64,000 nucleotides of DNA from Mycobacterium spongiae (GTDB taxonomy: Bacteria; Actinomycetota; Actinomycetes; Mycobacteriales; Mycobacteriaceae). The DNA lies in the NCBI RefSeq assembly GCF_018278905.1, contig NZ_CP046600.1:372001-436000 (forward strand). The letters are read 5' to 3'. Within the stretch, counting starts at the first letter, position 1. Each line of letters opens with the position of its first letter. The position numbers and the translations under genes are program-made. Below the pieces are notes generated by a model. The model saw nothing but the letters and a program-made list of their open reading frames with translations. It did not search any database and was not told the origin of the DNA. Below are positions 1 through 64,000 of this stretch, piece by piece.

Positions 1-3000
1 ATCTACCAATCGACACCTCAGGGTCGGCTGCTCGGCGATGATCGAGCGGCCGAGCCCCCAGAGCGCCGCCTGCACCGGGTCGACCGGCTCGCCGGGCTCG
101 GTCGCCACGGCGTGTTCGGTGATGAGCCATAGCCCACCGGGGAGCTTCACCGCGTCCTCAGTGAGCAGGGCTTGCGTGGCGCTGAGCAGGTTGGCGGTCT
201 CAGTCTGTAGGCGCGCGGCGAATTCGGCGCTCGATTCTTCTGCGCTTGGGTGTCCGGCGCTGCGCCAGACGATGCCGGAGACCGGCGCACCGCGCTCGTG
301 CGCTTCAGCGAACATCTGCTGCCAATGCGCCGGATCCATTGGATCCAAGTGCTCAGGGAACCGGAGGCCATGTGGCAGCTGGGCCGCTAGCTCGTCGAAT
401 CCGGCGATCAGCCAGGTGGCATTCGTGCTTTCAGCAGCCGCGGAATCGGCGGTTGCGGCCGGCGGCGGCACCTCATGCCAGCCAAGGGCATACAGCAGCC
501 GGGTTGCATCGCCGCCGAGCCCACGCAGCAACGCTTCCCGGGGCGCGCGCTTCACCGTGAACTCGCGAATGGCGCCCAGGTGGTGACCATCGGGATCCAC
601 GAAGTCGAGATCGAACACTTGGGTTTCGCTGTCGATGCCGCCAGCCTGCCATCGTGCACGGCAGGAGAAACGCCGTGGCATCGGGCCTCGTAGCTCCACC
701 TGCCCGTACCGCAGGGGCAAGAACAGGTCTGCCACTGCCCCTGCGTGTTCGGTCGCCGCGACAACCGCGGGGAAGGCCGGGAAGGCGATTCCGGTGCACA
801 GGTCCAGCAGCACTGGGTGGATGGGCTCGCTTCCGAGCTGTTCGGCGAGTTCGTCGCCGACGACAATGTCGCCGACTGCCTCACCGTCACCGACCCATAG
901 TGACTTCAGCGAAGTGGACCAGGTAGGTCCCCACGTCAGCTCCATATCAGCGAAGGTTTCGAACAGATGCGTCGTCTGCGTGCGGGTCAACCGCTCGCGT
1001 AGGGCGTCGATGGAATCCGCCGATGGTGGATCTTCGCCGGAATCGGTAGTGCCACTGATCACGGTGCCATCGGCGTTCAACGACCAGTCGGCATCGCGGA
1101 CGCCGTACGGGCGGCTGTGTACTCGGAAGGTCCAGCCGCCGCCATCTTCGATCGGATGCAGCGCAAGTTGAACCTCGCGAGAATGCTTGTCGCCCAGAAT
1201 GATCGGCTCGTAGAAGAAGACATCGCGCACTCGCGCCGGCGTTCCGACCGCGGCTAGGGCCATTGCGGCGTACGTTGCACCCGGAACGACAACCGTCCCG
1301 TAGATGACGTGATCGGACAGCCAAGGCTGCGATCGTATCGACAGCCTACTGGTGTAAACGGCATCGCCGGAGGCGAGATCCTTTGCACTACCCAAGATTC
1401 CGGACGCCGCAGTGCCTTCGACGGCGATTCCGGAAGTCTTCGGCCAGAAATGACGGCGCTGGAACGGATAGGTCGGCAGTTCCAGTCTGTGGCGTGGTTG
1501 CTGGTGTAGTGCAGAGAAGTGGGGGCGATGTCCGGAGACGTAGGCCGCGGCAAGTGCCTCGGCGATCTGTCGCCGGGCATCGGCGCCTTTGCGTAGGGAA
1601 ACGATCGCGCGCGGCGCGGCCGTGTGTTCCGGCCAGACCTGCACGGCGGCCGCGGTCAGGACTGGTTGCGGCCCGATCTCCATCAGCACCGAGCATCCCA
1701 GTTCGGCCACGGTGCGCACGCTCTCGGCGAACTGTACCGGCTGGCGAGAATGGCGCCGCCAATACTGAGCGTTCAGCGGGGCGTCTGCCGCGACGACCGC
1801 GCCGGTGCGGTTGCAGACCAGCGGCCGGGTCGGGGTGGCGAACTGTAGTCGCGCTGCATAGGATTCGAATTCCCCGAGCACCGGTTCCAACAACTCCGAA
1901 TGAAAGGCATGGCTCGTGTCCAGCCAGGTGCAGCGGATTCCGTTATCACCGCACGCCGCGACGATCTGCTCGAGATCGGATGCTGGACCCGACAGCGCCG
2001 TATTGGGACCGTTGTAGGCGGCGACCGAAACTCGCGGGAAGGTGTCGGCAACCTCCTTCACGTGCTCGGCGTCGGCGAACACCGCGACCATTCGGCCGCC
2101 CTCGGGAAGGCTGCCGAACAGCCGGCCACGCTCCGCCACGAGCCGTGCCCCGTCCTCGAGGCTGAACACGTCGGCCACACATGCCGCCGTGTATTGGCCC
2201 ACGCTGTGCCCAAGCACGACGTCGGGCTCGATCCCCCACGACTGCCACAGCCTGGCCAGTCCCATCCCAACGGCGAACAGCGCGGGTTGAGCAAAAGAAG
2301 TGTGCCGCAGCGTTTCTGCGGCATCGTCGCCAGAGCCCCCATCCGTGGCGAACAGCACATCCAGCAACGGACGCGGCAGTATGGGGTCCGTCGCTTCTGC
2401 ACACCGTGTCACGGTGTCGGCGAACACGGGTTCGGCGTCGAACAACTCGCGGGCCATCCCTGGGTACTGGCTGCCCTGCCCAGTGAACAACCACGCGGTC
2501 GCCGGCGGGTCAGCGCACTCGCCACGCACCATTCCAGGACGTAGCCGGTTCTCGCTGAACTCGGCCAGTAGGTTGCGAGTCTCCGCCACGGTGTCAGTGA
2601 CAAGCGCTGCGCGGTGTTCGAAATGCGAACGCCCGACGCCGACCGTGAAGCACACGTCGGTGATATCGACCTTTGGGTGCGCTTCCAGCCAGGATCCGTA
2701 ACGCTGCGCCAGCTCCACCAGCGCCTGCGGCGAGCGCGCCGACAGTGGCAACACACTGACCGGATCATCGCGCACGTCCGACTCCGTTGCTGCGGTGACG
2801 TCGGGCACGACGTCGGTTGCCGGGTACTCGTCGGCGGGAGTCGATTGTGCTGGCGCCTCCTCGATCAGCACGTGCGCGTTCGTGCCGGTGAACCCGAACG
2901 AACTCACTCCGGCACGCCGCGGTCGGCCGTTGGCCTGCCACGGGATTGCCTTGTCCACGACCCGCACCGGCAACGAGTCCCAGGGAATATGCGGCGACGG

Positions 3001-6000
3001 AGTCTCAAAGTGCAGGTTCTGCGGGAGAACTTCATGCTGCAACGACAACACGACCTTGATCAGCCCGGCGACCCCCGCGGCCGATTCGAGGTGCCCGATA
3101 TTGGTCTTCACCGATCCGATCAGCAGCGGCCGGTCCGGCTCGCGGCCGCCACCATAGACGGCCGCGGCGGCCTGGACCTCGATCGGGTCACCCAGCGCCG
3201 TTCCGGTGCCGTGCGCCTCGAGGTAGTCAACGTCGCGACCGTCGACACCTGCACGAGCCAGCGTCGCGGAGATAAGCCGTTGCTGTGCACCACCATTGGG
3301 CACGGTCAAACCGCTGGAAGCCCCGTCTTGGTTGACGGCGCTACCACGGATCACCGCGCAGATCCGATGGCCGTCGCGTACCGCATCGCTCAGCCTCTTG
3401 AGTACGAGGATCCCGCATCCTTCGCTGCGAACGTAGCCGTCGGCCGCGGCGTCGAAGGTCTTGCATCGTCCGTCAGGAGACAGCATCCGTGCCCGCGAAG
3501 CGGCAACGATGGACGCCGGGCTCAATAGCACGTTCACCCCACCAGCCAGCGCCAGATCGCAGTCGCCAGCGTGCAATGCCTGGCAGGCTTGGTGGACGGC
3601 GACCAGCGAAGCACTGCAGGCGGTATCGACCGCCATCGCGGGTCCTTCGAGTCCGAGGGCGAACGCAACTCGACCGGCGATGGCATTGAGCGCATTGCCG
3701 GTGATGAAATGGGCTTCGATGCTCTCGACCGGGTCGGCGGACAGCAAGTGTGAATACTCGTTGGCCGCAACCCCCACAAAGATGCCGCTTCGGCTGCCGC
3801 GCAACCCCGCGGGGGAATACCCGGCGCGTTCCAGGCCTTCCCAGGCGATCTCGAGCATCAACCGCTGCTGCGGATCCATCCACACGGCCTCACGGGGGGA
3901 AATTCCGAAGAACTCCGGATCGAATCCGTCGATCCCGTCGAGGAATCCACCGCAGCGGCTGTAGATCTTGCCCGGCGTCTCTGGATCCGGGTCGTAATAC
4001 TCGTCGACGTCGAAACGGTCATCCGGGATCTCGCGGATCGCATCGATACCACCGGACAGCACGTCCCAAAAACCATCGCAATCGGAAGAGCCCGGAAATC
4101 GGCAGGCAACCGAGACGATTGCGATCGGTTCATCGGTGGGCCGTTGGATTCCGGAGGCCGCTACCGCGGCCGGCCGCGCACCTGAGGCCGTCCCTGAACT
4201 GGCGGAAGCCTGTTCGCTGATGCCGAGGACGTCGACAAGCAGATACGTGGCCACGTCGGTGAGTCGCGGATAGTCCATGGCGAGGGTCGTCGGGAGCTCG
4301 CTACCCACGGCCTCCTCAACCCGGCGCCGCATTTCGACCGCCATCAGCGAATCCATGCCGAGGTCGAAGAATCCGGCCTCTTCGCGGATCTCCGCCCTAT
4401 CGATTCGCGTCACTTCCGCCACAACGTCGCGCAGGTACTCCACGACGAGTTTCTTCCGCTGTTGGGCCGGAGCCAGGGTGAGCCGCTCAACCAATCGGGT
4501 GGTCTCGGGTCCTGCCGGTGCGGGCGCGGAGTCCGGCACCTCGCGCTCCAACTCCGCCAGAAATGCGCGTTTTCCCGCCTGCTGGTAGAGCGGTAGGAAG
4601 CGAGCCCAGTCGATCTGGGCCACAACACCCTGCGCCGCTTCGGGTGGTGCCCCGGGTGTCGCCGGAGCCGCCATGAGGTCGGCCATCCCCGCTAGTGCGT
4701 CGGCAGGCTTCAATGTCGTGACCCCGCGCCGATCTAGTTGCGCACGGGCTTCAGGGTCGGCCATGCCCGCCGACCACGGACCGAAGTTGACACTGATCCC
4801 AGGAACACCCTGCTCACGCAGGCGCCAGGACAATCCGTCGAGGAAGGCGTTGGCCGCGCTATAGGCGGTTTGGCCGAAGCTGCCCCACACCGCGGCGATC
4901 GACGAGGTGCTGAGGAAGAAGTCCAGCTGCATGTCCGCTGTTGCTTCGCTCACATGCCAAGCACCCCAAACCTTCCCAGCGAAGACTCGATCGACTTCGG
5001 CGTCGTCCAAGGTTCGCAGTGGGGTGTTGCCGATCTCGCCGGCGGCATGCACGACTCCCGCCAGCGGCGGTAGCTCGGATCCCACGGTTGCCATGAGCCG
5101 AGCGACATCGTGCGGGTCGGCGACATCGGCCCCGATCACCCGAAATTCGCAACCGGACTGGTCACGCATCGCGTCGATGCGCTGTTGGGTCACATCGCTG
5201 GGGGTGCGTCGGCTGGTCAGCACCAGGTGCCGGGCGCCGTGCGCGGCAAGATATCCGGCGATTTCCAGCCCGACCGCACCCAGCCCGCCGGTCACCAAAT
5301 ATGTTGCGTCATCACGCAATACCGGCGGTGTTGTGGCCGGTTGTCCGGCGCGTCTCGTCAGCCGCGCCACATAGATCGCGTCATCCCGCACCGCGACCTG
5401 GTCTTCCCTGCCGGATAAGTCTGGTGATGCTGCCAGCAGCTGATCGATCACGCGCGACCACTCGTCGGCGTCGCCTGCGGACAGATCTGCCAGTCCGCCC
5501 CACACGTGCGGATGCTCCAGCGAGGCAGCGCGACCGAACCCCCACAGGCAGCTCTGCACCGGCGACACGGTGTCTGAGTCGCTGACTCGTTGTGCACCAC
5601 GGGTGACTAGCCAGATAGGCGTCCGCAGCTCGGCAGCGGTCGCAGCCCGGAAGAGGAGCCTGGTTCCTACCAAGACTCGATGCTGCATCCGCAGCAACGA
5701 CCGCATCGATGTCTCACTGTCGTCGAGCGCCCCGAGGTACACGATGCGCAACGTCGATTCCTCTGCCACCGCGGCGCGCAACGCGACCTCGAGCCCGTTT
5801 TCATCTGTCTCGGATGTCGGCACTCCGATGATCTGGTGTCGGTCGCCCCGTGCGTTCAGCACGTCGACCACTGGCTCAATCACCTCGGCGCGATCACCGA
5901 TCAGGAGCCAAGCAGACCGCTCGTCGGTATCTGCTTGTCTGGTGGTTGCCGCAGTGGCTTTCTCCCAACGAATCTCGTAACGGGCATCTGCCACCGACAG

Positions 6001-8889
6001 TGCGTCACGCTGTTGGTTGTGTTGCGCAGCAAGCTTTGTCAGCACGTCGAGGGTCTGCTGATTGGCGCCCGCTCCGTCAAGCAGCGCGGCGAGTTCCTCG
6101 ATCTGGCCATCCTCGAGAAGGCGGACGGCTTCGGTAGGCGCGGCTGATGTCGGATGGGAGGTCTGGCTGGAGATCTGCGTGGGTGGGACCCGCTTCTCAT
6201 GGAACCAGTACTGGCGATGCTGGAACGGGTAGGTCGGCAGGTCGAGCTGACGCACGGGCGGTTTCTGGAGGGCACCGAATTCGGGCACGTGGCCGACGAT
6301 GTAGGCGTCGGCAAGGGCCTCGGTGATCTGGCGTTGGTCATCGGCGTTGCGACGCAGCGACGCGATCGCTCGTGGCGCGGTTGCCGGGTCAGGCCACGCC
6401 CGCAGGGCTGCGGCGCTGAGTACCGGTTGTGGACCGACCTCCAGCAATACCGCGCAACCGAGCTCCGCGAGCGTGTGCACGCTCTTGGCGAATTCGACCG
6501 GTTGCCGCGCATGGCGGCGCCAATAGGGACCATCCAGCGTCACGTTCCTGCCGAGGGCCGTGCCGGTGCGGTTGCACACCAAAATCCTTTGTGGCGATGC
6601 GAACTCGAGCCGGCTCGCATACGACTCGAATTCATCGAGCACAGGATCCAACAGCTCGGAGTGGAAGGCGTGGCTGGTATCCAGCCAGTCACACCGGACA
6701 CCGTCGGCCATCAACCTGGCCACCGCCCGGTCCAGATCTTCGGCTGGCCCCGACAACACAGTATTGGCGCCGTTGTAGGCGGCCACCGACAGCCGGGGGA
6801 ACTCGTCGGTGAGGGCCTCGACCCGCTCCGCGGCAGTGAACACCGCAACCATCCGACCGCCAGCGGGCAAACTACCGAAAAGGCGGCCACGCTCGGCGAG
6901 CAACAACGCTCCGTCTTCGAGACTGAACACACCGGCTACGCAGGCCGCCGAATACTGGCCGACGCTGTGGCCCAGCACCACATCAGGTTCGAGGCCCCAC
7001 GATTGCCAGAGCCGGGCCAGGCCCATTTCCACGGCGAACAGGGCGGGCTGAGCGTAGCTGGTCTGGCGGAGAGTGGCTTCGCTATCCGGACTGTCCGTGT
7101 CGAAGATGACGTCCAACATGGGTCTTTCGAGCACGTCAGCGACACTCGCGGCGCACCGGGTCACCGCTTCGGCGAATATCGGCTCAGTCTCGAATAGCTG
7201 TCGGGCCATGCCCGCGAGCTGGCTGCCTTGACCCGGGAACAACCAGGCTGTCTTCGGCCTATCAGCGCATACTCCCCGCACCAAACCCGGTGCCGGGCGA
7301 TCGTCGGCGAGCGCGCCGAGTAACTCCGTGGCCGATTCCGTCGACCGCACCACCAACGCTGCGCGGTGTTCGAGATGAGATCGCCCGACTCCGGCGGTGT
7401 GGCACACATCCGACAACCTCGTCTGCGGGTGTGCGCTCAACCAATTGCGGTATTGGTCAGCGAGCTGCGCCAACGCGGCCGGGCTGCGTGCCGACAGCGG
7501 CAATACGTGGAACTTTCGATCCTCGGGCTGCTCGAGCGGACCTGGCGCCGCGACAACCCGGTCTACCTCATCGGGCGCTTCCTCGACGATGAGGTGCGCG
7601 TTGGTTCCGGAGAACCCGAACGAACTGACTCCGGCAACGCGGCGCCGACCGTCGCGTTCCCAGGCTGTGGCCTCCTGCACGACGCGCACCGAAAATTGGT
7701 CCCACGGAATATGCGGTGACGGATTCGAAAAGTTCAGGTGCTTGGGCAAAACCTCATGTTCGAGCGACAGAATGACCTTGATCAGACCCGCAATCCCCGC
7801 CGCGGCTTCCAGATGCCCGATGTTCGTCTTCACCGATCCGATCAGCAGTGGGTGGCTTGAGTCGCGCCCGCCGGCGAGTACCGCGGCGGCTGCCTGGACC
7901 TCGATCGGATCGCCCAGGGATGTCCCGGTTCCGTGCGCCTCCAGGTACCCCACGTCGGTGGCCGCCAGGCCGGCGACTCCGAGAGCCTCGGTGATGACCC
8001 GTTGCTGGGCGATGCCGTTTGGGACCGTCAGACCCCCTGATGCGCCGTCCTGATTGACCGCGCTGCCCCGGATCACTGCCCGAATCCGGTCACCGTCACG
8101 GATCGCGTCATCAAGGCGCTTCACGACGACGACCCCGCAACCCTCGCCGCGTACGTAGCCGTCCGCGGCTGCGTCGAACGTCTTGCACCGACCGTCGGGA
8201 GCCAGCATTCGCGCCTGGGAAAAGGTGATCATGGTCCCTGGGCTGATCAGGACGTTCACGCCGCCGGCCAGCGCGAGGTCGCACTCTCCCAAACGCAGCG
8301 CTTGACATGCCTGATGGATTGCCACCAGTGACGAGCTGCACGCCGTATCGACCGTGACCGCTGGGCCCTGCAGCCCCAGCCGATAGCTGATCCGGCCCGC
8401 TCCTGCGGCAGCCGAGGTCCCAATAGCCATATATGGTTCGATATCGGCGTAGTCCAGCTCATCCGACATCATTCCGAGGTAGTCATGCGTCCCGAGGCCC
8501 ACGTACACGCCGGTCTGGGTGTTCTCCAAGGCCATCGGCGCTGTCCCTGAATGCTCCAGCGCCTGCCACGCCGTTTCGAGCAACAGCCGATGCTGTGGAT
8601 CCATCAACATGACCTCGCGGGTCGAAACCCCGAAAAAAGGCGCGTCGAACCCTGCTATGTCATCGATGAACCCCGCCCGGCGGGTGACGATCTTTCCCGG
8701 TGCCCCGGGCGTCGGGTCGAAGAACTCCGTGACATCCCAACGGTCCTCGGGGACCTCCGACACCGCATCCCGCCCCTGGCGCAGCACCTCCCAGAACTCG
8801 TCCGCATTTGCCGCACCTGGGAAACGCGCCGCATAGCCGACGATCGCAAAACCCGATGCCGGCTCCACCAGTTCTTCGGCGGTTGCCAT
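1..8889 (-). CDS. pks: Bimodular type I polyketide synthase (3' end off window)
   Basis: One uninterrupted reverse-strand frame from ATG at 8889 to the window edge gives 2963 residues; the C-terminus is missing. Module 1: KS (about residues 12-435, VDTACSSS with Cys184, EAHGTGT near 317), AT (about 546-850, GHSVG Ser642), KR (about 1194-1375, TGGLGAVG near 1200 and a YSAAN active-site region), ACP (GMDSL, Ser1514). Module 2: KS (about 1587-2005, VDTACSAS with Cys1758), AT (GHSVG), DH (His2527 in HVIYGTVVVP, Asp2696 in HPVLLD), then the start of a structural KR-like region. Both AT domains carry HAFH, which in known families points to malonyl-CoA. Module 1 has no DH or ER. Together with divergent papA3-mmpL10 and the PE gene this matches the trehalose polyphleate PKS; that assignment is inference from context and architecture. 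Confidence 0.9.
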   Translation of the reverse strand, partial: MATAEELVEPASGFAIVGYAARFPGAANADEFWEVLRQGRDAVSEVPEDRWDVTEFFDPTPGAPGKIVTRRAGFIDDIAGFDAPFFGVSTREVMLMDPQHRLLLETAWQALEHSGTAPMALENTQTGVYVGLGTHDYLGMMSDELDYADIEPYMAIGTSAAAGAGRISYRLGLQGPAVTVDTACSSSLVAIHQACQALRLGECDLALAGGVNVLISPGTMITFSQARMLAPDGRCKTFDAAADGYVRGEGCGVVVVKRLDDAIRDGDRIRAVIRGSAVNQDGASGGLTVPNGIAQQRVITEALGVAGLAATDVGYLEAHGTGTSLGDPIEVQAAAAVLAGGRDSSHPLLIGSVKTNIGHLEAAAGIAGLIKVILSLEHEVLPKHLNFSNPSPHIPWDQFSVRVVQEATAWERDGRRRVAGVSSFGFSGTNAHLIVEEAPDEVDRVVAAPGPLEQPEDRKFHVLPLSARSPAALAQLADQYRNWLSAHPQTRLSDVCHTAGVGRSHLEHRAALVVRSTESATELLGALADDRPAPGLVRGVCADRPKTAWLFPGQGSQLAGMARQLFETEPIFAEAVTRCAASVADVLERPMLDVIFDTDSPDSEATLRQTSYAQPALFAVEMGLARLWQSWGLEPDVVLGHSVGQYSAACVAGVFSLEDGALLLAERGRLFGSLPAGGRMVAVFTAAERVEALTDEFPRLSVAAYNGANTVLSGPAEDLDRAVARLMADGVRCDWLDTSHAFHSELLDPVLDEFESYASRLEFASPQRILVCNRTGTALGRNVTLDGPYWRRHARQPVEFAKSVHTLAELGCAVLLEVGPQPVLSAAALRAWPDPATAPRAIASLRRNADDQRQITEALADAYIVGHVPEFGALQKPPVRQLDLPTYPFQHRQYWFHEKRVPPTQISSQTSHPTSAAPTEAVRLLEDGQIEELAALLDGAGANQQTLDVLTKLAAQHNQQRDALSVADARYEIRWEKATAATTRQADTDERSAWLLIGDRAEVIEPVVDVLNARGDRHQIIGVPTSETDENGLEVALRAAVAEESTLRIVYLGALDDSETSMRSLLRMQHRVLVGTRLLFRAATAAELRTPIWLVTRGAQRVSDSDTVSPVQSCLWGFGRAASLEHPHVWGGLADLSAGDADEWSRVIDQLLAASPDLSGREDQVAVRDDAIYVARLTRRAGQPATTPPVLRDDATYLVTGGLGAVGLEIAGYLAAHGARHLVLTSRRTPSDVTQQRIDAMRDQSGCEFRVIGADVADPHDVARLMATVGSELPPLAGVVHAAGEIGNTPLRTLDDAEVDRVFAGKVWGAWHVSEATADMQLDFFLSTSSIAAVWGSFGQTAYSAANAFLDGLSWRLREQGVPGISVNFGPWSAGMADPEARAQLDRRGVTTLKPADALAGMADLMAAPATPGAPPEAAQGVVAQIDWARFLPLYQQAGKRAFLAELEREVPDSAPAPAGPETTRLVERLTLAPAQQRKKLVVEYLRDVVAEVTRIDRAEIREEAGFFDLGMDSLMAVEMRRRVEEAVGSELPTTLAMDYPRLTDVATYLLVDVLGISEQASASSGTASGARPAAVAASGIQRPTDEPIAIVSVACRFPGSSDCDGFWDVLSGGIDAIREIPDDRFDVDEYYDPDPETPGKIYSRCGGFLDGIDGFDPEFFGISPREAVWMDPQQRLMLEIAWEGLERAGYSPAGLRGSRSGIFVGVAANEYSHLLSADPVESIEAHFITGNALNAIAGRVAFALGLEGPAMAVDTACSASLVAVHQACQALHAGDCDLALAGGVNVLLSPASIVAASRARMLSPDGRCKTFDAAADGYVRSEGCGILVLKRLSDAVRDGHRICAVIRGSAVNQDGASSGLTVPNGGAQQRLISATLARAGVDGRDVDYLEAHGTGTALGDPIEVQAAAAVYGGGREPDRPLLIGSVKTNIGHLESAAGVAGLIKVVLSLQHEVLPQNLHFETPSPHIPWDSLPVRVVDKAIPWQANGRPRRAGVSSFGFTGTNAHVLIEEAPAQSTPADEYPATDVVPDVTAATESDVRDDPVSVLPLSARSPQALVELAQRYGSWLEAHPKVDITDVCFTVGVGRSHFEHRAALVTDTVAETRNLLAEFSENRLRPGMVRGECADPPATAWLFTGQGSQYPGMARELFDAEPVFADTVTRCAEATDPILPRPLLDVLFATDGGSGDDAAETLRHTSFAQPALFAVGMGLARLWQSWGIEPDVVLGHSVGQYTAACVADVFSLEDGARLVAERGRLFGSLPEGGRMVAVFADAEHVKEVADTFPRVSVAAYNGPNTALSGPASDLEQIVAACGDNGIRCTWLDTSHAFHSELLEPVLGEFESYAARLQFATPTRPLVCNRTGAVVAADAPLNAQYWRRHSRQPVQFAESVRTVAELGCSVLMEIGPQPVLTAAAVQVWPEHTAAPRAIVSLRKGADARRQIAEALAAAYVSGHRPHFSALHQQPRHRLELPTYPFQRRHFWPKTSGIAVEGTAASGILGSAKDLASGDAVYTSRLSIRSQPWLSDHVIYGTVVVPGATYAAMALAAVGTPARVRDVFFYEPIILGDKHSREVQLALHPIEDGGGWTFRVHSRPYGVRDADWSLNADGTVISGTTDSGEDPPSADSIDALRERLTRTQTTHLFETFADMELTWGPTWSTSLKSLWVGDGEAVGDIVVGDELAEQLGSEPIHPVLLDLCTGIAFPAFPAVVAATEHAGAVADLFLPLRYGQVELRGPMPRRFSCRARWQAGGIDSETQVFDLDFVDPDGHHLGAIREFTVKRAPREALLRGLGGDATRLLYALGWHEVPPPAATADSAAAESTNATWLIAGFDELAAQLPHGLRFPEHLDPMDPAHWQQMFAEAHERGAPVSGIVWRSAGHPSAEESSAEFAARLQTETANLLSATQALLTEDAVKLPGGLWLITEHAVATEPGEPVDPVQAALWGLGRSIIAEQPTLRCRLVD

Positions 8890-9213
8890 GCGGTTGTCCT
8901 CTCTGCCTCTGCCAGCGAAGATTCGATCCTGCGGGCCTTGCCCGGTTGCCCAGCCGAAGCACCCTGCCGCTGGCAAGTATTACAAGTATGAATAATTCGC
9001 CGCGTTGGCACCGGAAAATACGGCCAGCGGTAGCTGCCGGCCAGCGTCCCGCCGCCCTGGTCGCGGGGGTCGTTGTGCCACCGCCGCGGCCTGCGGTGCC
9101 CGAGCTGCTGCAAGCGTTTCCGCTCATGCCGCCGACGGCCACCGCCGAAAGGGCTATCTTGATCTCACCACCAGCGTGGCCGGACTGCAGCCGTGGAAAC
9201 CGGGGAGAAGATA
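8890..9213. promoter_or_regulatory. Divergent pks/papA3 intergenic region
   Basis: Roughly 320 bp separate the PKS start from the papA3 start. The stretch 8970-8997 is notably AT-rich for this genome and contains two AAGTAT copies (8975-8980 and 8984-8989). It is the most likely place for the divergent promoters, but no certain -35/-10 pair could be picked. A short direct repeat CGGCCAGCG occurs at 9021-9029 and 9038-9046. No small gene is supported. Confidence 0.45.
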
Positions 9214-10635
9214 TTGCGCATCGGGAAAGTTACGATCGGCTCCATTGCTCAATGGACGCTGAGCCCAGGCTTAGTAACCTCCTGGCACCCAACAACTGCG
9301 TCGTGCGAAAAGGCCCGGCAAGCGCCGGTCAGCTCTGTGCCGGTCAGCTACATGCAAACCCAACATCTTCGCGGCTATTACGAACGAACCGCCGCCGGCC
9401 TCGACTATTCACGGCAAATCATCGCCACCTGTGAAGTGCCCGGTACGTGCGATATTGACGCTATGACTTATGGTCTCAACGCGTACCTGCGTCGGCACGA
9501 CACGTACCGCAGTTGGTTCGACTACGCCGGTGCCGGAGACATCACCAGGCATACCATCAGCAACCCTGCCGATATCGAATTCACGCCAACCGATCATGGC
9601 GAAATGACCATTGACGAAGTGCACAACCATGTGGTTGCCATACCGAATCCATTGCAGTGGGGTTGCTTCACCTTCGGCATTATCCAAGCCGAGAGCCACT
9701 TCACTTTCTACGCCAGTATCGACCATGTCCATGGGGATGCGACATTGATTGGTGCAACCATGTTGGAAGCCCATGGCCAGTACGCGGCGCTGACCGGTGG
9801 CGGTGAGCCCCTTGCGCTGCCCGACGCCGGCAGCTTCGACGACTACTGTGACCGCGAGCGCCGGTACACCTCAGGGTTGACGGCAGATTCGCCCGAGGTA
9901 CGCGCCTGGATCGACTTCGCCGAGAATAACAATGGAAGCCTTCCCGACTTCCCACTTCCGCTGGGTAACCCCATGGAGCCGACCGCGGGCGACATGGTGA
10001 TGGAGCCGCTGATGGACGCCGAGCAGACGGCGAGGTTCGAATCGGCCTGCGCGGCGGCCGGCGCTCGCTTCGTCGGCGGGTTGTTTGCCTGCCAAGCCCT
10101 GGTGGAACACGAGTTTACGGGCGCTGTCACCTATTACGGACTCACTCCCAGAGATACACGTCGAACGTCAGAGAACTTCATGACCCAGGGTTGGTTCACC
10201 GGACTGGTTCCGATCACCGTCCCAATAGCTGCCGCGTCGTTCAGTGATGCGGCGTGGGCGGCCCAGGTTTCCTTCGATGCAAATCTGGACTTGGCGAAGG
10301 TGCCATATTATCGAGTTTTGGAATTGGCACCGTGGTTGCAGCGGCCCCGACCCAACTTTCCGGTTTCCAACTTCTTGCATGGCGGCGCCGCCCCACTCAA
10401 CGCCGTGCTCGCGGCAGCTGAATTGGGCTACGCGAATAATATCGGGATTTACTCCGACGGGCGGTACTCCTATCAGCTGACCATCTATGTATTCCGGTAC
10501 GAAGAGGGCACGGCGATGGCGGTGATGTTTCCGGACAACCCGGTCGCCCAGAAATCGGTCGCGCGCTATATGGCGGCGATGAAGTCCGTGTGTGTGCGGG
10601 TCGCTGATCGCGGGCATTGGGGACGCGTTGCATAG
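9214..10635 (+). CDS. papA3: PapA3-type polyketide-associated acyltransferase
   Basis: Acyltransferase of the condensation-domain superfamily that moves PKS-made acyl chains onto a trehalose-type acceptor. The motif HVHGD (HxxxD) is present about 170 residues in, within the stretch ASIDHVHGDA, and the C-terminal NIGIYSDGRYSYQL block is typical of PapA1/PapA3. From TTG 9214 the product is 473 residues, almost the length of M. tuberculosis PapA3. TTG is chosen because GGGGAGAAG lies just upstream and the N-terminus then aligns with the family; GTG 9193 is an in-frame alternative adding 7 residues. It diverges from the PKS and is followed by mmpL10, consistent with a synthesis-export unit. Its acceptor and acyl substrate cannot be read from sequence. 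Confidence 0.9.
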   Translation: MRIGKVTIGSIAQWTLSPGLVTSWHPTTASCEKARQAPVSSVPVSYMQTQHLRGYYERTAAGLDYSRQIIATCEVPGTCDIDAMTYGLNAYLRRHDTYRSWFDYAGAGDITRHTISNPADIEFTPTDHGEMTIDEVHNHVVAIPNPLQWGCFTFGIIQAESHFTFYASIDHVHGDATLIGATMLEAHGQYAALTGGGEPLALPDAGSFDDYCDRERRYTSGLTADSPEVRAWIDFAENNNGSLPDFPLPLGNPMEPTAGDMVMEPLMDAEQTARFESACAAAGARFVGGLFACQALVEHEFTGAVTYYGLTPRDTRRTSENFMTQGWFTGLVPITVPIAAASFSDAAWAAQVSFDANLDLAKVPYYRVLELAPWLQRPRPNFPVSNFLHGGAAPLNAVLAAAELGYANNIGIYSDGRYSYQLTIYVFRYEEGTAMAVMFPDNPVAQKSVARYMAAMKSVCVRVADRGHWGRVA

Positions 10636-10786
10636 TGTCGCGTAGTTCGATGGCCGCTCTGTTCCTGAAATTCCCCATTGTGACCGGGGGCGGTACGACA
10701 CTGCCCGGTCTGACGCTATATGTCGACGTTTCAACGAGCGTCGCTGACGGGAGAACGCGGCCCCGGAGGCCGGAGGTGAGGGACGC

Positions 10787-13780
10787 GTGCAACGGCTAGC
10801 CGATTTTGTGGTGCGGTGGCCCTGGGTGGTCATCGGGATGTGGGTCGCGATTGCGGTGGCGCTGCCCCTGACGTTCCCGTCCCTGGGCGAGATGTCCCAG
10901 AGGCATCCGCTCTCGATTTTGCCCAGCGACGCACCATCGAGCGTTGCCGCTCGAAAGATGACCAAGGCGTTTCATGAATCGGGCGCCGAAGACCTCCTCT
11001 TGGTGGTCCTCACCAATGAGAAGGGGCTCGGACCTGCCGACGAAGCCGCTTATGAACGGTTGGTAGCCGCGCTGCGCGAGGACCGGCGCGATGTCGTGAT
11101 GGTGCAGGATTTCATCAGAACACCGTCCCTGCGACGAGTCTTGAGCAGCGAGGACCACAAGTCCTGGGTGCTACCGGTCGGCATTGCGGGTGAGTTGGGT
11201 ACTCCGAGGTCGCATGCTGCTTACGTCCGGGTTGCCGAGTTGGTCAAGGCGGCCGTTGCGGGAACGCCGCTGACGGCAAACCTTGCGGGACCCGCGGCTA
11301 CCGTCGCTGATCTCACCGTGGCCGGCGAGCGGGATCGGATTCCGATTGAGATTGCCATCGCTGTCCTTGTGCTCGTCGTGCTGTTGTTGGTGTACCGCAA
11401 CCCGATCACCATGCTGCTGCCGCTGATTGCGATTGGGATGTCCTTGATGATCGCCCAGGCCGTGGTGGCTGGATTCTCGCAACTGAGCGGCTTGGGCGTA
11501 TCGAACCAGTCCATCGTATTTCTGAGCGCGATCGTGGCCGGCGCGGGGACGGATTACGCGGTTTTTCTGATTAGCCGCTACCACGACTATGTGCGGCTCG
11601 GTGCTGATTCTGATCAAGCAGTGAAGCGGGCGATGATCTCAATCGGAAAGGTGATCGCTGCTTCCGCGGCCACAGTGGGAATCACCTTTGTCGGGATAAG
11701 CTTCGCCCGGATGGGCGTGTTCTCCACGGTCGGTGTGGCGTCTGCGATCGGGATCGGGGTGGCATTCCTGGCGGCGGTCACATTGCTGCCGGCGATTCTG
11801 GTGCTTGCCGGCCCACGGGGCTGGATCACCCCGCGACGCGAACTGACGGCTCGATGGTGGCGGCGTTCGGGGATACAGATTGTGCGCCGGCCGAAGGTCT
11901 ATCTGGCAGCCAGCGTGGTTGTGTTGATCATTCTGGCCTGCTGTGCGGGGCTAGTGCGCTTCAACTATGACGATCGCAAGGCGTTACCGTCTTCCGCCCC
12001 AAGCTCGGTCGGGTATGCCGCGCTAGACCGCCATTTTTCGGTGAATCAGTCCATCCCGGAGTACCTGCTCGTCCAGTCACCGCATGACCTGCGGACACCG
12101 CGAGCCCTTGCGGACTTGGAGCAAATGGCAAGCCGAGTCAGCCAATTGCCGAATATCGCTATGGTCAGCGGCATCACTCGACCCGCGGGTGTGGTGCCGG
12201 AGCAGTTCAGAGCTACCTATCAGGCCGGGGCTATCGGTGCCCAGCTAGGCGGCGTGTACAACCTGATCAACGACCATAACGACGATTTCGGCCGACTCGT
12301 CGACGGGGCCAACACGCTGGCCGACAATCTTGTCGATGTCCGCGGTCAGGTCTACCGCATCGTTTCCAGCATCGAGGATCTGATCGACGCTTTCGCGTCG
12401 ATGAGAGCCCAATACGGCGGCGACAAGATGGTCAAGGAGGTCGTTACCGCGGCCCGGCTCGTCAGAAGCATCAATTCGCTGGGCAATTCCATCGGCGTGA
12501 ACTTTTCGGCCGTCAAAGACATGTTCGCCTGGGTGGCGCCGGTGCTGGCAGCACTAGAGGCCAACCCGGTCTGCGATGCCGACCCCTCCTGCACCGCTAC
12601 CCGCGGTCAGTTTGAGCGGATCGTCTCGGCGCATGGTAACGGAAGCCTCGACGAGATCAATGATCTTGCCCGACAACTGCGGGAGATGCAGGACAGGCAG
12701 ACTCTCAAAGCGACGGCAAACCGCCTGCGCGGTGCACTCGCCAACTTCGTCAACGCCCTGCATTCGATGGGGCTGGACCGCCCCGGTGGCTTGCAGGCGG
12801 GCCTCACGGATCTCCAACACGGTGCTGACCGATTCGCAGGCGGCAGCCGCCAAGTGGCCGACGGAGTGGAACGACTGGTCGACGAGATCGAGCAGCTGGG
12901 TGCCGGCCTGGGTAAGGCATCGGCGTTTCTGCTGACGATGAAGCGGGACGCGGCACAACCGTCTATGGCGGGGTTCAATATTCCGCCTGAGCTACTGCGC
13001 ATGGACGAATTCAAGAAAGCGGCCACGATGTTCATTTCGCCGGATGGTCACTCGGTGCGCTACTTGGTTCAAACCAAACTGAATCCGTTTAGCGCGGAGG
13101 CCATGGATCAGGTCGATGTCATCAGCGACACCGCGCGGGGAGCGCAGCCGAATACCACATTGGCGGATGCCTCGGTGTCGATGGCGGGATATCCAGTTAC
13201 GTTGCGGGACACGCGCAACTACTATGAGCACGACATCCGATTCATTATCGCCGTAACCATGGTCGTTGTGTTGCTGACCTTGATGGTGCTGCTGCGCGCG
13301 ATTGTCGCTCCGCTGTATCTGGTTGGTTCCGTTGTGATTTCGTATCTGTCGGCGGTCGGCATAGGCGTCCTGACGTTTCAATTCGTACTCGGCCAGCAGT
13401 TGCATTGGAGCGTTCCGCCGCTAGCCTTCGTGGTGTTGGTCGCGGTGGGGGCCGACTACAACATGCTCTTTGTCTCGCGAATGCGTGACGAGTCTCCACG
13501 CAGCATGCGGTACGGGGTCATTCGCGCACTGAGTTCGACCGGCGGTGTGATCACCGCGGCGGGTTTGATTTTCGCGGCCTCGATGTTCGGTCTGCTGTTC
13601 TCCAGCATAGGCACGGTGGTCCAGGGCGGTTTCGTGATCGGTATCGGAATCTTGTTGGATACCTTCTTAGTACGCACCGTAACGGTGCCCGCTATAGCTG
13701 CTCTCGTTGGGCGCGCGAGCTGGTGGCCATCGCGTCTGCGATTGCCGGGGTCACTGCCGCGGTCACCGGTGCTCGACTGA
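10787..13780 (+). CDS. mmpL10: MmpL10-type RND lipid transporter
   Basis: Inner-membrane RND-superfamily exporter of 997 residues, close to the roughly 1000 of MmpL10. It has the MmpL layout: N-terminal TM1, a first periplasmic loop, TM2-6 (about residues 185-345), a large second loop (about 400-810), then TM7-12. The two Asp-Tyr pairs used for proton relay in MmpL proteins are visible in [11 protein letters not shown] and [13 protein letters not shown] start 10787 is supported by GGAGGTGAG at 10772-10780. About 150 bp separate it from papA3. In known TPP and DAT/PAT loci, MmpL10 exports the partly acylated trehalose; here that role is inferred. Confidence 0.9.
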
Positions 13781-13787
13781 ACTCGCG

Positions 13788-14933
13788 TCAGAAATTGGCC
13801 TGAGATAACGCATACAGGGCACCAGAGAGTATCTGCGAGAAAGGATCGCCGCCGCCGCCGAAGGTGGCCTGAGTGGCGGGCGCGGTGACGGCGGCGGGGT
13901 CGAAGCCGTTCACCGGGTCCACGGAGATCGGAGCGGTGAGCGGATCGTCGTTTCGCGAATAGCCGGTATCGACCATAGGCTGTAATTCGGCATCCAGCTG
14001 TGTCAGCACATCGTCGGATACTCCCAGGTATCCCAAGGGCAAGATCAGCGGAAGATGTCTTTGGGGAATCAGATACGTCGTTGTCGTCGCGCCCCGAGAG
14101 TTGACGGTCGATCTGATGTTCTGTGGTGGCACCATGTCCGGGTTGGTGAAGGCGACGGCAGTATGGCCAGTTACCAGGCCCATGAACGTGTTGGCGAGGG
14201 CTAGCAGGTTGTCCGGTCTGTCCGGAAAATCTGCGAGCGAATCGTATGCGGCGACGAAAACCTTGGTGTCGTATTGGCTCTCCACCGGAGGTGGTATGCG
14301 GTAGTCGAGTATGGGAACGACGGCGCCAACCGGAAACACCGAAGTCAGGAAACTCTCACCGAAGGCGTGCCGCGCAATTGGGTCACCAAACGTGGCGAAC
14401 GTCAATTGATCTGGCGGTGGGGCGGTCGGATCGTCGGCGAGTCGCGCCTGCTCGGCATCGAGCACGAGCGAACCCTCGGATAAACCGATCGCGGTACCGG
14501 GGCCACCCCTGCGGATCGCGGCATCCAGGTTGTCCACTCCGACGACCACCGACTCCCCGATGCTGGGGCCGTCCATACCCAGGCCGGGAAACACTTCATC
14601 CAGCTGGCTGATGCCGGGGAAGAGTTTCTCCGGCACATGGCCCTGAACCTGACCGGCGGGATAGTCGACAATTTCCCGGTTCAGGTTGGGGAACCATTCG
14701 CTACCTTCGCGGCGGATGTACTCCTCGTACGGGATTCCCAAGACGTGGGCGCCCCCGAGGGCGTATGCCATCCCGCTGGCGGGTGTCGGTTCGGCTGGCG
14801 TTGCGTCGGACAGTCCGGCGTCGGCGATTGCCGGGTCGGCTGGCGTCTCGTCGGCTGTCGCAATCCCGAGACCGAAACATCCTGTGGCCCCAGCAATTCC
14901 CAGCGCGGAAACTCCTGCGAGTAGTTTCTTCAT
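13788..14933 (-). CDS. Exported PE-PPE-domain acyltransferase (Chp/TPP 'PE' type)
   Basis: 381-residue protein with an N-terminal hydrophobic signal or anchor (about residues 1-27, starting [15 protein letters not shown]) followed by a PE-PPE alpha/beta-hydrolase domain. The nucleophile motif is GLSEG with Ser152. Family members Chp1 and Chp2 in M. tuberculosis, and the protein called PE in TPP loci, catalyse the last acyl-transfer steps on trehalose lipids outside the membrane. It is convergent with mmpL10, with only 7 bp between the stop codons. It is not a PE-family antigen: the short PE N-terminal domain is absent. The specific reaction is inferred from neighbours. Confidence 0.85.
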
Positions 14934-15142
14934 CGCTACACCTCGCTAGCCGGTCTAATCTTGTAGTTTGGCATACCTGGCGGGTCCTCACTAGCGCGGT
15001 CGGTTGTTTCTCTGCTGCGTCCTCCGCCCGACCGGCCACGACGCCGATAGGCTCGAGACGAACAATCCTGAGATCGGGCAAGCCAGCGCCGGACCGCGGT
15101 CTGGTGGGTAAACCCGCCGAGCTGTGGGGTGACAATACGACC
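14934..15142. promoter_or_regulatory. Divergent gap between PE-type gene and CoA transferase
   Basis: About 209 bp between two divergent starts. It must hold both promoters, but no convincing consensus boxes or repeats were identified. The CoA-transferase frame remains open upstream through this gap, but the family N-terminus begins at 15143. Confidence 0.35.
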
Positions 15143-16312
15143 ATGTCGGGGCCGGTTGACGGCATCAAAGTCGTCGAGCTGGGCGTCTGGGTCGCCGGCC
15201 CGGCCGCGGCCGGGATCCTGGCCGAGTGGGGCGCCGACGTCATCAAGATCGAGCCGCCGGCCGGAGATCCCGGCCGCAGTTTCGGACGGATGCTGGGATG
15301 CGATCTCGGCGTGAACCCGCCGTTCGAAATGGACAACCGTTCCAAACGCAGCGTGGTGCTGGACCTCACGACCGCGACGGGTCGCGAAGCTGCGTTCGAA
15401 CTACTGTCTGATGCGGATGTCTTTGTGACCAACCTGCGGACGACGGCGTTGCAGCGACTGGGGCTCGACTACGAATCGGTGGCCGCGCACAATTCCCGTC
15501 TCGTCTATGGCCTGATCACGGGGTACGGCGAAGCCGGACCCGACGCCGACCGGGCCGCTTACGACGTGGCGGCGTTCTGGTCACGGGCGGGCGTGGCCCA
15601 GCTGCTTACCCGTCCCGGCGATACGCCCCCTTTCCAGCGGGGCGGCATGGGGGACCACTCGGCCGGCATGACGTTGGTCGCCGCCATTTGCGCGGCTCTG
15701 CTCTCCCGCGAACGCACCGGAGCGGGTCAACTGGTGAGCACATCGCTGTACCGCCAGGGCGCCTACACGGTCAGCTTCGACATCAACACCTACCTGTTGA
15801 CCGGCCAACCGATCGCGATCGGCCAACGCGAGTTGATGTCCAATCCATGCATGAACAATTACGCGGCGGGAGATGGCCGGCGGTTCTGGATCGTCGGCCT
15901 CGAGGCCGATCGCCACTGGCCCGCGTTGTGTCGGGTGGTGGGTCACCCCGAGTGGCTCACCGATCCCCGGTTCTGCGACGGCCGCGCCCGCGCCGCCAAC
16001 GCGGTGGCGCTGATTGCCCAGTTGGACGCGATCTTCGCGACCAGGCCACTCGAGGAGTGGGCCGACGTCTTCGCCGACGAGCCGGATTTTTTCTGGTCGC
16101 CCGTTCACTCCGTCGAGGACGTGGTCGCCGACGAGCAGTTTCATGCGGCGGGCGGGATCGTCGACGTTCCCGACGGAGAATCCGGCGTCGCGATGGTAGC
16201 CACACCCGCAGATTTTCATGGCACGCCGTGGGCGCCGCGGTCTGTGGCACCCGACCTCGGGCAGCATACTTCCGAGGTCCTCGCCGAACTCAAGGCTCGC
16301 CGCAACGCCTGA
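15143..16312 (+). CDS. CaiB/BaiF family (class III) CoA-transferase
   Basis: 389 residues from ATG 15143, the usual length of class III CoA-transferases. The N-terminus (GIKVVELGVWVAGPAAAG, then GADVIKIEPP) is the standard CoA-binding start of the family. The catalytic Asp region is visible as GGMGDHSAGM, followed by the conserved ALLSRERTGAGQ block. The enzyme should transfer CoA between carboxylic acids, but the substrate cannot be predicted. It lies between the glycolipid locus and adhE1, so a role in acyl or sterol metabolism is possible but unproven. The frame extends upstream to 14765 without matching the family. Confidence 0.85.
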   Translation: MSGPVDGIKVVELGVWVAGPAAAGILAEWGADVIKIEPPAGDPGRSFGRMLGCDLGVNPPFEMDNRSKRSVVLDLTTATGREAAFELLSDADVFVTNLRTTALQRLGLDYESVAAHNSRLVYGLITGYGEAGPDADRAAYDVAAFWSRAGVAQLLTRPGDTPPFQRGGMGDHSAGMTLVAAICAALLSRERTGAGQLVSTSLYRQGAYTVSFDINTYLLTGQPIAIGQRELMSNPCMNNYAAGDGRRFWIVGLEADRHWPALCRVVGHPEWLTDPRFCDGRARAANAVALIAQLDAIFATRPLEEWADVFADEPDFFWSPVHSVEDVVADEQFHAAGGIVDVPDGESGVAMVATPADFHGTPWAPRSVAPDLGQHTSEVLAELKARRNA

Positions 16313-16368
16313 CCGGCCAGCGCGCCACTACGGGCGGCCCTTGGGCGGCGGGGCACCGCGAGTGCGGT

Positions 16369-17478
16369 TCAGTCGAAGGTGATGAGCTGGCGCACGGCGG
16401 TGCCGTCAGCCAGATGGTCCATCGCCTCGTTGATGTCGTCCAGTCCGATCCTCGACGACACGAGCGCCTCCACCGGTAACCGGCCGGACCGCCACAACGA
16501 GACAAATCGTGGAATGTCACGCGCGGGCACCGCCGAGCCCAAATAGCTGCCGATCAGCGAGCGGCCCTCGGCGACAAGCCCTAGCGGCGACACGCTGATC
16601 CGGGCGTCGGGCGGGGGGAGTCCGACCGTAATGGTGCGCCCGCCGGGTGCCGTGAGGCCGATCGCGGTCTGTAGTGCGGCCGGATGTCCCACGGCCTCGA
16701 TGACGACGGCGGCCTTGATGCCAGCGTCGGTGGCCTGGTGTGGGGTATAGGTCTGGTGTGCGCCGAGCGTCTTTGCGGCGTCCAACTTTGCCGGTAGCTG
16801 ATCGACTCCGACGACGACAACGTCGTCATAGGTCAGGGCGGTCAGCATCGCTGCCATTCCAACGCCCCCGAGGCCGACGACGACGACCGTCTGTCCCGGC
16901 CGTGGATTGCCGACGTTGAGCACCGCACCTCCGCCGGTCAACACCGCGCACCCGAGCAGGGCGGCGACCTCGGGCGGCACGTCCGGGGGTACCGGAACCA
17001 CACTGGCCCGGTTGCTGACGGCATGCGTCGCAAAACCCGAGACGCCGAGGTGGTGGTACACCCGGCCGCCAGGGCGGCCGAGCCGGATCGCACCTGTCAG
17101 CAGTGTGCCGGCGGCGTTGGCTGCGCTGCCCGGTTCGCACGGCGTGAGACCTTCGGTCGCGCAGGCCGTGCAGTGGCCGCAACGCGGCAAGAACACCAGC
17201 ACAACCCGCTGGCCAACGACGACATCCGTTATTCCGGGACCGACCTGCTCGACGATTCCGGCGGCTTCATGGCCTAGCAGCATCGGCACCGGCCGAACCC
17301 TGTTGCCGTCCACCACCGACAGATCGGAGTGGCAGACGCCTGCTGCCTCGATACGAACGAGGACCTCACCATCGCCGGGCGGATCCAGGTCTAGGTCGAC
17401 GACGCTGATCGGCTGCGACTCCGAGTAGGGACGCGGCGAACCGATCCGGTTCAGCACCGCGCCCCGGATACGAAGCAT
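16369..17478 (-). CDS. adhE1: Zinc-dependent medium-chain alcohol dehydrogenase
   Basis: Orthologue of M. tuberculosis AdhE1 (Rv0162c). The first catalytic zinc site is in AAGVCHSDLSVVDG, then GHEAAG. The structural zinc loop is a Cys-rich stretch (RCGHCTACATEGLTPC). The nucleotide fold has GLGGVG near mid-protein. From ATG 17478 it has 369 residues. An in-frame GTG at 17523 gives 384, nearer the annotated M. tuberculosis length, but would overlap the divergent thioesterase start at 17493. It oxidises alcohols or reduces aldehydes with NAD(P); the physiological substrate is unknown. In M. tuberculosis this gene sits at the left end of the mce1 region. Confidence 0.9.
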   Translation of the reverse strand: MLRIRGAVLNRIGSPRPYSESQPISVVDLDLDPPGDGEVLVRIEAAGVCHSDLSVVDGNRVRPVPMLLGHEAAGIVEQVGPGITDVVVGQRVVLVFLPRCGHCTACATEGLTPCEPGSAANAAGTLLTGAIRLGRPGGRVYHHLGVSGFATHAVSNRASVVPVPPDVPPEVAALLGCAVLTGGGAVLNVGNPRPGQTVVVVGLGGVGMAAMLTALTYDDVVVVGVDQLPAKLDAAKTLGAHQTYTPHQATDAGIKAAVVIEAVGHPAALQTAIGLTAPGGRTITVGLPPPDARISVSPLGLVAEGRSLIGSYLGSAVPARDIPRFVSLWRSGRLPVEALVSSRIGLDDINEAMDHLADGTAVRQLITFD

Positions 17479-17492
17479 GTTGGAATACAACC

Positions 17493-17987
17493 ATGGCCTC
17501 AAATCCGCTGGTCCCGCGGCCACCTACGCGGAAGAACCTGACCAGCAATGACTTCCCGGTCCAATGGCCGGTGCTTACCCGGTGGGCCGATAACGACATG
17601 TTCGGCCATCTGAACAACGCCGTGTACTACCAGCTTTTTGACACCGCTATCAACGCCTGGATCAATACGACCACTGGCCTGGATCCGATTACTGCACCAT
17701 CGCTGGGCATCGTGGCCGAGTCGGGCTGTCGGTATTTTTCGGAGCTGCATTTCCCGGAGAGGTTGGTGGTCGGTCTTGCGGTCACGCGGCTGGGGCGAAC
17801 CAGCGTGACCTACCGGCTGGGAGTGTTACGGGCCCGCAGCGAGACGGCATCGGACGAAGAAGAACCGCAGCCGATCACCGCACTCGGGCACTGGGTGCAC
17901 GTCTATGTCGATCGGACCAGTCGCACGCCTGTTCCGATTCCCGATGCCATTCGCTCGCTGCTGTCGACGGCGTGTGTGACCGACTGA
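17493..17987 (+). CDS. Hotdog-fold acyl-CoA thioesterase (4HBT type)
   Basis: 164-residue orthologue of Rv0163. The 4HBT signature is clear: TRWADNDMFGHLNNAVYYQL (about residues 29-48), with the Asp and GH residues typical of the catalytic helix, then a single hotdog domain. It should hydrolyse acyl-CoA thioesters in the cytoplasm. It is divergent from adhE1 and lies just upstream of the TB18.5 gene and mce1R, a placement that suggests a role in handling fatty acids imported by Mce1. ATG at 17493 is used. Confidence 0.85.
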   Translation: MASNPLVPRPPTRKNLTSNDFPVQWPVLTRWADNDMFGHLNNAVYYQLFDTAINAWINTTTGLDPITAPSLGIVAESGCRYFSELHFPERLVVGLAVTRLGRTSVTYRLGVLRARSETASDEEEPQPITALGHWVHVYVDRTSRTPVPIPDAIRSLLSTACVTD

Positions 17988-18147
17988 ACAGGGTCGAACA
18001 GACCGGGTAGGTGGACGCAGATGTGCTTGGTGCAAACAGCCTGGTGCCGGGAAAAGACCGAGATGGCATCCGGGGGTGGGCCTTTCGGTGAACGACCGCC
18101 GTGATGGCACTCTCAGGGCCGGTCAAACCCGCGGGTATGCTTCGCCA

Positions 18148-18588
18148 ATGCCAGTTTTGAGCAAGACCATCGAGGTCGGTGCCGATGCCGAGTTGATCAT
18201 GGCCATCGTCGCCGACATCGAGCGCTATCCGGAATGGAACGAAGGGATCAAAGGGGCCTGGGTGTTGGCTCGCTACGATGACGGGCGTCCCAGCCAGGTC
18301 CGGCTCGACACTGCTGTTCAAGGCTTTGAAAGCACCTACATCCAGGCCGTGTACTACCCGAGCGAGAACCAGATACAGACCGTCTTGCAGCAAGGCGACC
18401 TGTTTTCCAAACAGGAACAGCTGTTCAGTGTGGTGGCCAGCGGCGCCGCCAGTTTGCTCACGGTGGACATGGACGTCGAAGTCACCATGCCGGTGCCCGC
18501 ACCGATGGTGAAGATGATGGTCAACAATGTGCTGGAGCTGTTGGCCGAGAACCTCAAGCAACGCGCGGAGCAGCAGGCAGCGAACTAG
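18148..18588 (+). CDS. TB18.5: SRPBCC/polyketide cyclase-like protein (TB18.5)
   Basis: 146 residues from ATG 18148 (MPVLSKTIEV). This is an orthologue of Rv0164 with a START/SRPBCC-like fold: a short N-terminal strand, the ADIERYPEWNEG helix region typical of cyclase/dehydrase-like proteins, and a C-terminal amphipathic helix ending NLKQRAEQQ. In-frame GTG starts further upstream (for example 18076) would lengthen it; M. tuberculosis annotation uses 161 residues. Such proteins bind hydrophobic ligands, but this one has no known activity. Its stop overlaps the convergent mce1R stop by 4 bp. Confidence 0.85.
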   Translation: MPVLSKTIEVGADAELIMAIVADIERYPEWNEGIKGAWVLARYDDGRPSQVRLDTAVQGFESTYIQAVYYPSENQIQTVLQQGDLFSKQEQLFSVVASGAASLLTVDMDVEVTMPVPAPMVKMMVNNVLELLAENLKQRAEQQAAN

Positions 18589-19295
18589 AGATTCGGCCCG
18601 GCCGAGCTAAAGATCCCGTTCCTATCCAGGGTCTCGGTCAGCCGGCGTGCCGCGTCGGTGAATTGCCAGACGGTGTGCTCGACCACCGCCGTGGTGTCGC
18701 GTCGACGCAATGCGGCGATCAGCCGTCCGTGATGGTCGACCGTGGCCGCGCCCCATTGCGGATCGGTGGCAAAGACCTGCGCCGGCATGTAGCGCGCGGC
18801 GTTGAGCATGAACCAGGCCAATTTGATCCGGCGACTCGCTTGGTTGAAGGCCCGATGGAACGAGAACTCGATGGCCGCGATGGCCTCCGTGTCACCAGAA
18901 CCGACCGCCCCGGCCAAGGTCGTATTCAGGCGGTCCAGCTCGTCGATCTCGACGTCGGTGATGCGGTCGGTTGCCGCAGTGGCCAGTTCGCGGGCGATCG
19001 TGGCCTGCAACCAGAAGATGTCCTCGATGTCCTGTTCGGTCAACGGGAGAACGACGTGACCGCGGTGCGGCTCCAGCTGCACCATTCCCTCGCCGCGCAG
19101 TTTCAGCAGGGCCTCGCGCACCGGCGTGATGCTGACCCCGAGCTCGGCAGCGGTCTCGTCGAGTCGGATGAAGGTTCCCGGGCGCAAGCTCCCCGACATG
19201 ATGGCAGCCCGTAGGTGACCTGCGACCTCGTCGGATAGTTGCGCGCGGCGCAGGCGCCGTCCGCTACGCGGCTGAGCTGACAGTGGCGCGTTCAC
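18585..19295 (-). CDS. mce1R: GntR/FadR-family repressor of the mce1 operon
   Basis: 236 residues from GTG 19295. The N-terminal winged helix-turn-helix (about 15-80) includes LRPGTFIRLDETAAELGVS and ITPVREALLKL. The C-terminal FCD-type helical ligand-binding domain (about 90-225) includes EFSFHRAFNQASRR and a conserved VDHHGRLIAALRRRD. Orthologue of Rv0165c, which represses the divergent fadD5-mce1 operon and is thought to respond to a lipid ligand. It reads away from fadD5 across a 138-bp gap that holds a candidate operator. M. tuberculosis annotations use a range of start sites for this gene, so the exact N-terminus is uncertain. Confidence 0.9.
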   Translation of the reverse strand: MNAPLSAQPRSGRRLRRAQLSDEVAGHLRAAIMSGSLRPGTFIRLDETAAELGVSITPVREALLKLRGEGMVQLEPHRGHVVLPLTEQDIEDIFWLQATIARELATAATDRITDVEIDELDRLNTTLAGAVGSGDTEAIAAIEFSFHRAFNQASRRIKLAWFMLNAARYMPAQVFATDPQWGAATVDHHGRLIAALRRRDTTAVVEHTVWQFTDAARRLTETLDRNGIFSSAGPNL

Positions 19296-19357
19296 GTGGC
19301 CTGCCAGGACTTTCTGGGTCGTGTTAGGGGCTTGTCAGGGCGACTGCTGAGGCCATA

Positions 19358-19370
19358 GTGTGACCCACAC
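19358..19370. promoter_or_regulatory. Candidate Mce1R operator (5-3-5 inverted repeat)
   Basis: GTGTG-ACC-CACAC is a perfect inverted repeat in the 138-bp gap between mce1R (start 19295) and fadD5 (start 19434), 64 bp before fadD5. FadR-type regulators bind short palindromes in such divergent gaps. The assignment rests on position and symmetry only. Confidence 0.45.
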
Positions 19371-19433
19371 AACACCATGTTTTATCAAATATCAACCTGA
19401 CGCAAGCGGTGCGCGAGTGAAGGGACGGGATAG

Positions 19434-21104
19434 TTGACCGCGCAACTGGCCAGTCACCTGACTCAGGCCGCAACACCAGCCCACGAGCAGCCCTACCTTG
19501 CTCGGCGGCAGAACTGGGTCAACCAGCTCGAGCGGCATGCGATGATGCAGCCGCACGAGCCGGCGCTGAGGTTTCTGGGCAGTACCGTGACATGGGCCGA
19601 GCTGCGGCGTCGAGTTGCAGCGCTAGCCAGTGCCTTGAGTCGCCGCGGTGTCGGTTTCGGCGACCGGGTCATGATTCTGATGCTCAACCGCACCGAGTTC
19701 GTCGAGGCGGTGCTGGCCGCGAATATGATCGGGGCCATTGCGGTTCCGCTGAACTTCCGGCTGACCCCAACCGAAATCGCTTTCTTGGTCGAGGACTGCA
19801 CGGCCCGGGTGATCATCAGCGAAGCTGCGCTGGCTTCGGTGGCCACCGGTGTCCGCGACATCCAGCCGGCGGTGAACATGATCGTGGTCGCCGGCTGTGC
19901 AACCGATGACACGGTGGTCGGCGACGCCGATGTGATCGCGTACGAAGATCTGATCAGCGAGCCCGGGGATGGGCTCGATCCGCTGGACATCCCGAACGAC
20001 TCGCCGGCGCTGATCATGTACACCTCGGGGACGACCGGCCGCCCCAAAGGGGCCGTGCTGACCCACACCAACTTGACCGGCCAGACGATGACCGCGCTGT
20101 ACACCAACCGTGCCACTGTCGGTAGCGAAGTCGGTTTCATCGGCGTCCCGTTCTTCCATATCGCGGGAATCGGCAACATGCTGACCGGGATGTTGCTTGG
20201 CGTGCCCACCGTGATCTATCCGGTCGGTGCGTTCGATCCCCAGCAGCTGCTCGACGTTCTGGAGGCTGAAAAAGTCACGGGTATCTTTCTGGTCCCCGCC
20301 CAATGGCAGGCGGTCTGCGCCGAACAGGAAGCACGACCGCGAGATCTCAGCTTGCGGGTGATGTCGTGGGGAGCCGCGCCGGCGCCGGACGCGTTGCTGC
20401 GTTGGATGTCGGCAGTCTTCCCTGGCACCCAGATCCTGGCCGCGTTCGGCCAGACCGAGATGTCGCCGGTCACCTGCATGCTGCTCGGCGACGACGCGAT
20501 CAGGAAGCGTGGATCGGTCGGCAAGGTGATTCCGACAGTCGCCGCCCGCGTTGTCGACGAGGACATGAACGACGTCCCGGTCGGCGAAGTTGGTGAAATT
20601 GTCTACCGGGCACCGACGTTGATGCGCGGCTACTGGAACAACCCGGAGGCGACCGCGGAGGCCTTCGCGGGTGGCTGGTTTCATTCCGGGGATCTCGTTC
20701 GCATGGACGAAGACGGGTATGTCTGGGTGGTGGACCGCAAGAAGGACATGATCATCTCCGGTGGTGAGAACATCTACTGCGCCGAGCTGGAGAATGCCCT
20801 AGCCAGTCATCCCGACGTCGTCGAAGTCGCGGTCATCGGTCGGGCCGATGAGCAATGGGGCGAAGTGCCGATCGCGGTCGCCGCCGTAACGAATAGCCAC
20901 CTTCGGATCGAAGATCTAAGTGAGTTCCTGGCTGAGCGCCTTGCCCGCTATAAGCACCCCAAGGCGCTCGAGGTCGTGGACTCTTTGCCGCGCAACCCCG
21001 CAGGGAAGGTGCTCAAGACAGAACTTCGTTTGCGTTACGGCGGCGGGACAGATTCCGAAAGCCGTTCTGTGCCAGCTAATTCTGTGACGAGAAAGGACGA
21101 TTGA
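19434..21104 (+). CDS. fadD5: Fatty-acyl-CoA/AMP ligase FadD5
   Basis: 556 residues from TTG 19434, matching M. tuberculosis FadD5 (554). The ANL-superfamily motifs are visible: YTSGTTGRPKGAVLTH (phosphate-binding loop, about residues 198-213), AFGQTEMSP (A5), the FHSGDL block (A7) and VVDRKKDMIISGGENIY (A8 hinge), with the C-terminal catalytic lysine region NPAGKVLK. It activates fatty acids in the cytoplasm. As the first gene of the mce1 operon it is thought to charge lipids brought in by the Mce1 importer or recycled mycolic acids. It diverges from mce1R. Confidence 0.93.
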   Translation: MTAQLASHLTQAATPAHEQPYLARRQNWVNQLERHAMMQPHEPALRFLGSTVTWAELRRRVAALASALSRRGVGFGDRVMILMLNRTEFVEAVLAANMIGAIAVPLNFRLTPTEIAFLVEDCTARVIISEAALASVATGVRDIQPAVNMIVVAGCATDDTVVGDADVIAYEDLISEPGDGLDPLDIPNDSPALIMYTSGTTGRPKGAVLTHTNLTGQTMTALYTNRATVGSEVGFIGVPFFHIAGIGNMLTGMLLGVPTVIYPVGAFDPQQLLDVLEAEKVTGIFLVPAQWQAVCAEQEARPRDLSLRVMSWGAAPAPDALLRWMSAVFPGTQILAAFGQTEMSPVTCMLLGDDAIRKRGSVGKVIPTVAARVVDEDMNDVPVGEVGEIVYRAPTLMRGYWNNPEATAEAFAGGWFHSGDLVRMDEDGYVWVVDRKKDMIISGGENIYCAELENALASHPDVVEVAVIGRADEQWGEVPIAVAAVTNSHLRIEDLSEFLAERLARYKHPKALEVVDSLPRNPAGKVLKTELRLRYGGGTDSESRSVPANSVTRKDD

Positions 21105-21319
21105 CAGAAGTTGTAACGTTTGCCAGCGATTGACGAAGGGTTAATTGTGAGGTCGCAGTACACGCCGGGGTGGCCATCGGGTACATTCCTGTGGTCTCCA
21201 TTACTCCGCGTGAGCAAGGAGATGGCGGTCACACAAGATGGGTCCGGGCAAGGAGGAGGCGTGCGACATGATTCGCCGCGGCGCCGCAGTTCCCACCGTG
21301 TTGGCTTGAAGGGGTTGCG
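21105..21319 (+). promoter_or_regulatory. fadD5-yrbE1A intergenic region
   Basis: 215 bp with no supported gene, unusual inside an operon whose other genes overlap or nearly abut. It may carry an internal promoter for yrbE1A onward. A TTGACA hexamer overlaps the fadD5 stop (21101-21106) but no well-spaced -10 was found, so no promoter is placed. A small open frame (21120-21323) shows no recognisable feature. Confidence 0.4.
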
Positions 21320-22117
21320 GTGACCACTTCCACAACGCTTTCGGGCTACGTTCGCAATCAAGTCCAGACCCCACTGACACTCGTCGGCGGCTTTTTCCGG
21401 ATGTGCGTGCTCACCGGAAAAGCGCTGTTCCGCTTACCTTTCCAGTGGCGTGAGTTCATTCTGCAGTGCTGGTTCATCATGCGGGTCGGGTTCTTGCCGA
21501 CCATCATGGTCTCGATCCCGCTGACGGTGTTGCTGATCTTCACGCTCAACATCCTGCTAGCGCAGTTCGGCGCGGCAGACATCTCCGGCTCCGGCGCGGC
21601 GATCGGTGCGGTCACTCAGCTCGGCCCGCTCACGACCGTGCTTGTGGTGGCCGGCGCCGGCTCCACAGCAATCTGCGCCGACCTGGGCGCGCGCACCATC
21701 CGCGAGGAAATCGACGCCATGGAGGTGCTGGGCATCGATCCCATCCACCGTCTGGTCGTGCCCCGGGTGCTCGCCTCGACGCTCGTTGCCACGCTTCTCA
21801 ACGGCCTGGTGATCACCGTCGGCCTGGTCGGTGGCTTCCTCTTCGGCGTCTACCTGCAAAACGTGTCCGGCGGCGCCTACCTCTCCACGCTGACCCTGAT
21901 CACCGGCCTGCCCGAAGTGGTCATCGCGACAGTCAAGGCCGCGACGTTCGGCCTGATCGCGGGCCTGGTCGGCTGCTATCGGGGTCTGACCGTGCGCGGC
22001 GGTTCCAAGGGCCTCGGCACCGCGGTCAACGAGACCGTGGTGTTGTGCGTCATCGCGCTGTTCGCGGTCAACGTGATCTTGACGACCATCGGTGTGCGAT
22101 TCGGGACGGGGCGCTGA
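21320..22117 (+). CDS. yrbE1A: Mce1 ABC-type permease subunit YrbE1A
   Basis: 265 residues from GTG 21320, an MlaE/YrbE family permease. It has an N-terminal amphipathic region, about five hydrophobic segments and the conserved MlaE cytoplasmic motif LGARTIREEIDAMEVLGIDP (about 129-148). It forms the membrane channel of the Mce1 lipid importer together with YrbE1B, energised by an MceG/Mkl ATPase encoded elsewhere. The stop is 1 bp before the yrbE1B start, indicating coupled expression. Confidence 0.95.
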   Translation: MTTSTTLSGYVRNQVQTPLTLVGGFFRMCVLTGKALFRLPFQWREFILQCWFIMRVGFLPTIMVSIPLTVLLIFTLNILLAQFGAADISGSGAAIGAVTQLGPLTTVLVVAGAGSTAICADLGARTIREEIDAMEVLGIDPIHRLVVPRVLASTLVATLLNGLVITVGLVGGFLFGVYLQNVSGGAYLSTLTLITGLPEVVIATVKAATFGLIAGLVGCYRGLTVRGGSKGLGTAVNETVVLCVIALFAVNVILTTIGVRFGTGR

Positions 22118-22118
22118 C

Positions 22119-22988
22119 ATGTCGACTGCCGCTGTAGTGCGCGGCCGCTTCCCGCGGGCGGTCGAGAATCTTCAACGCTACGGCGGCTCGGTGGGCCGTG
22201 GACTGGATGAGGCCGGGCGACTGACGTGGTTCGCCCTGACCAGCATCGGGCAAATTCCGCACGCGCTGACGAATTATCGCAAGGAGACGCTGCGGCTGGT
22301 CGCCCAGATCGGCATGGGCACCGGTGCGATGGCCGTGGTTGGTGGCACCGTCGCGATCGTCGGCTTCGTAACGCTGTCCGGCAGCTCGCTCGTCGCCATC
22401 CAGGGCTTCGCCTCCCTGGGGAATATCGGTGTCGAGGCATTCACTGGTTTCTTCGCCGCACTGATCAACGTGCGCATCGCCGGCCCGGTCGTCACCGGTG
22501 TCGCGCTCGCTGCCACAGTGGGGGCCGGAGCTACGGCGGAGCTGGGCGCCATGCGGATCAGCGAGGAAATCGACGCCCTCGAAGTAATGGGCATCAAGTC
22601 GATATCGTTCCTGGCGTCGACCCGGATCATGGCCGGACTGGTGGTCATCATTCCGCTGTACGCGTTGGCGATGATCATGTCATTCCTGTCTCCACAGATC
22701 ACCACAACGGTGCTCTACGGACAGTCCAATGGCACCTACGAACACTACTTCCGAACATTCTTACGCCCGGATGACGTTTTCTGGTCCTTCCTGGAGGCCC
22801 TCATCATCACCGCGATCGTCATGGTCAGCCACTGTTACTACGGGTATGCCGCCGGTGGTGGTCCGGTCGGCGTCGGCGAGGCAGTTGGCAGATCGATGCG
22901 CTTCTCGCTGGTCTCGGTGCAGGTCGTCGTCCTGTTGGCAGCGTTGGCACTTTACGGTGTCGACCCGAACTTCAATCTCACGGTGTAG
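22119..22988 (+). CDS. yrbE1B: Mce1 ABC-type permease subunit YrbE1B
   Basis: 289 residues from ATG 22119, the same length as the M. tuberculosis protein. The same MlaE motif is present (AMRISEEIDALEVMGIKSIS). An upstream GTG at 22092 is in frame but would overlap yrbE1A. It pairs with YrbE1A as the inner-membrane part of the Mce1 complex. The stop is followed after 5 bp by mce1A. Confidence 0.95.
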   Translation: MSTAAVVRGRFPRAVENLQRYGGSVGRGLDEAGRLTWFALTSIGQIPHALTNYRKETLRLVAQIGMGTGAMAVVGGTVAIVGFVTLSGSSLVAIQGFASLGNIGVEAFTGFFAALINVRIAGPVVTGVALAATVGAGATAELGAMRISEEIDALEVMGIKSISFLASTRIMAGLVVIIPLYALAMIMSFLSPQITTTVLYGQSNGTYEHYFRTFLRPDDVFWSFLEALIITAIVMVSHCYYGYAAGGGPVGVGEAVGRSMRFSLVSVQVVVLLAALALYGVDPNFNLTV

Positions 22989-22993
22989 CCGCG

Positions 22994-24358
22994 ATGACGA
23001 CACCGGGGAAGCTGAACAAGCCGCGCGTCCCGCCGTACAAGACCGCGGGTGTAGGTCTAGTTCTGGTCCTCGCACTCGTCGTGGGGTTGGTGTACCTGCA
23101 ATTCCGGGGCGACTTCACGTCCAAGACGCAGCTGACGATGCTCTCCGCCCGGGCCGGTTTGGTGATGGATCCGGGAGCGAAGGTCACCTACAACGGGGTG
23201 GAGATCGGCCGGGTGGATACCATCTCGGAGATCACGCGCGACGGCGAGCCGGCGGCCAAGTTCATCTTGGATGTGAATCCCAAGTACATGCACCTGATCC
23301 CGGCGAATGTGAACGCCGACATCAAGGCGACCACAGTTTTCGGCGGTAAGTATGTCTCGTTGACGACGCCGGAAAACCCCACCAAGCAACGGATCACGCC
23401 GAAGATCCCGATCGACGCGCGGTCGGTGACCACCGAGATCAACACGTTGTTCGAGACGCTCACGTCCCTGGCGGAGCAGGTGGACCCGGTCAAGCTGAAT
23501 CTGACGCTGAGCGCGGCCGCCGAAGCGTTGGCCGGGCTGGGTGACAAGTTCGGGCAGTCGATCGTGAACGCCAACACCGTGCTCGATGAGGTCAATGCGC
23601 GAATGCCGCAGTCGCGCCGCGACATTCAGCAATTGGCGGCTTTGGCTGATGTGTACTCCGACGCGTCGCCCGACCTGTTTGACTTTCTCGACAACACGGT
23701 GACGACCGCCCGCACCATCAATCGGCAGCAAGCGGATCTGGATGCGGTGCTGCTGGCGGCAGCCGGATTCGGCAACGTCACGGGAGACGTCTTGGATCGC
23801 GGTGGACCGTATTTGCAGCGGGGGGCCGCGGATCTGGTTCCTACCGCCAACCTGCTGGATACCTATAGCCCGGAACTCTATTGCACTATCAAAGGGTTTT
23901 ACGACACCGATCCGCTGGCCGCAGCGGCGACCGGCGGCGCTAACGGCTACTCGCTACGGTCGCACTCCGAACTCCTGTCGGGGTTGGGTATTTCGTTGGG
24001 GTCTCCCCTGGCACTGGCCACCCAAGGGGGGGCACTGATCGGCGGACTGATCGCCGGATTGATATTCCCGCCCATCTCCCTTGGCCTGACTGCGGCGGCG
24101 GCGATACCCGGCCTCGCCGGCGGGGCACCCAACCCCTACACCTATCCGGAAAACCTGCCGCGGGTGGCCGCTCACGGCGGGCCCGGCGGCGCCCCGGGGT
24201 GCTGGCAGCCAATTACCCATGACCTGTGGCCCGCGCCGTATCTGGTAATGGACACCGGCGTCAGCCTCGCTCCGTACAACCACTTGGAGGTCGGTTCGCC
24301 CTGGGCGATCGAGTACGTCTGGGGCCGTCAGGTAGGGGATAACACGATCAACCCATGA
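22994..24358 (+). CDS. mce1A: Mce1 substrate-binding protein Mce1A
   Basis: 454 residues, identical in length to M. tuberculosis Mce1A. One N-terminal membrane anchor (about 18-36, GVGLVLVLALVVGLVYL), then the MCE/MlaD domain (about 40-115, with AKVTYNGVEIGRVD), a long helical region that builds the periplasmic tunnel, and a C-terminal tail with a hydrophobic Gly/Ala-rich stretch near 325-385 and Cys residues. It is one of six Mce subunits that form the lipid conduit across the periplasm. ATG start; the stop overlaps the mce1B ATG (ATGA). Confidence 0.95.
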   Translation: MTTPGKLNKPRVPPYKTAGVGLVLVLALVVGLVYLQFRGDFTSKTQLTMLSARAGLVMDPGAKVTYNGVEIGRVDTISEITRDGEPAAKFILDVNPKYMHLIPANVNADIKATTVFGGKYVSLTTPENPTKQRITPKIPIDARSVTTEINTLFETLTSLAEQVDPVKLNLTLSAAAEALAGLGDKFGQSIVNANTVLDEVNARMPQSRRDIQQLAALADVYSDASPDLFDFLDNTVTTARTINRQQADLDAVLLAAAGFGNVTGDVLDRGGPYLQRGAADLVPTANLLDTYSPELYCTIKGFYDTDPLAAAATGGANGYSLRSHSELLSGLGISLGSPLALATQGGALIGGLIAGLIFPPISLGLTAAAAIPGLAGGAPNPYTYPENLPRVAAHGGPGGAPGCWQPITHDLWPAPYLVMDTGVSLAPYNHLEVGSPWAIEYVWGRQVGDNTINP

Positions 24359-25395
24359 AAATCACCGGAACCATTATCAAACTCAGCATCTTCTCCTTGG
24401 TGCTGCTGTTTTTCACTGTGATGATCTTCGTGATTTTCGGTCAGATGCGCTTCGACCGGACCAATGCGTACTCGGCGGAATTCAGCAATGTCAGCGGGCT
24501 GCGCCAAGGTCAGTTCGTCCGTGCGTCCGGGGTAGAGATCGGCAAGGTCAAAGCGCTGCACTTGGTCGACGGTGGCCGCCGGGTCCGGGTGGAATTCGAC
24601 ATCGACCGATCGGTGCCTCTCTACCAGTCGACAACCGCGCAGATCCGTTATTCCGACTTGATTGGCAACCGCTACGTCGAGCTCAAGCGCGGTCAGGGCA
24701 AGGGCGCCAGCGAAATCCTTTCGCCGGGCGGACTAATCCCGCTGTCGCGCACCTCACCGGCTTTGGACCTCGACGCGTTGATCGGTGGCTTCAAGCCAGT
24801 GTTTAGGTCGCTGGACCCCGCGAAGGTCAACAACATCGCCAGCTCACTCATCACGGTGTTCCAGGGTCAAGGTGGCACCATCAACGACATCCTTGATCAG
24901 ACCGCGCAACTCACCAGCCACATAGCAGAACGCGATCAGGCGATCGGAGAGGTCGTCAAGAACCTCAACATCGTGTTGGACACCACGGTCAGGCATCGAA
25001 AAGAGTTCGACCAGACCGTGAACAACTTGGAGAATCTGATCACCGGATTGAAGAACAACGCCGACCCTGTGGTTGGCGGCCTCGCGCACATTAGCAACGG
25101 CGCCGGAACGGTGGCCGCGCTGCTGGCCGACGACCGCGAGTTGCTGCGCAAGGCCATTAGCTATCTGGACGGGATCCAGCAGCCGATCATCGATCAGCGC
25201 GTTGACTTGGATGACCTGCTTCACAAGACGCCCACCGCGCTGACGGCGATCGGACGCGCCAACGGCACCTACGGCGACTTCCAGAACTTCTATCTCTGCG
25301 ACCTCGAGATCATGTGGAACGGCTTCCAGGCCGGGGGGCCGGTTCGCACGGTGCGGCTATTCCACCAGCCGACGGGTAGGTGCACGCCCCAATGA
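24355..25395 (+). CDS. mce1B: Mce1 subunit Mce1B
   Basis: 346 residues. N-terminal anchor (about 8-27), MCE domain (about 38-115: SGLRQGQFVRASGVEIGKVK and YSDLIGNRYVEL) and a long helical segment with heptad-like content (about 150-300). The C-terminus is short, without the proline-rich tail seen in Mce1C and Mce1D. It starts in the 4-bp overlap with mce1A and ends in the overlap with mce1C, so translation is very likely coupled. Confidence 0.94.
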   Translation: MKITGTIIKLSIFSLVLLFFTVMIFVIFGQMRFDRTNAYSAEFSNVSGLRQGQFVRASGVEIGKVKALHLVDGGRRVRVEFDIDRSVPLYQSTTAQIRYSDLIGNRYVELKRGQGKGASEILSPGGLIPLSRTSPALDLDALIGGFKPVFRSLDPAKVNNIASSLITVFQGQGGTINDILDQTAQLTSHIAERDQAIGEVVKNLNIVLDTTVRHRKEFDQTVNNLENLITGLKNNADPVVGGLAHISNGAGTVAALLADDRELLRKAISYLDGIQQPIIDQRVDLDDLLHKTPTALTAIGRANGTYGDFQNFYLCDLEIMWNGFQAGGPVRTVRLFHQPTGRCTPQ

Positions 25396-26951
25396 GAACA
25401 CTGGAACCGCCCAACAGGATGCGCATCGGGCTCATGGGCATCGTCGTTACGCTGCTCGTTGTCGGTGTGGGCCAAAGCTTCACCAGTGTCCCCATGCTCT
25501 TTGCAAAGCCGAGCTACTACGGCCAGTTCAATGACACCGGTGGTTTGCACAAGGGCGACAGGGTGCGTATATCCGGGCTCGGGGTGGGCTCCGTGGAAGG
25601 GCTCAAGATCGACGGCGACCATATCGTCATCGAGTTCTCCATCGGCACGAACACGATCGGTACTGACAGCCGGCTATCTATCCGTACCGACACCATCCTG
25701 GGTAAGAAGGTGCTCGAGATCGAGCCGCGGGGTAAGCAAACGTTGCCGCCCGGGGGCGTTCTGCCACTTGGGCAAAGCACCACCCCGTACCAGATTTACG
25801 ACGCGTTTTTCGACGTCACCAAAGCCGCGTCCGGCTGGGACATCGACACGGTCAAGCGGTCGCTGAGTGTGCTATCGGAGACCATTGATCAGACCTATCC
25901 GCACCTGAGTGCGGCCCTGGATGGCGTGGCGAAGTTCTCCGACACCATTGGCAAGCGCGATGAGCAGATCACGCACCTACTCGCCCAGGCCAATCAGATT
26001 GCAAGCGTTCTCGGTGACCGCAGCGAGCAGGTCGACCGCCTGCTGGTCAACGCGCAGGCGCTCATCGCCGCGTTCAACGAGCGTGGCCGTGCATTCGACG
26101 CTCTGCTCGGGAACATCGCTGCGTTCTCGGCGCAGGTACAGGGATTGATCAATGACAACCCCAACATCAATCACGTGCTGGAGCAGTTACGCATACTCAG
26201 CGACGTGCTGGTGGATCGCAAGGATGACTTGGCCGAGACGTTGACCATCTTGGGCGGCTTCACTGCGTCCTTCGGTGAGACCTTTGCGTCGGGTCCGTAC
26301 TTCAAGGTGCTGCTGTCGAACCTCGTGCCGGGCCAGATTTTGCAGCCGTTCATTGATGCGGCATTCAAGAAACGCGGTGTTGACCCCGAGGACTTCTGGC
26401 GTAGCGCTGGGCTACCGGCGTATCGGTTCCCCGACCCCAATGGCACCCGATTCCCCAACGGTGCACCCCCACCGCCACCGCTGGTGTTGGAAGGCACTCC
26501 CGAGCATCCTGGGCCGGCTGTTCCGCCTGGAGCGCCCTGCTCGTACACACCGCCCGCGGACGGTTTGCCCAGGCCTTGGGATCCGCTGCCGTGTGCGCAC
26601 CTCACTGAAGGGCCGTTCGGTGGACCCAGCTTCCCGGCACCGCTTGACGTCCAGACGTCACCGCCGAACCCAGATGGCCTACCGCCGAACCCGGGCGTAG
26701 CAATTTCGGGACGTCCAGGTGAGGTCCCGCCGAACGTGCCTGGCACACCGGTGCCCATTCCGGAGGAGGCTCCTCCGGGGGCGCGGACCCTCCCGCTGGG
26801 GCCGGCGCCCGGCCCAGCTCCGCCTCCTCCGGCAGCGCCGGGGCCGGCTCCAGGTCCGGCACCACCGGGTCCCGGACCCCAGCTGCCGGACCCCTTCATC
26901 AACCCGGGCGGCACGGGTGGGAGCGGCGTGACGGGAGGTAGCCAGAATTGA
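25392..26951 (+). CDS. mce1C: Mce1 subunit Mce1C
   Basis: 519 residues from ATG 25392, which overlaps the mce1B stop; GTG 25380 is a weaker in-frame option. Hydrophobic anchor near 15-35, MCE domain (about 40-125: KGDRVRISGLGVGSVEGL), helical tunnel-forming region to about residue 320, then a long proline/glycine-rich tail (about 340-519, with repeated PGPAPGPAPP-type segments) likely to extend into the cell wall. Family role: lipid-import conduit. Confidence 0.93.
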   Translation: MRTLEPPNRMRIGLMGIVVTLLVVGVGQSFTSVPMLFAKPSYYGQFNDTGGLHKGDRVRISGLGVGSVEGLKIDGDHIVIEFSIGTNTIGTDSRLSIRTDTILGKKVLEIEPRGKQTLPPGGVLPLGQSTTPYQIYDAFFDVTKAASGWDIDTVKRSLSVLSETIDQTYPHLSAALDGVAKFSDTIGKRDEQITHLLAQANQIASVLGDRSEQVDRLLVNAQALIAAFNERGRAFDALLGNIAAFSAQVQGLINDNPNINHVLEQLRILSDVLVDRKDDLAETLTILGGFTASFGETFASGPYFKVLLSNLVPGQILQPFIDAAFKKRGVDPEDFWRSAGLPAYRFPDPNGTRFPNGAPPPPPLVLEGTPEHPGPAVPPGAPCSYTPPADGLPRPWDPLPCAHLTEGPFGGPSFPAPLDVQTSPPNPDGLPPNPGVAISGRPGEVPPNVPGTPVPIPEEAPPGARTLPLGPAPGPAPPPPAAPGPAPGPAPPGPGPQLPDPFINPGGTGGSGVTGGSQN

Positions 26952-28558
26952 GCACCGTCTTTAACATCCGCAACATGCGGCTTCCGCAGATGTCGCGGTC
27001 CTCGGTCATCATCGGATCCGTTGTGGTGGTGCTGGCCCTGATCGCGGGAATTGTTGGCTTTCGTCTCTACCAGAAACTGACACACAACACTGTGGTGGCG
27101 TACTTCACCGCCGCAAACGCGCTGTATGTCGGAGACAAGGTCCAGATCATGGGCCTTCCGGTCGGCAGGATCGACAAGATCGAGCCGGCTGGCGACAAGA
27201 TGAAGGTGACCTTCCACTACCAGAACAAGTACAAGGTGCCTGCCAATGCGTCTGCGGTGATCCTCAACCCCACCTTGGTGGCCTCGCGAAACATTCAGTT
27301 GGAGCCGCCTTACAAGGGTGGTCCGGTGATGGGCGATAACGCGGTGATCCCGGTCGAGCGCACCGAGGTGCCGGTGGAGTGGGACGAATTGCGCGACAGT
27401 GTCGCCAATATCATCGACAAGCTCGGTCCCACACCGGAGCAGCCGAAGGGGCCTTTCGGTGAAGTCATCGAAGCGTTCGCCGATGGGCTGGCCGGCAAGG
27501 GCAAGCAAATCAACACCACGATCGACGGCTTGTCGCGAGCATTGAACGCGCTCAATGAGGGCCGGGGCGATTTCTTCGCGGTGGTGCGCAGCTTGGCTCT
27601 GTTCGTCAACGCATTGCATCAGGACGACCAACAGTTCGTCGCATTGAACAAGGACCTCGCGGAGTTCACAGATCGGTTGACTCACTCCGATCAGGACCTC
27701 TCGAACGCCATCCAACAGTTCGACAGCCTGCTGGCGGTGGCACGCCCGTTCTTTACGAAGAACCGCGAGGTGTTGACCTATGACATCGACAACCTTGAGA
27801 CCGTGACGACCACGTTGTTGCAGCCCGAGCCCTTGGATGGATTAGAGACTGTCCTGCACGTTTTCCCGACACTGGCGGCGAACGTCAACAACATTTACCA
27901 CCCGGCCCACGGCGGCATCGCATCGATTTCGGCGTTTTCGAATTTCGCTAATCCGGCGGAATTCATCTGTAGCTCGGTTCAGGCGGGTAGCCGGCTGGGT
28001 TTTCAAGAGTCGGCTGAACTGTGCGCGCAATACCTCACGCCGGTTCTCGATGCGATCAAGTTCAATTACTTTCCGTTTGGCGCGAACGTCGCCAGTACCG
28101 CTTCGACACTGCCCAAGGAGATCGCGTACTCCGAGCCCCGACTTCAGCCACCGGGAGGCTTCAAGGACACGACGGTCCCGGGTATATGGGTGCCCGATAC
28201 CCCCTTGTCGCATAAGAATACGCAACACGGCTGGGTCGTGGCTCCGGGTATGCAGGGGGTTCAGGTGGGCCCGATCACGCGGGGTTTGTTGACGCCTGAC
28301 TCGCTAGCTGAGCTGATGGGCGGTCCGGACATCGCACCTCCACAGTCTGGATTGCAGACGCCGCCGGGGCCCCCGAATGCTTACGACGAGTATCCGGTAT
28401 TGCCGCCGATCGGTGTGCAGGCCCCGCAGGTGCCGATACCGCCACCGCCGCCGGGACCCGATGTGATTCCGGGACCAGTGCCGCCAACGCCGGCGCCGGG
28501 GCCTGCGCCCCTGCCGGTTGGCGCGCCGCTGCCTGCTGAGGCAGGACTGGGCCAGTGA
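26948..28558 (+). CDS. mce1D: Mce1 subunit Mce1D
   Basis: 536 residues from TTG 26948, in a 4-bp overlap with the mce1C stop. N-terminal anchor (about 20-38), MCE domain (about 45-130: NALYVGDKVQIMGLPVGRID), a helical region, and a proline-rich C-terminal tail (about 450-536). The length is close to M. tuberculosis Mce1D (530). Its stop codon overlaps the GTG start of lprK, exactly where a 54-bp tandem repeat begins. Confidence 0.93.
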   Translation: MSTVFNIRNMRLPQMSRSSVIIGSVVVVLALIAGIVGFRLYQKLTHNTVVAYFTAANALYVGDKVQIMGLPVGRIDKIEPAGDKMKVTFHYQNKYKVPANASAVILNPTLVASRNIQLEPPYKGGPVMGDNAVIPVERTEVPVEWDELRDSVANIIDKLGPTPEQPKGPFGEVIEAFADGLAGKGKQINTTIDGLSRALNALNEGRGDFFAVVRSLALFVNALHQDDQQFVALNKDLAEFTDRLTHSDQDLSNAIQQFDSLLAVARPFFTKNREVLTYDIDNLETVTTTLLQPEPLDGLETVLHVFPTLAANVNNIYHPAHGGIASISAFSNFANPAEFICSSVQAGSRLGFQESAELCAQYLTPVLDAIKFNYFPFGANVASTASTLPKEIAYSEPRLQPPGGFKDTTVPGIWVPDTPLSHKNTQHGWVVAPGMQGVQVGPITRGLLTPDSLAELMGGPDIAPPQSGLQTPPGPPNAYDEYPVLPPIGVQAPQVPIPPPPPGPDVIPGPVPPTPAPGPAPLPVGAPLPAEAGLGQ

Positions 28559-29868
28559 GGGGCGCGACGAGCGCGGGACGCGCGAGGAGTAACCCGAGCC
28601 AACCGGCCCCGAGGGGCGCGACGAGCGCGGGACGCGCGAGGAGTAACCCGAGCCAACCGGCCCCGAGGGGCGCGACGAGCGCGGGACGCGCGAGGAACAA
28701 CCCGAACCAACGGTTGGCGGGATTGCTGCGCCACACGGCATGGCAAGGCATGGTTCTGCTGGCGATCGCCGTGATGCTGAGTTCGTGCGGCTGGCGCGGT
28801 ATTTCTAATGTGGCAATCCCCGGCGGCCCGGGCGCCGGGCCCGGTTCCTACACGGTCTACGTGCAGATGCCGGATACCTTGGCGATCAACGGCAATAGCC
28901 GGGTCATGGTGGCCGACGTCTGGGTCGGATCGATCCGTTCGATCAAGTTGAAGAATTGGGTGGCAACGCTGACGCTGAGCCTCAGCAAGGACGTCAGGCT
29001 ACCGAAGAATGCCATCGCCAAGATCGGACAGACCAGCTTGCTGGGTTCGCAGCACATCGAGCTCGATGAGCCGCCGAATCCGTCGCCGGTGCCGCTGAAG
29101 GATGGTGACACCATCCCACTGAAGAATTCGTCGGCTTATCCCACGACCGAGCAAACGTTGGCCACCCTTGCCACGTTGCTCCGCGGTGGCGGTCTGGCGA
29201 ACCTCGAGTCCATCTCGAACGAGGTCAACAGCATCGTGACGGGTCGGGCAGATCAGATTCGTGCGTTCCTGGGCAAGCTCGACACGTTTACCGACGAGGT
29301 CAACCAGCAACGCGACGACATCACTCACGCCATTGATTCCACCAACCGGCTGCTGGCCTACGTGGGTGGCCGAGCGGATGTTGTCGACCGAGTGCTCACG
29401 GATATACCGCCGTTGATCGAGCACTTTGCGGATACGCAGGATCTGTTGATTGACGCTGCAGGTGCCTTGGGCCGAGTGAGCCAGGCCGCCGATCAGTATC
29501 TGGGCGCGGCACGGGGTGACTTGCACCAGGACCTGCTTGCGCTGCAATGTCCCCTCAAGGAACTCGGCCGCGCTGCCCCGTACTTGGTCAACGCGCTCAG
29601 GTTGATCCTCACCCAGCCCTTCGACATCGACAGCGTGCCGAAGCTGGTCCGGGGTGACTACATGAATCTGTCGCTGAAGCTGGACTTGACCTATAGCGCC
29701 ATCGATAACGGGTTCCTTACGGGGACCGGATTCTCCGGTGCGTTGCGCGCGCTCGAGCAATCCTTTGGTCGCGATCCGGAGACGATGATGCCCGACGTCC
29801 GGTACACGCCGAACCCCAACGACGTGCCGGGCGGCCCGCTAGTGCAAAGGGGGTCACGCCAGTGCTGA
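28555..29868 (+). CDS. lprK: Mce1 lipoprotein subunit LprK (Mce1E)
   Basis: 437 residues from GTG 28555. A lipobox (VMLSSCGW, Cys about residue 76) follows a hydrophobic stretch, so this is the lipid-anchored Mce1E subunit; the MCE domain follows (about 95-185: NSRVMVADVWVGSIRSI, KIGQTSLLGSQHIEL). M. tuberculosis LprK is about 390 residues with a short signal. Here some 55 residues precede the signal, made of three RGATSAGRARSNPSQPAP-type repeats. Either this Arg-rich extension is translated, giving an unusually long signal n-region, or the true start is a later TTG near 28714. The gene sits between mce1D and mce1F with 4- and 7-bp overlaps. Confidence 0.9.
   Translation: MRGATSAGRARSNPSQPAPRGATSAGRARSNPSQPAPRGATSAGRARNNPNQRLAGLLRHTAWQGMVLLAIAVMLSSCGWRGISNVAIPGGPGAGPGSYTVYVQMPDTLAINGNSRVMVADVWVGSIRSIKLKNWVATLTLSLSKDVRLPKNAIAKIGQTSLLGSQHIELDEPPNPSPVPLKDGDTIPLKNSSAYPTTEQTLATLATLLRGGGLANLESISNEVNSIVTGRADQIRAFLGKLDTFTDEVNQQRDDITHAIDSTNRLLAYVGGRADVVDRVLTDIPPLIEHFADTQDLLIDAAGALGRVSQAADQYLGAARGDLHQDLLALQCPLKELGRAAPYLVNALRLILTQPFDIDSVPKLVRGDYMNLSLKLDLTYSAIDNGFLTGTGFSGALRALEQSFGRDPETMMPDVRYTPNPNDVPGGPLVQRGSRQC
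28557..28716 (+). repeat. 54-bp tandem repeat (3 units) at the mce1D/lprK junction
   Basis: Units at 28557-28610, 28611-28664 (identical to the first) and 28665-about 28716 (diverged at its 3' end). Each begins GAGGGGCGCGACGAGCGCGG. The 54-bp length is a multiple of three, so lprK stays in frame. The array starts exactly at the overlapping mce1D stop/lprK start, a position typical of mycobacterial interspersed repetitive units (MIRU). Confidence 0.9.
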
Positions 29869-31409
29869 CTCGCTTCATCCAACGCCAGTTAATCCTGTTT
29901 GCGATCGTTTCTGTGGTCGCAATCATCGTGCTGGGCTGGTACTACCTACGGATTCCGAGTCTGGTGGGTATCGGCCAGTACACCTTGAAGGCCGACCTGC
30001 CCGCGTCCGGTGGTCTCTACCCGACGTCCAACGTGACTTATCGTGGGATCACGATTGGCAAGGTCACTGCGGTCGAGCCAACCGAGCAAGGCGCGCAAGT
30101 GACGATGAGTATCGCGTCGAATTACAAGATCCCGGTGGATGCCTCGGCGAACGTTCATTCGGTATCGGCAGTCGGCGAGCAGTACATCGATCTGGTGTCA
30201 ACGGGCAATCCGGGCAAGTACTTCTCATCCGGACAGACCATCACCAAGGGCACCGTGCCGAGTGAGATCGGGCCGGCGCTGGACAACTCCAATCGAGGCT
30301 TGGCCGCATTGCCCAAGGAAAAGATCGGTTCGTTACTCGACGAGACTGCTCAAGCAGTCGGCGGCCTAGGACCCGCGTTGCAACGGCTGGTGGACTCCAC
30401 CCAGGCGCTCGTCGGTGACTTCAAGACCAACATTCAAGACGTCAACGACATCATCGAGAACTCCGGGCCGATTTTGGACAGTCAGGTCTCCACGGGTTCC
30501 GAGATCGAGCGCTGGGCGCGAAAACTGAATAGTTTGGCCGCACAGACCGCAGCGAGGGATCAGGACGTGAGCCACGTCTTGTCGCAAGCGGCACCGACCG
30601 CCGATGAGGTGGCCGCGGTGTTCAGCGACGTCAGCGATTCGTTGCCGCAGACGTTAGCGAATCTGGAAGTCGTATTCGATCTAGCCAAGCGCTATAACGC
30701 CGGTCTCGAGCAGTTGCTGGTGTTTCTGCCGCAAGGTTCTTCGATCGGGCAGACGGTGCTGACGTCCTTTCCGGGTGAAGCATCGCTTCCGCTGGCACCG
30801 ACAATCAACTACCCGCCGCCGTGTCTGACTGGCTTTCTTCCGGCGTCGGAGTGGCGGTCTCCGGCGGACACCAGTCCGCGGCCACTGCCGAAGGGCACCT
30901 ATTGCAAGATTCCGCAGGAGGCCCAGCTGCAAGTTCGCGGAGCGCGCAACATTCCCTGCGTCGACGTTCCGGGCAAACGAGCGGCGACCCCGAAGGAGTG
31001 TCGCAGCAACGAACCGTACGTTCCGATGGGCACCAACCCGTGGTATGGCGATCCCAACCAATTGCTCACGTGCCCGGCACCTGCGGCGCGTTGCGATCAG
31101 CCCGTGAAGCCGGGCTTGGTGGTACCGGCGCCATCGATCAACACCGGCTTGAATCCGGCACCGGCCGATCAGGTGCCGGGGTCGCCACCGCCGATGAGTG
31201 ACCCCGTTCAGCGACCGGGTTCGGGTACTGTGCAGTGCAATGGCCAGCAGCCCAACCCGTGCGTCTACACTCCAACACCGGGCCCGTCGGCGATTTATAA
31301 CCCGGCCAGCGGCGAGCTGGTAGGGCCGGATGGTGTCAAGTACGCCGTCGAGAACTCGATTACAACAGGAGACGACGGATGGAAGGAGATGCTGGCGCCA
31401 GCCAGCTGA
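29862..31409 (+). CDS. mce1F: Mce1 subunit Mce1F
   Basis: 515 residues, the same length as M. tuberculosis Mce1F. N-terminal anchor (about 8-30, LILFAIVSVVAIIVLGWYYL), MCE domain (about 38-120: SNVTYRGITIGKVTAVE), a helical region to about 310, then a Pro/Cys-containing tail ending in GPDGVKYAVENSI. Last of the six Mce subunits. The GTG start overlaps the lprK stop, and the 3' end overlaps the next gene by 31 bp. Confidence 0.94.
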   Translation: MLTRFIQRQLILFAIVSVVAIIVLGWYYLRIPSLVGIGQYTLKADLPASGGLYPTSNVTYRGITIGKVTAVEPTEQGAQVTMSIASNYKIPVDASANVHSVSAVGEQYIDLVSTGNPGKYFSSGQTITKGTVPSEIGPALDNSNRGLAALPKEKIGSLLDETAQAVGGLGPALQRLVDSTQALVGDFKTNIQDVNDIIENSGPILDSQVSTGSEIERWARKLNSLAAQTAARDQDVSHVLSQAAPTADEVAAVFSDVSDSLPQTLANLEVVFDLAKRYNAGLEQLLVFLPQGSSIGQTVLTSFPGEASLPLAPTINYPPPCLTGFLPASEWRSPADTSPRPLPKGTYCKIPQEAQLQVRGARNIPCVDVPGKRAATPKECRSNEPYVPMGTNPWYGDPNQLLTCPAPAARCDQPVKPGLVVPAPSINTGLNPAPADQVPGSPPPMSDPVQRPGSGTVQCNGQQPNPCVYTPTPGPSAIYNPASGELVGPDGVKYAVENSITTGDDGWKEMLAPAS

Positions 31410-32227
31410 ACCCTGCTGACGCCGACAAGTCGTCGCCTTCGGAGGTGAAGGCACCGGATTCAGGTGAATCCGGTGCTGGAACCGACCAGACCAGCACCGA
31501 GGTGAAGGCACCGGATTCAGGTGAATCCGGTGCTGGAACCGACCAGACCAACACCGAGGTGAAGGCACCGGATTCAGGTGAATCCGGTGCTGGAGCCGAC
31601 CAAACCAACACCGAGACGAAGGCACCGGACTCTTCCCCAGAGACGAATGCCGAGGATTCGACGACGGACCCTGCACCGGCGCCTGGCGACGATGTGGGCA
31701 CAGAATCAGCAGTTGTCGAACGGGGTCCGTCGCGGCTGCGCCGTGGGTGGCTTGTCGGTGTCACCGCGATGCTGCTCGTGCTGGCCGGCGGTATCGGGGC
31801 CGGTGGCTATTTTGCGATGCGTTCCCATCAGGAAAGCCAAATCATCGCCCGCAACGATGTGGCGGCCATGGAGGCGGCGAAGGATTGCGTTGCGGCGACG
31901 CAGGCGCCTGATGCGGACATGATGAGCGCCAGCATGCAGAAAATCATCGAGTGTGGGACGGGTGATTTCGGCGCCCAGGCCTCGTTGTACACCAGCATGC
32001 TCGTTGAGGCGTATAAGGCCGCGAGTGTCCACGTCCAGGTGACGGACATGCGCGCGGCCATCGAGCGCAACAACAGCGATGGGTCCGTCGATATTTTGGT
32101 GGCGCTCCGGGTCCAGGTGTCCAACACCGACTCGGATGCCCATGAGGTTGGGTACCGTCTGCGGGTCCGGATGGCGCTCGAGGAGGGCCGCTACAAGATT
32201 GCCAGACTCGACCAGGTGACCAAGTGA
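31379..32227 (+). CDS. mam1A: Mce-associated membrane protein Mam1A
   Basis: 282 residues, orthologue of Rv0175 (213 in M. tuberculosis). A long acidic, low-complexity N-terminus carries three 19-residue repeats (consensus EVKAPDSGESGAGTDQTNT, about residues 22-78). One transmembrane helix follows (about 125-145, VGVTAMLLVLAGGIGAGGYF), then an exported domain typical of Mce-associated proteins. The extra length against M. tuberculosis is largely explained by the repeat. Mam proteins are thought to stabilise Mce complexes. The stop overlaps the next start (GTGA). Confidence 0.88.
   Translation: MEGDAGASQLNPADADKSSPSEVKAPDSGESGAGTDQTSTEVKAPDSGESGAGTDQTNTEVKAPDSGESGAGADQTNTETKAPDSSPETNAEDSTTDPAPAPGDDVGTESAVVERGPSRLRRGWLVGVTAMLLVLAGGIGAGGYFAMRSHQESQIIARNDVAAMEAAKDCVAATQAPDADMMSASMQKIIECGTGDFGAQASLYTSMLVEAYKAASVHVQVTDMRAAIERNNSDGSVDILVALRVQVSNTDSDAHEVGYRLRVRMALEEGRYKIARLDQVTK
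31442..31630 (+). repeat. 57-bp in-frame tandem repeat in mam1A
   Basis: Units begin at 31442, 31499 and 31556, each opening GAGGTGAAGGCACCGGATTC, with a fourth partial, diverged copy from 31613. Units are nearly identical (for example AGCACC versus AACACC at their ends). Each unit encodes 19 acidic residues, so copy-number change would not shift the frame. Confidence 0.92.
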
Positions 32228-33198
32228 CGGTGGTGGTCGAGAAGACTCAGACCACGCTGGCACTCGACGCGGCGCCGCAGACCGACCTTGCCCCCTGGCA
32301 TCTGCGGGCAGCCGCATTCGCTGTTGACGTGGTGCCGGGTATCGCAGTGGTGGCGACGATGGCATTGACGGCGTTGACGGTGCCGCAGCGTAGCACCTGG
32401 TGGTTTGTCTGCACGTCCATAGCCGGACTGACGATCCTGCTCCTGCCGGTCAACCGGATGCTGCTGCCGGCGGTCACCGGTTGGAGTCTCGGCCGCGCGT
32501 TGACCAGTATCAGGGTGGTGGTGCGCGATGGTTCCTCGAGCGGGCCATGGCGGCTGCTGCTGCGGGACCTGGCCCACCTGTTGGATGTGCTGTCACTGTT
32601 TGTGGGATGGCTCTGGCCGCTATGGGATTCACGACGGCGTACCTTCGCCGACATGCTGGCGCGCACTGAAGTGCGACGCGTCCAACCCGTTGAGCGTCCC
32701 CAGTTGGTGCGGCGGCTCGTCGCCGCGGTGTCGGTGGCGGCGGCGGCGGCGTGCGTGGGTGGCGCCGTCGTGGGTGCTGCGGTGGTCTACCTTAACGAAT
32801 GGGGAACCGAGCAGACTCGCGCACAGCTGCAGCTTCGGGGCCCGAAGATCGTGGTCGACATGCTGAGCTACGATCCCGAGACCGTACAAAGCGATTTCGA
32901 GCACGCCCGATCGCTGGCCACCGAGAGATATCGCCCGCAGCTGTCCATACAGCAGGACGCGGTGCAGGAGTCGGGAGCTGTTTTCAACCAGTACTGGGTT
33001 TCTGACAGTGCCGTGCTGGCGGCGACACCGGATCACGCGACCATGCTGTTGTTCATGCAGGGGGAGCGCGGTACGCCACCCAATCAGCGGTACATCACGG
33101 CAACGGTGCGAGTGGTTTTCGAGAAATCGGGCGGGCAGTGGCGCGTTGACGATCTCGCCGTTGTGATGAAACCCCGTCAACCCGAGGGCGAGAAATGA
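32224..33198 (+). CDS. mam1B: Mce-associated RDD-domain membrane protein Mam1B
   Basis: 324 residues from GTG 32224, orthologue of Rv0176. The N-terminal RDD domain (about 15-155) has three hydrophobic segments and starts APWHLRAAAFAVDVVPG, with TGWSLGRALTSIRVVV and the RRTFADMLARTEV end. A further helix at about 165-185 is followed by an exported Mce-associated domain. It overlaps its neighbours by 4 bp on both sides. Function is not established beyond association with Mce1. Confidence 0.88.
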   Translation: MTVVVEKTQTTLALDAAPQTDLAPWHLRAAAFAVDVVPGIAVVATMALTALTVPQRSTWWFVCTSIAGLTILLLPVNRMLLPAVTGWSLGRALTSIRVVVRDGSSSGPWRLLLRDLAHLLDVLSLFVGWLWPLWDSRRRTFADMLARTEVRRVQPVERPQLVRRLVAAVSVAAAAACVGGAVVGAAVVYLNEWGTEQTRAQLQLRGPKIVVDMLSYDPETVQSDFEHARSLATERYRPQLSIQQDAVQESGAVFNQYWVSDSAVLAATPDHATMLLFMQGERGTPPNQRYITATVRVVFEKSGGQWRVDDLAVVMKPRQPEGEK

Positions 33199-33749
33199 GC
33201 CCCCGCCGCAAGTTTGCGCCTGGCGAGGAATCGCTGCTCGTGGCGCGGCCAATCGAACCCGCGCGCCGATGGGGCTTGACGCTGCTGCTGGTCGCGTCCG
33301 CGGTGGTGGCGTCCGTGGCGATCTCGTTGTGTGCATTCATGCTGAACTCCCATGAATCGCACGTGCGCGCCGAACAGAAGAATCGGGCGATGCTCAGTGA
33401 CGTGCGATCCTTCATGACCATGTTCACATCGCCGGATCCGTTCCACGCCAACGACTATGCCGAGGCCGTGTTGTCCCACGCCACCGGTGATTTCGCCAAG
33501 CAGTACAACGAGCGGGTGAACGATATCTTGATCCGGATCTCGGGGGTTGAACCGACCACTGGCACGGTTCTCGATGCGGGGGTGGAGAGGTGGAACGACG
33601 ATGGCAGTGCCAACGTGCTGGTGGTCACCCAGATCACATCGAAATCCTCAGATGGCGAGCAAGTCGTCTCGAACGCAAATCGTTGGCTCGTAACGGCGAG
33701 GCAGGAAGGTAACGAGTGGAAGATCAGCAGTCTGCTTCCGGTGATTTGA
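33195..33749 (+). CDS. mam1C: Mce-associated membrane protein Mam1C
   Basis: 184 residues, orthologue of Rv0177. A cytoplasmic Arg/Pro-rich start, one transmembrane helix (about 29-52, LTLLLVASAVVASVAISLCAF) and an exported domain with the FAKQYNERV motif shared with the other Mam proteins. ATG overlaps the previous stop; the end overlaps mam1D by 34 bp. Confidence 0.88.
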   Translation: MSPRRKFAPGEESLLVARPIEPARRWGLTLLLVASAVVASVAISLCAFMLNSHESHVRAEQKNRAMLSDVRSFMTMFTSPDPFHANDYAEAVLSHATGDFAKQYNERVNDILIRISGVEPTTGTVLDAGVERWNDDGSANVLVVTQITSKSSDGEQVVSNANRWLVTARQEGNEWKISSLLPVI

Positions 33750-34546
33750 CCCAAGGGTCTTCCGCTAGTGGCGGCGAGGCAAGCGATGACACGGCCCGAG
33801 AGACTCCGGAAACTATGGAGAACGTGGACAGCGGTGCGACCGATTCGCCGGCTTCCGAGACTGACCCCGACAGTCGCGCCGGAAGCAATGACTCATCTGC
33901 GCAATCCGTCGAAGGCGACGAAGACGATATCGACGATCCGGGCGAGCCGGAAGACAATTCTGCCGGAACGTCCGAAAGCCAAGCCGACGACGGTGATTCG
34001 GCCGCGGCGGCGGCCAAGGACGGCAAGGCACGTCGCGGCAGGCGCCTGGCGATCGCGCTCGGGCTGGCCGCTGCTCTGTTTGTAGGGTCCGCAGGGTTCG
34101 CGGGCGCGATGGTGCAGCCATACCTTTCCGATCGTGCTGTGGTGGCCACCAAGCTCACGGTCGCGCGGACCGCTGCCAACGCGATCACGACGCTGTGGAC
34201 CTACACGCCTGACAACATGGACACGCTGGCCGATCGGGCGGCGAATTATCTCAGTGGCGATTTCGCAGCTCAGTACCGCAGATTCGTCGACCAGATCGCT
34301 GCGACGAACAAACAGGCCAAGGTAACCAACAACACCGAGGTCACCGGCGCGGCTGTGGAATCGCTTACCGGCCGGGACGCTATTGCCATCGTCTACACCA
34401 ACACCACAACCACCAGCCCGGTGTCGAAAAACATCCCTGCGCTGAAGTACCTGTCCTACCGACTGTTCATGAGACGCTACGACGGGCGTTGGCTGGTAAA
34501 CCGGATGACGACCATCACCTCACTTGACCTGACGCCGCGGGTGTAG
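33716..34546 (+). CDS. mam1D: Mce-associated membrane protein Mam1D
   Basis: 276 residues from GTG 33716, orthologue of Rv0178 (244 in M. tuberculosis). Acidic, Ser/Asp-rich cytoplasmic N-terminus (about 1-98), a basic patch GKARRGRR, one transmembrane helix (about 108-128) and an exported Mam domain with SGDFAAQYRRFVDQI. The acidic N-terminus is longer than in M. tuberculosis. It is the last gene of the mce1 transcription unit; the next gene is convergent 57 bp away. Confidence 0.87.
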   Translation: MEDQQSASGDLTQGSSASGGEASDDTARETPETMENVDSGATDSPASETDPDSRAGSNDSSAQSVEGDEDDIDDPGEPEDNSAGTSESQADDGDSAAAAAKDGKARRGRRLAIALGLAAALFVGSAGFAGAMVQPYLSDRAVVATKLTVARTAANAITTLWTYTPDNMDTLADRAANYLSGDFAAQYRRFVDQIAATNKQAKVTNNTEVTGAAVESLTGRDAIAIVYTNTTTTSPVSKNIPALKYLSYRLFMRRYDGRWLVNRMTTITSLDLTPRV

Positions 34547-34603
34547 CGCGATCGGCGACTCTATGGTGCAGCAGGCTTGCCGCTGCGGCCATCCCGCTGG
34601 TGG

Positions 34604-35713
34604 CTAGTTGAATGCCAGCCAGCTAGGCAACGCGCGCTCATGCGAGTCGCACAGGACCTGGCGGGTGTCACAGGAGCCTTTGGGCGACCCGGCGCCGGCC
34701 CACATGCCGCCGGTATCACGGCGCAACACAATCGCGGATGATCCGCCGCCGTCGAGCAGGATTGCTCTATCGCTACCCAGTCCGCGAAACAGATCTTGCA
34801 TATTGTCTGGTGTGTAGCTCCCGCCCTGGAAGATGTACATTTCGTCTTTCTGCTTCGCGTAAGCGATAGCCGTTCGCGCCGCACTTGGCCCGCCGTCATG
34901 GAGTTGCCCGGTTCTGCCCGGTGAAAGCAGCCCGATGCCGGCGACTGCGACAAACCGGGCGTTCTTCTTGAGCAGGTCCTGTATTACGGGCGTGGCGACG
35001 TCATAGTCCTGTCTGCCTTTGGGTCGTAGCACATACGGTGCGCCGCCGACCGGCAGAATCATCGTTGTCAGTGAGGTCCAGAATTCGTTTCCGCCGGAGA
35101 GACCCTGCTTGCCGGCATAGGCGAGCGTGCCGGTGACCGCCTGGTTGGCGCGCCCTTGGCCGTGGGTGTTGTCGACGTAGGCACCCAGCGGTGAGCTACA
35201 CCCGGTCTTGCGCCAGCTGCCGCCTTTCTGCCCGCGAACGTCGAAGAAGTTCGCGTTGATCGCGATCGTCGGCCGCCCCAGCCGTTGCCACGCTTGCAGC
35301 GGCGGATAGATCTCGGAAGCTTGCCGCAGTCCTTCGCCGGTTCGAGCCCCCGGGTTACGTTCGCAGCGCGATTGGTATCCGGTGTGGGAATCGACCAGCA
35401 GATGGGGCGAAAGCCGCCTGGAGGCGTTCTTGATGATCATCAAGTGCCCGCCGTTGTTCATTTCATACCAATGACCGGCGCCGTTGAGCAGCGGCATGGG
35501 ATGGCCGCCGCCGAAGTTGTACACCAGATAAGAGCCCCTGGTGGTGGCGATCGCTTGGGCGAGCATCTCGCGTCCGTCGGCGGCATGGGCGGCCGGCTGG
35601 CCTGTGGTGGTCGCGAGAGTGGCGCACAGGGCCAAGGTGGCGCAGCAAACCGCTAGTCGGCGCAGGCTGGCAGTCGGTGTCAGCACGGTTGCCCTCTCGG
35701 CCCGAATTCGCAT
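34604..35713 (-). CDS. lprO: Exported phosphodiester glycosidase-domain protein (LprO-like)
   Basis: 369 residues, the same length as M. tuberculosis LprO (Rv0179c). An N-terminal signal (about 15-45) ends in PAAHA before ADGREML. The body is a phosphodiester glycosidase (NAGPA/DUF2233-type) domain with GRPTIAINANFFDVRG near the middle and the C-terminal ILLDGGGSSAIVLRRD motif of that family. In spite of the lpr name I see no good lipobox: the Cys residues in the signal are preceded by LAV and LAL. It is likely secreted by a Sec-type peptidase. Substrate unknown. Confidence 0.85.
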   Translation of the reverse strand: MRIRAERATVLTPTASLRRLAVCCATLALCATLATTTGQPAAHAADGREMLAQAIATTRGSYLVYNFGGGHPMPLLNGAGHWYEMNNGGHLMIIKNASRRLSPHLLVDSHTGYQSRCERNPGARTGEGLRQASEIYPPLQAWQRLGRPTIAINANFFDVRGQKGGSWRKTGCSSPLGAYVDNTHGQGRANQAVTGTLAYAGKQGLSGGNEFWTSLTTMILPVGGAPYVLRPKGRQDYDVATPVIQDLLKKNARFVAVAGIGLLSPGRTGQLHDGGPSAARTAIAYAKQKDEMYIFQGGSYTPDNMQDLFRGLGSDRAILLDGGGSSAIVLRRDTGGMWAGAGSPKGSCDTRQVLCDSHERALPSWLAFN

Positions 35714-35792
35714 TCAACCTACCCAGCATTAGTCACATACGTCACACTGTCAACTTTAGTAACAGACCTGTGACGGTCGGGCGGGGTCGAAA

Positions 35793-37151
35793 TTACGTTT
35801 CGTCGCTCGAACCTTCGCGGGCGCCATCGCGCGCTTGGTAGTGAGCCTGGTGTTCCACGGCGATGGCCATCTCAACGGCGCCCGGAATTCGGTGGAAGCC
35901 CCGGCGGTCGTACATATGGGTGATGATGCCGCCCAGCAACAGGCCAATGACCAGGCCAACTGCCGTCATTGTCAGCGCCTGGGCCAAGCCGGCATCCGCC
36001 TGGCCATCGAGATACAGCAGCGCCCGCACGCCCAGGAACACCTGGTGCATGGGCTCGAACTCGGACAACCATCGGAAGAACGGCGGTACCGCTTCCAGTG
36101 GCACGGTGGCGCCCGCCGACGGTAGCCCCAAGATGACGAAGATCAGCATGCTGACGAGCAGGCCCATCGAACCCAACACCGCGATCAGCGAGCTAGACGT
36201 GACGCCCACCGCGCTGATCGCAAACACCCCGTAGAGCCATAATTGCCAGCCATGCGCAATCGGCATGCCGAGACCGTGAGCTATTGCCATATAGACCGCC
36301 GACGTGAGCAGCGCAAGGACGACCATCAATCCCCACTTGACCAGCAGGGTGCGAAACCGCGAGATATTGATCTGCTCCGCGAAGCGGTAGACCGGGCCGA
36401 ACTCCGCCGGTACGTAGCCGAGCATCGAGTCGACCAATGTGCTGACCACGATACTGCCGGTGAAGCCCGCCAGCAGCAGCAAGAGCGCATAGTAGAACGC
36501 CGACAGCCCGTTGCCGGTCCCGTTGGGCAAGGGGTTGTACACCGTGGACGTCACATCGATCGGATTGGCGAGCCCCAACGCCGACGCCCCCGTCAGCGGC
36601 GCGCCACCGGTCCGCGCCGCGACCTCGGCTGTAAGCCGTTCGCCTACTTTGCCATTGACGACGGTCATCGCCTGGGTCAGGGTTTGGCCGGCGATACTGG
36701 CGGCGAGCGTTCCGGCCCGTGGGTTCGTTGAGATCGTGATCTCTGGCCGTTCCGCGCGGGTAGGTTCCACGGCGCTCACGGCGAAATCACGCAGCCTTGA
36801 GGAGAAGGTCGGCGGTATCACCGCCTCGCCGTACACCTCGGCCTTGTCCAGTAGCCGTTTCGCCTCCTCGGGGGAGACCACTCGAACGTCGAACCTGTTC
36901 TCATCCAGGCCGGTTGCCAGGCCGTCGACAATCTGTTTGCCGGCGGGCCCGGCATCCTCGTTCACCAGAGCGATGGGAAGATGCCTCAGGTTGGTCGTTG
37001 GATTCAAGATGCCACCGAGGTACAGCGCGGCCAACGCCGACATGAGGGCCAGCGTGATGACGACCGGAGCGGCCCAGAACCGCACGGTCCGTAGGGCTTT
37101 GATGTTCCGGTTGGGTTTGGGCGCCGCGTGCCGCGGCTGCGATTGTGCCAT
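35793..37151 (-). CDS. YhgE/Pip-family membrane protein (Rv0180c orthologue)
   Basis: 452 residues. A basic N-terminus, a first transmembrane helix (about 28-50), a large extracytoplasmic region (about 55-210) starting NEDAGPAGKQIVDGLATGL, and five or six transmembrane helices in the C-terminal half, ending in a cytoplasmic tail. This is the YhgE/Pip/ABC-2-like layout. M. tuberculosis Rv0180c has the same length. Its function is not established; the ABC-2-like membrane half suggests transport or export. Confidence 0.85.
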   Translation of the reverse strand: MAQSQPRHAAPKPNRNIKALRTVRFWAAPVVITLALMSALAALYLGGILNPTTNLRHLPIALVNEDAGPAGKQIVDGLATGLDENRFDVRVVSPEEAKRLLDKAEVYGEAVIPPTFSSRLRDFAVSAVEPTRAERPEITISTNPRAGTLAASIAGQTLTQAMTVVNGKVGERLTAEVAARTGGAPLTGASALGLANPIDVTSTVYNPLPNGTGNGLSAFYYALLLLLAGFTGSIVVSTLVDSMLGYVPAEFGPVYRFAEQINISRFRTLLVKWGLMVVLALLTSAVYMAIAHGLGMPIAHGWQLWLYGVFAISAVGVTSSSLIAVLGSMGLLVSMLIFVILGLPSAGATVPLEAVPPFFRWLSEFEPMHQVFLGVRALLYLDGQADAGLAQALTMTAVGLVIGLLLGGIITHMYDRRGFHRIPGAVEMAIAVEHQAHYQARDGAREGSSDET

Positions 37152-37181
37152 GCGGGCTCCTGTCTGTTCTGCCTGGATCGC

Positions 37182-37925
37182 CTAGCCGGCGAGCCGTGCG
37201 TGCATTTCCCAGATCAGTATTTCCGACTGCTCCTTTGCCGCCAGCTGCCGGCCATCGGTGTCGGTGAACCGGACCGCGTCGCCCGTACTCACCTCAGCCT
37301 CTGGCGCGCTGAGGCCCTCCACAGTCAGTCGACCGCGCGGGACGAACAGATGCAGATAGGGTGCCGAAGGCAGCCCAATAGTGTCGCCTGGCTCGAGCCG
37401 CGAGACGTGCAGTGCGGCACTACGGTTGTGCAGCCCGATCGCCGCGTTGCTTCCGGGTATGCCTGAGGCGATGGTGGCGGGAGCGCCCGTCAACAGTTTG
37501 TCCTCGATTTCGTGTTGTTGGTAGCTCGGGGAGATGGCGGTGTCGTCCGGGATCACCCACATCTGAACGAAATGCACTGGTTCCGTTGCAGAATCGTTCT
37601 TCTCCGAATGCAGGATTCCACTGCCGGCCGACATGCGTTGAGCCAGGCCAGGATAGATGACTCCACGATTGCCGCCGGAATCCTGGTGTGCCAGCGCACC
37701 CTGCAACACCCAGGTCACGATCTCCATGTCGCGATGCGGGTGAGTATCAAAACCACCGGCCGGCTCGACGATATCCTCGTTGTTCACCAGCAGCAGCCCG
37801 TGGTGAGTATTGTCCGGATCATAGTGGTCGCCGAACGAGAACGAATGTCTGGATGTCAACCAGGATGTCGCGGTGAGGGCGCGGTCGGCCGCACGCCTGA
37901 TCTCCACGGTTTCCGGCACGGACAC
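37182..37925 (-). CDS. Pirin-family protein
   Basis: 247 residues from GTG 37925, orthologue of Rv0181c. Two-cupin pirin fold; the N-terminal metal-site motif is visible in FDTHPHRDMEIVTWVLQG (two His) with further ligands in GSGILHSEKN. Pirins bind Fe and some act as quercetin dioxygenases or regulators. The open frame runs upstream to 38879, but that part is antisense to the lipase and has no pirin similarity, so the GTG just before VPETVEIRRAADR is chosen. In M. tuberculosis sigG lies directly upstream; here it does not. Confidence 0.88.
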   Translation of the reverse strand: MSVPETVEIRRAADRALTATSWLTSRHSFSFGDHYDPDNTHHGLLLVNNEDIVEPAGGFDTHPHRDMEIVTWVLQGALAHQDSGGNRGVIYPGLAQRMSAGSGILHSEKNDSATEPVHFVQMWVIPDDTAISPSYQQHEIEDKLLTGAPATIASGIPGSNAAIGLHNRSAALHVSRLEPGDTIGLPSAPYLHLFVPRGRLTVEGLSAPEAEVSTGDAVRFTDTDGRQLAAKEQSEILIWEMHARLAG

Positions 37926-38015
37926 CAGGGTAGTGAGCCCACATTGTGCGCGTGGAGCTGCGGCACCCCTGTCAGCCGGGGCGAGGTTGAGGTATCCATA
38001 CCAGTACCCCCTTAG

Positions 38016-38909
<894 letters not shown>

Positions 38910-38965
38910 GCGTGGCGGAGCGGCACCGGCACGGAATTGTCGTAGCGCTCTATTAGTTTGGCGCT

Positions 38966-39715
38966 ATGACGGACGACAAAATGCTGGCCCGCATCGGCGC
39001 ACTGCTGCGTCAGGCCGAAGGCACCGACAATCCCCACGAGGCGGACGCCTTCTTGGGTGCTGCGCAGCGATTGGCGACGGCCGCGTCCATCGACTTGGCG
39101 GTGGCTCGGTCGCATGCAGTCAGCCGCTCGCCCGCGCAGGTCCCGACCCAGCGAACCATCACGATCGGGACGGCGGGCGCCCGTGGGCTGCGGACCTACG
39201 TGCAGCTCTTCGTGGGCATCGCGGCAGCCAACGATGTGCGCTGTGACGTCGCGACCAACTCGACCTTCGTCTACGCCTATGGGTTTGCCGAGGACATCGA
39301 CGCGAGTCACGCCTTGTACGCCAGCCTGGTTGTCCAGATGGTCCGGGCGTCGGACGCCTACCTCGCCTCCGGAGTGCACCGGCCCACGCCGACAATTACC
39401 GCTAGGATCAACTTCCAGCTGGCCTTCGGGGTCCGGGTCGGCCAGCGTCTGGCCGAGGCCCGCGAGCAGACCCGGCAGGAAGCCGGGAAGGATCCCGGTC
39501 GTGCCCCGGGCACCGCAATTGCTCTGCGGGACAAAGAGGTCGAGCTGCGCGACCACTATCGCAGTGTGTCGAAAGCACGCGGTACCTGGAGGGCCAGCAG
39601 AGCCACGGCCGGGTATTCGTCGGCGGCGCGCCGCGCAGGCGACCGGGCGGGCCGGCGAGCACGACTTGGGAACAGCGCGGAGCTGCCCGGAGCCCGGACC
39701 CCGCTGGACCGGTGA
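38966..39715 (+). CDS. DUF2786-domain protein (Rv0184 orthologue)
   Basis: 249 residues. The N-terminal DUF2786 domain (about 1-45: MLARIGALLRQAEGTDNPHEADAFLGAAQRL) is followed by a conserved mixed region and a C-terminal Arg-rich segment. It overlaps the next gene by 4 bp (GTGA), so the two are probably co-translated. No biochemical role is known for the family. Confidence 0.82.
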   Translation: MTDDKMLARIGALLRQAEGTDNPHEADAFLGAAQRLATAASIDLAVARSHAVSRSPAQVPTQRTITIGTAGARGLRTYVQLFVGIAAANDVRCDVATNSTFVYAYGFAEDIDASHALYASLVVQMVRASDAYLASGVHRPTPTITARINFQLAFGVRVGQRLAEAREQTRQEAGKDPGRAPGTAIALRDKEVELRDHYRSVSKARGTWRASRATAGYSSAARRAGDRAGRRARLGNSAELPGARTPLDR

Positions 39716-40242
39716 CGGGCGAGGCCGCGCGGGATTCGTCGCCAAGGGACTTCCAACGCGCCAGGGTCTATGCGGCTGAGGAGTTCGTCCGAACACTCTT
39801 CGACCGTGCGGCCGAACACGCATCGCCAATGGTGGAGTTCTTCGGTACGCAGCTGACGTTGCCGCCTGAAGGCCGGTTCGGGTCGGTGGCGTCCGTGCAG
39901 CGCTACGTCGACAATGTGCTCGCCCTACCGGCAGTGCAACAACAGTGGCCGGCAGTTCCGTCGCTGCGAGTGCGGACGCGGCGGGCTGCCGCTGCGGCGC
40001 ACTACGAAAATCGCGGAGGCGCAGGAATTGTGGCGGTTCCCGATCGGGGCGGTTCTGACTGGGCGATGCGCGAGCTGGTGGTCCTGCATGAAGTGGCCCA
40101 TCACTTGTGCCGAGTGCCGCCGCCGCACGGCCCGGAGTTCGTTGCGACGATGTGCACGCTCACTGAGTTGGTGATGGGGCCAGAGCTCGGACACGTGTTG
40201 CGCGTTGTATACGCGAAGGAGGGCGCGCGGTGGACGGACTAG
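39712..40242 (+). CDS. Small putative zinc metallohydrolase (Rv0185 orthologue)
   Basis: 176 residues from GTG 39712. A zincin-like motif HEVAHH lies in LVVLHEVAHHLCRVPPPHGPEFV (about 122-144), where a third His follows, matching the mycobacterial TIGR04338-type metallohydrolase family. It is paired with the DUF2786 gene, an arrangement conserved in M. tuberculosis. Substrate unknown. Confidence 0.8.
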   Translation: MTGEAARDSSPRDFQRARVYAAEEFVRTLFDRAAEHASPMVEFFGTQLTLPPEGRFGSVASVQRYVDNVLALPAVQQQWPAVPSLRVRTRRAAAAAHYENRGGAGIVAVPDRGGSDWAMRELVVLHEVAHHLCRVPPPHGPEFVATMCTLTELVMGPELGHVLRVVYAKEGARWTD

Positions 40243-40259
40243 ACAACGGCTCGGGCCGC

Positions 40260-40421
40260 CTATCCGACAGGTGACAATTCGTCGCCGCAGGTGCAGCGGT
40301 AAGCCTCACCGGCGCCAGTACAGTGGCATGAGACTTCGACGCGAACGCGGCAGCCACAGCCCTCGTGGCTACAGGTCAGCAAGGTACCGGCCTCGTAGTT
40401 CGTCATTTGTAGCATCCTCAT
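40260..40421 (-). CDS. mymT: Copper metallothionein MymT
   Basis: 53 residues from ATG 40421, the same length as M. tuberculosis MymT. Seven Cys lie in a [16 protein letters not shown] pattern that binds Cu(I) clusters and protects against copper. The longer frame to GTG 40493 is rejected because the known protein begins just before [11 protein letters not shown] RicR-type palindrome sits 82 bp upstream (40503-40517), so copper-dependent derepression by RicR is expected. Such small genes are often missed by annotation. Confidence 0.93.
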
Positions 40422-40502
40422 CGGTGTAGGGGACTCCGGCGAAGCCCCGGTGGCTAACTCTGCCTGGACCATCCCCGGCGTGGGACCGGCCACACCATCA
40501 TA

Positions 40503-40517
40503 TACCCCGTATGGGTA
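40503..40517. promoter_or_regulatory. RicR operator upstream of mymT
   Basis: TACCCCGTATGGGTA matches the known RicR palindrome TACCC-N-GGGTA. It lies upstream of mymT (reverse strand) and 209 bp before the Rv0188-type gene (forward strand). The same element occurs upstream of ricR in this window. Confidence 0.88.
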
Positions 40518-40726
40518 TCGGGTAAACCCGCGGCATGCTCTGGCGGGTGTTCGCGAGGGCGCGAGGCAAGAACCGCATCAAGTTCATCCTTGTCACGGCG
40601 CGCTGGCCGCGCTGAGAGAGCCGCAGATTTTCGTTGCTGGCGTTCCGCGCGCAAGCGTACTCTGGGAATAGATGGATGGGTTGCAGCGAGCCCAAAAAGT
40701 CTGCTGCACAACAGAAAGGTTGAACA
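40518..40726. other. Gap between mymT operator and Rv0188-type gene
   Basis: About 210 bp with no supported gene. In M. tuberculosis mymT and the Rv0188 gene are separated by an O-methyltransferase gene (Rv0187), which is absent here. It holds the promoter of the downstream gene, whose ribosome site AGAAAGG precedes ATG 40727. Confidence 0.4.
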
Positions 40727-41158
40727 ATGAGTACGGTCCATTCATCAATTGATCACCACCCCGATTTGTTGGCTCTGCGTGCGAGCTTTGACCGCGCTGC
40801 CGAGTCGACCAGCGCGCATTTCACCTTCGGCCTGGCCATGCTGACAGGTCTCTACGTGGCTGCGTCACCATGGATTGTTGGATTCAGCGCCACGAGAGGG
40901 TTGCCCACGGTTGACCTTGTCGCCGGGATCACGGTCGCATACTTGGCCTACGGGTTTGCGACCGCGCTAGACCGCACGCACGGGATGACGTGGACGCTGC
41001 CGGTGCTCGGCGTGTGGATCTTCTTCTCGCCGTGGGTGCTACCCGGGGTTGCGGTGACTACCGGAATGATGTGGTCGCACATCGTCGCAGGTGCGCTAAT
41101 AGCCTTCCTGGGTTTCTACTTCGGAATGCGCACCCGCGCTGCGGCTAGCCGCGGATAG
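40727..41158 (+). CDS. SPW-repeat membrane protein (Rv0188 orthologue)
   Basis: 143 residues, the same length as M. tuberculosis Rv0188. Four hydrophobic segments, with the SPW motif present twice (VAASPWIVGF and IFFSPWVLPG) as expected for two SPW-repeat units of two helices each. Function unknown; in M. tuberculosis it is a conserved transmembrane protein. It is convergent with ilvD, 3 bp apart. Confidence 0.85.
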   Translation: MSTVHSSIDHHPDLLALRASFDRAAESTSAHFTFGLAMLTGLYVAASPWIVGFSATRGLPTVDLVAGITVAYLAYGFATALDRTHGMTWTLPVLGVWIFFSPWVLPGVAVTTGMMWSHIVAGALIAFLGFYFGMRTRAAASRG

Positions 41159-41161
41159 CGG

Positions 41162-42901
41162 CTAACCGCAGACCGCGCCGATCGCGGCAGAGCTGACCAG
41201 CTTGGTGTACTTGGCGAGTACGCCGGTCTTGTAGCGCGCCGGTGGAGGGGTGAAATCCTTTTGTCGGCTTGCGAATTCGTCCGGGTCGGCCAGCACGTCG
41301 AGCGTGCGTGCGGCAACGTCGAGTCGGACGCGGTCGCCGTTGCGCAGGAATGCGATTGGCCCGGCGTCAACCGCCTCCGGTGCAACGTGGCCCACGCACA
41401 GGCCGGTGGTACCACCGGAGAAGCGGCCGTCGGTAAGCAGCAGCACGTCTTTGCCCAGTTCGGCGCCCTTGATCGCGCCTGTGATGGCGAGCATCTCACG
41501 CATGCCGGGCCCGCCTTTGGGACCCTCATAGCGAATTACCACGGCATCACCCTTGGTGATGGTGCCGTTCTCGAGTGCGTCAAGCGCGGCACGCTCACCG
41601 TCGAAAACCCGCGCCGTGCCCTCGAACACGTCGGAATCGAAACCGGCCGTCTTGACCACCGCGCCTTCGGGCGCGAGCGTTCCACGCAGGATGGTGATCC
41701 CCCCGGTGGGGTGCATCGGGTTGCTCAGTGACCGGAGCACCTTGCCGTCCGGATCAGGCGGAGCGATGGCGGACAGATTCTCCGCCATGGTTTCGCCGGT
41801 GACCGTGATGCAGTCCCCGTGCAGCAGACCCGCATCCAACAAGGCCTTCATGACCACTGGCACTCCGCCGATGCGGTCAATGTCGAACATCACGTGACGG
41901 CCAAACGGCTTGACGTCGGCCAGGTGTGGCACCTTCGAGCCGATCCGGCTGAAGTCTTCCAGCGACAGCGCGACCCCTGCCTCATGGGCAATGGCCAGCA
42001 AGTGCAGCACCGCATTGGTCGAGCCGCCAAACGCCATGACCACCGCGATTGCGTTCTCGAACGCTTCCCGGGTCAGGATGTCGCGAGCTGTGATGCCGCG
42101 GCGCAACAGTCCGATGACAGCCTGACCGCTGCGGCGCGCGAAGCCGTCACGCCGACGGTCGGTTGCCGGTGGGGCCGCGCTGCCGGGCAATGACATGCCG
42201 AGTGCCTCGGCGGCGCTGGCCATGGTGTTGGCGGTGTACATGCCGCCACACGCGCCCTCGCCGGGGCAGATTGCGCGTTCGATGGCGTCGACGTCCGACC
42301 GAGGCATCAAGCCGCGCGCGCAAGCGCCCACCGCTTCGAACGCGTCGATGATCGTGACGTCGCGTTCGCTGCCGTCGGAAAGCTTGGCCCGCCCGGGCAA
42401 GATAGAGCCCGCGTAGAGGAATACCGCCGCCAGGTCCAGGCGGGCTGCGGCCATGAGCATTCCGGGCAGTGACTTGTCGCATCCGGCCAACAACACCGAA
42501 CCATCGAGTCGCTCGGCCTGCATCACGGTTTCGACGCTGTCGGCAATCACTTCGCGGGAAACCAGAGAGAAGTGCATCCCCTCATGGCCCATGGAAATCC
42601 CGTCGGAAACCGAGATCGTTCCGAACTCGAGCGGATAGCCGCCGGCCGAGAACACGCCTTCTTTGACTGCCTTGGCCAGTCGGTCCAGCGACAGGTTGCA
42701 TGGCGTGATCTCGTTCCACGACGAGGCGACGCCGATCTGCGACTTGGCAAAGTCGTCGTCATCCATGCCTACTGCCCGCAACATGCCCCGGGCGGCGGCC
42801 TTCTCGAGGCCATCGGTGACGTCGCGACTGCGAGGTTTCGGGTCGGGGATGGCCGCGTCCGAACCGGGCTCATCAGCGGTGTGGGGCCTGTCTTGGGGCA
42901 T
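41162..42901 (-). CDS. ilvD: Dihydroxy-acid dehydratase
   Basis: 579 residues from ATG 42901 (M. tuberculosis 575). It converts 2,3-dihydroxy-acids to 2-keto acids in valine, leucine and isoleucine synthesis and needs an Fe-S cluster. Conserved blocks: [16 protein letters not shown] (first cluster Cys), [13 protein letters not shown] (second Cys), [19 protein letters not shown] (third Cys) and the C-terminal [19 protein letters not shown]. The open frame extends to 43123, but the extra N-terminus overlaps the ricR operator and ricR itself and is not part of the family. Confidence 0.95.
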
Positions 42902-42960
42902 TACCCAATTATGCGGTCTAAGCATCTTCGGGGCGCCACCGCTACTGAATACCTCGCCAA

Positions 42961-42975
42961 TACCCCACTGGGGTA
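42961..42975. promoter_or_regulatory. RicR operator upstream of ricR (autoregulation)
   Basis: TACCCCACTGGGGTA is a near-perfect palindrome 110 bp before the ricR start and 59 bp before the divergent ilvD start. It matches the element upstream of mymT, with the same TACCCC left arm and GGGTA right end. Known RicR represses its own gene and mymT in the absence of copper. Confidence 0.88.
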
Positions 42976-43085
42976 CGAGATATGATGAGGTCACGACGCC
43001 GTCGGGTCCCCGCCCTTCGGCTGGCGGGCGTATCGGGCGAGTTTTGGAGATTTTGGACGAGTTTCGGAGAGTGGATGACGAGCAC

Positions 43086-43376
43086 ATGACAGCAGCACAT
43101 GGATACTCCCAGCAGAAGGACAACTACGCCAAACGGCTGCGTCGCGTCGAGGGTCAAGTGCGCGGTATCGCGCGCATGATCGACGAGGACAAGTACTGCA
43201 TTGACATCCTCACCCAGATCAGCGCGGTCAACAGCGCATTGCGATCGGTGGCGTTGAATCTGCTGGACGAGCATCTGAGCCACTGCGTGACCCGTGCGGT
43301 GGCTGATGGCGGCGGCGATGCTGATGACAAGCTCGCCGAAGCCTCCGCCGCTATCGCTCGCTTGGTGCGTTCCTGA
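43086..43376 (+). CDS. ricR: Copper-sensing CsoR-family repressor RicR
   Basis: 96 residues from ATG 43086, matching Rv0190. All-helical CsoR/DUF156 fold: [37 protein letters not shown], with the Cu(I)-ligand Cys in DKYCID and the second set (His, Cys) in [14 protein letters not shown]. Copper binding releases DNA and induces the RicR regulon. Upstream in-frame codons exist, but this start gives the family length. Confidence 0.93.
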
Positions 43377-43498
43377 GCTGCTCGGGCGTGTTGAAACAGC
43401 AAGTTGGTTAACAGCTGTCGGTGCAGTGCGTACGGTAGGGGCACCGAGATCACCTCAATGGCTGCACCGCTGCTGGGGATGATCGCGGCTCCCACGCC

Positions 43499-44758
43499 AT
43501 GATTGCCGAAACCGCGGGTACCACCGCACGAACCTGGACGCCACGGATTGCCGCGCAACTGGCGGTACTGGCCGCGGCGGCATTCATCTATGTCACCGCC
43601 GAGATCCTGCCTGTGGGCGCATTGTCAGCGATTGCGGGGAATCTGCACGTCAGCGTCGCTCTGGTCGGGACCTTGCTGTCCTGGTACGCCCTCGTTGCCG
43701 CATTGACGACGGTCCCGCTGGTGCGGTGGACTGCGCACTGGCCGCGGCGCCGGGCTCTGGTGGTAAGCCTGGTCTGCCTCACCGTCTCGCAACTGGTCTC
43801 TGCCCTGGCGCCCAACTTCGCGGTGCTGGCCGGTGGGCGGGTTCTCTGCGCGGTCACCCACGGCCTGATGTGGTCGGTTGTCGCCCCGATCGCTACCCGG
43901 CTGGTGCCGCCAAGTCACGCCGGCCGCGCCACAACCGCGATTTACATCGGAACCAGCCTGGCGCTCGTGGTCGGCAGTCCGCTCACCGCGGCGTTGAGCC
44001 TGATGTGGGGCTGGCGGCTGGCGGCGGCGGGTGTCACCGTCGCGGCGGCGATCGTCACCGTGGCGGCACGGCTGCTGTTGCCAGAGATGGTGCTCAGCGC
44101 CCACCAGCTGCAACACGTCGGGCGCCGCGCGCGTCACCACCGGAATGGACCGTTGATCGTCGTCAGCCTGATCACCATGGTCGGCGTCACCGGTCATTTC
44201 GTCTCCTACACCTACATCGTGGTGATCATCCGCCAAGTTGTGGGCATACAAGGACCCAACCAGGCCTGGTTGCTCGCCGCCTACGGCACCGCCGGAGTGA
44301 TTGCGCTCGCCCTGGTGGCGCGGCCGTTGGACCGTCGGCCCAGGGGGGCAATCATCTTCTGTATTGCCGGATTGACGGCGGCATTCGTCATGCTGGCCGC
44401 GTTGGCGGTCGGCGGGACTCGCTCCGTGGCGCCGGTACTCATCGTCGGGACCGCGGCGATCGTTCTCTGGGGCGCCATGGCCACTGCCGTGTCGCCGATG
44501 CTGCAGTCCGCGGCGATGCGCACCGGCGCCCACGACCTCGACGGAGCCTCCGGCCTGTACGTCACGGCGTTTCAGGTGGGCATTATGGCCGGATCTCTGG
44601 CCGGTGGGCTGTTGTACGAGCGCAGTGTTGTGATGATGCTCACTGCATCGGCGGGCTTGATCGGGCTTGCCCTGGTCGGGACGATGGCTAGCCGGCGCAT
44701 CTTCGAGGCTGCCGGGGTGACTCCGGGTGCCGAGCAAACGGCCAGTTCAGAGGACTGA
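43499..44758 (+). CDS. MFS efflux transporter (Rv0191 orthologue)
   Basis: 419 residues with 12 predicted transmembrane helices and the N-terminal signature of the AraJ/Cmx/sugar-efflux MFS group (FIYVTAEILPVGALSAIAGNLHVS, and the basic loop PRRRALVVS after TM3). Orthologue of Rv0191, in which drug efflux (chloramphenicol-type) has been proposed. Located 122 bp after ricR. Whether it is under RicR control cannot be seen; no second palindrome was found in that gap. Confidence 0.85.
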   Translation: MIAETAGTTARTWTPRIAAQLAVLAAAAFIYVTAEILPVGALSAIAGNLHVSVALVGTLLSWYALVAALTTVPLVRWTAHWPRRRALVVSLVCLTVSQLVSALAPNFAVLAGGRVLCAVTHGLMWSVVAPIATRLVPPSHAGRATTAIYIGTSLALVVGSPLTAALSLMWGWRLAAAGVTVAAAIVTVAARLLLPEMVLSAHQLQHVGRRARHHRNGPLIVVSLITMVGVTGHFVSYTYIVVIIRQVVGIQGPNQAWLLAAYGTAGVIALALVARPLDRRPRGAIIFCIAGLTAAFVMLAALAVGGTRSVAPVLIVGTAAIVLWGAMATAVSPMLQSAAMRTGAHDLDGASGLYVTAFQVGIMAGSLAGGLLYERSVVMMLTASAGLIGLALVGTMASRRIFEAAGVTPGAEQTASSED

Positions 44759-44839
44759 AGTAGGTGCCTGGCCGGGCGCGCGAGCGCCCATTGGGTGGCT
44801 GTTGACGACGCAATCAGCCGGCGCGCTATGCCACACTGA

Positions 44840-45925
44840 ATGACAGAACGTGACTGGAGGGATGCACTTATGTCGCGCTGGACGAGGGGACGCCTCTTCG
44901 CCGTCGTGATCGCAGCCGGAGTGTTGGCGGTACCGGTGTTTGGAACGGGCACCGCCCTCGCGGACCCCGATCCAGGTCCGGGTGATCCCGGTGTGGTTGC
45001 GCCACCGGGGCCGCCACCACCACCCCCGCCGGGGTTAGACCCGCTGGCGTTGCCGCCGGCACCTGACCCGTTGGCGCCGCCTCCGCCGGCACCAGACCCG
45101 TTGGCGCCGCCCCCACCACCGCCCAACCCGTTTGGGCCCCCTCCGCCCGATCCACTAGCGGTGCCGATGGCCATGGGCCCGGTTGCCGGGCAGAACCCGA
45201 CACCATTTTTCGGAATTCCGCCGTTCCGGCCACCGACGTTCAATCCGATCGACGGCTCCATGGTCGGGGTAGCCAAGCCGATCATCATCAACTTCGCGGT
45301 GCCGATCGCCGACCGCGGAATGGCCGAAAGCGCTATTCACATTTCGTCGATCCCGCCCGTGCCGGGCAAGTTCTACTGGATGACTCCGACCCAAGTGCGC
45401 TGGCGTCCGTTTGACTTCTGGCCCGCCAATACGGCGGTGAATATCGATGCGGCGGGCACCAAGTCCAGCTTCCGCACCGGCGACTCGCTGGTGGCCACCG
45501 CTGATGACGCCACTCACCAGATGACCATCACGCGTAACGGCGTTGTCGAGAAGACTTTTCCCATGTCGATGGGCATGGCGGCGGGCCACCACCAGACTCC
45601 GAACGGCACGTACTACGTTCTCGAGAAGATGCCCACCGTGGTGATGGACTCCTCGACGTACGGGGTCCCGGTCAATTCGAGCTGGGGATACAAGCTCACG
45701 GTGCACGACGCGGTGCGCATCGACAACAGCGGCAACTTCGTGCACAGCGCGCCATGGTCGGTGAGCGATCAAGGCAAGCGCAACGTCACCCACGGATGTA
45801 TCAACCTCGGCCCGGCCAATGCGAAGTGGTTCTTCGACAACTTTGGCAGTGGCGATCCGATCGTGGTGAAGAACTCCGTCGGGTCCTACACCCAGAACGA
45901 CGGCGCGCAGGACTGGCAGATCTAA
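44840..45925 (+). CDS. L,D-transpeptidase (Rv0192-type)
   Basis: 361 residues. N-terminal signal/anchor (about 18-43), a proline-rich linker with [12 protein letters not shown] repeats (about 45-110), an Ig-like region, and a C-terminal YkuD catalytic domain with the motif THGCINLGP (catalytic Cys320) and its His in NFVHSAPWS. It makes 3-3 cross-links in peptidoglycan outside the membrane. M. tuberculosis Rv0192 (Ldt4) is 366 residues. ATG 44870 is an alternative start giving [10 protein letters not shown] directly before the hydrophobic stretch. Confidence 0.9.
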
Positions 45926-46027
45926 CAACCAGCGTGCGCAGGTGGGCGCGCGCCTGCCGCTGGCGAGTGCTCGACGGCTCGGTCGACTGAGCGGATGAGG
46001 TGAGTCGCATCGGGCGTTGCTTGCCGG

Positions 46028-46046
46028 GACGATTATGTATATCGTC
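46028..46046. promoter_or_regulatory. Candidate TetR operator upstream of the Rv0196-type gene
   Basis: GACGAT-N7-ATCGTC inverted repeat in an AT-rich core, 34 bp before the start of the TetR gene. TetR regulators commonly bind such palindromes over their own promoter. The assignment is positional inference. Confidence 0.5.
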
Positions 46047-46079
46047 ATACTTAGCCGGCCGGGGCATTGAGGAGCGGCG

Positions 46080-46676
46080 ATGCGAAGCCCACGCGAGCGG
46101 ATGGTGGTTTCTGCCGCGCTGCTGATCAGGGAGCGCGGCGCGCATGCCACTGCGATCTCGGACGTTTTGCAGCACAGTGGCGCGCCGCGCGGCTCCGCCT
46201 ATCACTATTTCCCGGGTGGGCGCACCCAACTGCTCTGCGAGGCCGTCGACTATTCCGGCGAGTACATCGCCGGACTCATCACGCGGGCGGAGCGGAGTTT
46301 GGAGCTATTGGACACGCTGCTCGACCAGTACCGCGAGCAGCTGGTCGCCACCGATTTCCGGGCGGGCTGCCCCATCGCGGCCGTCGCGGTGGAAGCGGGT
46401 GAGGCCGCGGACCGCGAGCGGATGGCTCCGGTGATCGCCCATGCGGCAGCGGTGTTCGACCGCTGGTCGACCATGATCGCGCAACGCTTCGTTAGCGACG
46501 GGGTAGCGCCGGATCGGGCCACCGAGTTGGCAGAGCTGGCGATGTCGGCGTTGGAAGGCGCACTACTGCTGGCGCGGGTGCGGCGTGACCTGGCGCCGCT
46601 GGATCGTGTTCACCGTCAGCTGTACAACCTGCTACTGGCCGAGCTGCCGGAAGGGAAGACCGATGACCACCACTGA
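46080..46676 (+). CDS. TetR-family transcriptional regulator
   Basis: 198 residues, orthologue of Rv0196. The N-terminal helix-turn-helix (about 4-50) reads ISDVLQHSGAPRGSAYHYFPGG, a typical TetR recognition helix. The C-terminal ligand-binding domain is of the type found near redox enzymes, with a Cys in DFRAGCPIAAVAVE (about 102). It overlaps the next gene by 14 bp, so it probably controls that oxidoreductase along with itself. Confidence 0.88.
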   Translation: MRSPRERMVVSAALLIRERGAHATAISDVLQHSGAPRGSAYHYFPGGRTQLLCEAVDYSGEYIAGLITRAERSLELLDTLLDQYREQLVATDFRAGCPIAAVAVEAGEAADRERMAPVIAHAAAVFDRWSTMIAQRFVSDGVAPDRATELAELAMSALEGALLLARVRRDLAPLDRVHRQLYNLLLAELPEGKTDDHH

Positions 46677-48903
46677 TTGGCAGCCCACAGCGTGCATTCT
46701 GTGCGAGTGCAATTGCGGCATTGTGGTGCAACTCGAGGATCGTAAGCTGGCGCGAATCCGAGGTGACAAAGCCCATCCGGCCTCGCGCGGCTACACCTGC
46801 AACAAGGCGTTGCGCCTGGACCACTACCAGAACAACCGTGCCCGCTTGACCTCGCCGATGCGGCGCCGCCCCGACGGCACCTACGAGGAGATTGACTGGG
46901 ACACCGCCATTGTCGAGATAGCCGAGGGTTTCAAACACATCCGTGACACCTACGGCGGAGACAAGATCTTCTATTACGGGGGCGGCGGGCAGGGCAATCA
47001 CCTGGGAGGGGCCTACAGCAGCGCGTTTCTGAAGGCGCTGGGTTCTCGCTACCGTTCAAATGCGTTGGCGCAGGAGAAGACCGGCGAAGCGTGGATCGAC
47101 GCCCAGCTATACGGCGGTCATACTCGCGGCGAGTTCGAACACGCCGAAGTGTCGGTATTCATCGGCAAGAATCCGTGGATGTCGCAGAGCTTCCCCCGCG
47201 CACGCGTGGTGCTCAACGAGATCGCTAAGGATCCGGCACGGTCGATGATCGTCATCGATCCGGTGATCACCGACACCGCAAAGATGGCCGACTTCCACCT
47301 GCGGGTTCGGCCCGGTACCGATGCTTGGTGCCTGGCTTCGTTGGCCGGTGTTCTGGTCCAGGAAAACCTCTGCGACGAAGCATTTCTCGCCGAGCACGTG
47401 CGTGGGGCCGACATCGTCCAAGATGCCCTTCGCGAGCTGCCGATCGCCGAGTACGCGGACCGCTGCGGGGTGGACGAAGAGCTAGTGCGGGCCGCCGCGC
47501 GCCGCATCGGCGCCGCATCGAGCGTAGCGGTGTTCGAGGACCTCGGCATTCAACAGGGGCCCAACAGCACGCTGTGCTCCTATCTCAACAAATTGCTGTG
47601 GATCCTCACCGGTAACTTCGCGAAAAAGGGTAGCCAGCACCTGCATTCGTCCTTCGCTCCGCTGTTCAGCACCGTCTCGGGCCGATCGCCCGTCACCGGC
47701 GCCCCGATCATCGCTGGTCTGATCCCGGCGAATGCGGTGCCCGAAGAGATCCTGACCGATCACCCGGACCGGTTCCGGGCGATGATCGTGGAGAGCGGTA
47801 ATCCAGCGCACTCGCTGGCCGATTCGACCGCGTGCCGGGAGGCGTTCGAGGCTCTGGAATTGATGGTTGTCGTTGACGTCGCGATGACCGAGACCGCGAG
47901 GCTGGCTCACTATGTGCTTCCGGCCGCCTCCCAGTTCGAGAAGCCGGAGGCCACCTTCTTCAATTTCGAGTTCCCGCACAATGGTTTCCAGTTGCGTCGG
48001 CCGCTGCTGGAACCATTCCCGGGAACTCTACCCGAACCTGAGATCTGGGCTCGGCTGGTGCGAGCACTTGGTGTGGTCGACGACGCCGACTTGCGGCCAC
48101 TGCGCGAAGCCGCTCAACGAGGACTTCAGGAATACACCGAGGCGTTTCTCGGCGCGGTGGCCAGCAACCCGACGATGTCGAAACTGCTGCCCTACGTCCT
48201 CTACGAGACTCTCGGGCCGACGCTACCCCACGGTCTAGCCGGGGCGGCCGCGGTGTGGGGGCTCGCCCAGAAGACCGCAATGGCTTACCCGGAGGCTGTC
48301 CGGCGCGCCGGCTACGCCGACGGTAACGCGCTCTTCGACGCCATCCTCAATAGCCCCTCGGGGGTCACGTTCACCATCCACAACTACGAGGACGACTTCG
48401 CGTTGATCAGCCACGCCGATCACAAGATCGCGCTGGAAATACCCGAAATGCTGATCGAACTGCGAACACTGACCACCGCGCCGCCCCGGCTGACCACCTC
48501 GGAGTTGCCGATCGTGTTGTCGGTTGGGGAGCGTCGCGCCTTCACCGCGAACGACATCTTGCGCGACCCATCCTGGCGCAAGCGCGACGTCGACGGGGCG
48601 TTGCGGGTCAGCGTTGAAGACGCCCAGGCGCTCGGACTTATCGATGGGTGCCGAGCCAGCATCACCACCGCGGCCGGTAGCGCCGAGGCGACTGTCGAAG
48701 TCACCGAGACAATGCTTGCCGGACATGCCGCTCTTCCCAACGGGTTTGGGCTCGATTACGTCGACGACGACGGCCGTACCTTGGTGCCCGGTGTCGCCCC
48801 CAATTCCTTGACCTCCACCGGATGGCGCGATTCGTATGCCGGCACTCCCTGGCACAAGCATGTGCCAGCCCGAATCGAACCGGCGCGAGCAGAGGCGCGC
48901 TAA
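46663..48903 (+). CDS. Molybdopterin-dependent oxidoreductase (Rv0197 orthologue)
   Basis: 746 residues from ATG 46663. The N-terminal 4Fe-4S site (ACILCECNCG, with a further Cys in YTCNKALR) is followed by the bis-MGD-binding core of the formate dehydrogenase/thiosulfate reductase group and a C-terminal MGD-cap domain (about 620-746). No Tat-type double-Arg signal is present, so it is probably cytoplasmic. The electron partner and substrate are unknown. Translation is probably coupled to the TetR gene (14-bp overlap). The stop overlaps the convergent zmp1 stop by 4 bp. Confidence 0.9.
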   Translation: MTTTDWQPTACILCECNCGIVVQLEDRKLARIRGDKAHPASRGYTCNKALRLDHYQNNRARLTSPMRRRPDGTYEEIDWDTAIVEIAEGFKHIRDTYGGDKIFYYGGGGQGNHLGGAYSSAFLKALGSRYRSNALAQEKTGEAWIDAQLYGGHTRGEFEHAEVSVFIGKNPWMSQSFPRARVVLNEIAKDPARSMIVIDPVITDTAKMADFHLRVRPGTDAWCLASLAGVLVQENLCDEAFLAEHVRGADIVQDALRELPIAEYADRCGVDEELVRAAARRIGAASSVAVFEDLGIQQGPNSTLCSYLNKLLWILTGNFAKKGSQHLHSSFAPLFSTVSGRSPVTGAPIIAGLIPANAVPEEILTDHPDRFRAMIVESGNPAHSLADSTACREAFEALELMVVVDVAMTETARLAHYVLPAASQFEKPEATFFNFEFPHNGFQLRRPLLEPFPGTLPEPEIWARLVRALGVVDDADLRPLREAAQRGLQEYTEAFLGAVASNPTMSKLLPYVLYETLGPTLPHGLAGAAAVWGLAQKTAMAYPEAVRRAGYADGNALFDAILNSPSGVTFTIHNYEDDFALISHADHKIALEIPEMLIELRTLTTAPPRLTTSELPIVLSVGERRAFTANDILRDPSWRKRDVDGALRVSVEDAQALGLIDGCRASITTAAGSAEATVEVTETMLAGHAALPNGFGLDYVDDDGRTLVPGVAPNSLTSTGWRDSYAGTPWHKHVPARIEPARAEAR

Positions 48904-50897
48904 TTCCAGATCTTGACGCGGTTCTCCGCGGTCAGGAACAACGCATCATCCTCGGTGACATCGAAAGCGTCATAGAACGCGTCGACGTTACGAATGACAC
49001 CGTTGCACCGGAACTCCGGCGGCGAGTGCGGGTCTACCGCGAGTCGCCTGACTGCCTCGGCCTCGCGTGACTTGGTCCGCCAAACCTGCGCCCAGCCGAA
49101 GAACACGCGTTGGATGCCGGTGAGGCCGTCGATGACCGGAGCCGGCCGGTCGTCGAGTGACAGCTGGTACGCCAATAGGGCGATGGACAGCCCGCCCAGA
49201 TCGCCGATGTTCTCGCCAACGGTGAACGCGCCGTTCACCCGGTGGCTGCTGTCCAGCGACCGCGGCGTGTACGAGTCGTACTGCTCGATCAACGCCGCAG
49301 TGCGGGAGCCGAACTCGGTTCGGTCATCGTCGGTCCACCAGTCGACAAGATTGCCATCGCCGTCGTACTTGGCTCCCTGGTCGTCGAAACCATGCCCGAT
49401 CTCGTGGCCGATCACCGCCCCAATACCGCCATAGTTGGCCGCGTCGTCGGCATCGGCGTCGAAGAACGGAGGTTGCAAAATCGCTGCGGGAAAGACGATT
49501 TCGTTCATCCCAGGGTTGTAGTAGGCGTTGACGGTCTGCGGTGTCATAAACCACTCGTCGCGGTCCACGGGCTCGCCGAGCTTGGCCAACTCGCGGTCGT
49601 GATTGACGGCATATCCCCGTTGATAGTTTCCGTAGAGGTCGTTGCGGTCGGTCACCAGCTTCGAGTAGTCGCGCCACTTGGCGGGATACCCGACCTTGGC
49701 GGTGAACTTGCTCAGCTTCGTCAGCGCTCGTTCTCGGGTCTGCGGCGTCATCCAGTCCAGGTCGCTGATGCTGATCCGGTAGGCCTCCCGAAGGTTTTCG
49801 ACGAGAGAGTCGATGCGCACCTTCGCTGCCGGCGGAAAATGTCGTTGCACATAGAGCTTTCCGACGGCATCGCCCATCAGATTCTCCACCAGCGATACCC
49901 CCCGCTTCCAGCGGGCGCGGATCTGCTCGGCGCCGGTTAGCCTCCGGCCGTAGAAGTCGAAGTCCTCGGCGACGAGTTCGCGGGTCAGCCAGGGGGCGCG
50001 GGCATGAATCAACCGCCAACGCGCCCAGAATTTCCAATCTTCCAGGTCCTCGCTGCTCCATAGCGATGCGAAAGCGCTCAAATAATCTGGTTGGCGCACA
50101 ACAAGTTCCGCGACGTCCTCCGGTGCGCTGCCCAGCGCGGTCACCCACCCGGCCCAGTCGAAGCCCGCCGCTTCGGTCTGTATGTCTGTGAAAGTGCGCA
50201 GGTTGTAGGTGAGTTCGGCGTCGCGCCGCTTGACCACATCCCAATGCGCGGCGGCGAGTTTGGTCTCCAACGCAACGATACGGGCGGCCGTGTCGGTGTG
50301 GTTGGCGCTCTCGCAGCGATCTCCGTACACCAGGCTGAACATGCGCGCGATGTGCCGGGGGTAGGCGGCCAACACCGGGGCGTGTTGTTCATCGCGGAAG
50401 TAGGATTCGTCAGGCAATCCGATGCCCGATTGCGAGATGTGAACGAGGTAGCGGGTCGAGTCTTTGGAATCGGTGTCGATATAGAGCCCGATGCCGCCGC
50501 CCATTCCGGTGCGTTGCAGGGCGCCGACGACAGTTGCCAAACCATCGCGATCGGCGGCGTTATCTATCGCGGCCAATTCATCGTGTAGGGGTTGGGTGCC
50601 CCGGCGCTCGATGGCTTCTTCGTCGAGAAAGCTGGCGTAGAGATCGCCGATGCGTTGGGTATCGGCCGCGGTGGCCGCCGCGGAGCGGGTCTCGCTGGCC
50701 TCGGCGATCAGATCGCGTACCTGCTCCTCGGCTCGGTCGAACAGGTTCCGGAACGCTCCGTCGGTTGCCCGGTCGGCGGGGATGTCGTACTCGGTCAGCC
50801 AGCGGCCGTTGACGTGACCGAACAGGTCGTCTTGAGGTCTGGCATCAGCGTCTACGTTGCTCAGGTCGATGCCCGAGCGGATGGCCTCCAATGTCAC
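48900..50897 (-). CDS. zmp1: Zinc metalloprotease Zmp1 (M13/neprilysin family)
   Basis: 665 residues from GTG 50897, as for M. tuberculosis Zmp1 (663). The zinc site HEIGH is at 498-502, the NAYYNPGMNEIVFPAAILQPP substrate-binding block lies before it, and GENIGDLGG supplies the third ligand (Glu). The N-terminal PQDDLFGHVNGRWL begins the M13 domain. The open frame reaches back to 51380, but that part is antisense to the next gene. The family cleaves peptides; in M. tuberculosis Zmp1 interferes with inflammasome signalling. Confidence 0.93.
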   Translation of the reverse strand: MTLEAIRSGIDLSNVDADARPQDDLFGHVNGRWLTEYDIPADRATDGAFRNLFDRAEEQVRDLIAEASETRSAAATAADTQRIGDLYASFLDEEAIERRGTQPLHDELAAIDNAADRDGLATVVGALQRTGMGGGIGLYIDTDSKDSTRYLVHISQSGIGLPDESYFRDEQHAPVLAAYPRHIARMFSLVYGDRCESANHTDTAARIVALETKLAAAHWDVVKRRDAELTYNLRTFTDIQTEAAGFDWAGWVTALGSAPEDVAELVVRQPDYLSAFASLWSSEDLEDWKFWARWRLIHARAPWLTRELVAEDFDFYGRRLTGAEQIRARWKRGVSLVENLMGDAVGKLYVQRHFPPAAKVRIDSLVENLREAYRISISDLDWMTPQTRERALTKLSKFTAKVGYPAKWRDYSKLVTDRNDLYGNYQRGYAVNHDRELAKLGEPVDRDEWFMTPQTVNAYYNPGMNEIVFPAAILQPPFFDADADDAANYGGIGAVIGHEIGHGFDDQGAKYDGDGNLVDWWTDDDRTEFGSRTAALIEQYDSYTPRSLDSSHRVNGAFTVGENIGDLGGLSIALLAYQLSLDDRPAPVIDGLTGIQRVFFGWAQVWRTKSREAEAVRRLAVDPHSPPEFRCNGVIRNVDAFYDAFDVTEDDALFLTAENRVKIWN

Positions 50898-50939
50898 CCC
50901 GCCATCCTTCCATCTCTTTTCAGGTGCAACGATCGGGCC

Positions 50940-51593
50940 ATGGCTGACCGGGAGCGGGCCGAGGAACCGGCCCAGGAAGATTCTGCCGACGATGGGGAAG
51001 AGGCTGGCCCCGATTCGTCGCGGCACGAAACGTCGGCTGGGGGAATGTTCTCGAGCTACGGAATTGCCTCGACGGTTCTGGGAGTCGTGTCCGTCGCCGC
51101 GGTGGTGCTGGGCGTGATGGTGTGGTCGGCACGCCGCGACGACGTTGGGGAGCGCGCCTACCTGACCCGGGTGATGCGGACCGCCGCGGAGTGGACGCAC
51201 GTCCTGATCAATATGAATGCCGGAAACCTCGACGCCAGCCTGCAGCAGCTGCACGACGGAACCGTCGGAGACCTCAACAGCCACTTCGACGCTGCGGTAC
51301 GGCCGTATCGGCAGGTGGTGGAGAAGTTGCAGACCCGCAGCACCGGCCGGGTCGAAGCGGTTGCGATCGACACGGTGCACCGCGACCCAGACGCCGAGCC
51401 GGGTACCACCCGGCCGGTAGTGACAACGAAATTACCTCCGTTCGCCACCCGCACCGACTCGGTCATGCTGGTTGCCACGTCGGTCAGCGAGAACGCGGGT
51501 ACGAAGCCACAGACCGTGCACTGGAACTTGCGCCTCGACGTCTCCGACGTTGAGGGCAAGCTGATGATCTCCGGGCTGGAGTCGATCCGGTGA
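50940..51593 (+). CDS. Mce-associated membrane protein (Rv0199 orthologue)
   Basis: 217 residues from ATG 50940. Acidic cytoplasmic N-terminus (about 1-38), one transmembrane helix (about 43-63, ASTVLGVVSVAAVVLGVMVW), then an exported domain resembling the Mam proteins of the mce1 operon (GTVGDLNSHFDAAV). The gene diverges from zmp1 with a 42-bp gap, and its stop overlaps the next start (GTGA). Rv0199 (OmamA) has been linked to Mce1 stability in M. tuberculosis; the role here is inferred by orthology. Confidence 0.88.
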   Translation: MADRERAEEPAQEDSADDGEEAGPDSSRHETSAGGMFSSYGIASTVLGVVSVAAVVLGVMVWSARRDDVGERAYLTRVMRTAAEWTHVLINMNAGNLDASLQQLHDGTVGDLNSHFDAAVRPYRQVVEKLQTRSTGRVEAVAIDTVHRDPDAEPGTTRPVVTTKLPPFATRTDSVMLVATSVSENAGTKPQTVHWNLRLDVSDVEGKLMISGLESIR

Positions 51594-52279
51594 GAAACGC
51601 CTGGCGGTTTGCCGTTTTTGACGTTGTGGCGCCGCTGGCCGCTATCGCGGCTCTGCTGTCCATCGGAGTCGTGCTTGGCTGGCCGTTGTGGTGGGTGTCG
51701 GCATGCTCGGCGTTGGTGTTGCTGATCCTGGAAGGTGTCGGCGTCAACCTCTGGCTGCTGCGCCGCGACGCGGTGACCGTCGGTACCGATGACGATGCGC
51801 CCGGCCTGCGACTGGCGGTTGTCATGGTGTGCGCGGTCGCCCTGTCGGCCGCGGTGGTCACCGGCTACATCCATTGGACAACGCCCGACCGCGACTTCAA
51901 ACGGGATTCTCGAACCGTGGTAGAGATCGCTACGGATATGGCCGAGGCTGTCGCGTCATTCTCGCCGGGCGCTCCGGGCGCCTCCGCCGACCGGGCGGCG
52001 GCGATGATGGTGCCCGAGCAAGCGGCCGCGTTCAAGGAGCAATACGTCAAGTCCAGCGCCGAACTGGCCGAGCGCAACGTCACCGCACAGGCGGTCGCCC
52101 TGGCGGCCGGAGTCGAGGCCATCGGGCCGTCGGCGGCCAGCGTGGCGGTGATCATGCGGGTGACTCAGAGCATCCCTGGTGAACCTGCCAGTCAGGCCGC
52201 GCCAGCCGTGCGGGTCATGTTTACCAAGCGTGACAGCGACTGGCTGGTGCTCGACGTCGCGCCGATCAGTGCTCGCTAA
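51590..52279 (+). CDS. Mce-associated membrane protein (Rv0200 orthologue)
   Basis: 229 residues, the same length as Rv0200. Three hydrophobic segments (about 12-35, 37-58 and 75-97) precede an exported C-terminal domain with ADRAAAMMVPEQAAAFKEQY, the Mam-like fold. It is co-translated with the preceding gene, and the stop overlaps the stop of the convergent downstream gene. OmamB is the name used for the M. tuberculosis protein. Confidence 0.86.
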   Translation: MRNAWRFAVFDVVAPLAAIAALLSIGVVLGWPLWWVSACSALVLLILEGVGVNLWLLRRDAVTVGTDDDAPGLRLAVVMVCAVALSAAVVTGYIHWTTPDRDFKRDSRTVVEIATDMAEAVASFSPGAPGASADRAAAMMVPEQAAAFKEQYVKSSAELAERNVTAQAVALAAGVEAIGPSAASVAVIMRVTQSIPGEPASQAAPAVRVMFTKRDSDWLVLDVAPISAR

Positions 52280-52779
52280 GTGTTCGGGGAGCGCTCGGAC
52301 TTCATGTTGACAAACCGGTCCGACAACCGCCGCATCCGGATCATCAGCGAGGCGGTCGGGCTTTGGCTGCCGTCGAGGTAGGCGGCCAAGTCCGCCTCGG
52401 CTACGCCGATTCGTGAGGCGAATTCTTGTTGTTCCAGGCCGCAGCGTTCCAACAGTAGCCGAACGTTGCGGGCTACCTCGGCGCGTTCGTTGGCCTCGAG
52501 GTGGGTGCGGGCGCGATCCAGCACTTCTGACAACGCCGTGGCGATCCCGTAGGGCGGCGAGCCGTCCAGAACCTCCTCGACCTGCCGTGCCGTCCGCCCA
52601 TATGGGTCGCGCTTTAACGCGGCTGCGATGCGTTTCCAGGTGGCGATCTCGCCGCTCGCCAGCGCCGACCGGATCGCGGCGGTAGGCCAGAGTTCGACCG
52701 GCTGGTCGGTATCCGGAGGACTTGGCTGCGCCGAGGGCTGCTCTGAGGGGGCGGGGCGTCGGTCGGCTGCCAACGTCAC
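52276..52779 (-). CDS. HTH-domain protein (Rv0201c orthologue)
   Basis: 167 residues from GTG 52779. Pro/Ser-rich N-terminus (about 1-28), a helical middle with KRIAAALKRDPYGRTARQVEEVL, and a C-terminal XRE-like helix-turn-helix (about 112-150: LEQQEFASRIGVAEADLAAYLDG). It may be a DNA-binding protein, but no target can be predicted. The start overlaps the mmpL11 stop (GTGA), so it is probably co-transcribed with mmpL11. Confidence 0.82.
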   Translation of the reverse strand: MTLAADRRPAPSEQPSAQPSPPDTDQPVELWPTAAIRSALASGEIATWKRIAAALKRDPYGRTARQVEEVLDGSPPYGIATALSEVLDRARTHLEANERAEVARNVRLLLERCGLEQQEFASRIGVAEADLAAYLDGSQSPTASLMIRMRRLSDRFVNMKSERSPNT

Positions 52780-55700
52780 CTCGCCTCCTCCAACATCGCT
52801 ACGGCCACCGACAGGCAGCGCTGCCGGACCTTCTCCCAGCTTGCCTCAGTGGCTGGGTCGGACGGTTGATCCTTCTGGTCGGACGGATGCGGATCGGCCA
52901 GCCGGCGAACCAACTGGGTTGTCACACCTTGCTGCGCGGGTGGTTGACAACGGTAGTACCTGTCCATTGCGGCCAGCACGACCGCGGCGGTCTCGGGTTC
53001 TATGGTATCGACCATGTCAGCAAATTCGATGTAGTCGCGGTTGCTGTTACGACACATGATCAGATAGCCCATGAGGCGCACCGTTTCTGCTCCGGTCGGG
53101 ATCAGCAGCCGGTCACCGGTGGGCAGCGCCACATTGGTGGTTTCCATCGGACTGCGGCGCTCGTACCTCCGATGGGCAGCTTCACCATGGGGGACTGTCG
53201 GCTCGGTCCCGTTATTGTTGCTTGTCCCGTCGTTGTCGTCGGTCCTCTCATTGTTCGAGGTCTCCAGCGCGTCGAGGGCCACCGAAAGGCGCCCCCGCCA
53301 GAGGGTGACGGGATGTAGTGGGCGCTCATTGCGCGACATGGCGCACGCGACGTCGCTGCGGTGTGCCAGGCCGACCGCCGCGCTGGCTGTCGCGTGACTG
53401 TTGGTCCCCGGTTCTCCCTCTCTGGGAACGGTTGCCGATGCGGCCGAGCCATTGCCGCCTCGTTCCTGTTGTGCGACCTGGTCGGGCTTGTTGCCGTTGT
53501 GCCTACAGCCGGTGAAGGCGAGTGGGTCGGCAACGCAAATGGCATCAGGGGCAAGGTGTTTGAGCTTGGCCGCGGACTCAAGCGCCATCTTCAGGTCTGA
53601 GCTGGGCGTTATCGCACCGGCGATGTCGTCCGGAATGTTGACCGCGCCACCGAGGTCGGCCGCGGGCAGCGGCCGGTCGAAGTCGACCGACGGCAAGATG
53701 CGGGCCAACCAGCGGGGCAGCCACCAGTTCCATTGGTCGAACATCGCCATCAGTGCGGGCACCAGAACCAGTCGCACGATCGTGGCGTCCACGGCGATGG
53801 CGACGGCGCATGCCACCCCGATCTCGGCTACAAGGGGCATGCCGGCGAAGGCGAATCCGCAGAACACCGCGATCATGATCAGCGCAGCGCTGGTGATCGT
53901 GCGAGCGCTGGTACTGACGCCGTAGGCAACGGAGTCCCGCGTGTCGCCGCTGTAGAGGAAACGTTCCCGGATTCGCGTGAGCAGGAAGATTTCGTAGTCC
54001 ATCGACAACCCGAATGTCATAGCCAGGACCAGCGGCGGAACGGTGCTGTCGATCGAACTGAGCGGCTGGAACCCCAGCCCCTCTGCCCAGCCCCATTGGA
54101 AGACCACCACCAGGCTGCCGTAGGCGGCAGCCACCGACAGCAGGGTCATCAGCACACCTTTGAGTGCCAAGAAGACTGAGCGGATCGAAATCAGCAGCAT
54201 CAAGAACGCGATCGCCGCCACGAAGGCAAGTACCAGGGGCTCCGTCGCGGAGACTCGGTCGTCGAAGTCTTTGATGAGGGCGGTGGGACCACCGACGTCC
54301 ACGAGGGCAGGGCCGGCGACCTCGGGTAGTTGGGTCCGCATCCACGTGACGGTTTCCCGGGCGCCGAGGTCTTCCGGATTGACTGACAGCACCGCACTGA
54401 GCAGAGCGCTGGCATCGTCGCCAGCAAAAACTGGCGGTCCCACCGAGGCGACGTGGGGAGCCGCGAGCATCTGCTGACGAATCGCAGCCAGTGTCTGGCG
54501 GTGGGCGGGTGCGGACGCGCCTCCGTCTGGAAATCTGACCAGCACCGCGACCGGGCCCTGGGCGCCTGGACCGAGTGCCTGCGCCGCTGCCGCCACCCCG
54601 TTGCGGATTTCGTGCGATGAGTCGAACTGGCGCAGCAAGCTGTTGCCCAGCACCATCGATGCTGTCGGTGCTGCCATGACGATCAAGACCGTCGACGCCG
54701 CCAAGGCTGTGAGCCAAGGCCTGCGCATGACCCATCTGACCCACTGGGACCAGAACCGAGAGTGGGTACTCTCCGGCCGCCGCGACCAGTGCAGCAGCGC
54801 CGAGCGCTTGGCGGTCGCCTTGGAGAATGTGGCCAGTAGCGCCGGCGTCAAGGTTGCCGACGTCAGCATGGCGACGGCGACCGCGAGAATCGCGCCCGTG
54901 GCCATCGACCCGAGGGCAGGGGTGTTGATCCAGTAGATCCCAGTGAGCGAGGCGATGACGGTCATGCCGGACAGCACCACCGCGAGCCCGGATGTGGCCA
55001 TCGCCGCATCGACGGCATCCCGCGACGAACGACCAGAACGCAGTTCTTCGCGGAAGCGCATCAAGATGAATAGGGAGTAGTCGACCGCAAGGGCAATCCC
55101 GAACATAGACACGGTCGAGGTCACGAACACCGACATGGTGGTATGCATTGCCAGCAGGTAGACCAGACCCATGGTGACGACGACGGTGCAGACGGCGAGG
55201 GCCAGCGGGATCGCCGCAGCAGTCAGCGAGCCGAATACCGCTAGCAGGACAATCAGGATGATCGGCAGGTTCCAGCGTTCGGCGTCGGCGATGTCGCGTT
55301 TGGTGTTCGCGGCCGCCGCGGCGCTCAGTGCGCCCTGGCCGATGACGTACAGCCGCACTTTGCCGTTCGCCGTTTTTCCGGACCGCTCGCCATCGACTCC
55401 AATTCGTTGGCGCAGTTTCTTGGCGACATCGCTCGTCCCAGCGTTGCTGGCGTCCAGCCGCAGCGACACCACGTAGGGGCGGTCGGGCCGAGGCGGGCGT
55501 TGGGTGGGGTTGGGCGCCACGGTAACGCCCGGCAGCTCATCGGCCAGTCCCTGCAGTAGCGCGACAGCGTCGTTGATGTCCTGATAACTGGCGTCCGGGC
55601 GGGGCGCGGCCACAAGTGCCAGCTCGGGGGCTTCTTGCCCGGGGTATTGAGCGTCGACCACATCATGGACCAGCAATGACTGCGAGCCCGCGACTTCGAA

Positions 55701-55823
55701 CCCGCCGCCGGTGAGGTTCCCCGACTGCGTCATCGCCAGGTAGATCGCCGGCACCAACGCCAGTAGCCAACCGGTGAAGACGAACCAGCGGAACCTGCGC
55801 AGGTTGCGGCTCAGGCGCATCAT
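52776..55823 (-). CDS. mmpL11: RND lipid transporter MmpL11
   Basis: 1015 residues from ATG 55823 (family start MRLSRNLRRFRW); ATG 55859 is also in frame. MmpL fold: TM1 near 15, first loop, TM2-6 with ALAVDYSLFILMRF, second loop shorter than in MmpL10, TM7-12 with TFGLSMDYEIFLL. The C-terminal cytoplasmic domain is long. M. tuberculosis MmpL11 is 966 residues; the extra length lies mainly in an Asn/Asp/Thr-rich linker (NNERTDDNDGTSNNN region). It exports monomeromycolyl-diacylglycerol and related lipids and has been tied to haem uptake in M. tuberculosis. Confidence 0.93.
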   Translation of the reverse strand: MMRLSRNLRRFRWFVFTGWLLALVPAIYLAMTQSGNLTGGGFEVAGSQSLLVHDVVDAQYPGQEAPELALVAAPRPDASYQDINDAVALLQGLADELPGVTVAPNPTQRPPRPDRPYVVSLRLDASNAGTSDVAKKLRQRIGVDGERSGKTANGKVRLYVIGQGALSAAAAANTKRDIADAERWNLPIILIVLLAVFGSLTAAAIPLALAVCTVVVTMGLVYLLAMHTTMSVFVTSTVSMFGIALAVDYSLFILMRFREELRSGRSSRDAVDAAMATSGLAVVLSGMTVIASLTGIYWINTPALGSMATGAILAVAVAMLTSATLTPALLATFSKATAKRSALLHWSRRPESTHSRFWSQWVRWVMRRPWLTALAASTVLIVMAAPTASMVLGNSLLRQFDSSHEIRNGVAAAAQALGPGAQGPVAVLVRFPDGGASAPAHRQTLAAIRQQMLAAPHVASVGPPVFAGDDASALLSAVLSVNPEDLGARETVTWMRTQLPEVAGPALVDVGGPTALIKDFDDRVSATEPLVLAFVAAIAFLMLLISIRSVFLALKGVLMTLLSVAAAYGSLVVVFQWGWAEGLGFQPLSSIDSTVPPLVLAMTFGLSMDYEIFLLTRIRERFLYSGDTRDSVAYGVSTSARTITSAALIMIAVFCGFAFAGMPLVAEIGVACAVAIAVDATIVRLVLVPALMAMFDQWNWWLPRWLARILPSVDFDRPLPAADLGGAVNIPDDIAGAITPSSDLKMALESAAKLKHLAPDAICVADPLAFTGCRHNGNKPDQVAQQERGGNGSAASATVPREGEPGTNSHATASAAVGLAHRSDVACAMSRNERPLHPVTLWRGRLSVALDALETSNNERTDDNDGTSNNNGTEPTVPHGEAAHRRYERRSPMETTNVALPTGDRLLIPTGAETVRLMGYLIMCRNSNRDYIEFADMVDTIEPETAAVVLAAMDRYYRCQPPAQQGVTTQLVRRLADPHPSDQKDQPSDPATEASWEKVRQRCLSVAVAMLEEAR

Positions 55824-56144
55824 GAACTGCTGGATTTCGGTCTCCCCGTAATGTCGCACGTTGCGTGCTCGCGAGCCTACCTCAGCAGGATGCGCGTCAG
55901 GTGGTCTTGCGGGTGCTGAGCTGCGACGTCACCGAGGCTGCAAGGTTGCTGCAAAGACGGTGTGAGTATGTCGTAGGAATCGGGATTTCGGCCCAGAAGT
56001 TGGCCGCGCCGATGTCGACGGTGGCAGGATGGCTCTTGGCCCCGGGGGGTTCGGGGACATCCGCGGTGGGCGTGCACGGGATCACTGCACTCGGTGATTC
56101 CGTCGCCCATTCGCCAAGGCCGGATGACACCCAATCGCGCAGGT
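55824..56144. other. mmpL11-Rv0204c-type gap (haemophore gene absent)
   Basis: About 320 bp without a supported gene. In M. tuberculosis this position holds Rv0203, an exported haem-binding protein of 136 residues on the forward strand. The forward frame here (55865-56302) has no signal peptide and no resemblance to it, and overlaps the neighbouring gene. Nothing else recognised. Confidence 0.6.
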
Positions 56145-57365
56145 TCAGCAGTGCTGCTCTGCGTTGTTGTCGGGCTCCTGCTCTGGTGGTAAGGGGCCGT
56201 GCAGGGCGGTTTCGGCAGGATCATCGGATGGTTTGTGCTGCGACGAGGTGGCTTGATCGGTCGCCGCGTTGCTGGCGGGGCTGCCGGCCGGGTCTGCGGT
56301 AGGTGCGGTTGCTGATTCGTCGGCATCCGGGTCGGCATCCGGATCGGTGATGTTCTCGGTGCGGAACATGAAAAAGAACACCACCCAGCCGATCGCGGCG
56401 ATGAGCAGCCAGCTGATCAACCGGTAGATCAGCATCGCTGAGATGGCACTAGGCAGAGTCATTCCGCTGGACACCAGCCCGGGTACCAGCACCGCCTCGA
56501 CGACCAGCAGTCCGCCCGGCATCAGCGGAATGGTGCCGACCGCGCGAGCGGCGGCGTAGGCCACCGTCAACCCGGCGACCGAGGCGTGGTCGCCGGCGGC
56601 ATAGGCGGCGAAACCGAGGCAGGCGACGTCGGCGATCCAGTTGAACAATGACCAACTGAACGCCACGGCCAAGTCGCGTCGGCCCAGGCTGACCGATTCC
56701 AGCTGCATGAGTATCTCGCGCCACTTCTCCAAGCCGGTGTCGGCCGGCCTGCCGCGAACCGAGTTGGCCCACGACAACACCCGCCGGCCGATCCCTTCGA
56801 TCAGCTCCGGCCGTGACGCCACCGCCTGCGCCAGCAACAACAGTGCGACGAACCCGCCGAGCGTGAAGAACAGCGAGAACGGGTTGTTCTTTGCGCCCAA
56901 GAAGAAGGCGCCGCCCAACCCGAGTAGTGCCAGTCCCACGGCCTGGAGGACTCCCGACATCACCAGCTGCCACGACGCCACCACAGTCGAGGCGCCCCAC
57001 ATGCGTTGCTGACGGAGCAGGAACGTCGCCGACAACACCGGCCCACCGGGCAGCGTGGTGCTCAGCGAATTGGCGGCGTAAAAGGCGGCTTCCGAGCGCC
57101 ACTGCTTGACGTGGACCCCGGCGGATCGCAGCAAAGTTCGCTGGATCTGGGCGAAGCTGTGCATTGACGCGCCTGCCGCTGCAATCGCAGCGAGCAGCCA
57201 CCACCAGTTGGCCTCGTACATGCTCGCCCAGGCTTTGTGGAGTTGGTCCCAGCCCAGCGCCACCTCGACCGCAAGCACGATTGCGACGATGGTCAGGACC
57301 ACCCATCGCAACCACCAGTACTTGCCGCGCGCGGACTCCCCCGCCCGAGCGGGTGGCGTCCTCAT
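56145..57365 (-). CDS. LPG synthase/flippase-like integral membrane protein (Rv0204c orthologue)
   Basis: 406 residues from ATG 57365; ATG 57434 gives 429. About eight transmembrane helices of the lysylphosphatidylglycerol synthase TM/UPF0104 family, with the PLMPGGLLVVEAVL motif (about 277-290), then an acidic low-complexity cytoplasmic tail (DPDADPDADES region). Orthologue of Rv0204c (412 residues). Proteins of this fold often flip lipids; no substrate is known. The start codon sits within the loop of a 14-bp perfect inverted repeat, so the start is uncertain. Confidence 0.85.
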   Translation of the reverse strand: MRTPPARAGESARGKYWWLRWVVLTIVAIVLAVEVALGWDQLHKAWASMYEANWWWLLAAIAAAGASMHSFAQIQRTLLRSAGVHVKQWRSEAAFYAANSLSTTLPGGPVLSATFLLRQQRMWGASTVVASWQLVMSGVLQAVGLALLGLGGAFFLGAKNNPFSLFFTLGGFVALLLLAQAVASRPELIEGIGRRVLSWANSVRGRPADTGLEKWREILMQLESVSLGRRDLAVAFSWSLFNWIADVACLGFAAYAAGDHASVAGLTVAYAAARAVGTIPLMPGGLLVVEAVLVPGLVSSGMTLPSAISAMLIYRLISWLLIAAIGWVVFFFMFRTENITDPDADPDADESATAPTADPAGSPASNAATDQATSSQHKPSDDPAETALHGPLPPEQEPDNNAEQHC

Positions 57366-57385
57366 CCGCGCGCGGGGGAGTCCGC
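57331..57385 (-). promoter_or_regulatory. Perfect 14-bp inverted repeat around the Rv0204c-type start
   Basis: GCGGACTCCCCCGC (57331-57344) and its exact reverse complement (57372-57385) are separated by 27 bp that contain ATG 57365. In RNA this would form a strong GC-rich stem with the start codon in the loop. It could regulate translation or simply be coding DNA if ATG 57434 is used. Confidence 0.5.
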
Positions 57386-57434
57386 ACCCGCGCTGACGGA
57401 GGTTGCGCGAAGCGGCGTCATGCGACACGTGCAT

Positions 57435-57630
57435 CAGGGTAACCGCGCAGGTGGCGCGCTAATCGCCGCACGTGGCGGTCTGTGTCGGGCTCGTTCTGCG
57501 GTCGTGACCGGATCGTGCCGGCTGCTGACCGCAGAAGCGATCCGGCGCGGTGGCGGAGGCCGTCGCTCGGCGATTTCGGGAGCGCTGTGAGGTGGGCGGG
57601 AACCAGCGCTTTGCCAGCTAGGCTTGCCGG
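57435..57630. promoter_or_regulatory. Divergent gap upstream of perM
   Basis: About 196 bp between the divergent starts of the Rv0204c-type gene and perM. It must contain at least one promoter; no clear boxes or repeats were recognised and no gene is supported. Confidence 0.35.
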
Positions 57631-58815
57631 GTGTCGACAAGCCTGGATGATGCTTCGGTCGCACCATTGGTGCGCAAGGCGGCTGCGTGGGCGTGGCGGT
57701 TGCTGGTCATTCTGGGCGCGGTGTTAGCCCTGCTGTGGGTTATCCGCAAACTTGAAATCATCGTCGTTCCAGTGTTGCTGGCTTTGATACTCAGTGCGTT
57801 GCTGGTGCCGGCGGTGGACTGGTTGGACAACCACGGGGTGCCCCGCAGCGGCGCGGTGACGCTGGTTTTGCTCAGCGGTTTCGCCACCCTAGGTGGCATC
57901 CTGACGTTTGTCGTCAGCCAGTTCATCGTCGGCTTGCCCGATCTGGTCGCGCAGGTCGAGCAGAGCATCGAGGCCACCCGCAAATGGTTGATCGAAGGAC
58001 CTGCGCACCTACGCGGCGAACAGATCGACAACGCGGGCAACGCTGCGATCGAGGCGCTGCGAAACAATCAGGCGAGGTTGACCAGCGGCGCTCTGTCCAC
58101 AGCGGCGACCATCACCGAGCTGGTTACGGCGGCGGTGTTGGTGCTGTTCACACTGATTTTCTTCCTCTACGGAGGACGCGGGATCTGGCACTACGTCGCC
58201 AAGATCGTCCCGGTGGGCGTCCGGGACCGAGTGCTGGCGGCTGGGCGGGCAGGGTACGGATCGCTGATCGGGTACGTGCGGGCGACGTTTCTGGTGGCGT
58301 TGGTTGATGCGGCCGGTGTCGGCGCGGGGCTGGCGATCATGGGTGTGCCCCTTGCGCTGCCGCTAGCGTCGTTGGTCTTCCTGGGGGCGTTTGTGCCGCT
58401 TGTCGGTGCCGTGATCGCCGGCTTCCTCGCGGTCGTGGTCGCCCTGCTGGCCAAGGGTTTGGTCTATGCGTTGCTCACGCTTGGTTTGCTGGTCGGGGTG
58501 AACCAACTTGAGGCTCATTTGCTGCAGCCGTTGGTCATGGGGCGCGCGGTCGCGATCCACCCGCTGGCGGTGGTGTTGGCCATTGCTACCGGTGGTGTAC
58601 TTGCTGGGATTGTGGGTGCCTTGCTTGCGGTCCCTACGGTCGCTTTCTTCAACAATGCCGTGCAGGTTTTGCTGGCCAACGATCCAGGCGCAGCCGCCGA
58701 CAGCCTGACCGTGGACGCAGCCGATGCGCGAGATGCGGGCCGAGAGGGTGAGCCCGTAGGCGCCGCCTCCGACAGCCTCGAAGGCGGCCCTGCGACTGAC
58801 GCGGAGGAGGCTTAG
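57631..58815 (+). CDS. perM: AI-2E family membrane protein PerM
   Basis: 394 residues from GTG 57631, orthologue of Rv0205 (PerM, 367). Eight predicted helices with the AI-2E/UPF0118 layout: two N-terminal pairs, a central soluble stretch (about 100-150), then [19 protein letters not shown] and the conserved [23 protein letters not shown]. The C-terminal tail is acidic. In M. tuberculosis PerM supports cell division under stress and persistence. The stop overlaps the convergent mmpL3 stop by 4 bp. Confidence 0.9.
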
Positions 58816-61751
58816 AGCCGTCCCTCGCGGCGCAGCAGATCCGCAGCGCTGAGACCGCCCGCCGCACGCCGGCGCTGGCGCGTGTTGTCCGGCCCGCCGC
58901 GGGCATTGAGCTGCTCGGTGGCGGCTTCGGAGTCGTTGCCGTCCGGGCGGCTTACCGGGAGGGCGGCGGTTGGGTCAGCTGGGTCGCCGGTGGCGTCGTC
59001 GGAAGGGTTCTTCGGAATCCGCATGGCCCGGGTTTGACCCGCCGACGGGGCCGGCGGCGGCGTCGGGCTCGGCGCCGGCGCTTGTGCTGGCGACGGTGCC
59101 GACGGTATTGGCGACGGGGGCCGCGTGGGTGCCGACGAAGGCGCCGTCGCGCCGCGAGCCGAGCCGCGAACGTCCGCCGATCGTTCCGGTGATGATTCGG
59201 TCTGGGCACCGTGGTGAGTGGGCGCCCCGAAGCGGGTGGTCGGCGGCTCCGCCGATTGCCCTGCCACCGGGCTGGTCTTGGCCTTCCCTGCGCTACCCGT
59301 GCTGGCGGGTGCCTCCTTGCCGGGTTTGCCGTCAGGGCGGCCTGCCCCGCGCGGACGCGATGATTCGACCGCTGCGGAGTGACCGGCTTCGAGTGTTGGG
59401 CGCGGAGCCGCGGCGAGCAGACCCGCGGTGACGGGAGGCCGTCCGGAACGCCCGTTGCCGGCGGGCCGCTTGCGCTCGTCAGGCAGATGGATCTCGCCCA
59501 GCCCGATGCGGGTCTGCAAGCGTCTCATCCAGCGCGGAGCCCACCAACAGTCATCGCCGAGCATCTTCATGACCGAGGGAACCAAGAACATCCGCACCAC
59601 GGTCGCGTCCAGCAGCAGGGCCGCCATCAGGCCGAACGCCAGGTACTTCATCATCACCAGATCAGAGAAGACGAAGGATCCCGCGACCACGGCAAGCACC
59701 AAGGCGGCGGCGGTGATAAGTCGCCCGGTCGTTGCGGTGCCGATCCGGATCGCCTCCTGGGTCGACATGCCGTGCTCTCGCGCCTCGACCATGCGGGACA
59801 CCAGAAACACCTCGTAGTCCGTGGCCAAGCCGTACCCGACGGCGACCACCAACGCGATGACCGGAGCGGTCAACGGGGTCGCCGTGAAGTTCAGCAAGTT
59901 CGAGAAGTGACCGTCGACGAAGATCCACGTCAGGATGCCCATGGTGGATCCGAGCGTCAGCGCGCTCATCACCGCTGCCTTGATCGGTAGCACCACCGAA
60001 CCGAACGCCAAGAACATCAACAGTGTTGTGGTCGTGAGCAGGATCAGCAGCATCGCCGGCATGTTGTCGAACAGGCTATGGATCGAGTCCTGTTCCAGCG
60101 CCGGTGTTCCGCCGACAGATATTTCGATGCCTTTGGGGGGCGTTATCGCGCGTAGTTCTTCGAGCTTCTTCGCCGCGTCACCCGAGTTGATCAGCCCGTT
60201 CTGTAGGACCCGAACTGACGGATCCTTTGACCCGCCGGGAGCGTAACTGCGCTCCTGCCACATGTTCGCGGGGTTGTTGTCGGGCTCGATGAATCCGCTG
60301 ATCGACATCGCCTTGTTGCGAACATCGGCGACCTGCTGGTCGGTGAGCGGCTGGCCATCGGTCGACTCGATCACGAGCGTCAGCGGATTGGTGCGGTAGC
60401 CCGGGAAGAGCTCGTCGAAGTGCTCCTGCGATTGACGCACCGCGTTATTCGGCGGCAAATACTTCTCGCTCATGCCGCCGAGCGAGAGGTTGAACAACGG
60501 GATGACCAGCAGGACCATGCCGACCACAATCGGGAGCGCAAACACCAGCGGGCGCTTCATCACCCAGTTGACGAGCTTGCCCCAGAAGCCGGCCTCGACT
60601 TCTTCGCGGGTCTTGGTTTTCTGCAGCCGGTCGGCGAGCCAGTTCAGGTAGGCACGCGACACTTGCCAGTTCCGCAAGAACGGCACCCGGAACAGGGTTC
60701 GTACGCCGAGCGCGTCGACGTGGCGGCCGAGGATGGCGAGGCAGGCGGGCAGCAGGGTGATCGACAGCAAGGCCGCCAAGCCGACGGCCGCGATGAGCGC
60801 ATACGTCAGCGATTTCACGAAGCCCTGCGGCAACATGAGCAGGCTTATCCCGGACGCGATGATCAGCACCGCGGAGAAGGCCACCGTACGGCCGGCGGTC
60901 ATCACCGTGCGTCGCACCGCGGTCTCGGTGTCGTAGCCTTCGGCGATCTCTTCTCGGAACCGGCTCACCACGAAGAGCCCATAGTCCACCGCGATACCGA
61001 GGCCGATCAGTGAGACGACGGGTTGCGCAAAGAAATGCACCGGCCCGAACACCGCGATCAACCGCATGATCCCCAGCGCTCCGGCGATGCTCAGGCCGCC
61101 CACCATCACCGGCAGGCAGGCGGCGATGACCCCGCCGAACACGAGGAACAGGACCACGGCCACCAACGGCAGCGCCAGAACTTCCATCCGCCGCTGGTCG
61201 GTGGCGATCGTGCCGGTCAACGCCTCGGCGACCGGCTCGAGGCCGGCCAGTTGAACTGTGCCGCCGTCGAGCTTCTGTAAGGACGGCGCGATGTCCTTGT
61301 AGTTGTTGAGGATGGTGTCGTCGTCATCACCTTTGAGCGGGATGGACACGAAGGTGTATTTCTTGTCTTCGGTGGCCATCCCCTTGACTACCGCGCTGGT
61401 CGTGTCGGGCGCTCTCAGGTAGCCGGCCCAACCCATCACTTGGTCGGGGTGGTCGGCCACGAACTGGTCGAGTTCGTCGACGACTTTCTTCGACCACGCC
61501 GGGTCGTTAACGGTCTTCCCCTCCGGGGCGTGGAAGATCGCGACGATATGACCGCTGCGGTCCCGACCGTAGACGTTGTCGCCGAGTACCGAGGCCTTCA
61601 CTGACTGACTGCCGTCGTCGTAGAAACCGCTCTGCGTGACGTGTGAACCGAGGGACAGCCCGAAAACGCCGCCACCGAGGGACAGAGCCACCATGACCCC
61701 GATGACGATGAACCGGTAGCGGTACACCGTCCGACCCCACCAGGCGAACAC
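58812..61751 (-). CDS. mmpL3: Trehalose monomycolate exporter MmpL3
   Basis: 979 residues (M. tuberculosis 944). Flips or exports trehalose monomycolate for the outer membrane and is the target of several experimental drugs. The proton-relay pair Asp256-Tyr257 (GIAVDYGLF) matches the M. tuberculosis numbering exactly; the second pair is in [15 protein letters not shown]1 near residue 15, two periplasmic porter domains (about 35-170 and 420-550), and a long cytoplasmic tail (about 730-979) rich in Pro/Ser/Ala and longer than in M. tuberculosis. The conserved position next to perM and trmB supports orthology. Confidence 0.96.
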
Positions 61752-61790
61752 GGAAGCTCCTTACTGGATCGCTAGCGACCCTCGCACTAC

Positions 61791-61830
61791 TTTTCGTTTT
61801 TTAAGAACGGTTTTCGTTTTTCAAGCATGT
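61791..61830. repeat. Two 20-bp direct repeats in the mmpL3 5' region
   Basis: TTTTCGTTTTTTAAGAACGG (61791-61810) is followed directly by TTTTCGTTTTTCAAGCATGT (61811-61830). It lies 40-79 bp upstream of the mmpL3 start in the 85-bp gap after the Rv0207c-type gene, and is strikingly T-rich (A-rich on the coding strand). It shares the 20-bp period and TTTTC opening of the repeats near trmB. Confidence 0.7.
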
Positions 61831-61836
61831 CGAGCG

Positions 61837-62574
61837 TCAGACACGCGAGGTCAACAGCGAGGACAGCGGCCGGAATGGCTGCAGCCAAGCACCCTGCTCA
61901 GGTAGCGAATCAAGGCCGATCCGCGGGAGCGGCTCCCGGAAAACCCCAGCAATGTCCTCCAGGTCGACGAACTCCAAGGTATCCGACGCTAGCGCCCAAC
62001 TAGCGTGTTCGCGAAATCCAAGCACCTGAACTGGGGTTCCGCCGCGGGCGATCTGCTCGAGGGGTTGGCGGAAGGCTTGACCATCGGCCGACGCCACTAC
62101 CAGCGCCGCAAGGCCCTGCTGGTACCGCTGGTCGATGTGGTCGAGCATGTCACGGTCGACATCGCTGTCCTCGTCAACCTTCGGTTTGGCGAAGACCGCG
62201 AACCCGACGTTTCGCAGGGCATCCACCCAGGGCCGGACCACTTCGGCACTACCGGGCGCGATGTTGGTGAAGACGGTGGCTTCAGGTTCGGTCGACACAT
62301 CTGGCTGGCCAGTGGCGACTTCCGCGGTAAGCGTCAGGAGCCAGCGGCCCAAGGCGTCGAAACGCGGTCGTTCCAGAGCTGTCGGCCGACGACCCAAGAT
62401 GGAACCCAGACCCATGTCGAGGTTCGGGGCGTCCCATACCAAAAGGACACGTCCCGTTGGGGATGGGAGGCTGCCCAGCCCGTCCTTGGATAACTCGGAT
62501 AAGGCCGGCACCGGCGGCGGGACGAAGGGCTGGGACGCTGGGGTGGTCACTTCTTCAGTCAGGCTCATCGTCAT
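61837..62574 (-). CDS. NYN-domain protein (Rv0207c orthologue)
   Basis: 245 residues. The start LLVWDAPNLDMGLGSILG (about 46-63) is the NYN/PIN-like nuclease signature with its metal-binding Asp, followed by further conserved Asp residues (DRDMLDHIDQRY). It is likely a cytoplasmic RNA-acting enzyme or its inactive relative. It lies between trmB and mmpL3 on the same strand, separated from trmB by a tandem-repeat region. Confidence 0.85.
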   Translation of the reverse strand: MTMSLTEEVTTPASQPFVPPPVPALSELSKDGLGSLPSPTGRVLLVWDAPNLDMGLGSILGRRPTALERPRFDALGRWLLTLTAEVATGQPDVSTEPEATVFTNIAPGSAEVVRPWVDALRNVGFAVFAKPKVDEDSDVDRDMLDHIDQRYQQGLAALVVASADGQAFRQPLEQIARGGTPVQVLGFREHASWALASDTLEFVDLEDIAGVFREPLPRIGLDSLPEQGAWLQPFRPLSSLLTSRV

Positions 62575-62640
62575 CTAGTTTTCGGTTCGTTTCATATCAA
62601 CCGCGCCTTTTCTCTGTCAGCGGCGTTTCCTAGCAGCCGC

Positions 62641-62740
62641 GGTTTTCTCTATCAACCGTGCTTTTCGGGTCAGCTCCGTGTTTTCCAGATCAACTCCGCT
62701 TTTTCCAGATCAACTCCGCTTTTTCCAGATCAGCTCCGTG
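62641..62740. repeat. 20-bp tandem repeat duplicating the trmB 3' end
   Basis: Three clear units: 62681-62700 and 62701-62720 are identical (TTTTCCAGATCAACTCCGCT), and 62721-62740 differs at three positions. Two more diverged units precede (62661-62680 with four mismatches, 62641-62660), and weaker copies run to about 62600. The trmB stop (62710-62712) lies inside the second identical unit, so the repeat copies the codons for the last residues (WKKRS-stop) into the spacer. Confidence 0.85.
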
Positions 62741-63522
62741 ACGCTGCTGCCCTCATGCTGGGCTTTGGTCTCGTACTTGGTAGTGGGGCGCCACACCGAA
62801 ATCGGCAGCGGTTCGGTGCCGGGGTCAACGCGAACCAGGCCGGGTTGGCCGTCGCCGGAATCGGCGATGTGCTCGGCGTACCCGGAGTGATCGGTCGCGG
62901 CGTGCACGACACCGCCAGGGCGCAGCCGGTCGGCGATCAACGCAAAGGTCGCCGGCTGCAGCAGCCGCCGCTTGTGGTGGCGTGCCTTCGGCCACGGATC
63001 GGGGAAGAAGACCCGAACGCCGTGCAACGAACCGGGGGCGATCAGGTGTTCTAGCACGGTGACCGCGTTTCCGCGGATCAACCGGATGTTGTCTACTTTC
63101 TCGCGCTCCAGTGCGCATAGCAGCTGTGCCAGACCTCGGCGATAGATTTCCACCGCGATCACATTGATATGCGGCTCGAGCTGTGCCATCGCCAGTGTCG
63201 AGGTGCCGCTGCCTGACCCGATCTCCAGCACCACTGGTGCATCGCGGCCAAACCAGGCTTGCGCGTCTACCGGGCCCGGCGGCACGGATTGGGCCGGCGG
63301 GGATTGCGGGAGTGCCATCATGCCGAATCGCGGCCATAGTCGCTCCCAGGTCTGGCGTTGAGCATTCGACAGAGCGGAGCGCCGCGACCGAAAGCTGGTG
63401 GACGGAAGATTGCCGCTAGCGCTAGAACCTGCCCCGTGGTCGAGACCCTGGCCCGATTTCACCGGCGTGTCGGGGTCTGCCCCCAACCCGGGTTGCGCAT
63501 GCATTTGTCCATCGTGGCCCAT
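62710..63522 (-). CDS. trmB: tRNA (guanine-N7)-methyltransferase
   Basis: 270 residues from ATG 63522 (M. tuberculosis TrmB 263). Methylates G46 of tRNA using S-adenosylmethionine. The SAM-binding motif LEIGSGSGTSTLAMA (about 100-114) and the family signature FFPDPWPKARHHKRRL are present. The N-terminus GHDGQMHAQPG matches the M. tuberculosis start; the open frame extends to 63624 but that part has no family similarity. The C-terminus ends earlier (WKKRS) than in M. tuberculosis, at a tandem repeat. Confidence 0.93.
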   Translation of the reverse strand: MGHDGQMHAQPGLGADPDTPVKSGQGLDHGAGSSASGNLPSTSFRSRRSALSNAQRQTWERLWPRFGMMALPQSPPAQSVPPGPVDAQAWFGRDAPVVLEIGSGSGTSTLAMAQLEPHINVIAVEIYRRGLAQLLCALEREKVDNIRLIRGNAVTVLEHLIAPGSLHGVRVFFPDPWPKARHHKRRLLQPATFALIADRLRPGGVVHAATDHSGYAEHIADSGDGQPGLVRVDPGTEPLPISVWRPTTKYETKAQHEGSSVTELIWKKRS

Positions 63523-63768
63523 GAACGGCTGGTGTAGCCGCCTGTGGTCCAGATTGATACCCAACAGTTGCCTTTTGCTGGTACCAGAAGGTGACTCGCG
63601 ATTCGGCGGTGCGGATGCCACCATTCGATAGCGCCGGGCAATCGAGCCCTGTCAGCAGCCCGCCCACGGCGTCGGTTTCAGTGGCGATGCGAACGTTGCC
63701 GCCTGCAGGGAGCCACTGCGGATTGCGGCTGATCGCTCGGCAGAGGGATCGAACAGAGCGGGCGGGAT
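63523..63768. promoter_or_regulatory. Divergent gap between trmB and Rv0209-type gene
   Basis: About 246 bp between divergent starts. Short open frames on both strands show no family features. It is expected to contain promoters for both genes, but no box was assigned. Confidence 0.35.
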
Positions 63769-64000
63769 ATGAGGGGACAGGGGCACCAGATATTCGCCGA
63801 CGAGTTGAGGCGATTTGCGGCCAGGACCGATGACCGGCGAACCGAGGCCGTCGCCGAGCGGGCTACCGAACCACTGCGGCTGGCAGTTCGTGGGCGTCGT
63901 GGAGTGGGGTGCAGCACCGTCGCGTGCGCGCTCGACCGAGCTGGTAGCTCGTTAGGCATTACCGTGGCACCGCCGGAGCGCACCGGTGATCGCGGTGATC
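63769..64000 (+). CDS. P-loop protein, Rv0209-like (5' part only)
   Basis: ATG 63769 opens a frame that runs off the right edge (77 residues visible). Near residues 48-61 it reads RGRRGVGCSTVACA, a Walker A-like nucleotide-binding loop. The position directly after divergent trmB matches M. tuberculosis Rv0209, a hypothetical protein of about 361 residues. Function unknown; identification rests on synteny and this motif. Confidence 0.7.
   Translation, partial: MRGQGHQIFADELRRFAARTDDRRTEAVAERATEPLRLAVRGRRGVGCSTVACALDRAGSSLGITVAPPERTGDRGD

Follow-up and report, generated by a model that had tools for sequence, protein, structure and literature searches.

Does the gene cluster at the left end of a 64,000-nt stretch of the Mycobacterium spongiae genome specify trehalose polyphleates (TPPs) and, if so, how would its polyketide synthase (PKS) be primed? 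The stretch, hereafter the window, corresponds to C1:372001-436000 of a closed, one-contig Mycobacterium genome of 5.58 Mb (G000). TPPs are large surface lipids. The therapeutic phages BPs and Muddy need them to infect M. abscessus and M. smegmatis (available parts of PMC10465359), so that which species make TPP bears on phage choice. Judging from sequence comparisons, we consider it likely that the cluster is a TPP-type cassette for biosynthesis and export in a nontuberculous Mycobacterium, the lineage of which lost the fadD23 of the locus, and that it would be a working one in which the starter FAAL is borrowed from another pathway.

A sequence-only reading had described a bimodular PKS, a divergent PapA3, an MmpL10 and a PE protein in one cluster, at positions 1..14933. 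The four genes are real and lie where they were placed, the PE being of the TPP transacylase type, but the locus begins outside the window. The minus-strand PKS ORF runs from window position 8976 to 2303 bases beyond the left edge and measures 3759 amino acids (aa) from its first start codon, with no internal stop; counted from the probable ATG at 8889, pks (a bimodular type I PKS) covers window 1..8889, extends ~2.3 kb leftward to genome C1:369697 and specifies ~3730 aa. Its domain order (Pfam) is KS-AT-KR-ACP followed by KS-AT-DH-ER-KR-ACP, with DTACS in both KS domains, GHSVG and HAFH in both ATs, HxxxGxxxxP in the DH and, for module 1, GMDSL in the ACP. We take GHSVG plus HAFH to denote the malonyl type; on this reading of the motifs, the bimodular PKS with malonyl-type ATs that marks a TPP locus is present. 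The motifs of the first AT recur in all 119 other TPP PKS fragments in which module 1 is represented by over 900 aa. By analogy, the PKS would make a long unbranched polyunsaturated (phleic-type) acyl chain. Module 1 includes a KR and, by Pfam, no DH, though phleic acids are polyunsaturated; the DH of module 2 may serve both modules, and a DH-less module 1 is probably a family-wide trait of TPP PKSs. A search of the open-licence literature for phleic acid together with polyketide synthase returned nothing.

An intergenic stretch of 303 bases (8890..9192), likely the promoter region of both arms, separates pks from the divergent papA3 (9193..10635, plus strand, predicted start). The PapA3-type acyltransferase has a Condensation fold (PF00668), matches the PapA2 structure 6aef with 516 bits and carries the HVHGD motif, which occurs in 121 of the 128 TPP-locus PapA3 matches (counted with duplicates) and is absent from all 11 other PapA matches; it would form the diacyltrehalose precursor. 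Downstream, mmpL10 (10787..13780, plus strand) specifies an MmpL10-type RND exporter with two MMPL domains (PF03176), whose best solved relatives are MmpL4 and MmpL5. PapA3 and MmpL10 are 82% and 81% identical, respectively, to their counterparts in L186 and L187. The fourth gene, PE (13788..14933, minus strand), encodes a predicted transacylase which, with 626.9 bits on the NCBIfam equivalog NF041570 "acyltransferase PE" (cut-off 580) versus 335-372 bits for the DAT/SL-type PEs listed, is of the TPP type; serine 152, within GLSEG, is invariant in all 13 aligned sequences.

Left of pks, a domain scan found a methyltransferase, a luciferase-like protein, a thioesterase-like protein, an FAD oxidase, another MmpL, a DUF7159 protein, a PE-PPE protein and a transhydrogenase subunit. 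This second MmpL (1087 aa; window -10557 to -7294, L010:9443-12706), beside the DUF7159 gene and 5 kb to the left of where the PKS ends, is ~47% identical to MmpL10-type proteins of relatives, and its sole matches in the stretches from eight relatives are their MmpL10 genes. No conservation of gene order outside the cassette was seen in eight relatives, within stretches of at most ~10 kb on each side and with PE dropped by the ORF filter.

The alternative of a DAT/PAT- or sulfolipid-type locus in place of a TPP locus draws on one trait that the M. spongiae cassette does share with such loci, namely the convergence of mmpL with PE/chp, found in all six DAT/SL-type loci in which MmpL adjoins PE. 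The DAT/SL-type loci compared are otherwise distant: PE is 48-54% identical to theirs versus 59-82% to those of TPP loci, and the PKS 27-33%. In a set of five (L049-L052, L054; labels assigned by similarity), the values are 49-54% for PE and 27-32% for the PKS. Their PKS lies on the papA strand, whereas the M. spongiae PKS is divergent from papA3 and bimodular, and a PE/Chp of the DAT/PAT-SL type accompanied by a PKS on the papA strand was not found. In trees of PapA3, MmpL10 and PE, the cassette falls inside the TPP group, with 100% support for its split from the DAT/SL-type loci; together with HVHGD, this assigns both the PapA3 and the MmpL10 of the cluster to the TPP clade. Identities to the genes of TPP loci are mostly 64-83% (lowest 59%, PE of L057), and the PKS of these loci is divergent where it is seen. 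On the PE and PKS identities and the tree split, we rejected a DAT/PAT or SL-1 identity, which we hold to be exceedingly improbable. The TPP-type assignment proposed from the sequence is upheld by the PE equivalog, the bimodular PKS, both ATs of which are of the malonyl type, and the 100% split, the pathway being assigned by family models and trees, with M. smegmatis MSMEG_0408-0412 absent among the 80 named loci returned. The nearest kin of the cassette in the tree are G063 and G023, followed by Mycobacterium sp. Marseille-P9652 and the europaeum/parascrofulaceum/scrofulaceum group.

The same reading had added a fadD23 to the set, and this part did not stand: there is no fadD23 (FAAL) in the cluster, FAAL matches are absent from its vicinity and from the sequence to the left of the window, and FAAL searches and a FAAL tree revealed no TPP-type FadD23 in the remainder of the closed 5.58 Mb genome. 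A position left of the window was rejected as none of the left neighbours matches a FAAL, and an AMP-binding gene to the right (19434-21104) was rejected because its C-terminal domain is PF13193, not the FAAL-type PF23024. PF23024 has seven matches in the genome (15 of 15 first-look candidates scored), all beyond 1.7 Mb and none near the locus, the nearest starting at 1.73 and 5.28 Mb. None of the seven belongs to the TPP FadD23 clade, which is monophyletic (100/100) with 25 of the 76 TPP-tagged FAALs sampled and again with 13. The best FAAL of M. spongiae is 57% identical to a TPP FadD23 versus 72-80% in all five non-query controls that keep fadD23. When 25 genomes were searched in this way, with part of the first-look candidates scored (55 of 68 for M. 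spongiae), 19 FAAL-less genomes including M. spongiae reached at most 63% to TPP FadD23. A genus-wide search with TPP FadD23 gave no M. spongiae match at E <= 1e-240 among the three of 68 first-look candidates scored there. On these searches and the FAAL tree, relocation of fadD23 within the genome was likewise rejected.

Predicted TPP-type capacity is ordinary in the genus, where such loci are known and common. PE was detected at E <= 1e-100 in 293 of the 396 genus genomes; by our reading of the listing, the 19 with E above 1e-130 are DAT-type, and 274 genomes with a TPP-type PE remain. A first set of cassettes comprised 97 rows (114 TPP loci, less 11 duplicates and seven loci in which a needed gene was missing, cut or split, i.e., L077, L086, L087, L114, L117, L130 and L203, plus the window). 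Twenty loci were added, chosen non-randomly by their listed PE coordinates among 86 genomes in which a TPP-type PE was accompanied by no FAAL match at E <= 1e-240, which gave 117 TPP rows; L228 repeats L144 (116 distinct) and L109 ends too soon, so that 115 distinct cassettes, M. spongiae included, were scored for FAAL. A TPP-type FadD23 is present in 67 of them and a different FAAL in 20; the other 28 have none, where none means no FAAL within 6 kb of PE (for L240, none in the 20 kb fetched). L186, counted as FAAL-less, does have a FAAL of a different kind farther off, at 7 kb. Another FAAL lay near PE in 19 of the 20 added loci, which means that the E-value join alone overstates the absence of FAALs.

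All 67 proteins in the FadD23 class are closest to TPP FAALs, by a margin of at least 10.7 points. The 20 cassettes with a different FAAL clade (support 100/100 with 11 rows, 10 distinct) carry it on the strand opposite PE and all belong to one branch, which also holds the FAAL-less L135; other FAALs can evidently sit in the FadD23 role. In 19 of the 20 fetched loci L226-L245, this distinct FAAL and PE are convergent, which looks like a non-orthologous exchange; that the branch consists of rapid growers is our guess. The 28 FAAL-less cassettes comprise 11 (M. spongiae included) and 13 in two neighbouring groups, plus four more (L101 with L240, L135, L201). Node support is 48 and 59 on whether the groups of 11 and 13 share one FAAL loss. 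Loss of fadD23 is likelier than late gain, given that the DAT/SL-type loci also carry a FAAL (four of five). Between PE and the next MmpL of the FAAL-less relatives, there is no FAAL match, and a replacement FAAL at that place was rejected; the ~2 kb gap before the next MmpL occurs in many loci, with and without FAAL.

The variation touches the least conserved component of a locus that is itself ordinary, and we found no description of it in the open-licence literature searched. No account of FAAL-less TPP loci turned up there; for TPP in gordonae, scrofulaceum, asiaticum or europaeum, no paper with "polyphleate" was among the matches listed, and the available parts of the literature on fadD23 with polyphleate make no mention of such loci.

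In a lineage that lost fadD23, the starter acid would be activated by a FAAL of another pathway. The most plausible stand-ins in M. spongiae would be a FadD28-like FAAL at 1.730 Mb, a FAAL at 1.769 Mb or the two FAALs at 2.34-2.39 Mb. The first lies beside an MmpL and a PKS and scores 1004.9 bits, under the 1100 cut-off that its G063 relative passes (1126.8); the second lies beside PKS genes, and both presumably belong to something resembling a PDIM locus. The region 2340000-2393000 (L183, L184, L207, L208), a large cluster that we take for another acyl-lipid locus resembling lipooligosaccharide loci, holds two FAALs, three PapA-like genes, four PKSs of ~2100 aa and an MmpL ~50% identical to MmpL10. 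No FadD21-type FAAL was seen in the M. spongiae genome. One is kept elsewhere in all five europaeum/scrofulaceum-type genomes tested (G037, G061, G099, G223, G247), chosen since each showed one FAAL, G247 being placed by FAAL and identity as its cassette was too short for trees: their only FAAL at E <= 1e-120 passes the FadD21 cut-off (1100 bits) with 1169.8-1220.2 bits. In four of the five stretches around it, no match to the PKS, PapA, MmpL or PE references was seen over 7.7 kb or more to each side (for L211, 0.6 kb on the side where the fetched stretch begins), and in the fifth, L213, a PKS is 2.5 kb away. A FadD21-type FAAL was seen with no DAT/PAT genes in the stretches fetched from G099, G061, G037 and G223 (L210-L212, L214). 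In L213 and L215, this FAAL and a PKS face each other, the picture one would expect had the intervening papA3, mmpL10 and chp2 been deleted. Outside the europaeum/scrofulaceum group, G138 has a similar FAAL just below the cut-off (1059.5 bits). Other FAAL-less genomes differ from this pattern: G358, in the M. spongiae group of 11, showed only FAALs 53-56% identical to TPP FadD23, and the one tested clusters with the M. spongiae FAAL at 2.38 Mb, not with FadD21, whereas the FadD21-type FAAL of G023 lies inside a DAT-type locus (L219, 1131.7 bits). Hence, no single stand-in common to all FAAL-less genomes was seen.

Substitution has a precedent in M. smegmatis, where deletion of fadD23 left the loss of TPP incomplete, possibly as another FAAL partly overcomes the defect (available parts of PMC10465359). 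It is not universal, since in M. abscessus, every transposon mutant tested for a TPP gene was without TPP, and complementation of the fadD23 mutant restored phage infection (same source, in part). Whether the FAAL is the exchangeable part of TPP cassettes, so that most keep FadD23, one branch swapped it and a large group borrows from another lipid pathway, is to us an evenly balanced proposition; if true, one ligase feeds two surface-lipid pathways.

That no TPP-type FadD23 was found in the genome, with the available substitutes belonging to other pathways, also lends itself to another explanation: the PKS might be primed by a different starter, through direct acyl-CoA loading or a FAAL of other chain preference, and the product would be a related but different acyltrehalose. 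The remaining proteins tell against it, being much like those of loci that keep FadD23 (PKS module 1 ~67-78% identical, PapA3 69-80%, PE 59-76%) and having the same AT and PapA motifs, which makes this outcome unlikely in our estimation.

There remains the orientation of PE, which is convergent with mmpL10 (seven bases separate the two ORFs). In all 115 other distinct TPP cassettes scored, PE shares the strand of mmpL10; M. spongiae alone has it opposite. Despite the DAT/SL-like arrangement, we read the inversion as a separate local event because PE groups with TPP. No repeat that would explain it was found amongst six short imperfect inverted-repeat pairs. One 15-base pair (13552-13566/15110-15124) brackets PE and was rejected as the cause, since its left arm lies inside mmpL10, which an inversion there would have cut. 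The orientation is known from one genome, with an assembly error as a possible alternative cause. PE would need transcription separate from papA3-mmpL10, and the inversion could impair expression.

Taken together, the missing fadD23 and a PE flipped in this species alone among the cassettes scored could be the early steps of pathway loss, the cassette being a decaying remnant. By our count, 122 of the 396 genus genomes, some incomplete, are without a TPP-type PE. The dN/dS values against the nearest relative, L186, are 0.122 for papA3, 0.179 for mmpL10, 0.151 for PE and 0.188 for PKS module 1, versus 0.037-0.112, 0.072-0.109, 0.060-0.153 and 0.123-0.179, respectively, in four fadD23-keeping pairs (L120-L121, L126-L129, L107-L122, L115-L118), a comparison that is inexact as the M. 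spongiae-L186 pair is the more divergent. For three of the genes (papA3, mmpL10, PKS module 1), they are thus slightly above those pairs, and for PE they lie close to the upper end of the range, yet they are still only 0.12-0.19. The four remaining genes are intact and, by this estimate, under purifying selection (for the PKS, module 1 only). With the long PKS frame uninterrupted and the FAAL-less groups of 11 and 13 retaining papA3, mmpL10, PE and a pks, decay appears to us quite improbable.

The likely reading remains a working TPP-type cassette with a borrowed FAAL. Following the M. smegmatis/M. abscessus pathway, the PKS would extend a fatty acid with malonyl units to a long unbranched polyunsaturated acid, PapA3 would place this product and a shorter acid on trehalose, MmpL10 would export the diacyltrehalose, and PE would move phleic chains between exported diacyltrehaloses to yield the polyacylated lipid. 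If TPP capacity were annotated by requiring the published set of five genes (these four and fadD23), the M. spongiae lineage would be overlooked. FAAL-less lineages would also allow one to test which FAAL provides the starter for the TPP PKS and whether a given FAAL is restricted to a single pathway.

Among the known systems closest to the cassette are the loci of the europaeum/parascrofulaceum/scrofulaceum and gordonae/asiaticum groups (e.g., L069-L076, L078-L083, L186, L187, L189, L191, L195, L197, L202, L204), which have the same four genes, ~73-83% identical, and no FAAL within 6 kb of PE, but in which PE has the same direction as mmpL10. With the TPP loci of M. smegmatis (MSMEG_0408-0412) and M. 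abscessus (MAB_0939 region), compared by published description, the cassette shares PKS, papA3, mmpL10 and PE in one cluster and a PKS of similar length (~3730 aa versus 3,697 aa for MAB_0939; PMC10465359, in part), whereas fadD23 was not found and PE is inverted in M. spongiae. The claim that no such locus exists in M. tuberculosis holds insofar as that species lacks TPPs (available parts of PMC10465359), but it does have a related cluster, pks3/4, papA3, mmpL10, chp2 and fadD21, for DAT/PAT (PMC4183827, in part). According to the same portions of that source, the DAT/PAT locus draws on the same classes of enzyme and likewise works in two stages, with cytosolic diacyltrehalose formation followed by transacylation outside, and differs in making methyl-branched acids; in the DAT/SL-type loci of the genus, which stand in here for the M. 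tuberculosis sequence, the PKS is ~30% and the PE ~50% identical to those of M. spongiae.
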